The translations under genes and the position numbers were made by a program. 42,306 bases of DNA from Alphaproteobacteria bacterium (GTDB lineage: Bacteria > Pseudomonadota > Alphaproteobacteria > SHVP01), in the NCBI GenBank assembly GCA_016869765.1, contig VGES01000032.1:1-42306 (forward strand), in the 5' to 3' direction. Shown here piece by piece: positions 1 to 42,306 of this stretch (position 1 is the stretch's first letter; every line of letters starts with the position of its first letter). The notes beneath the pieces were generated by a model, which was given only the letters and a program-made list of their open reading frames with translations, did no database searches and was not told the origin of the DNA.

Positions 1-2
1 GT

Positions 3-239
3 CTCCGTCGACGCGACGTGAGGGAATGGCGTCGCACGCATTCGACGGAAGAACCGGGTCCCTACGCCCAATGGTTCGAGGATCCGGCCACCCTCGCCAT
101 CGCCGCGGCCTCGGCCATATTCCTGCTCGCTCAGGCCGCCAAGGCCCTCGGCAAGGTTGCGGCGATCGCCGCGGCAAGCGTCGCAATCGCAGTCTTGGCC
201 GCGGTCGTGCACCGCGGCATGCTGACGATGCTGGCCTAG
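3..239 (+). CDS. C-terminal part of a small membrane protein, truncated by the window edge
   Basis: The frame is open to the first base of the window, so the true start may lie outside it. The first in-window start candidate is GTG at 18. The visible 73-79 residues have a basic N-terminal part followed by two alanine-rich hydrophobic stretches (about residues 27-43 and 46-65 counted from the GTG), which suggests one membrane hairpin. I do not recognise a family. It ends nine bases before the next gene, so the two may be co-transcribed. Confidence 0.45.
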   Translation, partial: LRRRDVREWRRTHSTEEPGPYAQWFEDPATLAIAAASAIFLLAQAAKALGKVAAIAAASVAIAVLAAVVHRGMLTMLA

Positions 240-248
240 GTCGGTGTC

Positions 249-1412
249 GTGACGCCGCAGGAGTTCGTCGACCTCGTTCGTCAGCACGAGCGATTCGTGC
301 GGCGGCTCGACGGTGGTCGGCGAGCCGATCTGCGGCATTCCGACCTCTCGGGTCTTTCGCTCCAGAATCTCATTTTGCAGGACGCCAAGCTGGCGGGGAC
401 CAATTTCCGCCAGTGCCGGTTGATCGGCGCCGATTTTCGCTATTCCGATCTGTTCGGCGCCGACTTCACGGGAGCAGACCTGACGAGCGCCGACTTCCAC
501 CGCGCTGATCTTCGTGGGGTATGCTTTCGCGGCGCCACCCTGCGCGACGCCAATATGACGGATTCCGATCTTCGGCCGGGCTCGCTCCTCTTCTCACAGC
601 ACCGCCAATTGGGTGACGACTTCCGTCGCTACACCTCCGAACAGTTGACCGGGCGGCCGGCAGACCTGAGCGGCGCAGATCTTCGGCGCGCCAACTTGCG
701 GTCGGCCAAGATGAAAGAGGCCAACCTGGTCGGTGCCAATTTGGCACGCGCCAACCTCGACTTCACGCAACTCGACCGTGCCAACCTGCGCGGCGCCGTT
801 CTTGCAGAGGTCCGGTTGACGTCGGCGAGCCTGACAGGCGCCCACTTCAGCACGACCAGCGCCAGTCTCCCGATCGAGATTCAGGAGGTCTTGCGCAACC
901 ATGCCCTCTGGGTGGATTCGAACGGATCCCGAGGCCAACGCGCGGCGTTCGCCGGGTACAATCTCGCGGGCGTTGACTTCTCCCAGGGTTACTTGAGTGG
1001 GGCAGACTTTTCGAGGGCCAACCTCGAGGGGGCGTCGTTCGCGTTTGCCGAACTGCGCTTGGCCAATTTTTCCCAGGCCAAACTGGTCGGAGCCAGTCTG
1101 CGGTTGGCCGACCTCTCGGGCGCCAATCTGGCTGGGGCCAACTTGGGCGGCGCGAATTTGACGAGCGCGAAAGTGGGCGTCGTCGAGGTCAAGGATACGA
1201 CCGGTCCGACCGGCCGCAACGTGCAGACTGATCTTTCCAATGCCGACCTGACGGACGCCAAGATTTCTCATGTCGATTGGCGTCAAGCCATATTGACCGG
1301 GGCCCGGATGCCCAAGGTTCCCGATCAGGACGCCGAGGCCGCGCCGTCGCCACGTCCGGCCGCGGCTCCGTCTGCGGCGCGCCCCGCCCCGGATTCGCCC
1401 ACCGTGCCCTGA
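249..1412 (+). CDS. Pentapeptide-repeat protein
   Basis: This 387-residue protein carries many A(D/N)LXX-type pentapeptides in two blocks, about residues 25-190 and 235-350. Examples are GADFTGADLTSADF and GANLAGANLGGANL. Such repeats fold into a right-handed quadrilateral beta-helix. An interruption at about 190-235 (DSNGSRGQRAAF) may be a loop between two helix segments. The C-terminus is a proline/alanine-rich tail. There is no signal peptide, so it is probably cytosolic. Some members mimic DNA and protect gyrase, but nothing here shows that this one does. The start is GTG at 249 and no better in-frame ATG lies upstream. Confidence 0.9.
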   Translation: MTPQEFVDLVRQHERFVRRLDGGRRADLRHSDLSGLSLQNLILQDAKLAGTNFRQCRLIGADFRYSDLFGADFTGADLTSADFHRADLRGVCFRGATLRDANMTDSDLRPGSLLFSQHRQLGDDFRRYTSEQLTGRPADLSGADLRRANLRSAKMKEANLVGANLARANLDFTQLDRANLRGAVLAEVRLTSASLTGAHFSTTSASLPIEIQEVLRNHALWVDSNGSRGQRAAFAGYNLAGVDFSQGYLSGADFSRANLEGASFAFAELRLANFSQAKLVGASLRLADLSGANLAGANLGGANLTSAKVGVVEVKDTTGPTGRNVQTDLSNADLTDAKISHVDWRQAILTGARMPKVPDQDAEAAPSPRPAAAPSAARPAPDSPTVP

Positions 1413-1558
1413 CGGTTTCCCAAGCCGCTTGATTTGGCCATACTCGCCGCCCTCGGGAGGCAATATGGCCGGAATGATCGAAACCCATCGCAGTTGCGTG
1501 CGGCTCTGGGAGTGCGATGAGATGGGGCATCTCAACGTGACGTATTACATGTCGCGGT

Positions 1559-1678
1559 TCAGCGATGCCGGAGTCTATCGCCAGCGAAAACTCGTACGGC
1601 CGCCGCGAAGTCTAGCTAGTCTAGCCCGCGTTCGGCGAGCACCTTGTGCCTCTTGGTCTCGTTCCATTCGAGAATCAT
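1559..1678 (-). pseudogene. brnT: brnT toxin remnant with an in-frame stop and lost C-terminus
   Basis: Read on the reverse strand from ATG 1678-1676, the product starts MILEWNETKRHKVLAERGLD, then hits TAG (1618-1616), then continues LDFAAAVRVFAGDRLRHR to a TGA at 1561-1559. BrnT ribonuclease toxins start with the pattern xxxxWDxxKxxxNxxKHGLDF. This sequence aligns to it without gaps if nine bases are removed, because the LD codons (CTAGAC) occur twice with the TAG between them. The last two thirds of the toxin are missing: homology ends where the thioesterase fragment ends. No BrnA antitoxin gene is present. This is a dead toxin fragment, too short and broken to appear as an ordinary open reading frame. 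Confidence 0.65.
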
Positions 1679-1918
1679 TATTGTAGATACAATAAATCGG
1701 TGTGGGCAAGCGCGGGGCGCCGCAAACTCCTATGGGCGGTTCTGGCGCGTTTCGTCGTTACAAAACGTTACGGAGCCGAGACGCGCTGGATACGGCCGAC
1801 CACTACCTTCTTGGCAGCAACAACCCCGGAGGAATGCATGACCGAGACCCCGGAGACCCCAAGCCCAGCCGCCGCCGTTGGTTGCACTACGGCGTTGCCG
1901 CCCTGGCTGGCGCTGCGA
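1574..1918. other. Foreign insert within the thioesterase gene
   Basis: This block lies between the two thioesterase halves. It holds the left-facing brnT remnant, an AT-richer promoter-like stretch (1679-1700), and a right-facing gene start with a good Shine-Dalgarno (GGAGG at 1828-1832). I see no transposase. No clear terminal inverted repeat or target duplication is visible at the junctions, which are placed only to within about 10 bp by loss of protein homology. Confidence 0.5.
1680..1693. promoter_or_regulatory. Operator-like palindrome upstream of the brnT remnant
   Basis: The sequence ATTGTA-GA-TACAAT is a perfect 6-bp inverted repeat ending one base before the brnT ATG. Its AT-richness stands out from the GC-rich surroundings. 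Ribbon-helix-helix antitoxins such as BrnA repress their own operon by binding short TGTA/TACA-type palindromes at this position, so it is plausibly a relic BrnA operator. The role is inferred from position and symmetry. Confidence 0.4.
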
Positions 1919-2208
1919 CGACCATGAAGGAAACGGGAGCCGGCATGGCCGCGCTCGAACACAAGATCCTGTACAAACGGGAACTCATGTCAGGCGACTT
2001 GATTCGAATCGACTCCGGCATCGTTGAGATCGGGAACAAAACACTGCAGTTCCTGCATCGGCTCCTCCACGCGAGTTCCGGCGAACTGGCCGCCAGCCTC
2101 GAAGGCGTGACGGTCCACTTCGATCGCGGTGCGCGGCGTTCGACGCCGCTTCCCGATTCCCTGCGCCGACAGGCCGAGCAGTTCCTCGTGGCGCGCGACA
2201 CCATCTGA
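1834..2208 (+). CDS. Chimeric reading frame: Tat-like N-terminus joined to thioesterase C-half
   Basis: From ATG 1834 the frame encodes 124 residues. The first 30 contain SRRRWLHYGVAALAGAA, which looks like a twin-arginine signal peptide (S-R-R-x-W-L plus a hydrophobic core). The rest is the C-terminal half of the hotdog thioesterase. The strong GGAGG (1828-1832) is better spaced for the ATG at 1838, which is in a different frame and opens a 29-codon peptide (MTETPETPSP...), so the signal may belong to a frameshifted gene start that arrived with the insert. Whether any product is made is unknown. A half hotdog domain lacking its first helix is unlikely to be active. Confidence 0.35.
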   Translation: MHDRDPGDPKPSRRRWLHYGVAALAGAATTMKETGAGMAALEHKILYKRELMSGDLIRIDSGIVEIGNKTLQFLHRLLHASSGELAASLEGVTVHFDRGARRSTPLPDSLRRQAEQFLVARDTI

Positions 2209-2231
2209 CCATCCAATCCGCGAGGGACGTG

Positions 2232-3017
2232 ATGACGATCCGACGTGGCTACGTCGATACTCCGATGGGGCAAGTCCATTTTCGTCAAGCGGGCGATCGG
2301 GGTCCGCCGATGTTCTTCTTCCATCAGACTCCTCTTTCGTCGCGCCAGTACGAGCGCGCGCTGCCCCATCTCGGGCGCTTCTGCCGCGCTTTTGCGATGG
2401 ACACGCCGGGCTACGGTTTGTCGGACGGACCGTCGTCGCCGCCCATGGTCACCGATTATGCGGCCCAGCTCATTGCCGCGATCGACGCGCTCGGGATCGG
2501 CAAGTTTGCTGTCGGTGGTTTCGCTACAGGTTCCTGTGTCGCGCTCGCGATCGCCGGGCAGGCCGGCCCGCGGATCACGCACGGCGTGTTCTCGGGCATG
2601 CCGGTTCTGACGGAGGAACGGATGAAGCACTATGCGGACCGGTTGGGGGTGCCCAAGGTCGAGCGCGACGGATCACATCTCAAGCAGGTTTGGGACAGTC
2701 GCGTCGACAACTACGGCGGCGACGAGGAACTCGACCAAATCCAGATGGCGGTCGCGCAGACCGTCCTTATATATGAGCGCATGCACTGGGGGTTGTTGGC
2801 GGTTGGCAAGTTCGACTTGCGCCCAATTCTTCAATCCCTGGAGATTCCGACACTGTTCCTCATGGCGGAACACGACAAACTGGTGCCGGAAAACCGGATC
2901 GCCGCCTCCCTGGTCAAAGGCTCGCGCACCGTGAGCATCCCGGGGGGGCGACCACAGGTCTGTTGGACGATGCCGGAACGCTACGCAAGTCTGGTGAAGG
3001 AGTTTCTCGATGCGTAG
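2232..3017 (+). CDS. Alpha/beta-hydrolase-fold protein lacking canonical nucleophile
   Basis: This 261-residue protein has the order of an alpha/beta hydrolase: MFFFHQTPLSS (oxyanion-hole HQ region), DTPGYGLSD, the nucleophile elbow, and a late LMAEHDKLVPENR acid loop. The elbow reads GGFATGS, with alanine where the G-x-S-x-G serine should be. The usual late histidine loop (GGH) reads GGRPQVCW. The acid (Asp in AEHD) is kept. It may be non-hydrolytic, or belong to the GxHxG-like subset whose activity is unclear. ATG 2232 follows GAGGG at 2223-2226; a GTG at 2229 is an alternative. The end overlaps the next gene by eight bases, so the two are coupled. Confidence 0.85.
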   Translation: MTIRRGYVDTPMGQVHFRQAGDRGPPMFFFHQTPLSSRQYERALPHLGRFCRAFAMDTPGYGLSDGPSSPPMVTDYAAQLIAAIDALGIGKFAVGGFATGSCVALAIAGQAGPRITHGVFSGMPVLTEERMKHYADRLGVPKVERDGSHLKQVWDSRVDNYGGDEELDQIQMAVAQTVLIYERMHWGLLAVGKFDLRPILQSLEIPTLFLMAEHDKLVPENRIAASLVKGSRTVSIPGGRPQVCWTMPERYASLVKEFLDA

Positions 3018-5250
3018 GCTGATTGGGTCACTGCTGACGGCGATCGGTCTCGGCGCGTGCGGGATCTTGGCGCCGTTGCCGCCGCCGGCAAACCTCGATC
3101 AGCGCCTTTCGGCGTTGCCCACGCAGGGCATGCCTTTGCGTGCGCCGGTGACCATCCGATGGGACGACCATCAGATTCCGTTCATCGAAGCTGAGCATGA
3201 CGACGATCTCGCCTTTGCCATCGGTATCGTCCAGGCGCATCTCCGGTTGGGGTTGATGGAATTCCTGCGGCACGCCTCGCAGGGTCGGCTGGCCGAAATC
3301 GGTGGGCCGCTGGTCGCCGATATCGACCACGCTCTGAGAATCGTCGACTTCGGCAAGGCTGCACCCGAGATCGTCCGCAACATGCCGGAGGACACGCGGC
3401 GTTGGCTCGATCACTTCGTCCGCGGCGTGAATTTCTATGTGGCCCACAGCCGCGAGCTTCCACACGAGTACAAGGTGATGGGGATCGAACCGGCGCCATG
3501 GACGGCGGAAGACGTGATCACTGCCGGACGCCTTGCCTCCGCGGACGTCAACTGGTTCATCTGGTTTTCGTTGCTCAAGCAGCGTAAGCGCGAAGATTGG
3601 CCACGCTTGTGGGCGCAACTGGTCGCGGAAGGTTCGGCCTCGTTCCCGAGCTACGCCGCCGATCGCAGTTCCCGTCAGGCGCTGTTCCAAGACCTCCTGG
3701 GCGGCTTTTCGCGATCGGGCAGCAACTCTGTGGCGGTGGCGGGCTGGCGTTCGGCGAGCGGCAGCGCCTTGCTGGCGAGTGATCCGCACCTCGGCGTCTC
3801 CCAGCCGAACTTGTGGATCATCATCGGCTATCGTTCGCCGTCCTATCACGCGGTCGGCCTCATGCCGCCAGCACTTCCTTTCATTGCACTGGGGCGAAAC
3901 CCCGACGTTGCGTGGGGCGGTACCAACTTGAGGGCCGCGAGCAGCGACCTTTTCGATCTCAGTGGTCAGAACGGTGATGTGTTTCGTGAGCGCGTGGAGC
4001 AGATCAAGGTCCGTTGGTGGTTCGACCGTACCGAAAAAATCCGGGAAACGCCCCACGGTCCGGTGATCTCCGATGCCGGCCTCCTGGATCTCGGTCCCGG
4101 TGGTCCGTTCGCGCTCCGTTGGGTGGGGCACGACGCGAGCGACGAATTGACGGCCATGTTGGGGGTGAGCCGGGCGCGCAATTGGGAGCAGTTCCGAACG
4201 GCGCTCGAACCGTTTGCCGTGTCCGCCCAGAACATGGTGTACGCCGATCGCCATGGGAACATCGGGCTCCATTTGGCCGCGCGACTACCGAAACGGCCGG
4301 CGTCAACGCCGTCGGACGCGGTGCTGCCCCCCGACGCGTTGCGCCATTGGCAAAACCAGGTGAACGGGCGCGTATTGCCGTCGAGTTACAATCCACCGGC
4401 CGGCCTGCTCGCCACCGGAAACAACCGTGGTGCGGAGTCGCCGGTTCCTGTCGGTTACTTCTTCTCGCCGAACGACCGGGTGGTCCGCATGGGCGAGCTG
4501 CTGCGCGACAACCAGCGGGTGACGCTGCAGGATCTGGCGATCCTCCAGCGGGACGTGCGCGAAGAGTCCTCGGTCCTCGTGCGCGACGCTATCGTGGCGC
4601 GAGTCGATCCGGCGTGGCTCAGCCCCGACGAGCAGCTGATCATCGAGGAACTGCGGCGGTGGGACGGTCGTTACGAGACCGATTCGAAGGAAGCGGTCAC
4701 GTTCATGGCCTTCGCCACGGTCTTTGCCAGCCGGTTCCTCACCGCCGAGCAGCTGGCCGCCTACGAGGCCGCGGGTCGATTGGGCACGTTGCTCGCCAAG
4801 GACATCGCTGTGGCGCCAGCGGCATCGTTGCGCCAGCCGATGAAGGAAGCGGCGGCGGCCGCGAAACAGCGACGGGGGAAATTCGCCACCTGGGGCGACA
4901 TGCATCGCCTCTCCCTCTCCCATACGCTCGGCATGATCCCGGTCCTCGGGCGGCGTTTCGTGTTCGGCGACATTCCCGTGGCGGGCAGCAGCCAGACCAT
5001 CAACAAGACGGCGCATGCGTTGACCGATCGCCGTCATACGACACGCTATGGCTCGAATGCTCGTCACATCTCCGACCTCGCCAACCCCGACGAGAATTAC
5101 TTCGTGTTGCTCGGCGGACAGGACGGTTGGATGTCCAGCTCGACGTTTCTCGACCAAGTTCCGCTTTGGCAGCGGGGCGAATACGTCAAAGTCCCGCTCG
5201 ATCCCGATCGCGCGCCCAGCTTCCGCCATCGAACGGTCCTGAGACCCTAG
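3010..5250 (+). CDS. Penicillin-acylase-family (S45) Ntn hydrolase, lipoprotein
   Basis: This 746-residue N-acyl-amide hydrolase is of the penicillin amidase/acyl-homoserine-lactone acylase family. A short signal ends in the lipobox LGAC (Cys17), which predicts attachment to the periplasmic face of a membrane. An alpha-chain region runs to about residue 237. The autoprocessing site is G237-S238-N-S, where Ser238 would become the N-terminal nucleophile of the beta chain. The downstream motifs SGSALLASDPHLG and FIALGRNPDVAWGGTNLRA are typical of the family. The length matches full-size acylases. Substrates in this family are N-acyl amides (beta-lactams, acyl-homoserine lactones, lipoamino acids), and which one applies here is unknown. 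It lies between the hydrolase-fold gene (8-bp overlap) and GH3 (6-bp gap). Confidence 0.9.
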   Translation: MRRLIGSLLTAIGLGACGILAPLPPPANLDQRLSALPTQGMPLRAPVTIRWDDHQIPFIEAEHDDDLAFAIGIVQAHLRLGLMEFLRHASQGRLAEIGGPLVADIDHALRIVDFGKAAPEIVRNMPEDTRRWLDHFVRGVNFYVAHSRELPHEYKVMGIEPAPWTAEDVITAGRLASADVNWFIWFSLLKQRKREDWPRLWAQLVAEGSASFPSYAADRSSRQALFQDLLGGFSRSGSNSVAVAGWRSASGSALLASDPHLGVSQPNLWIIIGYRSPSYHAVGLMPPALPFIALGRNPDVAWGGTNLRAASSDLFDLSGQNGDVFRERVEQIKVRWWFDRTEKIRETPHGPVISDAGLLDLGPGGPFALRWVGHDASDELTAMLGVSRARNWEQFRTALEPFAVSAQNMVYADRHGNIGLHLAARLPKRPASTPSDAVLPPDALRHWQNQVNGRVLPSSYNPPAGLLATGNNRGAESPVPVGYFFSPNDRVVRMGELLRDNQRVTLQDLAILQRDVREESSVLVRDAIVARVDPAWLSPDEQLIIEELRRWDGRYETDSKEAVTFMAFATVFASRFLTAEQLAAYEAAGRLGTLLAKDIAVAPAASLRQPMKEAAAAAKQRRGKFATWGDMHRLSLSHTLGMIPVLGRRFVFGDIPVAGSSQTINKTAHALTDRRHTTRYGSNARHISDLANPDENYFVLLGGQDGWMSSSTFLDQVPLWQRGEYVKVPLDPDRAPSFRHRTVLRP

Positions 5251-5256
5251 TTCGAC

Positions 5257-6792
5257 ATGTTCGATGCCACCCCGTTGTTGCGTCGATATGCGGGGCGGCG
5301 CCTGGGTGCGTTGTCGCGGCACGATCCGATCGTCGAGCAGCGGCGCGTGTTGGAGCGATTGGTCGCCCGCGCGCGGTTCACGCAATTTGGTCGCGACCAT
5401 CGGTTCGAAGCGATTCGGACCGTCGCCGACTACCAGCAGCAAGTACCGCTGCGTCGCTATGAAGACTTCTGGCGCGACTATTGGCAGTCCGCATTTCCTG
5501 TTCTGCGCGACGTGACGTGGCCCGGGCTTATCCCGTTCTTCGCCTTGAGCTCGGGTACGACCAGCGGTACCACCAAGTACATCCCGTGCTCCGCCGCGAT
5601 GAACCGCAGCAACACGCGGGCCGGTGCCGACCTTCTCGCGTACCATCTGCAGGCGCGCCCCGATTCGCGTGTCCTCGGCGGCCTGTCCTTCATGCTGGGA
5701 GGCAGCACCGACCTCACCACCCTGGCGGACGGGGTACAAGCCGGAGACTTGAGTGGCATCGCGGTGCGCGTCATGCCCTGGTGGGCGCGCCGTCGCTACT
5801 TTCCGCCGGAGTCGCTCGCGCTACTCAGCGATTGGGAACGCAAGGTCGCATTGCTGGCGGAGCGTTCCCGGGGCCTCGATATTCGTATGATCGGTGGTAC
5901 GCCGAGCTGGCTTCTCATTTACTTCGATCGCTTGGCTTCCGGCCGCAAGGACGCGAGGCTGGTGGACTACTTTCCAAACCTCGAACTCTTGGTTCATGGC
6001 GGCGTCAATTTCGCGCCCTATCGTGGTCTCTTCGAACGTTGGTTGGCTGGCTCACAAGCGCTGCTGCGCGAGGTCTACCCGGCGAGCGAAGGTTTCGTCG
6101 CAGCAGCGGATCGCGGGCCGGGCGAAGGGCTGCGTTTGTTCGTCGATAACGGCCTGTTCTTCGAATTCGTTCCGATCGACGAACTGGACTCGCCGCAGCC
6201 GAGCCGCCACTGGCTAGGGACGATCGAAACCGGCGTCGAGTATGCGGTCGTGATCACGACGTGTGCCGGGCTGTGGTCCTACCTCGTCGGCGACACCGTT
6301 CGTTTTGTCGAGCAACGGCCTCCCCGACTGCTGGTCACCGGACGAACCGCCTACATGCTTTCGGCCTTCGGCGAGCACCTCACCGATGCCGAGATCGAGT
6401 CGGCCATGGCGGCGGCGGCGGATCAGGAGCAGCTTGCCGTCGTCGACTTCACGGTGGGTCCGGTGTTTCCGGACGGTCCGGGTGATCTCGGTGGTCATCT
6501 TTACATGGTGGAGTTCGCCGACGAGCCGGACGGCGAACGTCTGGCGCGCTTCGCTGCAGCGCTCGATGCCGCGTTGATGCGATCGAACGACGACTATCGA
6601 GCGCATCGCGCCGACGGATTCGGTCTGAGGGGACCGCGGGTGCAGGCCCTGGCGCCCGGGGCTTTCGCGGCGTGGATGAAGGCGCAAGGCCGCCTCGGTG
6701 GTCAGAACAAAGTGCCGCGCGTGCTCGTCGATCCGGATCGTTTCAAGGCTCTTCGCGCGGGCCTCGCGTCGTTCGTTCGAGGTCAGTCGTGA
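5257..6792 (+). CDS. GH3-family acyl-acid adenylating enzyme
   Basis: This 511-residue protein matches the GH3 'auxin-responsive promoter' family of the acyl-adenylate superfamily. In plants these enzymes activate an acyl acid with ATP and join it to an amino acid. Motifs in order are the phosphate-binding SSGTTSGTTK (98-107), YPASEG (274-279, matching plant Y-x-A-S-E) and GLWSYLVGDTVRF (338-350, with the ATP-ribose Asp at 346). A C-terminal domain follows. There is no signal peptide, so it is cytosolic. The start is only 6 bases after the acylase stop, so it is almost certainly co-transcribed. Bacterial GH3 substrates are largely unknown. Pairing with an amide hydrolase hints at N-acyl amino acid or similar conjugates, which is inference. 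Confidence 0.88.
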   Translation: MFDATPLLRRYAGRRLGALSRHDPIVEQRRVLERLVARARFTQFGRDHRFEAIRTVADYQQQVPLRRYEDFWRDYWQSAFPVLRDVTWPGLIPFFALSSGTTSGTTKYIPCSAAMNRSNTRAGADLLAYHLQARPDSRVLGGLSFMLGGSTDLTTLADGVQAGDLSGIAVRVMPWWARRRYFPPESLALLSDWERKVALLAERSRGLDIRMIGGTPSWLLIYFDRLASGRKDARLVDYFPNLELLVHGGVNFAPYRGLFERWLAGSQALLREVYPASEGFVAAADRGPGEGLRLFVDNGLFFEFVPIDELDSPQPSRHWLGTIETGVEYAVVITTCAGLWSYLVGDTVRFVEQRPPRLLVTGRTAYMLSAFGEHLTDAEIESAMAAAADQEQLAVVDFTVGPVFPDGPGDLGGHLYMVEFADEPDGERLARFAAALDAALMRSNDDYRAHRADGFGLRGPRVQALAPGAFAAWMKAQGRLGGQNKVPRVLVDPDRFKALRAGLASFVRGQS

Positions 6793-6922
6793 GTGCAGGC
6801 AATTTCGGACGCGAAACCGGGGCGCTGAATCGTGACCGTCGCGGGCGACTGGGCGATGATCGGTATCCGCGAGGGCTGGGCTCGGGTAAAGACGCGGAGC
6901 GAACCTCCACGGCCATGCGCAC

Positions 6923-8260
6923 ATGAACCCTCCAATGGCCATGCGAATTGCCGTCGTTGGCGCCGGGATCGCCGGGCTGGGCGCAGCTTGGGCCCTCGCC
7001 AAGCACCACCACGTGACGCTGTTTGAGGCTGCGCCGTCGCCCGGGGGGCATAGCAACACGGTGGTGATCGAGCGCAACGGGCAGCGGACGGCGGTCGACA
7101 CCGGTTTCATCGTCTACAACGACGTCAATTATCCGCACCTGCTCCGATTGTTCGCCCATCTCGGCGTTCCCACCGAGCCCTCGAACATGTCCTTCTCCGT
7201 GTCGCTCGATGAGGGTCGCTTCGAGTACGCGAGCCTGTTGCCGTGGGGTCCGGTTGCCCAGGTCGCGAACCTGTTCAAACCGCGCTTCCTTCGCATGCTG
7301 TGGGAGATCCCGAAGTTCTATCGCGACGTGCGCGCGCGCCTGCCGTCGTTGGATCCCCGATCGACGTTGGGGGAGGTACTCGCCCAAGGCGGCTACGGCG
7401 AAACGTACCGGTTCCTGCACTTGCTTCCGATGGCATCGGCGATCTGGTCGACTCCGATCGAATGGATCGAGCGTTTCCCAGCCCGTCAGTTCGTGAAGTT
7501 CTACGAGGAGCACGGCTTGCTGCGCTTCTCGGATCGGCCGAAATGGCGGACCGTCTCGGGTGGTAGTCGCGAATACGTCCGCCGCCTGCTTGCCGATTTT
7601 TCCGGAACGGTGCGAACGGCGACTCCGGTCCGGCAGGTTCGCCGCGATTCAGACCGTATTTGGCTCGCCACGGCGGCTGGGGAGGAGGCCTACGATCACG
7701 TGGTGCTTGCCGTCCACGGTAACGATGCCCGTCGCATATTGGCTGACGCCGACGATCGCGAGCGATCGATGCTGGATGCCTATCGGTGCACGACCAATCG
7801 CGCCATTCTTCATCGCGACCCATCTTTCATGCCGCGTCGCCGCGCGGCTTGGGCGAGTTGGAACTATCATGCACAGAGCGATCAGCCAGCCGATCGCGTC
7901 GTGCCGGTGACCTACTGGATGAATCGGTTGCAGAACCTTCCACCGATGCCGCCGCTGTTCGTTTCGCTCAACCCCTGGCGCGAACCGGAGGAAGCCTTGC
8001 TCGATGCCGAGTTCCACTACGACCATCCGGTCTTTACGGTCGCGACCGCGGCCGCGAATGCTGCGCTGCCCTCGATCCAGGGACGCCGTCGCACATGGTT
8101 TTGCGGCGCCTACACGCGCCATGGGTTTCACGAGGACGGGCTTCGCTCGGGGTTCGCGGTGGCGGCCGCCCTGGGCGCGCCACCGCCCTGGGGGCTGTTA
8201 CCCTCGGACGCGAGCGATTCGGTTGTATCGGCCGAGGCGGCTAGAGTGGATGCCGCATGA
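6923..8260 (+). CDS. FAD-dependent oxidoreductase, COG2907 type
   Basis: This 445-residue flavoprotein has an N-terminal dinucleotide-binding motif (VVGAGIAGLGAAW), then GGHSNTV and TGFIVYN. It has a C-terminal FAD-contacting region (WFCGAYTRHGFHEDGLRSG). The NAD(P)/FAD-binding COG2907 family typically sits next to DUF1365 and a cyclopropane-fatty-acid synthase, as here, and is thought to act on unsaturated or modified membrane lipids; the reaction is not settled. The start is uncertain: ATGs at 6923, 6935 and 6941 are all in frame and none has a good Shine-Dalgarno. The stop overlaps the next start by four bases (ATGA). A 130-bp gap without a recognisable gene separates it from GH3. Confidence 0.87.
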   Translation: MNPPMAMRIAVVGAGIAGLGAAWALAKHHHVTLFEAAPSPGGHSNTVVIERNGQRTAVDTGFIVYNDVNYPHLLRLFAHLGVPTEPSNMSFSVSLDEGRFEYASLLPWGPVAQVANLFKPRFLRMLWEIPKFYRDVRARLPSLDPRSTLGEVLAQGGYGETYRFLHLLPMASAIWSTPIEWIERFPARQFVKFYEEHGLLRFSDRPKWRTVSGGSREYVRRLLADFSGTVRTATPVRQVRRDSDRIWLATAAGEEAYDHVVLAVHGNDARRILADADDRERSMLDAYRCTTNRAILHRDPSFMPRRRAAWASWNYHAQSDQPADRVVPVTYWMNRLQNLPPMPPLFVSLNPWREPEEALLDAEFHYDHPVFTVATAAANAALPSIQGRRRTWFCGAYTRHGFHEDGLRSGFAVAAALGAPPPWGLLPSDASDSVVSAEAARVDAA

Positions 8261-9087
8261 TCCAGTCATGTTTCTACGTCGGGCAGGTGGCACACGTCCG
8301 GACGCGTCCGGTCGAGCATCGCTTCTCCTATCGTGTCTTTTCGCTTTACGTCGATGTCGACTCGTTGCCAAAACTCGGCGCGCGGGGGCGTTGGTTCGGG
8401 TACAACCGCAATGCCCTCCTGAGCGTCCATGATCGTGACCACGGCGATGGCCGCATGCCGATCGCCCAATGGGTACGCCACCATCTGCGCAATGCCGGTT
8501 ACGCTGCCGACGGACCCATCGGTATGCAGTGTTATGGCCGGCTATGGGGCTACGTCTTCAATCCGCTGACCGTCTATTTCTGCTTTCGTGCCGACGGGCG
8601 GTTGGAGGCGTTGTTGCATGAGGTACACAACACGTTCGGTGAGCGTCACGGCTATCTCATCGCCGCCGACGATCCAGCCCAAGCCATCATCCGCCAGCGC
8701 TGCGCCAAGACGTTCTATGTCTCGCCGTTCATCGACATGGAGCCGAGTTACGAGTTCAAGGTGCGCGTCCCCGCCGAGCGCTTTGCCCTCGTGATCCGTG
8801 AATGGGACCGGGCCGGCGACCTGCTCTACGCCACGTTCCACGGTGAGCGCCGCCCGTGGTCGGCCAGTGCGGCTTGGCGCTTGATTGCGGGGCACCCTCT
8901 GATGACCCTCAAAGTTGTTGCTGGGATTCACTGGGAAGCGTTGCGGTTGTGGCGCAAGGGATTGCGCCTTATGCCTCACCCCGCCACAACCGAGGTCGTC
9001 GTCGACTATGTCGGGCGGGCCACGGCGCCCCTGGGCCCGGAAAGCCGCAGGGGCGTGGAGTCATCCGTTTTGCTACCGTCCGGGTAG
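8257..9087 (+). CDS. DUF1365 family protein
   Basis: This 276-residue protein matches DUF1365: an N-terminal CFYVGQVAHVRTRPVEHRFS, FSLYVDVDSLPKL, and the central CYGRLWGYVFNPLTVYFCF and LLHEVHNTFGERHGYL segments. The family has no proven reaction, but it is nearly always next to a COG2907 flavoprotein and a cyclopropane-fatty-acid synthase. That is the exact arrangement here, so a role in modifying or handling membrane acyl chains is likely. There is no signal peptide; the C-terminal third has a hydrophobic stretch (about 205-225) that could touch the membrane. It starts inside the stop of the preceding gene (ATGA overlap) and ends 31 bases before the synthase. Confidence 0.88.
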   Translation: MIQSCFYVGQVAHVRTRPVEHRFSYRVFSLYVDVDSLPKLGARGRWFGYNRNALLSVHDRDHGDGRMPIAQWVRHHLRNAGYAADGPIGMQCYGRLWGYVFNPLTVYFCFRADGRLEALLHEVHNTFGERHGYLIAADDPAQAIIRQRCAKTFYVSPFIDMEPSYEFKVRVPAERFALVIREWDRAGDLLYATFHGERRPWSASAAWRLIAGHPLMTLKVVAGIHWEALRLWRKGLRLMPHPATTEVVVDYVGRATAPLGPESRRGVESSVLLPSG

Positions 9088-9118
9088 TTCTGGGGGGCGT
9101 GGTCGGGGTCAGGGGACT

Positions 9119-10345
9119 ATGGAAGCTGATGCGTCATTGAGCGTGGCGTCGACGGATTGGGGTGCCCAGGGGGTACCCGGATTCTATCGGCCCGTCGTGC
9201 GCTCGTTCGCGAAGCGGTTCCTGTTGGGACGGTTGCGGTATCGACTGCCCAACGGGGTCGAAGGAATCCTCGTTGGCCGCGAGGAAGGTCCCGAGGCCGC
9301 CATCGAGGTTCGCCGTTGGCGGGCACTTCGGCGACTGATGTTCGGTGGCAAGCTCGGCTTCGCCGAAGCCTATCTCGAGGGCGATTGGTTCAGTCCCGAT
9401 CTCGCCAAGATGATCGAACTCATGTCCGCCAACGGTATTCGCCAGGAGGACTACAATGCCAGCTTGCGTTGGAGCCGCTGGGTCGACCAGCTGCGCCATC
9501 ACCTTCGACGCAACAACCGTAGCGGGAGTCGAAAGAACATTCAGTTCCACTATGACCTGGGCAACGAGTTCTATGAGCTCTGGCTCGATCCCAGCATGAC
9601 CTATTCGTCGGCCGTGTATCGGCCGGACGCCGCGGATCTGCAGCAAGCGCAACATCACAAGTACGATCGGATTCTCGAGTTGATCGCGGCCAAGCCCGGC
9701 GAACACGTGCTCGAGATCGGTTGTGGGTGGGGCGGCTTTGCGCGTCGCGCCGCCGCCGCCGGCCTGAAGGTCACCGGGATCACGCTGTCGACGCAACAGC
9801 ATGCTTATGCGATCAAGCGGGCGCAAGACCTGGGCTTGAGCGATCGTCTCTCCTTTCATCTCTGTGACTACCGTGACGTGGCGGGAACATTCGATCATGC
9901 GGTCTCGATTGAAATGATCGAAGCGGTGGGCGAGGCCTACTGGCCACAGTACTTCCGCAAGATCGCCGATGTCGTCCGTCCCGGCGGGCGCATCGCGCTG
10001 CAGGCGATTACCGTGCGTGACGAGGGGTTCGATCAGTACCGGCGTCGCGCCGATTTCATCCAAACCTATATCTTTCCTGGCGGAATGCTGCCTTGTCTCA
10101 AGGCTCTCCAGGATGTGAGTTCGAGGGTCGGCCTGCACTGGTTGGGCGACGATGGATTCGGCCAGCACTACGCCAAGACTCTCGAGGAGTGGCGCAAGAA
10201 TTTCTACGCAGCTTGGCCACGTATCCGGTCTCTCGGGTTCGACGAAAAGTTTCGTCGCATCTGGGAGTTCTACCTCGCGGGCTGCGAGGGCTCCTTCCGT
10301 GCGGGCGGGATCGACGTTCGGCAAATCGCCCTGGTTCGTCGCTGA
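9119..10345 (+). CDS. cfa: Cyclopropane-fatty-acyl-phospholipid synthase family
   Basis: This 408-residue SAM-dependent methyltransferase transfers a methylene or methyl group onto double bonds of phospholipid acyl chains at the inner membrane face. It shows the family signature HYDLGNEFYELWLDPSMTYS (144-163), the SAM-binding loop LEIGCGWGGFA (198-208), and GITLSTQQ (220-227), which follows it in the family. It also has SIEMIEAVGEAYWPQYF and a C-terminal GLHWLGDDGFGQHYAKTL. ATG 9119 was chosen because AGGGGA precedes it directly and the region upstream overlaps DUF1365 in another frame. Length fits the family (about 380-420). Whether it makes cyclopropanes or another methylated lipid (for example 10-methyl or furan-fatty-acid precursors) cannot be told. 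Confidence 0.92.
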   Translation: MEADASLSVASTDWGAQGVPGFYRPVVRSFAKRFLLGRLRYRLPNGVEGILVGREEGPEAAIEVRRWRALRRLMFGGKLGFAEAYLEGDWFSPDLAKMIELMSANGIRQEDYNASLRWSRWVDQLRHHLRRNNRSGSRKNIQFHYDLGNEFYELWLDPSMTYSSAVYRPDAADLQQAQHHKYDRILELIAAKPGEHVLEIGCGWGGFARRAAAAGLKVTGITLSTQQHAYAIKRAQDLGLSDRLSFHLCDYRDVAGTFDHAVSIEMIEAVGEAYWPQYFRKIADVVRPGGRIALQAITVRDEGFDQYRRRADFIQTYIFPGGMLPCLKALQDVSSRVGLHWLGDDGFGQHYAKTLEEWRKNFYAAWPRIRSLGFDEKFRRIWEFYLAGCEGSFRAGGIDVRQIALVRR

Positions 10346-10436
10346 CCACCGTCTCTCCGAGATGTGAACCGATCATCTCGTGGCGGGCGCGCGAGGTTGC
10401 TATGATGGTCCACCCGGGGGGAAAAGAGGCGGAAGA

Positions 10437-11126
10437 ATGCCGAGGCGCCATCCAATTCGCGTGTCGTTGGGAATCATCGTGGTGGTCATGTCCGTGGCCG
10501 CCGCCGACCAGCCGGTCGGGGCTCATCACGGCTACACCGAGTTGCTCGACTTTGCCGTCAGTCGTTCGGGGTCAACGATCGGCTACCACCGGCTCGATTT
10601 CCGCGACGTTGGGGAAGAGACCCATGTCGCGGTCGACGTCGAACTTCAGATAAAGCTCGGCTTCGTGACGCTGTTCCGCTACGAGCATCACAACCGCGAG
10701 ATCTGGAAAGCTGGTCGGTTGCTCCGCCTCGAAACCAAAACCAACGACGACGGTACCAAGTACGAGGTCACGGGCGAGCAAACCTCCGGTGGTTTGCGCG
10801 TCAAGACCCTGCGCGGCGAAGACACCTATCCCGCCGGGACCATGTCGGCGACGTACTGGAACATGGCGACCATCAAGCAGCATGCCCTGCTGGACACCCA
10901 GCGCGGGGGCCTGCTCAAGGTCGAGGTCGCCCCGGGACCGGCCGAAGAGGTCGAGCTCGGCAACGGGACCAAGGTCCAGGCCAAGCGCTACGACCTCAAG
11001 GGTGATCTCAACATCACGCTTTGGTACACCGAAGACGGTCGTTGGGTCGCCATGCAGTTCGCCGCGCGCGGCAGCGACATTTCTTACACGTTGTTTCCCG
11101 GCGGCCGCGGCAAAGGCAAGGCGTGA
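10437..11126 (+). CDS. DUF6134 family exported protein
   Basis: This 229-residue protein has a hydrophobic signal segment (about residues 8-25, ending SVAAADQPVGA). A beta-rich body follows: a repeat-like LDFAVSRSGSTIGYHRLDF, VELQIKLGFVTLFRYEHHNREIW and the family-typical TMSATYWN near the middle. It resembles DUF6134 proteins found in the same lipid operon in other Proteobacteria. The fold suggests a periplasmic lipid-binding or chaperone-like part, which is inference. ATG 10437 follows GAGGCGGAAG; upstream GTGs would add a non-conserved extension ahead of the signal peptide. The stop overlaps the next start by one base (TGATG). Confidence 0.72.
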   Translation: MPRRHPIRVSLGIIVVVMSVAAADQPVGAHHGYTELLDFAVSRSGSTIGYHRLDFRDVGEETHVAVDVELQIKLGFVTLFRYEHHNREIWKAGRLLRLETKTNDDGTKYEVTGEQTSGGLRVKTLRGEDTYPAGTMSATYWNMATIKQHALLDTQRGGLLKVEVAPGPAEEVELGNGTKVQAKRYDLKGDLNITLWYTEDGRWVAMQFAARGSDISYTLFPGGRGKGKA

Positions 11127-11560
11127 TGGATCTCCGTTCCGCGGCGGATCGCTACGTCGCGGTGATGCAGTCCATCTCTCCCCAGACCCTGTCGCGGTTG
11201 GCCGAGGTCTGCGCTCCCGACATCCTTTTCAAGGATCCGTTCAACGAAGGTCGGGGCCTCGACTACGTCATCCGCATCTTCGAACAAATGTATCGCGACA
11301 TCGGCGAGACCAAGACAGTCATCGATGACGTGGCGTTCTCGGACACGGCCTGCTACCTCCGCTGGACGCTGTCCTTTCGCCGCAAGAACGGTCGCGAGGC
11401 GACCGTCCTCGGCATGAGCGAGGTTCATTTCGGGGCCGATGGGCGCGCAATCCGCCATTTCGACCATTGGGACGCTGCTTCGCAGGTCTACGAACTGGTT
11501 CCTGTCCTCGGTGCCGTGCTGCGCCGAATCAAGCGTCGGCTCGCCACGCCGCTGCAATAG
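11126..11560 (+). CDS. SnoaL/NTF2-like small protein
   Basis: This 144-residue protein has the compact alpha+beta pattern of the SnoaL/ketosteroid-isomerase-like fold: an N-terminal helix (DRYVAVMQSISPQTLSRLAE), CAPDILFKDPFNEGRG, an aromatic-rich middle, and the terminal strand motif AIRHFDHWDAASQVYE. Members are small catalytic or ligand-binding cones. In COG2907-DUF1365-Cfa operons a protein of this fold is a frequent last gene, so it probably works on the same lipid product. It overlaps the DUF6134 stop by one base, which indicates translational coupling. The active-site function is not known. Confidence 0.8.
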   Translation: MDLRSAADRYVAVMQSISPQTLSRLAEVCAPDILFKDPFNEGRGLDYVIRIFEQMYRDIGETKTVIDDVAFSDTACYLRWTLSFRRKNGREATVLGMSEVHFGADGRAIRHFDHWDAASQVYELVPVLGAVLRRIKRRLATPLQ

Positions 11561-11613
11561 TTTTCGTCGTCGTTCCCCGGCGAGCCCATTAAGATGCCTT
11601 CGGGGGAGCGGGC

Positions 11614-13083
11614 ATGGCGCAACAGTGGGACGTCATCGTTTGCGGTGCCGGGACGGCCGGGATGCCGGCCGCGATCTTTGCGGCGCGGCGCGGGGCACGC
11701 GTGCTGTTGCTGGAACACGCGGACCAGGTTGGCGGCACGTTGCACCTGTCGTCCGGCGAGATGAGCGCTGCCGGCACGCGGCTGCAACAAGACCGGGCCA
11801 TCGAGGATCATCCCGATCGTCATTTCGCCGACGTCATGCGGCTCACCCGCGGGACAGCCGACCCTCACATGGTCCGCATTCAAGTCGACAACGCTGCCGA
11901 TACGCTGCATTGGCTGCTCGACAGCGGACTCGAGTTGTTCAACGACATGCCGGTGCTGATGCCCCAGCACGAAACCTACAGCGTGCCGCGAACCTACTAC
12001 GGACCCAAGAAGGGCAAGGCTGCACTCGATGTGATCCGGCCACAGCTCGACGCCGAGATCAGCAAGGGCGGGGTGACGCTTCGCCTGGCAACCGAAGTGC
12101 TCAGCCTGGTCCAGGATGGTACGGGGGCGGTTCGCGGCGTACGCGCGCGGACCAACGGAGGTGCGCTCGAAACCCACTACGGCAGCAACGTCGTGTTGAC
12201 CACTGGGGGCTATGGTGCGAGCGAGACCGCCTATCCCGAGTTCTCCAATGGTCACAAACGGATCGGCTGGTGTTACCCCTATTCGCAGGGCACCGGTTTG
12301 CGCATGGCCTTGACGGCCGGCGCCGTGCTGCACAATCAGGACAAGTTTCTGCCGATGTTCGGGCGGGTCGAAGATCCCGGGTTCTGGCTCGATGACCGCG
12401 AGCCGTTCCCCAACGACCCACCGCGATGGTACGCCTTGTGCGAACTGACCCCTGAGCTGCGCCAGCCGTGGGAGATCTACGTCAATCGCCGCGGCGAACG
12501 TTTCGTGGCCGAGGACAGTCCGACGCCCGATGTTCGGGAGCATCTTCTCTTGCAGCAGCCCGACCGCATGTTCGCGGTGGTCTACGATTCCCGCATCGCC
12601 CGCGAATCGCCCTGGCTGTTCATGCCTGAGCTCACCGTGGCCCAGGTCGGAAAGCTATGGAACGTTCATCCGGCGTTTGCCCGCGGAGAATCGCTCGACG
12701 CGGTCGCGGCGCGTCTCGATATCGATACATCCGGACTGCGACGGGCGGTGGGCGCCTACAATGAGGCGGTAAGCGCCAAGCGGGATCCCTTCGGCCGGCG
12801 ACACCTACCGCTTCCTATCAGTGAGCCGCCGTTCTATGCCGTTCGGCACTTCGGAACGACGGTCGTCGGTTTCGCCGGCATCAAGGTCGATCGGACGTTT
12901 CGCGTCATCGACAAGTCCGATCGTCCGATCGCCAATCTTTTTGCCGCCGGGGAGATTCTCGGATTGGGTCTTCTCTCGGGAAACTGTTATGTCGGTGGCA
13001 TGAGTGTGACGCCGGCGATGACATTCGGCCGTTTGCTCGGCCAGAGTATTCTGCAGTGGCCGATGACGTCGGCGGCCCGGTGA
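11614..13083 (+). CDS. FAD-dependent dehydrogenase, fumarate-reductase/ketosteroid-dehydrogenase type
   Basis: This 489-residue flavoprotein starts with the dinucleotide-binding motif VIVCGAGTAGMPAAIFAARRG and VGGTLHLSSGEMSAAG. A middle region contains VVLTTGGYGASETAYPEFS, and the C-terminal FAD loop reads FAAGEILGLGLLSGNCYVGG. The layout is that of the FAD_binding_2 family (fumarate reductase and succinate dehydrogenase flavoproteins, 3-ketosteroid dehydrogenases). It is soluble, with no signal peptide, and probably desaturates or reduces a carbon-carbon bond next to a carbonyl. GGGGGAG sits before ATG 11614. The next gene is a thiolase 29 bases on, which suggests acyl-chain or side-chain degradation. 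The exact substrate cannot be read. Confidence 0.85.
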   Translation: MAQQWDVIVCGAGTAGMPAAIFAARRGARVLLLEHADQVGGTLHLSSGEMSAAGTRLQQDRAIEDHPDRHFADVMRLTRGTADPHMVRIQVDNAADTLHWLLDSGLELFNDMPVLMPQHETYSVPRTYYGPKKGKAALDVIRPQLDAEISKGGVTLRLATEVLSLVQDGTGAVRGVRARTNGGALETHYGSNVVLTTGGYGASETAYPEFSNGHKRIGWCYPYSQGTGLRMALTAGAVLHNQDKFLPMFGRVEDPGFWLDDREPFPNDPPRWYALCELTPELRQPWEIYVNRRGERFVAEDSPTPDVREHLLLQQPDRMFAVVYDSRIARESPWLFMPELTVAQVGKLWNVHPAFARGESLDAVAARLDIDTSGLRRAVGAYNEAVSAKRDPFGRRHLPLPISEPPFYAVRHFGTTVVGFAGIKVDRTFRVIDKSDRPIANLFAAGEILGLGLLSGNCYVGGMSVTPAMTFGRLLGQSILQWPMTSAAR

Positions 13084-13112
13084 CATGATTTGGGTTGGCG
13101 AGTGGTTTTGTC

Positions 13113-14309
13113 ATGACTGAAGCCTTCGTATGCGATGCCGTAAGAACGCCGATCGGGCGCTACGGCGGCGGGCTTGCCGGCGTACGCGCCGACGATTTGG
13201 CCGCGACGCCGATCGGCGTTCTCAAGGACCGTTGGGCGGAGGCCGACTGGGGGTCGCTCGACGATGTTTTTTTCGGGTGCGCCAATCAGGCCGGCGAGGA
13301 CAACCGCAACATCGCCCGGATGGCGCTGTTGCTCGCGGGCTTGCCTGACCGGGTTCCCGGAACGACCGTGAACCGACTGTGCGCGTCCGGGCTCGAAGCG
13401 GTGACGGCGGCGGCGCGCGCGATTCGAGCGGGCGAAGCGTCGTTCTGTCTCGCCGGCGGGGTCGAACACATGACGCGGGCGCCGCTGGTCATGCCCAAGG
13501 CGGAGACGGCGTTTGCCCGAAAGATCGAGATCTACGACACGACGATCGGGTGGCGCTTCGTCAACGCACGCATGAAGGAGCTTTATGGCACCGACGCGAT
13601 GGGCGAGACGGCGGAGAACGTGGCCCAGGACTTTCAGGTCTCGCGCGCCGACCAGGATGCGTTTGCTTGGCGCAGCCAGCAGCGGGCCAAGGCGGGTGCG
13701 GCGGCCCTCGCCGAGGAGATCGTGCCTGTTCGCGGTCGGGGCGCGGCGCGTGATCGGCTGCTCGATCGCGATGAGCACCCGCGCCCGGATACCACCCTCG
13801 AAGCGTTGGCCAACTTGAAGCCGGCGTTCCGCGACAACGGCTCGGTCACGGCAGGAAACTCCGCGGGAATCAATGACGGTGCGGCTGCGATGATTCTCGC
13901 CAACGAGAGCGCCGCGCGAACGCACGGGTTGATGCCGCGCGCTCGGGTTTTGGGGGCCGCTGCCCATGGCGTGGCGCCGCGGGTGATGGGGGTCGGACCC
14001 GTGCCCGCCGTGCAGAAGCTCCTCTCACGCCTTGGGCTCGCCGTCCGGGACATGGACGTCGTCGAGATCAATGAGGCGTTTGCCAGCCAAGTGCTGGCCG
14101 TTCTCCGCCAACTCGGGCTCGCCGATGACTCTGAGCGCGTGAATCCGAACGGCGGCGCGATCGCGCTTGGTCATCCGCTCGGCATGAGCGGTGCGCGACT
14201 GGTACAGACCGCGGTGGCCGAACTTCAACGACGCAAGGGGCGCTATGCGCTGGTGAGCATGTGCGTTGGCGTCGGTCAGGGCGCCGCGATGGTGTTGGAA
14301 CGAGTTTGA
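13113..14309 (+). CDS. pcaF: Thiolase, closest by eye to 3-oxoadipyl-CoA thiolase
   Basis: This 398-residue thiolase cleaves a 3-oxoacyl-CoA with CoA. Catalytic residues are in place: nucleophile Cys90 in NRLCASG, His354 in GHPLGMSGAR and Cys384 in CVGVGQG. The long stretches FFGCANQAGEDNRN-ARMALLLAGLP, YDTTIGWRF and RDEHPRPDTTLEAL are those I associate with PcaF of the beta-ketoadipate pathway. No other pca genes are in the window, so the substrate may be a different 3-oxoacyl-CoA; the symbol rests on resemblance only. ATG 13113 was chosen because homology starts there. The frame opens six codons earlier at 13095. Confidence 0.82.
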   Translation: MTEAFVCDAVRTPIGRYGGGLAGVRADDLAATPIGVLKDRWAEADWGSLDDVFFGCANQAGEDNRNIARMALLLAGLPDRVPGTTVNRLCASGLEAVTAAARAIRAGEASFCLAGGVEHMTRAPLVMPKAETAFARKIEIYDTTIGWRFVNARMKELYGTDAMGETAENVAQDFQVSRADQDAFAWRSQQRAKAGAAALAEEIVPVRGRGAARDRLLDRDEHPRPDTTLEALANLKPAFRDNGSVTAGNSAGINDGAAAMILANESAARTHGLMPRARVLGAAAHGVAPRVMGVGPVPAVQKLLSRLGLAVRDMDVVEINEAFASQVLAVLRQLGLADDSERVNPNGGAIALGHPLGMSGARLVQTAVAELQRRKGRYALVSMCVGVGQGAAMVLERV

Positions 14310-15811
14310 CGCGAGGGAGAGCCATAGCCAAGAAGGTGAAGGGGCGGGGCACCGCATCGCGCGGCGCCCGTCGGGCGGCTACGTCTGTGGTTCAGGCGCC
14401 GCGGCCGGTGGTGCCGTCGGGCACCTATGTGGTCGAAGGTGGCTGGTTATTGGCCTACGAAAAAGGCCGACATCGATTGATCCGCAATGGTTCGATGCTG
14501 ATCAAACGGGATCACATCGCCGAAGTCCGGTCAGGCCGAATCAGCGGCAACCTACCCCGGCTCTCCGTGCCTGACCACCTCGTGATGCCGGGCTTCATCA
14601 ATGGCCACACCCATGTCGCCAGCGGGACGCCGACCCGGGGCTTGATCGAGGGGGGAAGGTCCTATGGACGACCGATCGAACTCGTCGAGAACTTGAGCGA
14701 TGCGGAACTCGACGACCTGACGGCGTTCAATCTCGCGGAGATCCTCAAGTCCGGCTGCACCACGCACGTCGAGATGAGCCTCAGCCTGCGCCAAGCGGAG
14801 TCCTACGTCCGCGTCGCCAAGAAATGGGGTTGTCGTGGGTATCCGGGTGGCATGATCCCCGGCGTTCTTCGGCTCGACAAGATTTGGTTTCGCAAGGACG
14901 ACAAGGTGTTGTTCCGCTCAGTCGGCGGAACCCTGGCCGAGATCGAGGCCAACTTGGCGTTCGGGCGAAAACACATGAACGCGGGCGACGGGCGCATCAA
15001 ACCGATGATGTCGCCCCATGCTTCGGATACCCAGACCGAGGAAACCCTGACCGCTCTGGTTGCGGCCGCGCGCGAACTCGGGACCGGGATCCACATCCAC
15101 TTGTCTCAGCGCGCCACCGAGACGGCTGCGGTTCGGCGGCTCTGGGGTGGGCTGTCGCCCGCACAATGGCTCGAGAAACACGGCGCGTTCGATGGCCCGC
15201 TGTTCGGAGCCCACATGATGGCGATCGATTGGCGAACCGATCCGGCGATCCTGATCAAGCATGGCGCGGTGTACGCCCATTGTCCGTCAGCAGGCGGTGC
15301 TGGCGGCGCGACTCAGCCCTATCCGGAAGCGCTGGCCGCGGGCATTCCGACGACGGTCGCGATCGACACGCACTCGAACGACTTTGTCGAGAATCTCAAG
15401 CTTGCGGTGATCGGCGGCAAAGCTCGAGCGAAACTCATGGCCGATCGGGTGCCAGTCAAGATGCCGACGATCTGGGCCGCGGTGGAGGGCGCCACCCTCG
15501 TCGCCGCCAAGGGGCTGGGGCGAGACGATTTGGGACGGCTCACGCCTGGGGCGAAGGCGGACTTTTCGACGATCGACGTCTCGGGCTTCCTGTTCGGGGC
15601 TGGATCGGCACCACCCGAACCACTGAACAACCTCCTGTACTGTAACGGGGCCGCGGTGAAGAACGTGGCGACCGACGGACGCCTGCAGGTGTTCGATGGC
15701 CGCCTGACGGTGGCGGACGAAGCCGACGTGTTCGCGCGCGGCGCTCAGGCCGTGCAAAAGGTGTGGAAGGGCCTGACCAAGGAGAAGTGGTTTACGCCGA
15801 CGTCGCGTTAG
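14306..15811 (+). CDS. Amidohydrolase/chlorohydrolase-family metal hydrolase
   Basis: This protein of about 500 residues is an amidohydrolase of the TrzN/AtzB/guanine-deaminase-like type. Metal-binding HxH is seen in GFINGHTHVASGTPTRGL. Further ligands are probably in IHIHLSQR, GAHMMAIDW and the late TVAIDTHSNDF. A C-terminal beta-sandwich half (LGRLTPGAKADFSTIDVSG) completes the composite domain. It probably hydrolyses a C-N bond of a heterocycle or amide. The start is uncertain. TTG 14306 overlaps the thiolase stop (TTGA) and is used here, GTG 14336 is another option, and the best-placed Shine-Dalgarno (GAGGGAGA, 14313-14320) points to an ATA codon at 14324. A basic tail of about 30 residues precedes the conserved domain. 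Confidence 0.82.
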   Translation: MTRGRAIAKKVKGRGTASRGARRAATSVVQAPRPVVPSGTYVVEGGWLLAYEKGRHRLIRNGSMLIKRDHIAEVRSGRISGNLPRLSVPDHLVMPGFINGHTHVASGTPTRGLIEGGRSYGRPIELVENLSDAELDDLTAFNLAEILKSGCTTHVEMSLSLRQAESYVRVAKKWGCRGYPGGMIPGVLRLDKIWFRKDDKVLFRSVGGTLAEIEANLAFGRKHMNAGDGRIKPMMSPHASDTQTEETLTALVAAARELGTGIHIHLSQRATETAAVRRLWGGLSPAQWLEKHGAFDGPLFGAHMMAIDWRTDPAILIKHGAVYAHCPSAGGAGGATQPYPEALAAGIPTTVAIDTHSNDFVENLKLAVIGGKARAKLMADRVPVKMPTIWAAVEGATLVAAKGLGRDDLGRLTPGAKADFSTIDVSGFLFGAGSAPPEPLNNLLYCNGAAVKNVATDGRLQVFDGRLTVADEADVFARGAQAVQKVWKGLTKEKWFTPTSR

Positions 15812-15861
15812 ATCGCTTCCCGCCACCTTGCGGCCGAGGCCGCGGCTTGCCATAGTTAACG

Positions 15862-16033
15862 CCGACGGTTCCCCGAATGAGGGGATGAAAAGGGAACACG
15901 GTATGGCCCAACCGGCCTAGTCCGTGGCTGCCCCCGCAACTGTGAGCGGTGAGCCCCGTTCCGAACGTGCCACTGGGAAACCGGGAAGGCCGGAACGGGG
16001 CAGCGACCCGCTAGCCAGGAGACCTGCCGTCAC
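15862..16033 (+). promoter_or_regulatory. Cobalamin riboswitch
   Basis: The untranslated leader contains the conserved blocks of the adenosylcobalamin aptamer in order: GGTTCCCC...GGGGATGAAAAGGGAA at the 5' side (15867-15895), GGCTGCCCCCGCAACTGTGA (15926-15945), GCCACTGGGAAACCGGGAAGGC (15968-15989), and the B12-box-like AGCCAGGAGACCTGCC (16012-16027). Pairing of the 5' and 3' blocks closes the element. The genes downstream are a complete cobalamin uptake set, which agrees with the call. It should lower btu expression when cobalamin is plentiful. A 72-codon frame across it (15924-16142) is not a gene. Confidence 0.95.
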
Positions 16034-16182
16034 ACGTCACCCAACCGTCGGTCGGGGTGTGCCGGTGGTGCGGACGTCCGTAGCGGTGACGACGTTGTGC
16101 GTTGTCGCTGTCGGAGTCTGCCTTGGTGCAATCCGTCGCTGAACGTTTGCTTTCCGTCGCGCTGCTTCGGCCAGCGTCGACG

Positions 16183-16226
16183 CATGACGCTCCCCCTTTC
16201 CTCTCCACAAAGGAAGCTGCGTCATG
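16183..16226 (+). promoter_or_regulatory. Start-site-sequestering hairpin before btuB (riboswitch expression platform)
   Basis: CATGACGC at 16183-16190 pairs perfectly with GCGTCATG at 16219-16226, which includes the btuB start codon (16224-16226). Inside this stem TTCCT (16198-16202) pairs with AGGAA (16211-16215), the Shine-Dalgarno. The two nested stems would hide both initiation signals, as expected of a translation-controlling riboswitch. It starts about 150 nt downstream of the aptamer, so how ligand binding would switch it is not clear from sequence alone. Confidence 0.6.
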
Positions 16227-18161
16227 ACGTCCTTTCGTTTTCTCGCCGTCTTGCTGTTCTTGGTGTCGATGGTGGCCCCGGGGCTAGCCCAAACCCGTGT
16301 CCCCGATACCGTGGTCACCGCCACGCGTCTCGAGACCCCGACCGAAGAGGTGGGCAGCTCGATCACGGTGATAACTGCGAGCGACATGGAAGCTCGCCAA
16401 CAGCGTACGGTCGTCGATGTGCTGAGCGCTGTCCCCGGGTTCCGGGTCGTCCAATCTGGTGGTCCAGGTCGTCAGACGTCGATCTTCGCCCGCGGCACGA
16501 ACTCGAATCACACCATCGTGCTCATCGACGGCATCGAAATCGGCGACGCGTCCTCGCCCAACGGAGCTTTCAATTATGCCCATCTCACCACGTCGGCCAT
16601 CGATCGGATCGAGATCGTTCGGGGCCCACAGGGAACGCTGTTCGGTTCCGAGGCGATCGGGGGCGTGATCAACATCATCACGAAACAAGGTAGTGCCGGA
16701 TTGCGGCCTACAGCTTCCGTCGAGGGGGGCTCGTTCTCGACCGTCGTCGGGTCAGGCGCGATGGGCGGCGCCATCGGTAAGCTGACCTATTTCGGCTCGC
16801 TCAGCCGCTACTCCTCGCAGGGCCAATCGATCACACCGCCGCGTTTCCGATCGCTGGCGGCCGGCGCGAGCGACGAGGCTGACGGCTACGAGAATGGAAA
16901 CGGCGTGTTCAAGGTCAATTTTCCCTTGAGTGACCGCTCGGATGTCCGCCTCGTTGGCCATCACCTGCGCACGGCGGTCGACACCGATCAGCCCATCGAA
17001 GATCGCAACGCAACCGAACGTACGCGCCAATGGTTTGGCCGGGCCGAGGTTCGCACGCGTTTCCTGGCCGGGGACGTCGAGACCACCGTGGGTACGGCCT
17101 TCACCCGCCATCACCGCGACACCAAGAACCTGCCCGACATTGCCAACACGCGTCAGGTCAGCAACAACCTAGGGCTGCGCCACAAGATCGACGTCAAGAA
17201 CGACTACTTCGGGATCGACGATCACGTCCTCTCGCTCGGCCTCGAGACGGAACAGGAGAAACTGATCGATCGTCAGGCGTCGAATTTCAGCGGCTTCATT
17301 GTGCGCGGCACGAGCGACGCCGAAGTGCGTACCAACGCGCTCTTCGTGCAGGACCACTGGACCATTCGTGACAATTTCACTGTCACGTTTGGCGGCCGTT
17401 TGGACGATCACGACGCGTTCGGTCGAGCGTTCACGTACCGCGCGACACCGGTCTATCGGCTGACATCGACGGCCACGAAGTTCCGGGGCACTTACGGCAC
17501 GGGATTCCGTGCCCCCGCGCTGTTCCAACTTTTCGGCTTCACGGCGAACTCGATCGGGGGGACGTTCCGTGGCAATCCCAATCTCGTGCCCGAACGCGCC
17601 AAAGGTTGGGAGCTCGGCGCCGAACAACCGCTGTTGGGCGGTGTGCTGACGGTCGGGAGCGTCTACTTCCACAGCGACGTGAGAAATCTCATCGATACCG
17701 TCTTTGTGTTCCCCAACTCACAGGTGCGCAATCTCAACGATGCCGAGATGGAAGGGTTCGAGTCGTTCGTCGCTTGGCGAGCGACCCCGGCTGTCGATGT
17801 TCGACTCGATCACACGTTCACGCGGGCGGAGAACGCGACGACGGGCGGCGATCTCCTCCGTCGGCCGCGCCACAAGCTCGACGGCGACGTACGCTATCGA
17901 GTGGACGAATCGCTGACGTTGTCGGCCACCGGCCAGTTCATCGGCCAGACCAAGGACATTACGGGCAATCCCAACGCGTCCGCGGTCGAGTTCTACAAGG
18001 GGAGCTACCTGTTGTTCGGGGTGGCGGCGACGCTGGCCGTTCGCGACGACGTCCGGTTGTTCGTCCGTGCCGACAACGTGCTCAATCGTGAATACGAAAC
18101 GGCTGACGGCCTGCGCGGCTACGGCCGCGGCGTGTTCGCCGGCATCGGAGCCACCTTCTGA
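16224..18161 (+). CDS. btuB: TonB-dependent outer-membrane cobalamin receptor
   Basis: This 645-residue outer-membrane receptor has a signal peptide cleaved near residue 22 (APGLA-Q). A TonB box, DTVVTATR (28-35), is followed by a plug domain (SSITVITASDMEARQQRTVVDVLSAVPGF; IDRIEIVRGPQGTLFGSEAIGGVINIIT), then a beta-barrel ending in phenylalanine (GIGATF), the usual C-terminal signature of barrel insertion. Size fits BtuB (about 590-650). The cobalamin riboswitch upstream and the ABC uptake genes downstream define the substrate. The start codon lies inside a predicted hairpin. The stop overlaps the next start by one base (TGATG). Confidence 0.94.
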   Translation: MTSFRFLAVLLFLVSMVAPGLAQTRVPDTVVTATRLETPTEEVGSSITVITASDMEARQQRTVVDVLSAVPGFRVVQSGGPGRQTSIFARGTNSNHTIVLIDGIEIGDASSPNGAFNYAHLTTSAIDRIEIVRGPQGTLFGSEAIGGVINIITKQGSAGLRPTASVEGGSFSTVVGSGAMGGAIGKLTYFGSLSRYSSQGQSITPPRFRSLAAGASDEADGYENGNGVFKVNFPLSDRSDVRLVGHHLRTAVDTDQPIEDRNATERTRQWFGRAEVRTRFLAGDVETTVGTAFTRHHRDTKNLPDIANTRQVSNNLGLRHKIDVKNDYFGIDDHVLSLGLETEQEKLIDRQASNFSGFIVRGTSDAEVRTNALFVQDHWTIRDNFTVTFGGRLDDHDAFGRAFTYRATPVYRLTSTATKFRGTYGTGFRAPALFQLFGFTANSIGGTFRGNPNLVPERAKGWELGAEQPLLGGVLTVGSVYFHSDVRNLIDTVFVFPNSQVRNLNDAEMEGFESFVAWRATPAVDVRLDHTFTRAENATTGGDLLRRPRHKLDGDVRYRVDESLTLSATGQFIGQTKDITGNPNASAVEFYKGSYLLFGVAATLAVRDDVRLFVRADNVLNREYETADGLRGYGRGVFAGIGATF

Positions 18162-18997
18162 TGCCGGGGCGTGAGCCAACTTCGATGATGCGAGGGATCG
18201 CCATCGTGATCGTCCTGATCGTAGGGTTGGTTGGGCCAACGAACGCCAAGCCGCAGCGGGTGGTGTCGATCAACCTGTGCACGGATCAGTTGGTCGTCAC
18301 GCTCGCCGACCCTGCGCGCATCGTGTCGCTCTATCGAACCTCGGCCGACCCGTCGTTTTCTTACGTGGCGGATCGCCTGCCCAAGGTTGTTTACAACCGG
18401 GGGCTCGCCGAGGAAGTGCTGGTACTGAAGCCCGATCTCGTGATCGCGGGCGTGTTCACGACTCGCGCAACCGTGGCAATCCTGCGTCGCCACGACATCC
18501 CGGTGATCGAGTTGCCGCTGATCGATTCCTTTGCCGCCGTCCGACAGCAGGTCATGCATGTCGCCACCGCACTGGGCGAGGAAGCACGCGGGCGATCTCT
18601 CCTCGACGACATGGATCGGCGGCTCGAACGCGTGGCCCACGTCGGGCCTCGCCGCCCCGCCCTCTTGGTCGGATCGGGCCTGTTCACCAACGGTCAGGGA
18701 ACGTTGCTCGACGAGGCGCTGACGGCTGCTGGCCTCGAGAACGTGGCGGCCAGACGAGGGGTGGTGGGATTTTCGCGGATCGGTCTCGAGCAACTTCTGG
18801 CAGCGGCCCCGGACGTCGTCATCATTCCGGATGACCCGCAGCGACGTCCGTCGCTTTCGGCCCAGCTTCTTCGTCATCCTGCGCTGGGCGACCTGGCGCG
18901 CCGCCGGACGGTCGTGTCGATTCCGGCGGCGCTATGGTCGTGCGGCGGACCCTTCATCGTCGAGGCGGTCGAACGACTGGCGGAGGCCGCGCGATGA
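18161..18997 (+). CDS. btuF: Cobalamin-binding periplasmic protein (ABC uptake)
   Basis: This 278-residue substrate-binding protein is of the helical-backbone, cluster A-II type (BtuF/FecB). A signal peptide with a hydrophobic core (GIAIVIVLIVGLVGPTNA) is followed by RVVSINLCTDQLVVTLADP and RIVSLYRTSADP, then VLVLKPDLVIAG and a second lobe from about 160. The SxNLCTDQL start is characteristic of cobalamin and corrinoid binders. It delivers cobalamin from BtuB to the inner-membrane transporter. The start at 18161 overlaps the btuB stop; ATG 18185 is an alternative that would give a shorter n-region. It overlaps the permease gene by four bases. Confidence 0.9.
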   Translation: MPGREPTSMMRGIAIVIVLIVGLVGPTNAKPQRVVSINLCTDQLVVTLADPARIVSLYRTSADPSFSYVADRLPKVVYNRGLAEEVLVLKPDLVIAGVFTTRATVAILRRHDIPVIELPLIDSFAAVRQQVMHVATALGEEARGRSLLDDMDRRLERVAHVGPRRPALLVGSGLFTNGQGTLLDEALTAAGLENVAARRGVVGFSRIGLEQLLAAAPDVVIIPDDPQRRPSLSAQLLRHPALGDLARRRTVVSIPAALWSCGGPFIVEAVERLAEAAR

Positions 18998-20013
18998 ACG
19001 CGCCGCCGACCCTCCGGGATGGTCGGGCGGCGTCGGTTCTGCTCGCGGGGCTCACGGGCGCGTTGATCGTTCTTTTCATCGCCTCGCTCGGCGTGGGTCC
19101 AGTGACGGTTCGGCTCATCCAGGCAATACCAGAGATTTGGTCGAATGACCCGGACACGGCGGTCCTCATTCTTCGCGAGATTCGACTGCCGCGCGCGGTG
19201 CTGGCCGCCGTCGCCGGGGCGACGCTTGGACTCGCGGGCGCGGCCCTTCAAGGGCTCCTGCGCAACCCCTTGGCCGATCCTGGCGTCCTCGGCGTGTCGG
19301 CCACGGCGGGTTTGGGGGCGGTGATCGTTCTCTATTTCGGCGTGAGCGCCTGGTGGAGCTGGGCGTTGCCTCTGGGCGGTATGGCCGGCGCCATGCTGAG
19401 CGTCGCCGCGGTCCTCGCGCTCGCCGGCCGCGATGCCAGCACGACCACGTTGGTGCTAGCTGGCGTGGCGGTGAACGCGATCGCTGGAGCCCTTACGGCG
19501 CTCGCGCTCAATCTGGCGCCGAGCCCATATGCGGCGCTCGAAATCGTGTTTTGGCTCCTGGGGTCGCTCGCCGACCGGTCGACCGACCATCTGGCGCTAG
19601 CGCTCCCACCGATCCTCGTTGGGACCGCCCTCGTGCTCGCTACGGGACGGAGCCTGGATGCGCTGACCCTGGGAGAGGAGGCCGCGCAAACACTAGGTGT
19701 CTCGCTGCCTCGACTGCGGCTGCTCATCGTCATCGGGGTTGCCATGTCGGTCGGGGGTATCGTCTCGGTGACCGGCGGCATTGGCTTTGTCGGACTCGTC
19801 GTTCCCCATTTGTTGCGACCGTTCGTCGCCTATGAACCGCGGCGGCTCCTGCTGCCGAGCGCGCTCGCCGGCGCCGTTCTTCTGTTGGCGGCGGATCTCG
19901 CGTCCCGTCTCGTTCCGACCAATTCGCCGCTCCAGATCGGCGTCGTCACCGCGATGGTCGGCGCGCCGTTCTTCCTCTATCTCGTCGTCACGACGCGCCG
20001 GACCATGCCATGA
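18994..20013 (+). CDS. btuC: FecCD-family permease for cobalamin
   Basis: This 339-residue inner-membrane permease has about ten hydrophobic segments. It carries the family blocks REIRLPRAVLAAVAGATLGLAGAALQGLLRNPLADPGVLGVSAT (about 55-105) and GGIGFVGLVVPHLLRP near 270, which in BtuC faces the ATPase. It forms a dimer that, with two BtuD subunits, imports cobalamin. ATG 18994 lies in an ATGA overlap with btuF, and the longer upstream frame is a shadow of btuF. It ends in an ATGA overlap with btuD. Confidence 0.93.
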   Translation: MNAPPTLRDGRAASVLLAGLTGALIVLFIASLGVGPVTVRLIQAIPEIWSNDPDTAVLILREIRLPRAVLAAVAGATLGLAGAALQGLLRNPLADPGVLGVSATAGLGAVIVLYFGVSAWWSWALPLGGMAGAMLSVAAVLALAGRDASTTTLVLAGVAVNAIAGALTALALNLAPSPYAALEIVFWLLGSLADRSTDHLALALPPILVGTALVLATGRSLDALTLGEEAAQTLGVSLPRLRLLIVIGVAMSVGGIVSVTGGIGFVGLVVPHLLRPFVAYEPRRLLLPSALAGAVLLLAADLASRLVPTNSPLQIGVVTAMVGAPFFLYLVVTTRRTMP

Positions 20014-20804
20014 GCCTGTTGGCACTCGAGGAGATCGCGGTCGCGCTTGCCGGACGGACGGTCCTCGGACCGGTAACGCTCAAGATCGTGCCCGGCGAAA
20101 TCGTCGGTATCGTCGGGCCCAACGGGGCAGGCAAGACCACGCTCCTGCGCGCGATCGCTGGTCTCGTACCGTTGCGGCACGGGGCGCTTTCGATCGGTGA
20201 TCGGCGGGTCGAGCGATGGTCCCAGCGCGAACGGGCACGACTGGTCTCTTACCTGCCCCAGGGTGCCCCGGCCCACTGGCCTTTGGCGGTGGAACGGATC
20301 GTCGCCCTCGGCCGGTTGCCCCACCTTTCGCCCTGGCAGAGCCCGGCAGCGCGTGATCGCGATGCGATAGCGCGGGCGGTACAGGCCACCGAGATTGCCC
20401 CGCTTTTGGCACGAGCTGTGACCACGCTCTCGATGGGCGAACGGACGCGCGTCATGTTGGCCCGGGCGCTCGCCGTGGACGCACCGATCCTGCTGGCCGA
20501 CGAACCGGTCGCGAGCCTCGACCCGGGACATCAGCTACGGGTCATGGACGTCTTGAAAGAGCGGGCGATGTCGGGCGGGGCGGTTGTCGTGGTCCTGCAC
20601 GATCTCACGCTCGCGGGCCGCTTCTGTCATCGTCTCGTCGTGCTCGACGCCGGCAAAGTGGTGGCTGCCGGAGGCCCTCGGGAGGTTCTCGATGCCGCGC
20701 TACTGGAGCGTGTCTATGGCGTCTCGGCGATGATCAGCGGGCCCGAACAGCCGTTCTTCGTCGTTCCTGATCGCCGCCTCGCTTCGGTCCCGTCGCAGCC
20801 ATGA
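20010..20804 (+). CDS. btuD: Cobalamin ABC transporter ATPase
   Basis: This 264-residue ABC ATPase powers the BtuC dimer. Its parts are Walker A GPNGAGKTT (36-44), the Q-loop YLPQ, a signature written LSMGERTRV (methionine in place of the usual second glycine), Walker B ILLADEPVASLD and the switch histidine in VVVLHDLTLA. The C-terminus is short, as in vitamin B12 and haem importers. The ATGA overlaps on both sides indicate equal expression with its neighbours. Confidence 0.93.
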   Translation: MSLLALEEIAVALAGRTVLGPVTLKIVPGEIVGIVGPNGAGKTTLLRAIAGLVPLRHGALSIGDRRVERWSQRERARLVSYLPQGAPAHWPLAVERIVALGRLPHLSPWQSPAARDRDAIARAVQATEIAPLLARAVTTLSMGERTRVMLARALAVDAPILLADEPVASLDPGHQLRVMDVLKERAMSGGAVVVVLHDLTLAGRFCHRLVVLDAGKVVAAGGPREVLDAALLERVYGVSAMISGPEQPFFVVPDRRLASVPSQP

Positions 20805-21598
20805 TGCGCCCACTTTTCGTATCGCTCATCGCGCATGCCGCGGTTGTCGGCGCCGGGATATCGATGATGGGAGAGGTTCCAACGGGGTCGAGAGAGTTGA
20901 TCATCGACATCGTTATCGATCCGTCGCGACCGGCCGCCGAACCGGTTCCGGCGACAAGCATTGCGGCCGAGTCTCGAGCCGACCAAGGTCCGGCGCCGTC
21001 GCACGCGCGAAACGTTGCGCCGCCTGCCATCGTCGAGCCGCCAACGCCGCCTCCACGACGACGCAACCCGCGCCGCGCCGCGCCGGCAGAGCAGCCATTG
21101 TCGCTGGAATCAGCCTCCGGAACGTCAGCGGCTTCGGTGCCACAACCGGAAGCGCGGCTCGGTCCAATGACCACCGACAAGGCGTCACTGTCCGAGGATC
21201 GGGCGGCCCAACATGGGGGGGCCGAAACCGAGGCCCCGATCGCCGCCATGGAGGCGGCGCGCGAAGTGTTGGCCGCTCTGCCGCCTGGTCAGGACAACGG
21301 CGACGCCGGCGCCGCTGTCGAAACAGACGCCGGCAACGCGGCCCCAGCCTATCCTCCGCTCGCGCGGCAGCGCGGTCTCGAAGGCCGAGTCGTGGTCGAG
21401 GTCCACGTGAACGCCGAGGGACGGGCGGAGCGCGTCACCGTCAAGGAATCGAGCGGTTGGCGGGTGCTCGATTCCGCCGCCGCCGAAGCCGTGCAGCGCT
21501 GGCGCTTCCGGGCCGCCCGCCGAGGCGGGCAATTGGCCGCAGATCGCCTGGAGGTCCCCGTCGTGTTCCGGCTGACGGCCTCGGGGACGGCGCGCTAG
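20801..21598 (+). CDS. tonB: TonB-family energy transducer
   Basis: This 265-residue protein has the three parts of TonB: a single N-terminal membrane anchor (LFVSLIAHAAVVGAGISMM, about 5-23), a proline/alanine-rich periplasmic linker (about 45-160, with PPTPPPRRRNPRR) and a C-terminal TonB domain (AYPPLARQRGLEGRVVVEVHV to the end). It carries proton-motive energy to the receptor, here presumably BtuB. The ATGA overlap with btuD places it inside the cobalamin operon. No exbB/exbD is nearby, so it must share those from elsewhere. Other substrates cannot be excluded. Confidence 0.9.
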   Translation: MMRPLFVSLIAHAAVVGAGISMMGEVPTGSRELIIDIVIDPSRPAAEPVPATSIAAESRADQGPAPSHARNVAPPAIVEPPTPPPRRRNPRRAAPAEQPLSLESASGTSAASVPQPEARLGPMTTDKASLSEDRAAQHGGAETEAPIAAMEAAREVLAALPPGQDNGDAGAAVETDAGNAAPAYPPLARQRGLEGRVVVEVHVNAEGRAERVTVKESSGWRVLDSAAAEAVQRWRFRAARRGGQLAADRLEVPVVFRLTASGTAR

Positions 21599-21607
21599 TG
21601 TTCCGCG

Positions 21608-22525
21608 ATGACCTATCCTCGTGACCTGATCGGCTACGGGCCGAATCCCCCGCACGCGAACTGGCCCCAGGGTGCCCGTCTCGCGCTCAACCTGGTGCTC
21701 AACTACGAGGAGGGCTCGGAATACAGCATCCTCGAAGGCGATCCGGCGGCCGAGACCTACATCGGCGAAGTCCCCGTGGCCTCGGTTGGGGCCGGGCGTC
21801 GCGATTTCGTCACCGAGTCGCTCTACGAATACGGCAGCCGAGTCGGGTTTTGGCGCCTGATGCGCCTGTTCGCCGAACGTCAGATCACGATCACGGTCTT
21901 CGGCTGTGGCTTGGCGTTGGAACGCAATCCCTTGGCGTCGAAAGCCATTCGCGACGCAGGGTTCGACGTTTGTAGCCACGGATGGCGCTGGATCAGTCAT
22001 CACCTGCTGAGCGAAGCGGAAGAGCGCGAGCACATCCGACGCGCGATCGACAGCATCACGAAGGCGACCGGCGGACGACCACTCGGCTGGTACTGCCGCT
22101 ACTCCCCGTCGGCCAATACGCGCCGACTCGTCGTCGAAGAAGGTGGTTTTCTCTACGATTCGGACTCTTACGCCGACGACTTGCCGTTTTGGACGACGGT
22201 CGGGAGCAAACCGCACCTCGTCATCCCCTACACCTTCACCAACAACGACGCCAAGTTCACCGCACCTCCGGGGTTCGGTACGTCCGGGCAGTTCTTCGAG
22301 TATCTCAAGGACGCGTTCGACATTTACTACCGGGAAAGTGCACACACGCCGCGCATGATGTCGGTCGGACTGCACGCACGATTTGTCGGTCATCCTGGAC
22401 GGTTGGCCGGGTTGGAGCGCTTCCTCGACTACGTGATGCGCTACGAGGACGTGTGGATTTGCCGACGCGCGGACATCGCGCGCCACTGGATCGCCAATCA
22501 CCCGCCGGCGCCCCTAGGGCGCTAG
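21608..22525 (+). CDS. puuE: Polysaccharide-deacetylase-family protein, PuuE allantoinase-like
   Basis: This 305-residue protein starts YPRDLIGYGPNPPHANWPQGARLALNLVLNYEEGSEYS, the hallmark N-terminus of PuuE-type allantoinases and related urate-catabolism proteins. FGCGLALERNP, DVCSHGWRW and the late GLHARFVGHPGR follow. PuuE opens the hydantoin ring of allantoin without the usual metal site. No uricase, transthyretin-like or ureidoglycolate gene is nearby, so another cyclic amide is possible. It begins nine bases after tonB but has a different theme. The stop shares CTAG (22522-22525) with the convergent cupin gene. Confidence 0.8.
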   Translation: MTYPRDLIGYGPNPPHANWPQGARLALNLVLNYEEGSEYSILEGDPAAETYIGEVPVASVGAGRRDFVTESLYEYGSRVGFWRLMRLFAERQITITVFGCGLALERNPLASKAIRDAGFDVCSHGWRWISHHLLSEAEEREHIRRAIDSITKATGGRPLGWYCRYSPSANTRRLVVEEGGFLYDSDSYADDLPFWTTVGSKPHLVIPYTFTNNDAKFTAPPGFGTSGQFFEYLKDAFDIYYRESAHTPRMMSVGLHARFVGHPGRLAGLERFLDYVMRYEDVWICRRADIARHWIANHPPAPLGR

Positions 22526-23370
22526 TATCGTGGCCGGGGCCGCTTCGCCTGGGCGTACATGCGAAACTCGGGTGGCACGACCGGTCGGTGCACGGGTTCG
22601 AAGCGGTGTGGCTCATCGAGGTCGTAGTAGTCGACCGTAAGAGCCCCGCCCTTGGTGCGCGACAGGACGATGGAACCGGTTTTCGAGCCGAAGGGGCCGT
22701 GCAGAATCTCCGGGGGCCGCCAGAAATACGCGCCGGGCAACATCAAGCCATAGTTGCCGGGCAACTCTCCGTCGATGATGTAGCACTCCTGGACGACGGG
22801 GTGGCTCTCGACCTTCTTCTCCCGATACGACGGCAATATCCCCATCAACCAAGTCTGGTCTTTGGTCTTGGGATCGGTGCGGAGCAATTTCTTGCGCGAG
22901 CCGGACGCGGCGATCTCCGGGCTGTTGACGCCGGAGTAGTCCGCGTCCCAGCCTTCTTCGAACAGACTTTTCCACGCGATGAACCGACGTTCGTCATAGA
23001 GCCCGGCCGGGGGATTCCCCTTCGCGCCACGCGGCTCACCCGAAAAGAACGTCAGCGCCACCGCGCCGCCCGAGGAACTCGCCGTGCGGCGGACATGGCC
23101 GGCGGGAAAATAGGCGTAGGCGCTGCGCGTATAGCGGCGACCGTTGATCTCGATCGCGCCATCGAGCACATAGATCTCCTCGTCCGCCGACAGGTATTCG
23201 GCCTCGCCGCGAGTCCAGCCCGCGGGATAGCGGACCAGGACGCTCGCCTCGCTGTTCTCCGAATCGTAGCTCAGCAATTTGTGCTCGACGTCGTTCCGCG
23301 CGCCGCCGTAAAGCCCCTTTGTCCAGGGCATGTCGAAGGCGTGAATGAACTCGATGTGGGGCCGGGCCAT
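22522..23370 (-). CDS. Bicupin protein, DUF4437-like (copy 1)
   Basis: This 282-residue protein has two cupin-like halves. The first has YPAGWTRGEAEYLSADEEIYVLDGAIEING and AYAYFPAGHVRR (about 45-95), the second HPVVQECYIIDGELPGNYG and GAYFWRPPEILHGPFGS (about 195-240). The classical metal histidines are only partly present: the first half lacks the HxH. It is paralogous to the gene immediately upstream (10-bp gap), with aligned blocks YPAGW, DEE-YVLDG, LTFFSG and GAY--RP. ATG 23370 follows GGAGG. The reaction is unknown; related cupins are dioxygenases, isomerases or sugar-binding proteins. It ends on the CTAG shared with puuE. Confidence 0.78.
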   Translation of the reverse strand: MARPHIEFIHAFDMPWTKGLYGGARNDVEHKLLSYDSENSEASVLVRYPAGWTRGEAEYLSADEEIYVLDGAIEINGRRYTRSAYAYFPAGHVRRTASSSGGAVALTFFSGEPRGAKGNPPAGLYDERRFIAWKSLFEEGWDADYSGVNSPEIAASGSRKKLLRTDPKTKDQTWLMGILPSYREKKVESHPVVQECYIIDGELPGNYGLMLPGAYFWRPPEILHGPFGSKTGSIVLSRTKGGALTVDYYDLDEPHRFEPVHRPVVPPEFRMYAQAKRPRPRY

Positions 23371-23380
23371 GGGCGCCTCC

Positions 23381-24205
23381 TTACCAAGCCGGGTTGTCGG
23401 CGGTGGGTTGGTTGTTCGGTCCGCCCGGCGATTTCGCCGAGACATCGAGGTCGACGGTCGTGCGTCCATGTTCGACGACGCGATACGGACCGGCAGCGCT
23501 CCGCACCAGCATGACGGTCGGCGTCAACGAACCCTGCGGACCGAACCGGGTACCGCGCGGGCGGCACGCATAGGCCCCCTGGCGCATGACCCCACGCCCT
23601 GCCAGGGTACAGTCGCCACCCAACAGGTAGGCCTCGAGGTCCGTCGCGGCCTCGAGCTGACGCTCATCCCGCCACACGGCGACGAACCCGACCAGAAATG
23701 TCTGGGCCTTCGTGACCGGGTCCTCGCGCAGCAGCTTGACCCGGGCCCCGGCCTTGAGTTCAGCCTCGACCGCCAAACCTTGCGGATCGGGACTCCAGAT
23801 TGTGACGTAGGGATCGATTCGACCGACCCATCGGCTCAGATCCGGCGTTCCCCGCCCGGGGCGGGCCTTTGGCGCCCCGGAAAAGAACGTCAGTACGACG
23901 GCCCCCTCTTCGCTGGCGGCGTGCCGGCGTTCGAATCCGGCAGGCAGGTAAGCATAGTTGTCGGGGCGGTAGCGGAAGCCGTTGATTTCGAGAGTGCCAT
24001 CAAGGACGTAGAACTCCTCGTCCACGGTCAGGTGTTCGGCGGTCTGCCGGTTCCAGCCGGCCGGATAGCGGAGGAGGTCGCTCCGGGCCCCGGTCACCGG
24101 ATCGTGACTCAATGTCCGGACCTGGACGTCGTGCCGCGCCTCGCCTAGCCCGAGCGACCAGGGCAAGGTCTGAACCTGCAGGATGTCGACCGGGGAACGT
24201 GCCAA
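23381..24205 (-). CDS. Bicupin protein, DUF4437-like (copy 2)
   Basis: This 274-residue paralogue of the following gene is first in the reverse two-gene operon. Its first cupin half reads RYPAGWNRQTAEHLTVDEEFYVLDGTLEING then YAYLPAGFERRHAAS, and it keeps one histidine (AEHL) that the other copy replaces by tyrosine. The second half has DLEAYLLGGDCTLAGRGVMRQGAYACRPRGTRFGPQGS, where the histidine of copy 1 (EILHGPFGS) is arginine or threonine. Complementary loss of metal ligands suggests the copies have diverged in function or act together. No signal peptide. It is divergent from the solute-binding-protein gene. Confidence 0.78.
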   Translation of the reverse strand: MARSPVDILQVQTLPWSLGLGEARHDVQVRTLSHDPVTGARSDLLRYPAGWNRQTAEHLTVDEEFYVLDGTLEINGFRYRPDNYAYLPAGFERRHAASEEGAVVLTFFSGAPKARPGRGTPDLSRWVGRIDPYVTIWSPDPQGLAVEAELKAGARVKLLREDPVTKAQTFLVGFVAVWRDERQLEAATDLEAYLLGGDCTLAGRGVMRQGAYACRPRGTRFGPQGSLTPTVMLVRSAAGPYRVVEHGRTTVDLDVSAKSPGGPNNQPTADNPAW

Positions 24206-24338
24206 AGGAGACCTCCATTCACGGTACTGCCGCGGAGCCGTTTTGCTTGACTTGGCCTCGCAGAATCCCGGAGAGTCCGGGGGAACTCGTGTGATCTTAC
24301 AATCGCATCACGAGCGATCAACCCTCGGGGAGGAATGG

Positions 24339-26072
24339 ATGACGAAGCGTTGGATAGGCGTCTTGGCGGCGGCAGGTTTGGCCGCGTCTGCCGCGGGGTC
24401 GGCGATGGCCGCCGATCTCGTGTTCCTGTCGGATAACGTACCGACCAATCTCAACGTCGATGGGGCGGGCGGCACGGTCCCGGCGTCGTACGGTGGCCAA
24501 AACCAGGTCCTCGAGGGCCTGATCGGCTATACGCCCAAGGGCAAGAACGCCGAAGGGCTTGGCGTGCTCGATTTCACCAAGTACCAGCCCAAACTCGCCG
24601 AATCTTGGACCTTCGATCCGCAGACGTTCACCTACACGTTCAAGTTGCGGCGCAACGTCGTGGGTTGCGCCGGCGAGACCTTCAACGCCGATGACGTGCT
24701 CTACACGTTCGCGCGCGCCAAGTCGGTGAGCGGTGCAGCAGCGATCGGGTACTTCCTGACCAACCTCGGCTCGGTGAAGAGTTTCCATCAGCCGGTCGGC
24801 GGTATGCTGGCGGCACGCAACGCGGCCAACGAAGCGCGGCGTGAAAACAGACCGGCCCCTTCGCCCGATCCGCGTGACTTGGGCGATGAGGTCAAGAAGA
24901 TCGACGACTACACCGTCGCGATCCGTCAAGAGATCCCCAATCGTCTGTTCCTTGCGGTTCTGCCGATCTTCGGCCTGAACATCTACGACAAGGAAAAGAT
25001 GATGGAAAAGGCAACCCCGGACGATCCGTGGAGCCACACGTACGCCAACACGACGGGCGTCTTCGGCTTCGGACCGTACTGCGTCCAGGAGTGGAAGAAG
25101 GACGAGTCGATCACGCTCACGGCCAATCCGCGCTACTACGCCGGCAAGCCGGAGTTCGATCGCATCATTTGGCGCAAGGTGCCGCAAGCATCCTCGCGTC
25201 TCTCCAGCCTGCAAACCGGGGCGGCGGACGTCATCGAGAGCGTCACGTTCAAGGACTTCCAGGCCTTGAAGCGCATTCGCGGCGTCAAGGTGGGCGGCGA
25301 ATACGTCAATACGACGGCCGTCATGATCATGAACTGGCGTACGGCGCCGTTCGACAACATCCGGTTGCGTCAGGCCGTCGCTCACGCGATCCCCTACGAC
25401 CGGATCATCAAGGACGTGTACCTCGGCGATGCCAAGAAATATGAAGGTGGCATTCCCTCTGCGTACCCCGGCTATCACAAAGCTCGAACGCAGTACGCTT
25501 ACAACCCGGAACGCGCCAAGCAGTTGCTCGCCGAAGCGGGATTCCCGGGCGGCAAGGGGCTCGAAGAGTTCAAGGACGCGTTCAAGATTCACTTCGTCGT
25601 CGAACGTGAATCGATCGTCGGCCCGACGGCGACGATCATCCGGACGGCCCTGCGCGACATCGGTCTGCCGGTCGAACTCGAGCCGATGCCGCAACAGCAG
25701 TTCGCCGATCGCCAGTTGGTGAAGAAGGACCTGCCGATGGCGATCATCGACACGTCCAAGCCGATCGGTATCGACGCGGCCTACGCCGTGGCCCTCAACT
25801 TCCTCACCCCGGAGAAGGGCGGCCTCAACAACTTCATGCGCTACTCGAACCCCAAGGTGGATGCCTTGTTCGAGCAGGCCAAGAGCGAGGTCGATGTGAC
25901 GAAGCAGAACGCCCTCCTGGTCGAGATTCAGGAGACGTTCATGTTCGAGGTGGGTTGGGTCCCACTCGTCGAGTACAAGACGCAGTTCGCCTGGCGCGAA
26001 AGCAAGGTGGATGGCATCACGTTGCACTCGGACGGCAACGTGCGCTTCGTCGATTTCAAAGTGAAGCGTTGA
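24339..26072 (+). CDS. Oligopeptide-type ABC solute-binding protein (SBP_bac_5), orphan
   Basis: This 577-residue periplasmic binding protein has a signal peptide cleaved after AMA (residue 24). Family blocks are LAESWTFDPQTFTYTFKLRRNV, ETFNADDVLYTF, GFGPYCVQEWKKDESITLTANPRYY, FDNIRLRQAVAHAIPYDRII and NPERAKQLLAEAGFPGG. Length fits the dipeptide/oligopeptide/nickel binder family. About 50 residues rich in R, A and E (SFHQPVGG...NRPAPSPDPRDLG, about 155-190) look like an extra loop. No permease or ATPase gene is near, and a terminator follows directly, so it is a monocistronic orphan. GGGGAGG precedes ATG 24339. Confidence 0.9.
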   Translation: MTKRWIGVLAAAGLAASAAGSAMAADLVFLSDNVPTNLNVDGAGGTVPASYGGQNQVLEGLIGYTPKGKNAEGLGVLDFTKYQPKLAESWTFDPQTFTYTFKLRRNVVGCAGETFNADDVLYTFARAKSVSGAAAIGYFLTNLGSVKSFHQPVGGMLAARNAANEARRENRPAPSPDPRDLGDEVKKIDDYTVAIRQEIPNRLFLAVLPIFGLNIYDKEKMMEKATPDDPWSHTYANTTGVFGFGPYCVQEWKKDESITLTANPRYYAGKPEFDRIIWRKVPQASSRLSSLQTGAADVIESVTFKDFQALKRIRGVKVGGEYVNTTAVMIMNWRTAPFDNIRLRQAVAHAIPYDRIIKDVYLGDAKKYEGGIPSAYPGYHKARTQYAYNPERAKQLLAEAGFPGGKGLEEFKDAFKIHFVVERESIVGPTATIIRTALRDIGLPVELEPMPQQQFADRQLVKKDLPMAIIDTSKPIGIDAAYAVALNFLTPEKGGLNNFMRYSNPKVDALFEQAKSEVDVTKQNALLVEIQETFMFEVGWVPLVEYKTQFAWRESKVDGITLHSDGNVRFVDFKVKR

Positions 26073-26087
26073 TCAGAGTCGACGGTG

Positions 26088-26124
26088 AAGGGGCGGCCCC
26101 AAAGGCCGCCCCTTCTGCATTTTC
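26088..26124 (+). terminator. Rho-independent terminator after the solute-binding protein
   Basis: An 11-bp perfect stem, AAGGGGCGGCC (26088-26098) with GGCCGCCCCTT (26104-26114), closes a five-base loop. It is followed by TCTGCATTTT. It lies 15 bases past the stop of the binding-protein gene and isolates that gene from the next. Confidence 0.8.
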
Positions 26125-26136
26125 GCGAGGGTTGCC

Positions 26137-26838
26137 ATGAAACACCGCACGATCCGCGGCCGCATCGATTACATCACCGACAACGTCGGCCTGATGGGCC
26201 GCGAGTGGTTCACCTGCACCGTCCACAGCGACGGGCGACGGACCATGCGCGCCCACACCGAGATGCACGACGACGATCTGCTGCGCGACGTGACGTTCAG
26301 CGTCGACGAAAAATGGCGCCCCCTCGATTGCTTCGTGCGCCTGACCATCCATGACAAGTTCCAGGGCTCGGCTTGGTTTCGTTTCGACGAGCAGGGGGTC
26401 GAATGCGAGACCTTCACCGCCGACATGGGGCGGGTGTCGCAACATTGGCCGCTCGATGGCCATCCTCCGATGTTCGTCAGTCACGCGGTGGCGTGTGACG
26501 CCTGGACCAACGCCCTGTTCGACAAATCGCGTAAGGGAACCGCGCAGAGAATTTTTCCGCGTATGGCGTCTTCGCCCCTCGGCAACGGTGGTTCGGGCCC
26601 ATTGATCGGGAATTCGACGACCGTGACCCCGGTGGCGGCGACGCTCGACCTGGAATACGTGGCCGAGGAAGAGATCACCGTCCCGGCGGGGACGTTCAAG
26701 TGCGACCGTGTGATCCTCAACAAGGGCCAGATTCCGCGTTTCGAGATCTGGACCCATGGCCCGGACTACATCCCGGTGCAGTTGCGCTACGACCGGCTCA
26801 AGCAGTACTACGTGCTGGCGGAGCTGCAGATCGGCTGA
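26137..26838 (+). CDS. Conserved-looking protein of unknown function
   Basis: This 233-residue protein has no signal peptide or membrane segment. It is predicted beta-rich, with alternating short strands: GREWFTCTVHSDGRRTMRAH, RDVTFSVDEKWRPLDCFVRL, FRFDEQGVECETF. The C-terminal motif EEEITVPAGTFKCDRVILNK looks like the end of DUF3108/lipid-binding beta-proteins, but I cannot confirm a family. A start codon preceded by GAGGG at 26127-26131 and its position between a terminator and a thioesterase support a real gene. It may form an operon with the thioesterase 71 bases on, although a GC hairpin lies between. Confidence 0.7.
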   Translation: MKHRTIRGRIDYITDNVGLMGREWFTCTVHSDGRRTMRAHTEMHDDDLLRDVTFSVDEKWRPLDCFVRLTIHDKFQGSAWFRFDEQGVECETFTADMGRVSQHWPLDGHPPMFVSHAVACDAWTNALFDKSRKGTAQRIFPRMASSPLGNGGSGPLIGNSTTVTPVAATLDLEYVAEEEITVPAGTFKCDRVILNKGQIPRFEIWTHGPDYIPVQLRYDRLKQYYVLAELQIG

Positions 26839-26845
26839 CGTGTTG

Positions 26846-26865
26846 CCCCGGCTCTGGAGCCGGGG
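26846..26865. other. Strong GC hairpin between two forward genes
   Basis: CCCCGGCT (26846-26853) and AGCCGGGG (26858-26865) form a perfect 8-bp stem with the loop CTGG. No T-run follows, so it is not a standard terminator. It could trim or stabilise mRNA ends, or be a short repeated element; only genome-wide occurrence would tell. Confidence 0.4.
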
Positions 26866-26909
26866 CGCCCTGGTCATGATCGTCGGCCGCATCCCGCGGA
26901 GGGCTGGTC

Positions 26910-27410
26910 ATGACGTCGTGGTCCAAGGACGGCTGGGATTTCGCGCCGCTGCCGCTTGCCAAGCTCAAGGGACGGACGGGCTTGGACGTTCTTCAGGCGC
27001 TGCTGCGCGGTGAACTGCCGGCGCCGCCGATTTGTCGGGCGCTCGACTTCGGTCTGGTCGAGGTCGAAAAAGGGCGCGCAATCTTCGAAGGCTTACCCAA
27101 CCGCGAATACGCCAACCCGTTTGGCGCCGTCCATGGCGGGTGGACGTCCGCTGATCTCGATTCCTGCATGGCTTGCGCCGTCCATACGATGCTGCCAGCG
27201 GACACGTTCTACACGACCCTCGAGTTCAAGCTGAATCTGATCCGGCCGGTCATGCCCGAGACCGGGCGCGTCCGGGCGGAAGGGAAAATCGTTCACCTCG
27301 GCGGGCGCACGGCCACCTCCGAGGGACGCCTGACCGATGCCGCTGGCAAGTTGCTCGCCCACGGCACCGAGACCTGCCTGATCTTCGAGGCGTCGTCCTC
27401 TCGGGTCTAG
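26910..27410 (+). CDS. PaaI-family acyl-CoA thioesterase
   Basis: This 166-residue hotdog thioesterase has an N-terminal extension of about 45 residues, then FGLVEVEKGRAIFEG, the active-site helix NPFGAVHGGWTSADLDSCMACAV (HGG with the catalytic Asp), FKLNLIRPV and the final strands RVRAEGKIVHLGGRTATSEGRL. The HGGxxxxLxD pattern is that of PaaI/YdiI-type enzymes, which hydrolyse aromatic or short acyl-CoAs in the cytosol. GGAGGG precedes ATG 26910. Its stop shares CTAG (27407-27410) with the convergent aminoacylase gene. Confidence 0.88.
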   Translation: MTSWSKDGWDFAPLPLAKLKGRTGLDVLQALLRGELPAPPICRALDFGLVEVEKGRAIFEGLPNREYANPFGAVHGGWTSADLDSCMACAVHTMLPADTFYTTLEFKLNLIRPVMPETGRVRAEGKIVHLGGRTATSEGRLTDAAGKLLAHGTETCLIFEASSSRV

Positions 27411-29125
27411 TGGTCGGCGCAACCGCGAACGAGTTTGCCCGGACGGGCGCCGGTTTCCCGCCCCTCACGCTGAACAGCCTGTCCGGCGACAAAGGTGGCG
27501 ACATAGCCGCGGGCCGTCTGCATCAGACGTAGCGCGTCCGCCGGCAGGTCGTTGACGAAGTGGGGCGATTCGAGCGTAAGCCGATCGAAGTCGATCAGGT
27601 TCATGTCGGCGCGTTGGCCCGGCTTGATCAGGCCACGGTCGAACAGGCCGTAGAGGCGCGCCGTGTCGAAGGTCTGCTTGCGCACCACCCACTCGAGCCC
27701 GAGGCGTTCCCCGCGCGTGCGATCGCGCACCCAATGGGTGAGCATGAAGGTGGGGACACTCGCATCGCAGATGTAGGCGACGTGCGCGCCGCCGTCACCG
27801 CCGCCGAGTACCGACAGCGGGTGAACGAGCAGCTCGCGAATCGTGTCCATGTTGCCGTCGGCGTAGTTGAACGCGGTGAAGTACAGGACCGCGGTGCCGT
27901 CGTTCTCGAGCAGGAGGTCGTATCCCAGCGCCGCCGGATCCATCTTCAGCCGTTTGGCGCGTGCGGCGATCGTATCCTCGGGATCGGGTTCGTAGTTGAG
28001 TGGCCGGCCGAGTTCGTAAGTTCCGGCCCAGCAGTTCTTCATGATGTTCCGGAACGCATCGTCATTCGGGTCGTGATCGGCCAGGATGCGTTGGCGGACG
28101 GCGGGATCGCGCAGCGCCCTGAGACGTTCAGGCCACGGCAGCCGTTCAATCGCTTTGAACGCGGGGTAGCGCGAAAACGGGTTCACACCCTGGAACGTGA
28201 ACAGGAAGTTGGTCGGCCGCCCGAACACCTGCGGGTAGATTCGCGCGCCGTCGCGTGAGGCCGCTTCGCAGGTGGTAAGCACCTTGCGCCAGACATCCGG
28301 ATAGTCGTGGGTCTGGCCGAGCAGGAACGTGAACGGGCATCCGGTCTTTTGCGCCACCCGCCGCATCCACGCGATCTCTTCGGGTGGGCCCTCGCGGTCA
28401 AATCCGGTCATGCCCCTCACCGTAAGCTCGAAAATTCCGTGGCCCGATTCGACGACGGTGCGGGCCAGAGCCTCCAACTCGTCTTCGCCGGCGAAAGTGC
28501 CGGGCACGAATTCGCCGTTCACGTCGAGGTGGAGGAGCGAGCGCGATGTCGAGAATCCGATGGCCCCGGCGTCCATCGCCTCGCGCACGATCCTGGCCTG
28601 CGCCGCGATGTCGTCTGGGGTCGCGAGTTCGCCGGCGCGCTCGCCCATCACGTAGGCCCGAACGGGGCCATGCGCGACTTGCGCCGCCACGTCGAGCGCC
28701 CGTGGCATGCGTTCGAGCGCATCGAGATATTGCGGAAAGCTCTCCCAACCCCAGCGAATTCCCGCGGATAGGGCGGCACCCGGAATCGACTCGACGCCCT
28801 CCATGAGCCCGATGACCCAGTCACGCTTGTCCGGCGCGGCGGGCGCAAATCCGACTCCACAATTGCCCATCACCAGCGTCGTGACTCCGTGCCACAACGA
28901 AGGGGTCAGCAAAGGATCCCACGTAACCTGTCCGTCGTAGTGCGTGTGGATGTCGACCCAGCCCGGCGTGACGATGAGGCCGTCGGCGTCGATCGTTTCG
29001 CGGGCCATGCCGCTGACACGGCCGACCTCGACGATCATCCCATCGCGAACCGCGACGTCTCCCGTCCGTTTGGCGGCGCCGCTGCCATCGACAATCGTGC
29101 CCCCCTTGATCAGTAGGTCGAACAT
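27407..29125 (-). CDS. D-aminoacylase-type N-acyl-amino-acid amidohydrolase
   Basis: This 572-residue zinc amidohydrolase is of the N-acyl-D-amino-acid deacylase family. An N-terminal beta-sandwich (MFDLLIKGGTIVDGSGAAK) precedes the TIM-barrel with WVDIHTHYDGQVTWDPLLTPSLWHGVTTLVMGNCGVGFAPA, where HxH and the metal-bridging Cys are visible. The late aspartate is in GGGDGGAHVAYICD. It should release free amino acid from an N-acyl form, and many close relatives are dihydropyrimidinase-like with unknown substrates. It lies 74 bases downstream of glpK on the same strand and may be co-transcribed. The stop shares CTAG with the thioesterase gene. Confidence 0.87.
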   Translation of the reverse strand: MFDLLIKGGTIVDGSGAAKRTGDVAVRDGMIVEVGRVSGMARETIDADGLIVTPGWVDIHTHYDGQVTWDPLLTPSLWHGVTTLVMGNCGVGFAPAAPDKRDWVIGLMEGVESIPGAALSAGIRWGWESFPQYLDALERMPRALDVAAQVAHGPVRAYVMGERAGELATPDDIAAQARIVREAMDAGAIGFSTSRSLLHLDVNGEFVPGTFAGEDELEALARTVVESGHGIFELTVRGMTGFDREGPPEEIAWMRRVAQKTGCPFTFLLGQTHDYPDVWRKVLTTCEAASRDGARIYPQVFGRPTNFLFTFQGVNPFSRYPAFKAIERLPWPERLRALRDPAVRQRILADHDPNDDAFRNIMKNCWAGTYELGRPLNYEPDPEDTIAARAKRLKMDPAALGYDLLLENDGTAVLYFTAFNYADGNMDTIRELLVHPLSVLGGGDGGAHVAYICDASVPTFMLTHWVRDRTRGERLGLEWVVRKQTFDTARLYGLFDRGLIKPGQRADMNLIDFDRLTLESPHFVNDLPADALRLMQTARGYVATFVAGQAVQREGRETGARPGKLVRGCADH

Positions 29126-29199
29126 GGCCCCCCTCGCGTCGAAACCCGTTGCGTCAGAACGACGTTAGCGATCTTGCCGGCGCGGCTGTAGGGGGAATT

Positions 29200-30675
29200 T
29201 CAGTGTTGTCGCACTTGAGCCACCGCAGCGTCCCAGCCTTGGATCAGCTGGTCGCGCTCGGCCGGGCGCATGCGCGGCTCGAAGCGGGCCGCCCGTTGCC
29301 AGAGTTCGGGGATCGCCGTGGGCGAGGCGATGACACCAGCGCCGAGGGCGGCGGCCAGGGCGGCTCCGAGCGCCGTGGTTTCGGTGGTCCGTGGTCGCTC
29401 GACGGCGAGGCCGGTGACGTCCGCCAGGAACTGCATGAGCCAGTTGTTGTTGGCCATGCCGCCGTCCACGCGAAGCGCGATGGGGGCTGGCATGCCGTCC
29501 GCCTGCATCGTGCGAAGGAGGTCCGCCGCCTGGTAGGCCGCCGCTTCCAAGGCGGCCCGCACCAGCACGTTTCGGCCGGCGTCACGCGTGAGGCCGACGA
29601 TGGCACCACGTGCCGCGGCGTCCCAATAGGGCGCGCCCAATCCGGTGAACGCCGGGACGAAATAGACGCCATGGTTTCCATCCACGGATCGCGCCAGGGC
29701 CTCGGTTTCGTCGGCTGTGGCGATGATCTTGAGTTCATCCCGCAACCACTTGATCGCGGTTCCGACGTTGAACGCGCTGCCTTCCAGAGCATAGGCGACG
29801 TCCGTGGTCAGGGCATGCGCCGGGGTCGTCAGCAGCCGGCGAGTCGAGCGAACCGGGGTCGCGCCCGTATTCGCCAACACGAAGCAGCCGGTCCCGAAGG
29901 TCGCCTTGACCATGCCAGCAGCGAGGCAGGCTTGGCCGACCAGCGCTGCATGCTGGTCGCCGATGGCGGCACAAATCGGCACCGTGACGCCCGCCATGCC
30001 GGTCGCTCCGAAGTCGGCGGCGCTCGTCTTGACCTCGGGCAATAGCGCCGGCGGGATGCCGAACAGGTCGAGCAGTTCCGGGCTCCAGCGGCGTCGGTGA
30101 ATGTCGAAGAGCAGCGTACGGCTCGCGTTGGTGATGTCGGTCGCATGGACGCGACCGTCGGTCAGGCGCGCGATCAAGAAGCAATCGATGGTTCCGAAGG
30201 CGAGTTCCCCCGATTCCGCCCGGCGGCGGCCGTTCGGAACATGATCGAGGATCCAGGCGATCTTGGTCGCCGAGAAGTAGGAATCGAGCACGAGGCCGGT
30301 CCGTTGCTGGATAAAGTCCTCATGGCCGGCGGCAGCCAGGGCCTGACAGGCGTCGGCTCCCCGACGGTCCTGCCAGACGATCGCCGGGTAGACCGGCCTG
30401 CCGGATGCACGATCCCAGATCACGGTGGTCTCGCGCTGGTTCGTGATCCCGAGCGCCGCGATCGGTCGCGAGCCTCGCTGATTCACGACCTCCCAACAAA
30501 CCGCGAGCGCATCGGCCACGATTCGCTCGGGATCGTGTTCCACCCATCCATCGCGCGGATAGGACTGCGGCAGTTCGCGCTGCGCCGTGGCAATCGGCTT
30601 GCCGCTGGCCTCGAACAGGATCGCGCGGGTACTCGTGGTTCCTTGGTCGAGCGCGAGGAGAAGGGGCGAAATCAT
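29200..30675 (-). CDS. glpK: Glycerol kinase
   Basis: This 491-residue FGGY-family kinase makes sn-glycerol 3-phosphate from glycerol and ATP. Visible blocks are LLALDQGTTSTRAILF (N-terminal phosphate loop), ITNQRETTVIWDRASGRPVYPAIVWQDRR (glycerol-contacting), KATFGTGCFVLANTG, PAFTGLGAPYWDAAARG and LRVDGGMANNNWLMQFLAD. Length is standard for GlpK (about 495-505). ATG 30675 was chosen because homology begins there and AGGAACC precedes it; the frame opens further upstream. It diverges from the phosphodiesterase gene, which supplies glycerol phosphate from phospholipid headgroups. Confidence 0.95.
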   Translation of the reverse strand: MISPLLLALDQGTTSTRAILFEASGKPIATAQRELPQSYPRDGWVEHDPERIVADALAVCWEVVNQRGSRPIAALGITNQRETTVIWDRASGRPVYPAIVWQDRRGADACQALAAAGHEDFIQQRTGLVLDSYFSATKIAWILDHVPNGRRRAESGELAFGTIDCFLIARLTDGRVHATDITNASRTLLFDIHRRRWSPELLDLFGIPPALLPEVKTSAADFGATGMAGVTVPICAAIGDQHAALVGQACLAAGMVKATFGTGCFVLANTGATPVRSTRRLLTTPAHALTTDVAYALEGSAFNVGTAIKWLRDELKIIATADETEALARSVDGNHGVYFVPAFTGLGAPYWDAAARGAIVGLTRDAGRNVLVRAALEAAAYQAADLLRTMQADGMPAPIALRVDGGMANNNWLMQFLADVTGLAVERPRTTETTALGAALAAALGAGVIASPTAIPELWQRAARFEPRMRPAERDQLIQGWDAAVAQVRQH

Positions 30676-30747
30676 GGGGTTCCTGGAACATGTTGCAACG
30701 CCCGCGACGGCTCGCCAAGGTGTCGCCGTCAAGAACGGAGTCCGTCA
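30676..30747. promoter_or_regulatory. Divergent promoter region between glpK and the phosphodiesterase gene
   Basis: The 72 bp must carry start signals for both genes. Two small palindromes are visible: GTTCC-T-GGAAC (30679-30689), which overlaps the glpK Shine-Dalgarno, and GTTGCAAC (30692-30699). Either could be a regulator site for glycerol phosphate control, but they are short and I see no clear -35/-10 pair. Confidence 0.25.
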
Positions 30748-31479
30748 ATGAGGGTACCGCCCGTCATCGGTCATCGCGGGGCGAGCGGTCATGCGCCGGA
30801 AAACACGCTGGTGGCGATCGAACGCGCGGCTACCCTGGGCGCGCGGTGGGTCGAGGTCGACGCCAAGCTCACGGCAGACGATGTCCTCATCCTGATGCAT
30901 GACGATACGCTCGAGCGTACGACCAACGGGCGCGGCGCCGTGGCGGCCATTCCCTATGCCGAAATCATCAAGCTCGATGCCGGTTCCTGGTTTGCACCGG
31001 CCTTCGTCGGCGAACGCATCCCGACCTTTGCGGCGTTCGTCGCGACCTGCCAGCGCCTTGGCCTTGGTGCCAACGTCGAGATCAAGCCTTGCCCAGGCCG
31101 CTCACGGGCGACGGCGGTCGCCGTGGCCGAAGCCCTGCGCGGGCTCTGGTCGGCGGGAACCGGCAACGTGCTGGTCTCGAGTTTTGATCCCGAGGCCCGC
31201 AGCGTGTTCCAGGTCGTGGCGCCGGAGTATCCGCTGGGCCTGCTGTCGAGCAGTCCGCCGACGGAGGCGGCGCTGGACGCGGCTGGGCGCTTCGCTTCGA
31301 TCCACGTCGACGTCAAGACGTTGACCAAGAAAGAGGTCAAGCGTCTCAAGTCTCGTGGCGTGCCGTTATTGTCCTACACCGTAAACGAACCGAAGATCGC
31401 GCGGCGGTTGTTCGGCTGGGGAGTCGACGCTGTGTTTTCCGACGTGCCCGACCGAATCCTCGGCGCCCTGAACGCTTAG
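30748..31479 (+). CDS. ugpQ: Cytosolic glycerophosphodiester phosphodiesterase
   Basis: This 243-residue GDPD TIM-barrel hydrolyses glycerophosphodiesters to glycerol 3-phosphate and an alcohol. The catalytic start VIGHRGASGHAPENTLVAIERA holds His and Arg-Gly. WVEVDAKLTADDVLILMHDDTLERTTNGRG holds the metal Glu/Asp and the second catalytic His. NVEIKPCPG and FSDVPDRI close the barrel. No signal peptide and the short length fit the UgpQ type rather than periplasmic GlpQ. It is divergent from glpK, a sensible pairing for recycling headgroup glycerol. A GGAG lies nine bases before ATG 30748. Confidence 0.93.
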   Translation: MRVPPVIGHRGASGHAPENTLVAIERAATLGARWVEVDAKLTADDVLILMHDDTLERTTNGRGAVAAIPYAEIIKLDAGSWFAPAFVGERIPTFAAFVATCQRLGLGANVEIKPCPGRSRATAVAVAEALRGLWSAGTGNVLVSSFDPEARSVFQVVAPEYPLGLLSSSPPTEAALDAAGRFASIHVDVKTLTKKEVKRLKSRGVPLLSYTVNEPKIARRLFGWGVDAVFSDVPDRILGALNA

Positions 31480-31499
31480 GTCACGCCACGCCGCGGGCG

Positions 31500-32240
31500 C
31501 TATTCGAGGAGCATCGCGCGGAGGTGCTGGATGGCGCCGGCATCCATCCCGAGGCCATCACGCAGGTAGCCGGCCATCGATCCGAACGCTTCGTCGATGC
31601 CGACGAACGCGGATTCGAGGTAGGCCGGATCGGCCTTGAGTAAGGGCGCCCGCACCGAGACATCGACCGTGCCCGGCAGCGAACTCGTCCCTTTCCAATA
31701 GTGGTTGGTGAGTTCGTAGTCCTCGAACACGGTCTGGCGCGGCACGCCCAGGGCCGACAGCACGATCGCCGCGGCGTAGCCCGTTCGATCCTTGCCGGCG
31801 GCGCAGTGAAACAACAGGGGATGGGTGTCCCGGCGAAGGAGTTCGGCGAACAGTCCGCGGTACTGTTCGACATGATCCTGGGCGTAGGCCCGATAGGCAT
31901 CGATGATCAATTGACGAACGTCGATGCCGGAGGTTTGGCCGGTGCGGAGAATCTCGCGCAGCGGGCCGCCTACCTTGGGACGAATCCCGAGGTGAACGAC
32001 CCGCGGTGGCGATTGTTCGGGAAGTCGGCTCGGCGCGGCCTGACGCTCATCTTCACCGCGGAAGTCGCAGATCGTGCGAATGCCGAGGCTGGAGAAGGTT
32101 TTCACGTCGTCACCGGTCATCGTCGCCAGCGACGAGGAACGAAACACGGCGCCCCAGCGTACCCGGCGGCCCTCGGTCGTGGCATAGCCGCCGAGATCAC
32201 GGAGATTGGTGGTCCCACTCAGCGGCACATGACGTTGCAT
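31500..32240 (-). CDS. Tyrosine-protein-phosphatase-family protein (Tyr_phosphatase3 type)
   Basis: This 246-residue protein starts LSGTTNLRDLGGYATTEGRRVRWGAVFRSSSLATM, the typical N-terminus of bacterial IphP/PtpA-like phosphatases. The phosphate-binding loop HCAAGKDRTG holds the C-x5-R nucleophile motif. The general acid is probably in the preceding loop region. No signal peptide. It lies last in the reverse cluster headed by arsR, 38 bases after the peroxidase gene, and may be read through from it. The substrate (phosphotyrosine, phosphoinositide or another phosphate ester) is unknown. Confidence 0.88.
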   Translation of the reverse strand: MQRHVPLSGTTNLRDLGGYATTEGRRVRWGAVFRSSSLATMTGDDVKTFSSLGIRTICDFRGEDERQAAPSRLPEQSPPRVVHLGIRPKVGGPLREILRTGQTSGIDVRQLIIDAYRAYAQDHVEQYRGLFAELLRRDTHPLLFHCAAGKDRTGYAAAIVLSALGVPRQTVFEDYELTNHYWKGTSSLPGTVDVSVRAPLLKADPAYLESAFVGIDEAFGSMAGYLRDGLGMDAGAIQHLRAMLLE

Positions 32241-32278
32241 CGTTCGTACTCTACGCGGCGATCATGACGATTGGCGAA

Positions 32279-32830
32279 TTAGCGGGCGGCCAGCGCGGCC
32301 TCGATCGCCCGTTGCACCTGCGGCGCCGTGGGCCGGATCGTGGTTTCGAATGCGCGAACCAAACGACCCGAGCGATCGACCAAGTATTTGTGGAAGTTCC
32401 AGGTCGGCGCTTGCATGGCACCGAGCTCTTGGCGAGCCCATCGGTAAAACGGATGTGCTGCCGCCCCCGTTACCGTCACCTTCTCGGTGAGCGGGAAGTC
32501 GACATCGTAGTTGGCTTGGCAAAACGCCTTGATGTCGTCGTTGCTGCCCGGTTCCTGGCCGCCGAAATCGTTCGAGGGCACGCCGAGAACCACAAGGCCA
32601 CGGTCGCGGTAGCGGTCCCATAGCGCCTTGAGGTCACGATACTGGTCTGTGTAACCGCAGAACGACGCGGTGTTGACCACGAGCACGACCTTGCCGGCAA
32701 AGCCCTTGAACGGCAGCGGTTGGCCGTCGATGGCGACGAAGTCGTAGTCGTGCGCCGATCCGGCGGCGTACGCGAGCGCCCCGGGCCACGCGAGTACGAG
32801 GAACAACGTCAGGATTCTGAGCGGCCGCAT
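32279..32830 (-). CDS. Exported glutathione-peroxidase-family protein
   Basis: This 183-residue thiol peroxidase has an N-terminal signal peptide (ILTLFLVLAWPGALAYAAG, cleavage near residue 23), so it acts in the periplasm. The peroxidatic Cys58 sits in VVNTASFCGYTDQY. Gln is in FGGQEPGSNDDIKAFC and Trp in TWNFHKYLVDR, completing the Cys-Gln-Trp site; a cysteine in IKAFC (about residue 103) may be the resolving one. It starts only nine bases after the aquaporin stop and so is probably the fifth gene of the arsenic operon, where it could deal with peroxide formed during arsenic stress (inference). Confidence 0.9.
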   Translation of the reverse strand: MRPLRILTLFLVLAWPGALAYAAGSAHDYDFVAIDGQPLPFKGFAGKVVLVVNTASFCGYTDQYRDLKALWDRYRDRGLVVLGVPSNDFGGQEPGSNDDIKAFCQANYDVDFPLTEKVTVTGAAAHPFYRWARQELGAMQAPTWNFHKYLVDRSGRLVRAFETTIRPTAPQVQRAIEAALAAR

Positions 32831-32839
32831 TGGGCCATC

Positions 32840-33517
32840 TTACGCCGAGTCACCGGCCTTTGGGGACCTGGCCGGCGCGATCCATCGCCAGGCACCGACG
32901 GCTAGCAGCGCGCCGACGACCTGCGCCGCGATGAAGGCAGGGGCGTCGGCTGGTCGAATCCCAGAAAAAGTGTCGGTCAGCGTCCTGGCGATGGTCACGG
33001 CCGGGTTGGCAAAGGAGGTCGAGGCCGTAAACCAGTAGGCGGCACCAATGTAGAGCGCCACGGCCAGCGGCACCGCTTCGGGCCGCGAGCGCGAGACGCC
33101 GAGTATCGTGAGGATGAGGCCGAACGTCGCCATGACCTCGGCCAGCCACTGCGCCGGGCCTGTGCGAACCCGCTCGGACCAAACGAATGCGGCATGGTCG
33201 AACATGCCGTGCGCGATCAGGGTTCCGAGAACCCCGCCGACGATTTGGGCCATGACGAACGGAAGCAGCCGGCGCCAAGGAAGTTCGCCGACGATCGCGG
33301 CGCTGAGGCTCACCACGGGGTTGAATTGTGCCCCCGAGATCGGCCCCATGAGATGAATGAGCCCGAACAGCAGGAACGCCGTGGCCGTGCTGTTGGCGAG
33401 CAGGGCGATCGCCACGTTTCCCTCGGCCAGGCGTTCACCCATGATTCCGGAACCGACGACGCCCGCCACGAGCATCGCGGTGCCGATCAGTTCGGCCGAC
33501 AACGCGCGATAGTTCAC
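32840..33517 (-). CDS. aqpS: Aquaporin-family channel of the arsenic operon
   Basis: This 225-residue six-helix MIP channel has both pore loops: FNPVVS (NPV, 66-68) and SFANPAVTIAR (NPA, 171-173). Aquaglyceroporins of this class in rhizobial ars operons (AqpS) let arsenite made by ArsC leave down its gradient, replacing a pump. The adjoining arsC supports the same role here. Translation starts at GTG 33517 in a GTGA overlap with the arsC stop, which indicates coupling. The first loop NPV in place of NPA matches other arsenic-operon aquaporins as I recall them. Confidence 0.87.
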   Translation of the reverse strand: MNYRALSAELIGTAMLVAGVVGSGIMGERLAEGNVAIALLANSTATAFLLFGLIHLMGPISGAQFNPVVSLSAAIVGELPWRRLLPFVMAQIVGGVLGTLIAHGMFDHAAFVWSERVRTGPAQWLAEVMATFGLILTILGVSRSRPEAVPLAVALYIGAAYWFTASTSFANPAVTIARTLTDTFSGIRPADAPAFIAAQVVGALLAVGAWRWIAPARSPKAGDSA

Positions 33518-34020
33518 GCTGCGACCTCTCGCGGAATCGCCGCGAGGCGCGTCGCGATCTCGTTCGGGCTCATCTGCTCGATAGGAAGTCTGGTGAGCGC
33601 CGCGATGTGGCGATCGATGGCGGCAAACACCTGTTCGAACGATCGTTCGATCACGGCGTCATCTCCCCGGACGGCGGTCGGGTCTGGAAAACTCCAGTGC
33701 GCCGTCGCGGGCCGGCCCGGCCAGATCGGGCAAGATTCGTTTGCCGCCGAATCGCACACCGTCACGATGATATCGAGCGCCGGTGCCCCCGGGCGGACGA
33801 AATCGTCCCAGCTCTTGGAAAGCAGGCCTTCCGTCGCGAGTCCGTGTCGGCGTAGCGTCGCGAGGGTGTGGGGATTCACACGGCCGACGGGGCGGGATCC
33901 CGCGCTGAAGGCGGTGAAACGTCCCCTTCCTTTCGCCGCCAACAGAACCTCGGCCATGACGCTGCGAGCCGAGTTGCCGGTGCAGAGGAAGAGGACGTTG
34001 ATCACGATGTCATGCGGCAC
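33514..34020 (-). CDS. arsC: Arsenate reductase, LMW-phosphatase type
   Basis: This 168-residue enzyme reduces arsenate to arsenite. The phosphate-binding loop LFLCTGNSARS has Cys13 as nucleophile. The redox pair is Cys88 and Cys95 (VTVCDSAANESCPIWPG), as in thioredoxin-coupled ArsC of the S. aureus type. Asp in WSFPDPT is the general acid. An extra C-terminal stretch of about 25 residues follows the usual end. The frame starts with GTG 34020, inside arsI; GTG 34005 would give the more usual MINVLFLCTGN start. It overlaps arsI by 11 bases and aqpS by four. Confidence 0.93.
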   Translation of the reverse strand: MPHDIVINVLFLCTGNSARSVMAEVLLAAKGRGRFTAFSAGSRPVGRVNPHTLATLRRHGLATEGLLSKSWDDFVRPGAPALDIIVTVCDSAANESCPIWPGRPATAHWSFPDPTAVRGDDAVIERSFEQVFAAIDRHIAALTRLPIEQMSPNEIATRLAAIPREVAA

Positions 34021-34462
34021 AACAGGTCGTGCCGCATCCCTTGGCCTGCGACGCCGGTGGCTGCGTCACCGGCTCGGCGGCCCGGTCGCGACCATAGGTC
34101 GTGATGGCGCCATGCGTAAAGAACGTTTCCCACGAAACGCCTTCCGGGTCGCGCACCCAGGCCTTGTCCGACAGGGCATAGCAACAGTTCGCTTTGTCCT
34201 GGTGGGCGACGGCCTCCCCGGCGGCTTCGAGGCGTTCGGCCAGTTCGTCGAGTTCGTCTTCGCTTTCGGTCTGGATTCCGAGGTGGTGGATCCCGGTCTT
34301 CTCGGCGCCCGGTGAGATGGCGAAATTGACGCGGGGGTCTTCGAGGAACCATTTGGCGTAGTCGTCTTTGACGACCGTCGGGTCGTTGCCGAACAGCGTC
34401 GAGTAGAAGCGAATCGATTCGTCGATGTTCTTGACCTTCACATGCACATGTAATCGTTTCAT
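34010..34462 (-). CDS. arsI: ArsI/CadI-family C-As lyase (VOC fold)
   Basis: This 150-residue vicinal-oxygen-chelate protein splits the carbon-arsenic bond of trivalent methyl- or aryl-arsenicals in characterised ArsI. The iron ligands are likely His5, His59 or His60 (in GIHHLGIQ) and Glu112 (WETFFT). The substrate-binding pair Cys93-Cys94 is in ANCCYALSDKAWVRDPEG. A C-terminal Cys-rich tail (GCGTTCC) could bind As(III). Position between arsR and arsC supports the assignment; CadI-type cadmium proteins are the close alternative. GGAG precedes ATG 34462. Confidence 0.88.
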   Translation of the reverse strand: MKRLHVHVKVKNIDESIRFYSTLFGNDPTVVKDDYAKWFLEDPRVNFAISPGAEKTGIHHLGIQTESEDELDELAERLEAAGEAVAHQDKANCCYALSDKAWVRDPEGVSWETFFTHGAITTYGRDRAAEPVTQPPASQAKGCGTTCCAA

Positions 34463-34477
34463 GACCGTCTCCGTGGG

Positions 34478-34813
34478 TTAACAGGGTTGCTGGTTCAGCC
34501 GCGAGCGCATGGGGCCGCAGATGGCCGCGTTGCCCTGGCAGCAGTCCTCCATCAGGAAATCAAGAAGGCCACGGAGGCCGACGTAGTCGGCCCGGTAGCG
34601 AATCTGTCGGCCCCGGCGTTCGGCCTGGACCAACCCGGCCCGTTGCAAGTCTTTCAAGTGAAACGACAGCGTCGATGGAGCGATGGTCATAGCCTGCGCC
34701 AAGTCGCCCGCCGCCAACCCCTCAGGGCCGGCCTGTACCAGCAGCCTGACCGCTTGGAGCCGGGTCTCTTGGGACAACGCCCCAAACCCCGCCATGGCAT
34801 TCTTTATTTCCAT
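34478..34813 (-). CDS. arsR: ArsR-family arsenic-responsive repressor
   Basis: This 111-residue winged-helix repressor has the DNA-recognition region LAQAMTIAPSTLSFHLKDLQRAGLVQAERRGRQIRYRAD. The metalloid site is not in the helix, as in E. coli ArsR, but at the C-terminus: Cys91-Cys92 and Cys99 (EDCCQGNAAICG). This resembles the C-terminal three-cysteine site of Acidithiobacillus ferrooxidans ArsR; a further Cys111 is the last residue. ATG 34813 lies inside the operator palindrome and close to the predicted transcription start, so the mRNA may be nearly leaderless; ATG 34795 is the alternative. It heads the operon arsI-arsC-aqpS-gpx. Confidence 0.9.
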   Translation of the reverse strand: MEIKNAMAGFGALSQETRLQAVRLLVQAGPEGLAAGDLAQAMTIAPSTLSFHLKDLQRAGLVQAERRGRQIRYRADYVGLRGLLDFLMEDCCQGNAAICGPMRSRLNQQPC

Positions 34814-34848
34814 GTTTCTAGAAATATAGAAATAAAGAGGATTGTCAA
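34801..34848 (-). promoter_or_regulatory. ars promoter with 38-bp interrupted operator palindrome
   Basis: On the reverse strand TTGACA (34848-34843) is a consensus -35; TATTTC (34826-34821, 16-bp spacer) or TATATT (34828-34823, 14-bp) is the likely -10. Over it lies an interrupted palindrome centred at 34819.5. The outer arms are TCTTTATTTC (34801-34810) and GAAATAAAGA (34829-34838), and the core is TTTCTAGAAA (34815-34824). The AT-rich stretch contrasts with the GC-rich surroundings. Binding of ArsR here would block the promoter and the arsR start. Confidence 0.7.
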
Positions 34849-34871
34849 GGGGCGGTGCTAGCGTTCGGGTC

Positions 34872-35240
34872 ATGCGCCTCTACACGTCGAGTTTCTGGAG
34901 CTTTCGCGGCCCGGGTCGGGTGTGCATTGCCCGTCTTCCGCCGCGGCGGGCGCCCGCGGGTTACCGGATGTATCGCGCGCTGGCGCCTCACCCGACCATG
35001 CTGAAACTACCCTTTGAGGCGTATCGCGCGCGCTATTTGGCCGAGATCCTTGATCCGCTCGACCCGCAGCAAGTGGTCATCGACGTCGTTGCCCTCGCCG
35101 GGACCGAGGAGGTTCACCTCCAGTGTTACGAAAATCTCGCGATACCGGGGAAGTGGTGTCATCGCCGCTTGGTTGCCGACTGGCTCCACGAGCGACTGGG
35201 GCTCGCGGTCGACGAATGGACTGACCGACCGGACGCCTAG
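34872..35240 (+). CDS. DUF488-family small protein
   Basis: This 122-residue protein starts MRLYTSSFWSFRGPGRVCIARLPPR. It carries the DUF488 signature near the C-terminus, HLQCYENLAIPGKWCHRRLVADWL (family pattern LLCYE...CHR-L-A-WL). DUF488 proteins are small, cysteine- and histidine-bearing and of unknown function. It is divergent from arsR with 58 bases between the starts, so it could share the ArsR-controlled region. The stop shares CTAG (35237-35240) with the convergent dehydrogenase gene. Confidence 0.8.
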   Translation: MRLYTSSFWSFRGPGRVCIARLPPRRAPAGYRMYRALAPHPTMLKLPFEAYRARYLAEILDPLDPQQVVIDVVALAGTEEVHLQCYENLAIPGKWCHRRLVADWLHERLGLAVDEWTDRPDA

Positions 35241-36022
35241 GTCGGTCGCGGTGGTGGCCGTGACGGCACCATCGCCATCGATCCGCCGTCGACGGGAATG
35301 ATTGCGCCGTTGACGTAGCTTGCAGCGTCCGAGCAGAGCCACACGATCATGGCCCCGACTTCGTCGGGGGTCGCAAGGCGTCCCATCGGTGTTGCGGCGC
35401 CGCGTGCGGCGATGGCGGCGGGATCGTCTTTGAGCCACGCGCGCATCATGGGTGTATCGGTGCCGCCCGGGCAGACGGCGTTGACGCGCACGCCGACCGG
35501 GGCCCCTTCGAGGGCGGCCGCGCGCGTCAAACCGACGAGGCCGTGTTTGCTGGCAATGTAGGCGGCTCGGTTGGCCGCCCCCGCGAGGCCGGCAATCGAC
35601 GCCACGTTCACGATGGCACCACGTCGCTGGGCGGTCATTGCCGGGAAGACGGCCCGCATGAGGCGAAACGGCGCCGTCAGGTTGACGGCGAGCAATTCCT
35701 CCCACGCCGCCAGTGGATACTCGCCCAAGGCGGCGAAGGGACCCGTTAGCCCGGCGCACTGCACGAGGACGTCGATCCGCCCATGTCGCTCGATCGTCCT
35801 TTGAAGGAGTTGCTCGATCGCGCCCCCGTCGTTCAAGTCCGCGGCCCAAAAGAAACTCTGCTTGGCGCCGATATCGGCAATGGCGCGTTCGCCGCGTTCT
35901 CGATTGCGGCCAGTTAGGATGACGGTCGCCCCCTCACGCGCCAGATGTTTTGCGACCGCAAGGCCGATTCCCGAAGAAGCGCCGGTGATGATTGCCACGC
36001 GTTGAGCAAACGACGAACTCAT
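35237..36022 (-). CDS. Short-chain dehydrogenase/reductase
   Basis: This 261-residue classical SDR has the cofactor motif TGASSGIG (14-21), a second-strand TGRNRE that favours NADP(H), CAG in place of NNAG, catalytic Ser in NVASIAG, YIASK (Tyr-x3-Lys) and PGGTDTPMM, with a C-terminal IPVDGGSMA. All catalytic residues are intact. It overlaps the upstream amidase by four bases (ATGA). A carbonyl or alcohol substrate is certain, but its identity is not. The stop shares CTAG with DUF488. Confidence 0.9.
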   Translation of the reverse strand: MSSSFAQRVAIITGASSGIGLAVAKHLAREGATVILTGRNRERGERAIADIGAKQSFFWAADLNDGGAIEQLLQRTIERHGRIDVLVQCAGLTGPFAALGEYPLAAWEELLAVNLTAPFRLMRAVFPAMTAQRRGAIVNVASIAGLAGAANRAAYIASKHGLVGLTRAAALEGAPVGVRVNAVCPGGTDTPMMRAWLKDDPAAIAARGAATPMGRLATPDEVGAMIVWLCSDAASYVNGAIIPVDGGSMAMVPSRPPPRPT

Positions 36023-37467
36023 GTTCGCCCGGAACGTGGATCGATCGGCAATTCGAGCGCTAGTCCAAGATCGGCCTCGAGCAGCGCCGCGAGCGCGAGC
36101 AGGCGAGCTTCATCGCGATGCGCGGCGACCAATTGAAGCCCGACCGGCAGCCCGGACTTGGTGAAACCGACCGGGAGTGACAGCGCCGGGCAACCCAAGA
36201 GCGTGATCGCAAATGTCGGTGCCAGCCACGACACGTAGGTGGCAAACCGATGATCGCCGAAGGCATCGAGGTGGCGGCGTCGGTGATCGAACGGCGGCAC
36301 AATGGTCGTCGGTAGGGCAAGAATGTCGTAGGTCGCGAAGAACGTCATTGCCGCTGCGATCATGCCGGCCTTTTGTCGCCGCGCGTCGGTCACCTGGATC
36401 GCGTCGAGCGCCAGACCCTTCTCGATGTTCCAGACCACTTCGGGTTTCAATTTCTCGCGATACTTGGCGAGCGTGTCGCGATGTTGCGCGGCGAATAGCT
36501 CGGCCCGCAGCACTTGAAAACAGTCCTCTGCCCCGGAAAGATTCGGATGCGCGGTGGCGACGCTGACATGCAAGTGCTCGAGCCGGCGCACGGCAGACTC
36601 ACACACCTCGGCCGTCTCGGCATCGACCGGGAATAGCCCGAGGTCTCGGCTCCACGCGACCGAGAGTTGCCGGCCATTGGCACCAGTAACGCGTCCCGTG
36701 GTCAGCGCCCGATCGATGTGCTCGACGAACGGCACCTCAGGTTCGGGGTAGGACAACGGATCACGGGGATCGGCGCCAGCCTGGGTATCGAGGAGCAATG
36801 CGCAATCCCCGACGGTGCGGGCCATCGGCCCGTGGACGCTGAGCGTGTCCTGCGGACGAATGCGTGGCCCATAGGGCACCCGGCCCGGTGTCGGACGCAG
36901 GCCCACCGTCGCGGTGAAACTTGCCGGGATGCGGAGGCTGCCGCCCAGGTCGGTGCCGTTGGCGAGCCACGCTTGACCCGTTGCCAAGGCGACCGCCGAA
37001 CCGCCGGACGAACCACCAGGCGTGAGGGCCGTGTTCCACGGGTTCACCGTCGTGCCGACCACGTCGTTGAAGGTCTGGGCACCGGCACCGAACTCGGGCG
37101 TGTTGGTCTTGCCGATGATGAGGGCCCCCTTCGCCTCCAACCGCTCGACCTCGTAGTCGGATTGCGTCGAAACATGATCGGCGAAGATCCGGCTGCCCCA
37201 GGTCGTGCGCACGCCGGCAACCGGGATCAGGTCCTTGACGGCGATCGGAAGGCCGTAGAGGTAGCCCCGCGGTATCGGATCCGGTGTTTCGATGCGGTGC
37301 GCCGCGCGCGCGGCCCGATCGACGCACAACGTCGTCATTGCCCTAAGGACTGGGTCGACGGCGGCGATGCGATCGGCGGCGAGCGCCACGAGTTCGTGCG
37401 GCGCCACCTCGCGCCGACGCAGCGCGGCGACTGCCTCACGGGCCGTCCACGACAATCTCGGGTCCAA
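36019..37467 (-). CDS. Amidase-signature enzyme
   Basis: This 482-residue amidase hydrolyses a carboxamide through a Ser-cisSer-Lys triad: Lys in YGLPIAVKDLIPVAG, cis-Ser in TPGGSSGGSAVALATG and nucleophile Ser in GTDLGGSLRIPASF. Length and order fit the family (about 450-500). No signal peptide. Coupling to the following SDR by ATGA overlap suggests a two-step route, amide hydrolysis followed by oxidation or reduction of the product. Substrates in the family range from aryl amides to acylamino acids. Confidence 0.92.
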   Translation of the reverse strand: MDPRLSWTAREAVAALRRREVAPHELVALAADRIAAVDPVLRAMTTLCVDRAARAAHRIETPDPIPRGYLYGLPIAVKDLIPVAGVRTTWGSRIFADHVSTQSDYEVERLEAKGALIIGKTNTPEFGAGAQTFNDVVGTTVNPWNTALTPGGSSGGSAVALATGQAWLANGTDLGGSLRIPASFTATVGLRPTPGRVPYGPRIRPQDTLSVHGPMARTVGDCALLLDTQAGADPRDPLSYPEPEVPFVEHIDRALTTGRVTGANGRQLSVAWSRDLGLFPVDAETAEVCESAVRRLEHLHVSVATAHPNLSGAEDCFQVLRAELFAAQHRDTLAKYREKLKPEVVWNIEKGLALDAIQVTDARRQKAGMIAAAMTFFATYDILALPTTIVPPFDHRRRHLDAFGDHRFATYVSWLAPTFAITLLGCPALSLPVGFTKSGLPVGLQLVAAHRDEARLLALAALLEADLGLALELPIDPRSGRT

Positions 37468-37652
37468 GCGTCCCTCGTCTGAGCCTTCTGGATTGAACCT
37501 TATCAGAGGCCCTTCCGGCCAGCCCTAGGCGTACGAACGGGTGGTTCATGCGGCGGTGGCTGCCACCATTTCGAGTGAACACCGCTCGTCCTTTTGGCGC
37601 TGGCGTGTGGCAGGATGCGCCTCAGGCGCCCCGTCCGGGGCAGGGGTGAACG

Positions 37653-38027
37653 ATGACGATCGCGATCTGGATGATCTTGGGGGCGTGGCTGACCATTATC
37701 GTGTCGGTCAGCTTGGCCAAAGGGCGCAAGGACTACGACAACCGCGCCCCGCGTTCCTATGTCGAACATCAACCCGATGAGTGGCGCCGTCGAGCCTACT
37801 GGGCGCACCAGAACGGCTATGAGAACTTGCCGTTGTTCATCGCCGGGGTTCTCATCGCCGAGTGGCGCGACGCGCCGCAGACCTGGGTGGATACGCTAGC
37901 CGTGCTGTTCGTGTTGTTCCGCCTCGGCCACCTCGCGGCCTACGTCGCCGACAAGCATGTTCTCCGGTCGCTCGCCTGGACGGCCGCCATCGTGTGTACG
38001 ATCGGCCTGTTCGTGGTTTCGGTGTAG
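37653..38027 (+). CDS. MAPEG-family membrane protein
   Basis: This 124-residue protein has four hydrophobic segments (about 5-22, 58-70, 78-93 and 104-122). The MAPEG pattern is visible: an N-terminal helix, then RRAYWAHQNGYENLPLFIAGVLIAEW (the family's HxNxxENxPxF core) and LFRLGHLAAYVADKHVLRS. Bacterial members are membrane glutathione transferase or peroxidase relatives of unknown substrate. CAGGGG precedes ATG 37653. It begins after a 185-bp gap (37468-37652) without a gene and is followed four bases after its stop by the first of three dehydrogenases, so it leads that operon. Confidence 0.88.
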   Translation: MTIAIWMILGAWLTIIVSVSLAKGRKDYDNRAPRSYVEHQPDEWRRRAYWAHQNGYENLPLFIAGVLIAEWRDAPQTWVDTLAVLFVLFRLGHLAAYVADKHVLRSLAWTAAIVCTIGLFVVSV

Positions 38028-38031
38028 CGCG

Positions 38032-38769
38032 ATGAACCGGGTCCGCGACAAGGTCGCGTTGGTCACCGGCGCCGGATCGGCGGTCGGGCGTGCTTGTGCG
38101 CTGCGCCTGGCGGCAGAGGGGGCGGCGGTGTTCGCGACCGATAGTGCCGAGGCGGCGGCTAGGGCCACCGCCGAACAGATAGGAAAATCCAACGGCCGTG
38201 CACAGCACGCGGCGCAGCAGGTAGCGGATGCGACCGGCTGGACAGCGACGCTAGACGCGGTGAAACGGGCCTATGGGCGTCTCGATATCGTGGTCAACGC
38301 GGCCCAGGTCTATCTCAAGAAGTCGATTCGCGACACGACGCTCGCCGACGTGCGGGCGATCGAAGATACGAACTTCGTCGGCTGCTGGTTGGCCGCCAAG
38401 CACGCGCTACCGATGATGCGCGAGGGTGGGGCCCGCGGCTCGTTCGTCGTCGTGAGTTCCGTGCTGGGCCAAGTCGGGTTGGCGGACGCAGCCGCCTATG
38501 GCGCCATCGCCGGGGCGATCCGCATCTTCATCCAGTCGGTCGCGCTCGAATGCGGCGCCAAGAACGACGGCATCCGCGCGAACGCCGTCCTCGCTGGTCC
38601 GGAGCCGTTGCACGGACTCTCCTCGCCCGCTGGCCCCTTGGCCCTGCCACAGGCCCTTCAGGGTTCGGCCGAAACCATCGCCGAAACCGTGGTCTATCTC
38701 GCGTCCGATGAATCGCGATTCGTCACGGCCTCGGCGATCGTGATCGATGATGGGTATTCCGCCGCATGA
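38032..38769 (+). CDS. SDR-fold protein with degenerate active site
   Basis: This 245-residue protein has the SDR fold, but key residues are changed. The nucleotide motif reads TGAGSAVG (Ala17 for the second glycine), NNAG reads NAAQ, and the catalytic Tyr156-x3-Lys reads YGAIA with alanine at 160. The Ser (VVVSSVLG) is kept. Loss of the Lys normally abolishes catalysis, so it may be a binding or regulatory partner of the two intact SDRs that follow. The C-terminus IVIDDGYSAA keeps the usual layout. It overlaps the next gene by four bases. Confidence 0.85.
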   Translation: MNRVRDKVALVTGAGSAVGRACALRLAAEGAAVFATDSAEAAARATAEQIGKSNGRAQHAAQQVADATGWTATLDAVKRAYGRLDIVVNAAQVYLKKSIRDTTLADVRAIEDTNFVGCWLAAKHALPMMREGGARGSFVVVSSVLGQVGLADAAAYGAIAGAIRIFIQSVALECGAKNDGIRANAVLAGPEPLHGLSSPAGPLALPQALQGSAETIAETVVYLASDESRFVTASAIVIDDGYSAA

Positions 38770-39533
38770 CGTCGCGCGTTGCCGGAAAATCGATCATCGT
38801 GACCGGCTCGACGTGGGGCATTGGGCGAGGCTGCGCTCTGGCACTCGCTGGCGAAGGCGCCCGCGTCGTGATCACCGGGCCCGATGCCGAAGACGAGCCT
38901 GGACGCTCGGCGTTGGCCGAGATCCGGTCAGCGGGTGGCGAGGCGATTGCCCTCATCCAGGATGTGCGCGAGGAGGCGAGCTGGCGACACGTGCTCGAAC
39001 GCACGCAGGAGGCGTTCGGACGGATCGACGCCGTGATCAACAACGCTGGCCGGGCGATTCTCAAACCAATCGAAGAAATGACCCTCGACGATGTGCGCTT
39101 CGAGTTGACGCTCAACCTCGAAGGCTGCTTCCTCGGGACGCGGTTTGCTTTGGAGCGCTTGAACGCGGGCGGCGTCGTCCTCAACATGTCGTCGGTCGCG
39201 GCGCTCCGCGGTAGCGTCGGCAGCACGGCCTACGGACCGAGCAAGGCTGCGATTCTCGCGTTCACCCGTGCGGCGGCTCAGGAGGCGATTCGCGACGCCC
39301 GCGGCATTCGCGTCAATGCCATCTTGCCCGGGTTGATCTGGGGGCCGACGGTGGTCATGAAACTCGGCGCAGAGAAAGCCAACGCCATGCGCGAGCAGGC
39401 GATCGCCCGTTCACCGCTGAAATGCGTGGGGGATCCTGCCGATATCGCCCACCTCGCCGTGTTTCTTTGCTCGGATGCCGCGCGCGGAATCAACGGCGCC
39501 ACTCTCGTGGTCGACGGCGGCGCGACGATCTGA
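38766..39533 (+). CDS. Short-chain dehydrogenase/reductase (tandem copy A)
   Basis: This 255-residue classical SDR is intact: TGSTWGIG cofactor loop, NNAG, Ser in NMSSVAAL, YGPSK (Tyr-x3-Lys), NAILPGLIWGPTVV and VVDGGATI at the end. It closely matches the next gene (shared blocks AILKPIEEMTLDDVRFELTLN versus AVMKPIESLSLEDVRFELAIN, and R-A--EAIARSPL versus R-ATIARTPL), so the pair arose by tandem duplication. It is the middle gene of a block of three SDRs transcribed with the MAPEG protein and the cyclase. Substrate unknown. Confidence 0.92.
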   Translation: MTSRVAGKSIIVTGSTWGIGRGCALALAGEGARVVITGPDAEDEPGRSALAEIRSAGGEAIALIQDVREEASWRHVLERTQEAFGRIDAVINNAGRAILKPIEEMTLDDVRFELTLNLEGCFLGTRFALERLNAGGVVLNMSSVAALRGSVGSTAYGPSKAAILAFTRAAAQEAIRDARGIRVNAILPGLIWGPTVVMKLGAEKANAMREQAIARSPLKCVGDPADIAHLAVFLCSDAARGINGATLVVDGGATI

Positions 39534-39542
39534 GGACGGTAG

Positions 39543-40304
39543 ATGACCGGGCGTCTCCAAAGAAAAGTCGCGATCGTCACCGGGGCCACCTCGGGGATCG
39601 GTCGCGGCATTGCGCGTGCGATGGCGAGCGAAGGCGCTCGCGTTCTCGTCACCGGGCGGACGGCCGAAGGGGGCGAAACCACCTGCCGCATGATCCGGGA
39701 GGCCGGGGGCGAGGCCACCTACTGGCGCCAGGACGTGACCGCCGAGACCGATTGGTCGCCGACTGTGGCCCAAGCGCGTCGCGTTTACGGCGGGCTCGAC
39801 ATCCTCGTCAACAATGCCGGCTTTGCCGTCATGAAGCCGATCGAATCCTTGAGCCTCGAGGACGTGCGCTTTGAGCTCGCAATCAACTTCGAATCCTGTT
39901 TTCTCGGCACCAAGCACGGCCTCGCAGCGTTGTCCGATTCCGGCGGCGTGATTCTCAACACCGCCTCGGTCGCATCGATCAAAGGCGGCCTGATGAGCAC
40001 GGCCTACGCGCCAAGCAAAGCCGCCATGTTGGCGTTCACCCGTGCGGCGGCGCTCGAAGCGAGGCGCGACGGTGGCCGCGTCCGGGTCAACGCGATCCTT
40101 CCCGGGTTCATTTGGGGAAGCCAGGTCGCCCGGTTCGGCGAGGAGCGCGCCAACGCCTTGAGGACGGCGACGATCGCGCGCACGCCGCTGGGCCGGGTTG
40201 GTGAACCGACCGACGTCGCAAGCATGGCGGTGTACCTCGCTTCGGACGCCGCCAAGGCCATCACGGGTGCGGCGCTGTTCGTGGATGGCGGAATTGGCCT
40301 ATGA
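39543..40304 (+). CDS. Short-chain dehydrogenase/reductase (tandem copy B)
   Basis: This 253-residue SDR is the duplicate of the preceding gene, with all catalytic residues: TGATSGIG, NNAG, Ser in NTASVAS, YAPSK and NAILPGFIWGSQVA, ending LFVDGGIGL. The second strand VTGRTAEGG favours NADP(H). Copies A and B could differ in substrate or form a heteromer. It starts nine bases after copy A with AGGACGGTAG before the ATG and overlaps the cyclase gene by four bases (ATGA). Confidence 0.92.
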   Translation: MTGRLQRKVAIVTGATSGIGRGIARAMASEGARVLVTGRTAEGGETTCRMIREAGGEATYWRQDVTAETDWSPTVAQARRVYGGLDILVNNAGFAVMKPIESLSLEDVRFELAINFESCFLGTKHGLAALSDSGGVILNTASVASIKGGLMSTAYAPSKAAMLAFTRAAALEARRDGGRVRVNAILPGFIWGSQVARFGEERANALRTATIARTPLGRVGEPTDVASMAVYLASDAAKAITGAALFVDGGIGL

Positions 40305-41842
40305 GTGAGCCAAGGGGACTGCCGTCCTCGTTCGCGGCGAGCCAAACCAATGCCGCGACCTTTCGGGCGCATTCGACCGACGTCGAGCGTCGTTACTACC
40401 TGGCCATGGTGGTCCCGTTTGCGATCGACGTCGTCATCATCGCGATTTTCACGACCATTGCCGGAGTGCCGGGGTTGCTCTTTCACAGCGTCCTGACGTC
40501 GGCCCTCGTGCTGCTCGTGTTCCTGCACCTTTGGGCACGAAGGATTTTTGCCCCTGTCCGTTCCTATCTCGAATCCGGTCGCGATTTCGCTCGTATAGAA
40601 CGGACGCTCACCCAATTACCCCTTCGCTCGGCTGGCCGCGCCGCGTTGGCCATGCTCGCGCTGCTGACCTACCGCCTGATCTTGCCGCAAGTGGCGCCGG
40701 ACCTGCCGCCTGCCTCCTTGGCGCCCGATCTTCCGCGGGGGACGTGGCTCGATGCCATTCTCACCGTTGTCATTCAAGTGATCTTCGTGTTCGTCGTCGT
40801 CTACTTTCTCATCAGCGGCTACCTTGAGCGCCTCACGACCCACCTCTTCGAACGGCATGGCGCCAACCTGGGGCTGTTCTTTGGGCGCTTTTCCCAAAAG
40901 ATCGGAGTGGCCCTCCTATTCGTGGCGCTCGGGCCGCTGATCCTGATCGCCGGCGAAATTCTGAGCTACTCAGGTGACCGCTTGGTGCGAGAGATAGCGG
41001 TCGACCTGTGGGCCTCGACGTTCGGACTCTTGGTGACACTGTTTTGGGTCGGACGCAGCCTGACGCGGCCGCTGAAGCGGCTCGATGTCGGCATGGCGCG
41101 TGTGGCTGGCGGCGACCTCGACGTTCGTCTGCCAGTGACCTCCAACGAGGAGATCGGGCAACTGACCTCGCGGTTCAATGGTATGGTGGAAGGGCTCCGC
41201 GAACGGCAGCGCATTCGCGCCACGTTCGGCAAGTACGTGAGCGAGAGCGTGGCAGCGGCGCTCCTGGAACGCTCGGGCGACGGCCGTCTCGCCGGAGAGA
41301 CGCGGGAAGCCACGCTGATGTTCACCGACATCGACGGGTTCACCGCCCTCTCGGAGCACTTATCGCCCGATACGTTGATCCGTGCGCTCAACGAGTACCT
41401 GGCGGCGGTGATCGAACCGATTCAGCAGCATGGCGGTGTCGTCAACACGTTCATCGGCGACGGCCTGTTCGCGAGCTTCAACATGCCGTTGCCGAACGAT
41501 CGACACGCCGAAGCAGCGGTGAAGGCGGCGCTCGAAATTCAGCGTGCGGTCGAAGGGCGCGTGTTCGCGGGTGGGATCCGCCTGGCGACCCGGATCGGCC
41601 TCAATACGGGCATGGTGATCGGCGGCACGATCGGGGCGGGCGAACGGCTGAGCTACACGTTGTTGGGAGATGCGGTGAACACGGCGGCGCGGCTCCAGGA
41701 ACTCAACAAGCAGCACGGAACGCGCATCTTGATCACCGAGGCGACACGGGCGCTCGCGGGTGATGATTTTCGAATACGTCCGATCGGTCGCGTCACCGTG
41801 CGTGGCCGTACCGACCCGCTCGTCGTGCACGCGGTCGAGTGA
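40301..41842 (+). CDS. Membrane class III adenylate/guanylate cyclase with HAMP domain
   Basis: This 513-residue protein has an N-terminal membrane part with six hydrophobic segments (about 35-55, 65-80, 113-133, 152-172, 200-222, 237-251). A HAMP linker (about 251-300, GRSLTRPLKRLDVGMARVAGG) and a C-terminal class III catalytic domain (about 335-510) follow. Metal Asp343 is in MFTDIDGFT and Asp387 in FIGDGLFA; N460 and R464 are in GDAVNTAARLQ. The substrate-selecting lysine position (four before Asp387) is Thr383, and the second position is Thr453. It makes cAMP or cGMP in response to an unknown membrane signal. It is coupled to the SDR genes by an ATGA overlap. Confidence 0.92.
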   Translation: MSEPRGLPSSFAASQTNAATFRAHSTDVERRYYLAMVVPFAIDVVIIAIFTTIAGVPGLLFHSVLTSALVLLVFLHLWARRIFAPVRSYLESGRDFARIERTLTQLPLRSAGRAALAMLALLTYRLILPQVAPDLPPASLAPDLPRGTWLDAILTVVIQVIFVFVVVYFLISGYLERLTTHLFERHGANLGLFFGRFSQKIGVALLFVALGPLILIAGEILSYSGDRLVREIAVDLWASTFGLLVTLFWVGRSLTRPLKRLDVGMARVAGGDLDVRLPVTSNEEIGQLTSRFNGMVEGLRERQRIRATFGKYVSESVAAALLERSGDGRLAGETREATLMFTDIDGFTALSEHLSPDTLIRALNEYLAAVIEPIQQHGGVVNTFIGDGLFASFNMPLPNDRHAEAAVKAALEIQRAVEGRVFAGGIRLATRIGLNTGMVIGGTIGAGERLSYTLLGDAVNTAARLQELNKQHGTRILITEATRALAGDDFRIRPIGRVTVRGRTDPLVVHAVE

Positions 41843-42178
41843 GCCCCGTTTGCGAGGGTCGTCGGTTTAGACGAGCGCTGGAAAGAAGCCAGGCCGGCAA
41901 CGAACGCCTCGACTGCGTCGGTCTTGTACAAGGTGCGCTCGACATAGGCGGCATTGTCGCTCTCGACCAAGACCCGCCGCCGAAAAGCGCTGGTTGTGCC
42001 AGATTTGCAGTACCTTCGAGATCATCGTGACAGTCGATGGCGTCATCGACGAGGGTGGCGGCCCTGGGTGTCGACCAAGGGGGCTCGCCTGAACGCGGGG
42101 CAATCGAAGTAATCAGTCCTGAGCAGCGCCAGTTCTCAACCAATGAGGGCTTTTGCTTGCGACAGAAGCATGGTCATA
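41843..42178. other. Gene-poor stretch between the cyclase and the IS element
   Basis: No intact gene is visible in these 336 bases. On the reverse strand two frames read plausible protein pieces that join only by a frameshift: TPSTVTMISKVLQIWHNQRFSAAG (about 42046-41975), then VLVESDNAAYVERTLYK and TDAVEAFVAGLASF (about 41973-41881). This could be a decayed gene next to an insertion sequence. I do not recognise the family. Confidence 0.35.
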
Positions 42179-42306
42179 CTAGAGCGCGATTCTCTTAGGT
42201 TGAAGCATATCCGGCGTTGGTGAGGTAGTTGGCGCACTCTTGAGGGGAGAAGGCCTCGAGGAGTTGACCGATGCCTCGCCAGGTCGCCTCGGGGGTTCGG
42301 GCATCG
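42179..42306 (-). mobile_element. End of an IS630-type insertion sequence, cut by the window edge
   Basis: The element enters from the right with the C-terminus of its transposase gene on the reverse strand and continues beyond the window. Its left end is probably the CTAGAGCGCGATTCTCT stretch from about 42179, with TA (42177-42178) just outside, as expected for IS630/Tc1 elements that duplicate a TA target. The terminal repeat cannot be confirmed without the other end. Confidence 0.6.
42195..42306 (-). CDS. IS630-family transposase, C-terminal fragment
   Basis: The reverse frame reads DARTPEATWRGIGQLLEAF, then SPQECANYLTNAGYAST, and stops with TAA at 42197-42195. The ending F-P-x-E-C-A-N-Y-x-x-N-A-G-Y is a hallmark of IS630-family (DDE/Tc1-like) transposases. 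Only about 37 residues are in the window; the catalytic DDE residues lie outside. Confidence 0.75.
   Translation of the reverse strand, partial: DARTPEATWRGIGQLLEAFSPQECANYLTNAGYAST

Follow-up and report, generated by a model that had tools for sequence, protein, structure and literature searches.

A conserved S45-family acylase partner of OlsH-like GH3 proteins in Alphaproteobacteria, with a tentative role in N-acyl amino lipid turnover

The stretch of DNA analysed here, referred to as the window, comprises 42,306 nucleotides of an alphaproteobacterial contig (VGES01000032.1, assembly GCA_016869765.1). It contains adjacent genes for an S45 (penicillin amidase) family acylase and a GH3 acyl-amino-acid amido synthetase (Table 1). 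As a preliminary description made from the sequence alone had reported, the two are six bases apart, and the spacer (TTCGAC) runs from the TAG stop codon of the S45 gene to the ATG of the GH3 gene. The last 8 bp of an α/β-hydrolase-fold gene, which the preliminary description did not include, overlap the start of the S45 gene, so the operon likely begins before S45, and this gene is probably its first. A 387-residue pentapeptide-repeat protein is encoded upstream of the α/β hydrolase (positions 249–1412), and is found in the same place in two other loci (L038 and L092). Downstream of GH3, a gap of 130 bp is followed by a series of FAD-oxidoreductase, DUF1365, CFA-type methyltransferase and DUF6134 genes. 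The preliminary description had noted a lipid-modifying operon directly after the pair; this is the case in the window, but such an operon adjoins the pair or GH3 only in the window's own family (the window, L038, L087, L089 and L184), and therefore lies outside the conserved unit.

Table 1. Positions of the genes, catalytic residues and motifs at the S45-GH3 locus of the window.
Feature	Position	Strand	Basis or remark
α/β-hydrolase-fold gene, 262 aa	2229..3017	+	Pfam Abhydrolase_1, E 9e-14
S45 / penicillin-amidase-family N-terminal-nucleophile acylase, lipoprotein, 746 aa	3010..5250	+	PF01804
S45 lipoprotein signal peptide with lipobox (L-G-A-C, Cys17)	3010..3060	+	sequence
S45 Ser238-Asn239 (Ser β1), expected autocleavage and nucleophile site	3721..3726	+	invariant in 45/45 relatives
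S45 His260 (β23 position)	3787..3789	+	invariant in 45/45 relatives
S45 Asn471, expected oxyanion-hole Asn	4420..4422	+	invariant in 45/45 relatives
GH3 acyl-amino-acid amido synthetase, OlsH-like, 511 aa	5257..6792	+	PF03321, PF23571, PF23572; NF052613
GH3 nucleotide motif I, SSGTTSGTTK	5548..5577	+	alignment; S99 at the OlsH Ser115 position
GH3 nucleotide motif II, YPASEG	6076..6093	+	alignment
GH3 nucleotide motif III, GLWSYLVGD	6268..6294	+	alignment
FAD-oxidoreductase/DUF1365/CFA-type methyltransferase operon	6923..10345		adjoins GH3

The S45 protein is a member of PF01804 by its full-length profile match, its catalytic Ser, His and Asn residues and its fold. The Penicil_amidase profile covers residues 46–734 with 497 bits (E = 1.9e-148, cut-off 21.3). 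The β chains of solved S45 enzymes align starting at Ser238, a Gly-Ser-Asn site for predicted autoproteolytic maturation is present, and Asn471 sits in an N-rich motif aligned with the PGA β chain. In a fold search with the AlphaFold model (pLDDT 91), the best match in the PDB was D-succinylase (Z = 44.7, 677 residues, 2.9 Å, 26% identity), followed by cephalosporin acylase and then the AHL acylase MacQ, with acyl-CoA:isopenicillin N acyltransferase among the Ntn-type matches. The common Ntn-hydrolase fold, Ser β1, His β23 and the oxyanion Asn are shared with S45 acylases including D-succinylase (7ea4/7eby), cephalosporin acylase, penicillin G acylase, MacQ and PvdQ. Position β57 is Leu, Val or Ile in nearly all copies, which hints at a hydrophobic pocket. 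The host genome carries three further S45 genes. Across 385 alphaproteobacterial genomes, matches to the window protein split into two score ranges, 314–975 and 205–245 bits, and only the upper group was counted as the S45 clade, with split genes and partial matches at contig ends standing apart from the gap. The window protein thus belongs to a clade of its own, separated from other alphaproteobacterial S45 proteins by a score gap (≥314 versus ≤245 bits) and tied to GH3.

The GH3 protein contains the N-terminal, central and C-terminal domains of the family (E = 4e-24, 4e-14 and 5e-17; 85.8, 53.0 and 63.1 bits, against a gathering threshold of 23.6), and residues S99, G100, T101, S277, E278, G338 and D346 are invariant among 34 aligned relatives. 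The pairing of an amide-forming enzyme with an amide-cleaving acylase, as first proposed for this locus, is supported. To our knowledge, bacterial GH3 proteins number in the thousands, and function has been tested for only one of them, OlsH of Singulisphaera acidiphila. The best curated match of the window protein is the OlsH family itself (NCBIfam NF052613; 608.4 bits, E = 1e-182, residues 9–509 of 511); since this score is below the curated equivalog cut-off of 620 bits, the protein is classed as OlsH-like rather than as OlsH. Other alphaproteobacterial GH3 proteins score 570–600 bits and planctomycete members 675–694. In a quick tree of 90 proteins, with the root placed on Bacteroidota and deltaproteobacterial sequences, the alphaproteobacterial clade (SH-aLRT 98) is sister to the planctomycete OlsH clade (99).

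OlsH is an ATP-dependent lyso-ornithine-lipid synthetase that uses a free fatty acid and, preferably, ornithine, with ATP and Mg2+; its motif I residue Ser115 is essential, and its partner OlsI, an α/β-hydrolase acyltransferase, attaches the second acyl chain (J Biol Chem 2025, PMC12493201). The same authors found OlsH inactive in living E. coli, for which they blamed scarce free fatty acid, and stated that GH3 members beyond the planctomycetes may differ in amino-acid specificity; their paper makes no mention of an S45 partner (PMC12493201). By relation to OlsH, the window enzyme likely acts on long-chain fatty acids and ornithine. The three GH3 domains, the fold family and the motifs are also common to the plant enzymes JAR1/AtGH3.11 and AtGH3.12, but the sequences are distant (JAR1, 56 bits) and plant hormones are implausible substrates; jasmonate-like acids, put forward in the preliminary description, are unlikely given the relation to OlsH. 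That description also knew of no bacterial system of this form, which fails for the GH3 enzyme, a type known as OlsH, and stands for the S45 partner. The open-access literature searched yielded no report of a link between GH3 and an acylase, of S45 enzymes with acyl amino acids, or of ornithine-lipid amidases. What appears new, then, is the conserved S45 partner, with the GH3 protein itself standing beside the known OlsH.

The 385 alphaproteobacterial genomes were surveyed for both genes, with gene starts set by rule; many of the genomes are metagenome-assembled and the counts are not independent. This GH3 type is present in 46 genomes, the S45 clade in 56 and both in 38 (odds ratio 85, Fisher p = 7e-31, with relatedness not corrected for). 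The two genes are neighbours in 28 of the 38, always with S45 upstream on the same strand (28/28) and with a gap of 2–441 bp, and lie apart in the other 10. A Pseudomonadota-wide sample of 359 genomes included a single genome from outside the class with either gene (G489), and this has both, adjacent and in the same order, 47 bp apart. A scan of named genomes found S45 before GH3 in Azospirillum halopraeferens, Silicimonas algicola, Lutibaculum baratangense, Desertibaculum subflavum and others, as well as in Acetobacteraceae and Rhodospirillales MAGs. The GH3 genes retrieved from Bacteroidota, planctomycetes and deltaproteobacteria have no S45 neighbour. Among 36 linked pairs, median identity is 47% for S45 and 55% for GH3, and the surrounding genes mostly differ.

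The adjacency first noticed in the window therefore recurs in related genomes and in another class. Co-localisation of the two genes with no functional link could be read from the absence of the S45 clade in 8 of the 46 GH3 genomes, and from the alphaproteobacterial part of the GH3 tree, on which linkage was lost or gained at least 16 times; this explanation is nevertheless strongly disfavoured by the odds ratio, the fixed order and strand, the pair outside the class and the co-occurrence of the genes even where they are unlinked. Co-occurrence together with linkage in a fixed order and strand leads us to conclude that the two genes form a functional unit. Fusions of S45 and GH3 suggested by several loci were dismissed, as they are mostly over-long ORF calls in another frame. 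In a Defluviicoccus MAG (L028, positions 7181–11542), the S45 gene is split between frames with its last part in frame with GH3, possibly a sequencing or assembly error. Two tandem GH3 genes occur in L014, G203 and G204.

The arrangement resembles that of OlsH and OlsI in S. acidiphila in its GH3 subfamily, nucleotide motifs and sister clade, and in having an acyl-enzyme-type gene directly upstream of GH3; it differs in that the partner is an S45 acylase rather than an α/β-hydrolase acyltransferase, and in that no OlsG gene was seen beside the pair, the host also having an OlsB-type gene. OlsI is absent beside the window GH3 gene, and no ortholog was found in 11 alphaproteobacterial genomes, where the best score was 45 bits (33 in the host's own genome) versus 283 and 362 in two planctomycetes. 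The α/β hydrolase of the window was considered as a candidate OlsI and rejected, as there is no cross-match at E 1e-5 and its nucleophile position is Ala. In genomes of the same family, copies of this gene lie upstream of the pair (L119) or directly before GH3 (L038, L092 and L184). All five copies, including that of the window, have a GFATG nucleophile elbow in which Ala replaces Ser, so the protein may be no ordinary esterase. A dienelactone-hydrolase (DLH) family protein, which has a signal peptide in some copies, recurs with GH3 or S45. It occupies the S45 slot upstream of GH3 in four loci lacking S45 (L031, L179, L182 and L185), and was also seen near the pair or near a second S45 gene in L017, L079, L033 and L166.

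Upstream of GH3, planctomycetes thus have OlsI, and Alphaproteobacteria have S45, a DLH-family protein or the window-type α/β hydrolase. The main rival to the reading that we prefer is built on this: S45 would replace OlsI, forming an acyl-Ser intermediate and passing the acyl group to a hydroxyl of the GH3 product, to give a two-chain amino lipid. The absence of OlsI orthologs and the acyltransferase among the fold matches are consistent with such a role. However, the nearest solved relatives of S45 are hydrolases, S45 is present without GH3 in 18 of the 56 genomes, and most copies are turned towards the periplasm, whereas acyl-CoA and acyl-ACP donors are cytosolic. We regard replacement of OlsI as unlikely.

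The cellular location of the acylase bears on two further alternatives. The N-terminus of the window S45 protein, MRRLIGSLLTAIGLGAC, is a lipoprotein signal that includes the lipobox, and a lipobox is found in 46 of 66 N-termini of the clade. The preliminary description had placed GH3 in the cytosol and S45 beyond the inner membrane, with a conjugate made inside and released or recycled outside; on this reading, the cytosolic conjugate would leave the cell as a signal or protected intermediate and be cut there. The placement agrees with the lipobox of the window protein and of 25 of the 38 S45 proteins adjacent to GH3 (the window's included), but it is not general: the other 13 of the 38 lack the motif. 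In several lipobox-less proteins (L021, L145, L045 and L012), the hydrophobic stretch runs directly into Arg-rich sequence, which disfavours export, and to judge from their N-termini, GH3-linked proteins of this kind may be cytosolic. No exporter gene recurs beside the pair, and this scheme is, in our view, improbable. Equally doubtful is a role in scavenging or defence, in which S45 would cut exogenous N-acyl compounds (acyl-homoserine lactones, N-acyl amino acids or lipopeptides) and GH3 would re-conjugate or detoxify the freed acids. The quorum-quenching acylases PvdQ and MacQ have the same fold and a lipoprotein location fits in most genomes, whereas the GH3-linked proteins without a lipobox do not fit, and the match to PvdQ is a mere trace (23.5 bits, against an equivalog cut-off of 950), on which assignment as PvdQ itself was rejected.

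At other loci of the GH3 clade, the neighbouring genes suggest a connection with lipids. In L037, GH3 has a divergent neighbour that encodes an OlsC-like hydroxylase (positions 8850–9698; NF052565, 237 bits versus a cut-off of 450), with the gene family also present in L044, and fatty-acid desaturase genes lie beside GH3-clade genes in L007, L049 and L181. An OlsB-type gene, so called by assignment to PF13444, which does not prove OlsB function, is present in all 56 S45-clade genomes, including the 18 without GH3, versus 197 of the remaining 329. This is weak evidence, as large genomes of free-living Alphaproteobacteria commonly carry PF13444; its presence in every S45-clade genome does mean that an N-acyl-ornithine lipid may be available as an S45 substrate even where GH3 is missing. 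The gene is also found in 44 of the 46 GH3 genomes, that of the host included, and GH3 was accordingly rejected as the sole route to ornithine lipid. The first step of the OlsB/OlsA pathway, N-acylation of ornithine, is chemically alike, but its acyltransferase is unrelated to GH3 and co-exists with the pair in these genomes.

Polyamine genes are found near the pair or one of its genes in a few lineages, and a link is possible. A gene for an S-adenosylmethionine-decarboxylase-like protein (SpeD, PF02675) lies directly downstream of GH3 in four genomes of the same family (L087, L089, L092 and L184); SpeD is absent from the window and from the rest of the host genome. In two genomes without GH3 (G122 and G388; L152, positions 4404–5390, and L164, positions 6974–7834), the gene immediately before an S45-clade gene encodes a spermidine synthase, and SpeD and SpeE homologs lie ~6–7 kb from the pair in L015 (positions 17266–18443).

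Taking these results together, our preferred reading, to which we assign a probability of roughly 0.4, is that the pair is a two-gene unit for the turnover or headgroup exchange of N-acyl amino acids, probably the headgroups of amino lipids. Like OlsH, GH3 would use ATP to activate a long-chain fatty acid in its free form and link it to the α-amine of an amino acid, the likeliest acceptors being ornithine and other basic amino acids. S45 would mature by self-cleavage, with Ser238 as the nucleophile, and would hydrolyse the same type of amide at the membrane surface, in lyso-lipids, OlsB-made ornithine lipids or acylated amines from outside. The free fatty acid so released would be a substrate of OlsH-type enzymes, which GH3 would re-ligate, so that N-acyl amino lipids would on balance be salvaged or have their headgroups exchanged. 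The two families with intact active sites, the linkage and co-occurrence of the genes, the kinship of GH3 to OlsH and the absence of an OlsI ortholog support this turnover model, in which the substrates, a single compound class common to both enzymes and the direction of flow are inferred. Against the model, a cell that both forms and breaks the same bond would gain nothing unless the two activities were regulated or kept apart, and each gene also occurs in genomes that lack the other.

In a more specific form, which we offer tentatively, S45 and GH3 would be a dedicated make-and-break module for recycling or exchanging the amino-acid headgroups of bacterial N-acyl amino lipids, a kind of membrane remodelling so far undescribed, and would be inherited and transferred as a unit. 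A second conserved partner of GH3 gives a direct handle on the role of the alphaproteobacterial GH3 branch. If the pair does both build and dismantle amino lipids, a turnover step would join the known synthesis and modification of this lipid class, about whose breakdown little is known.
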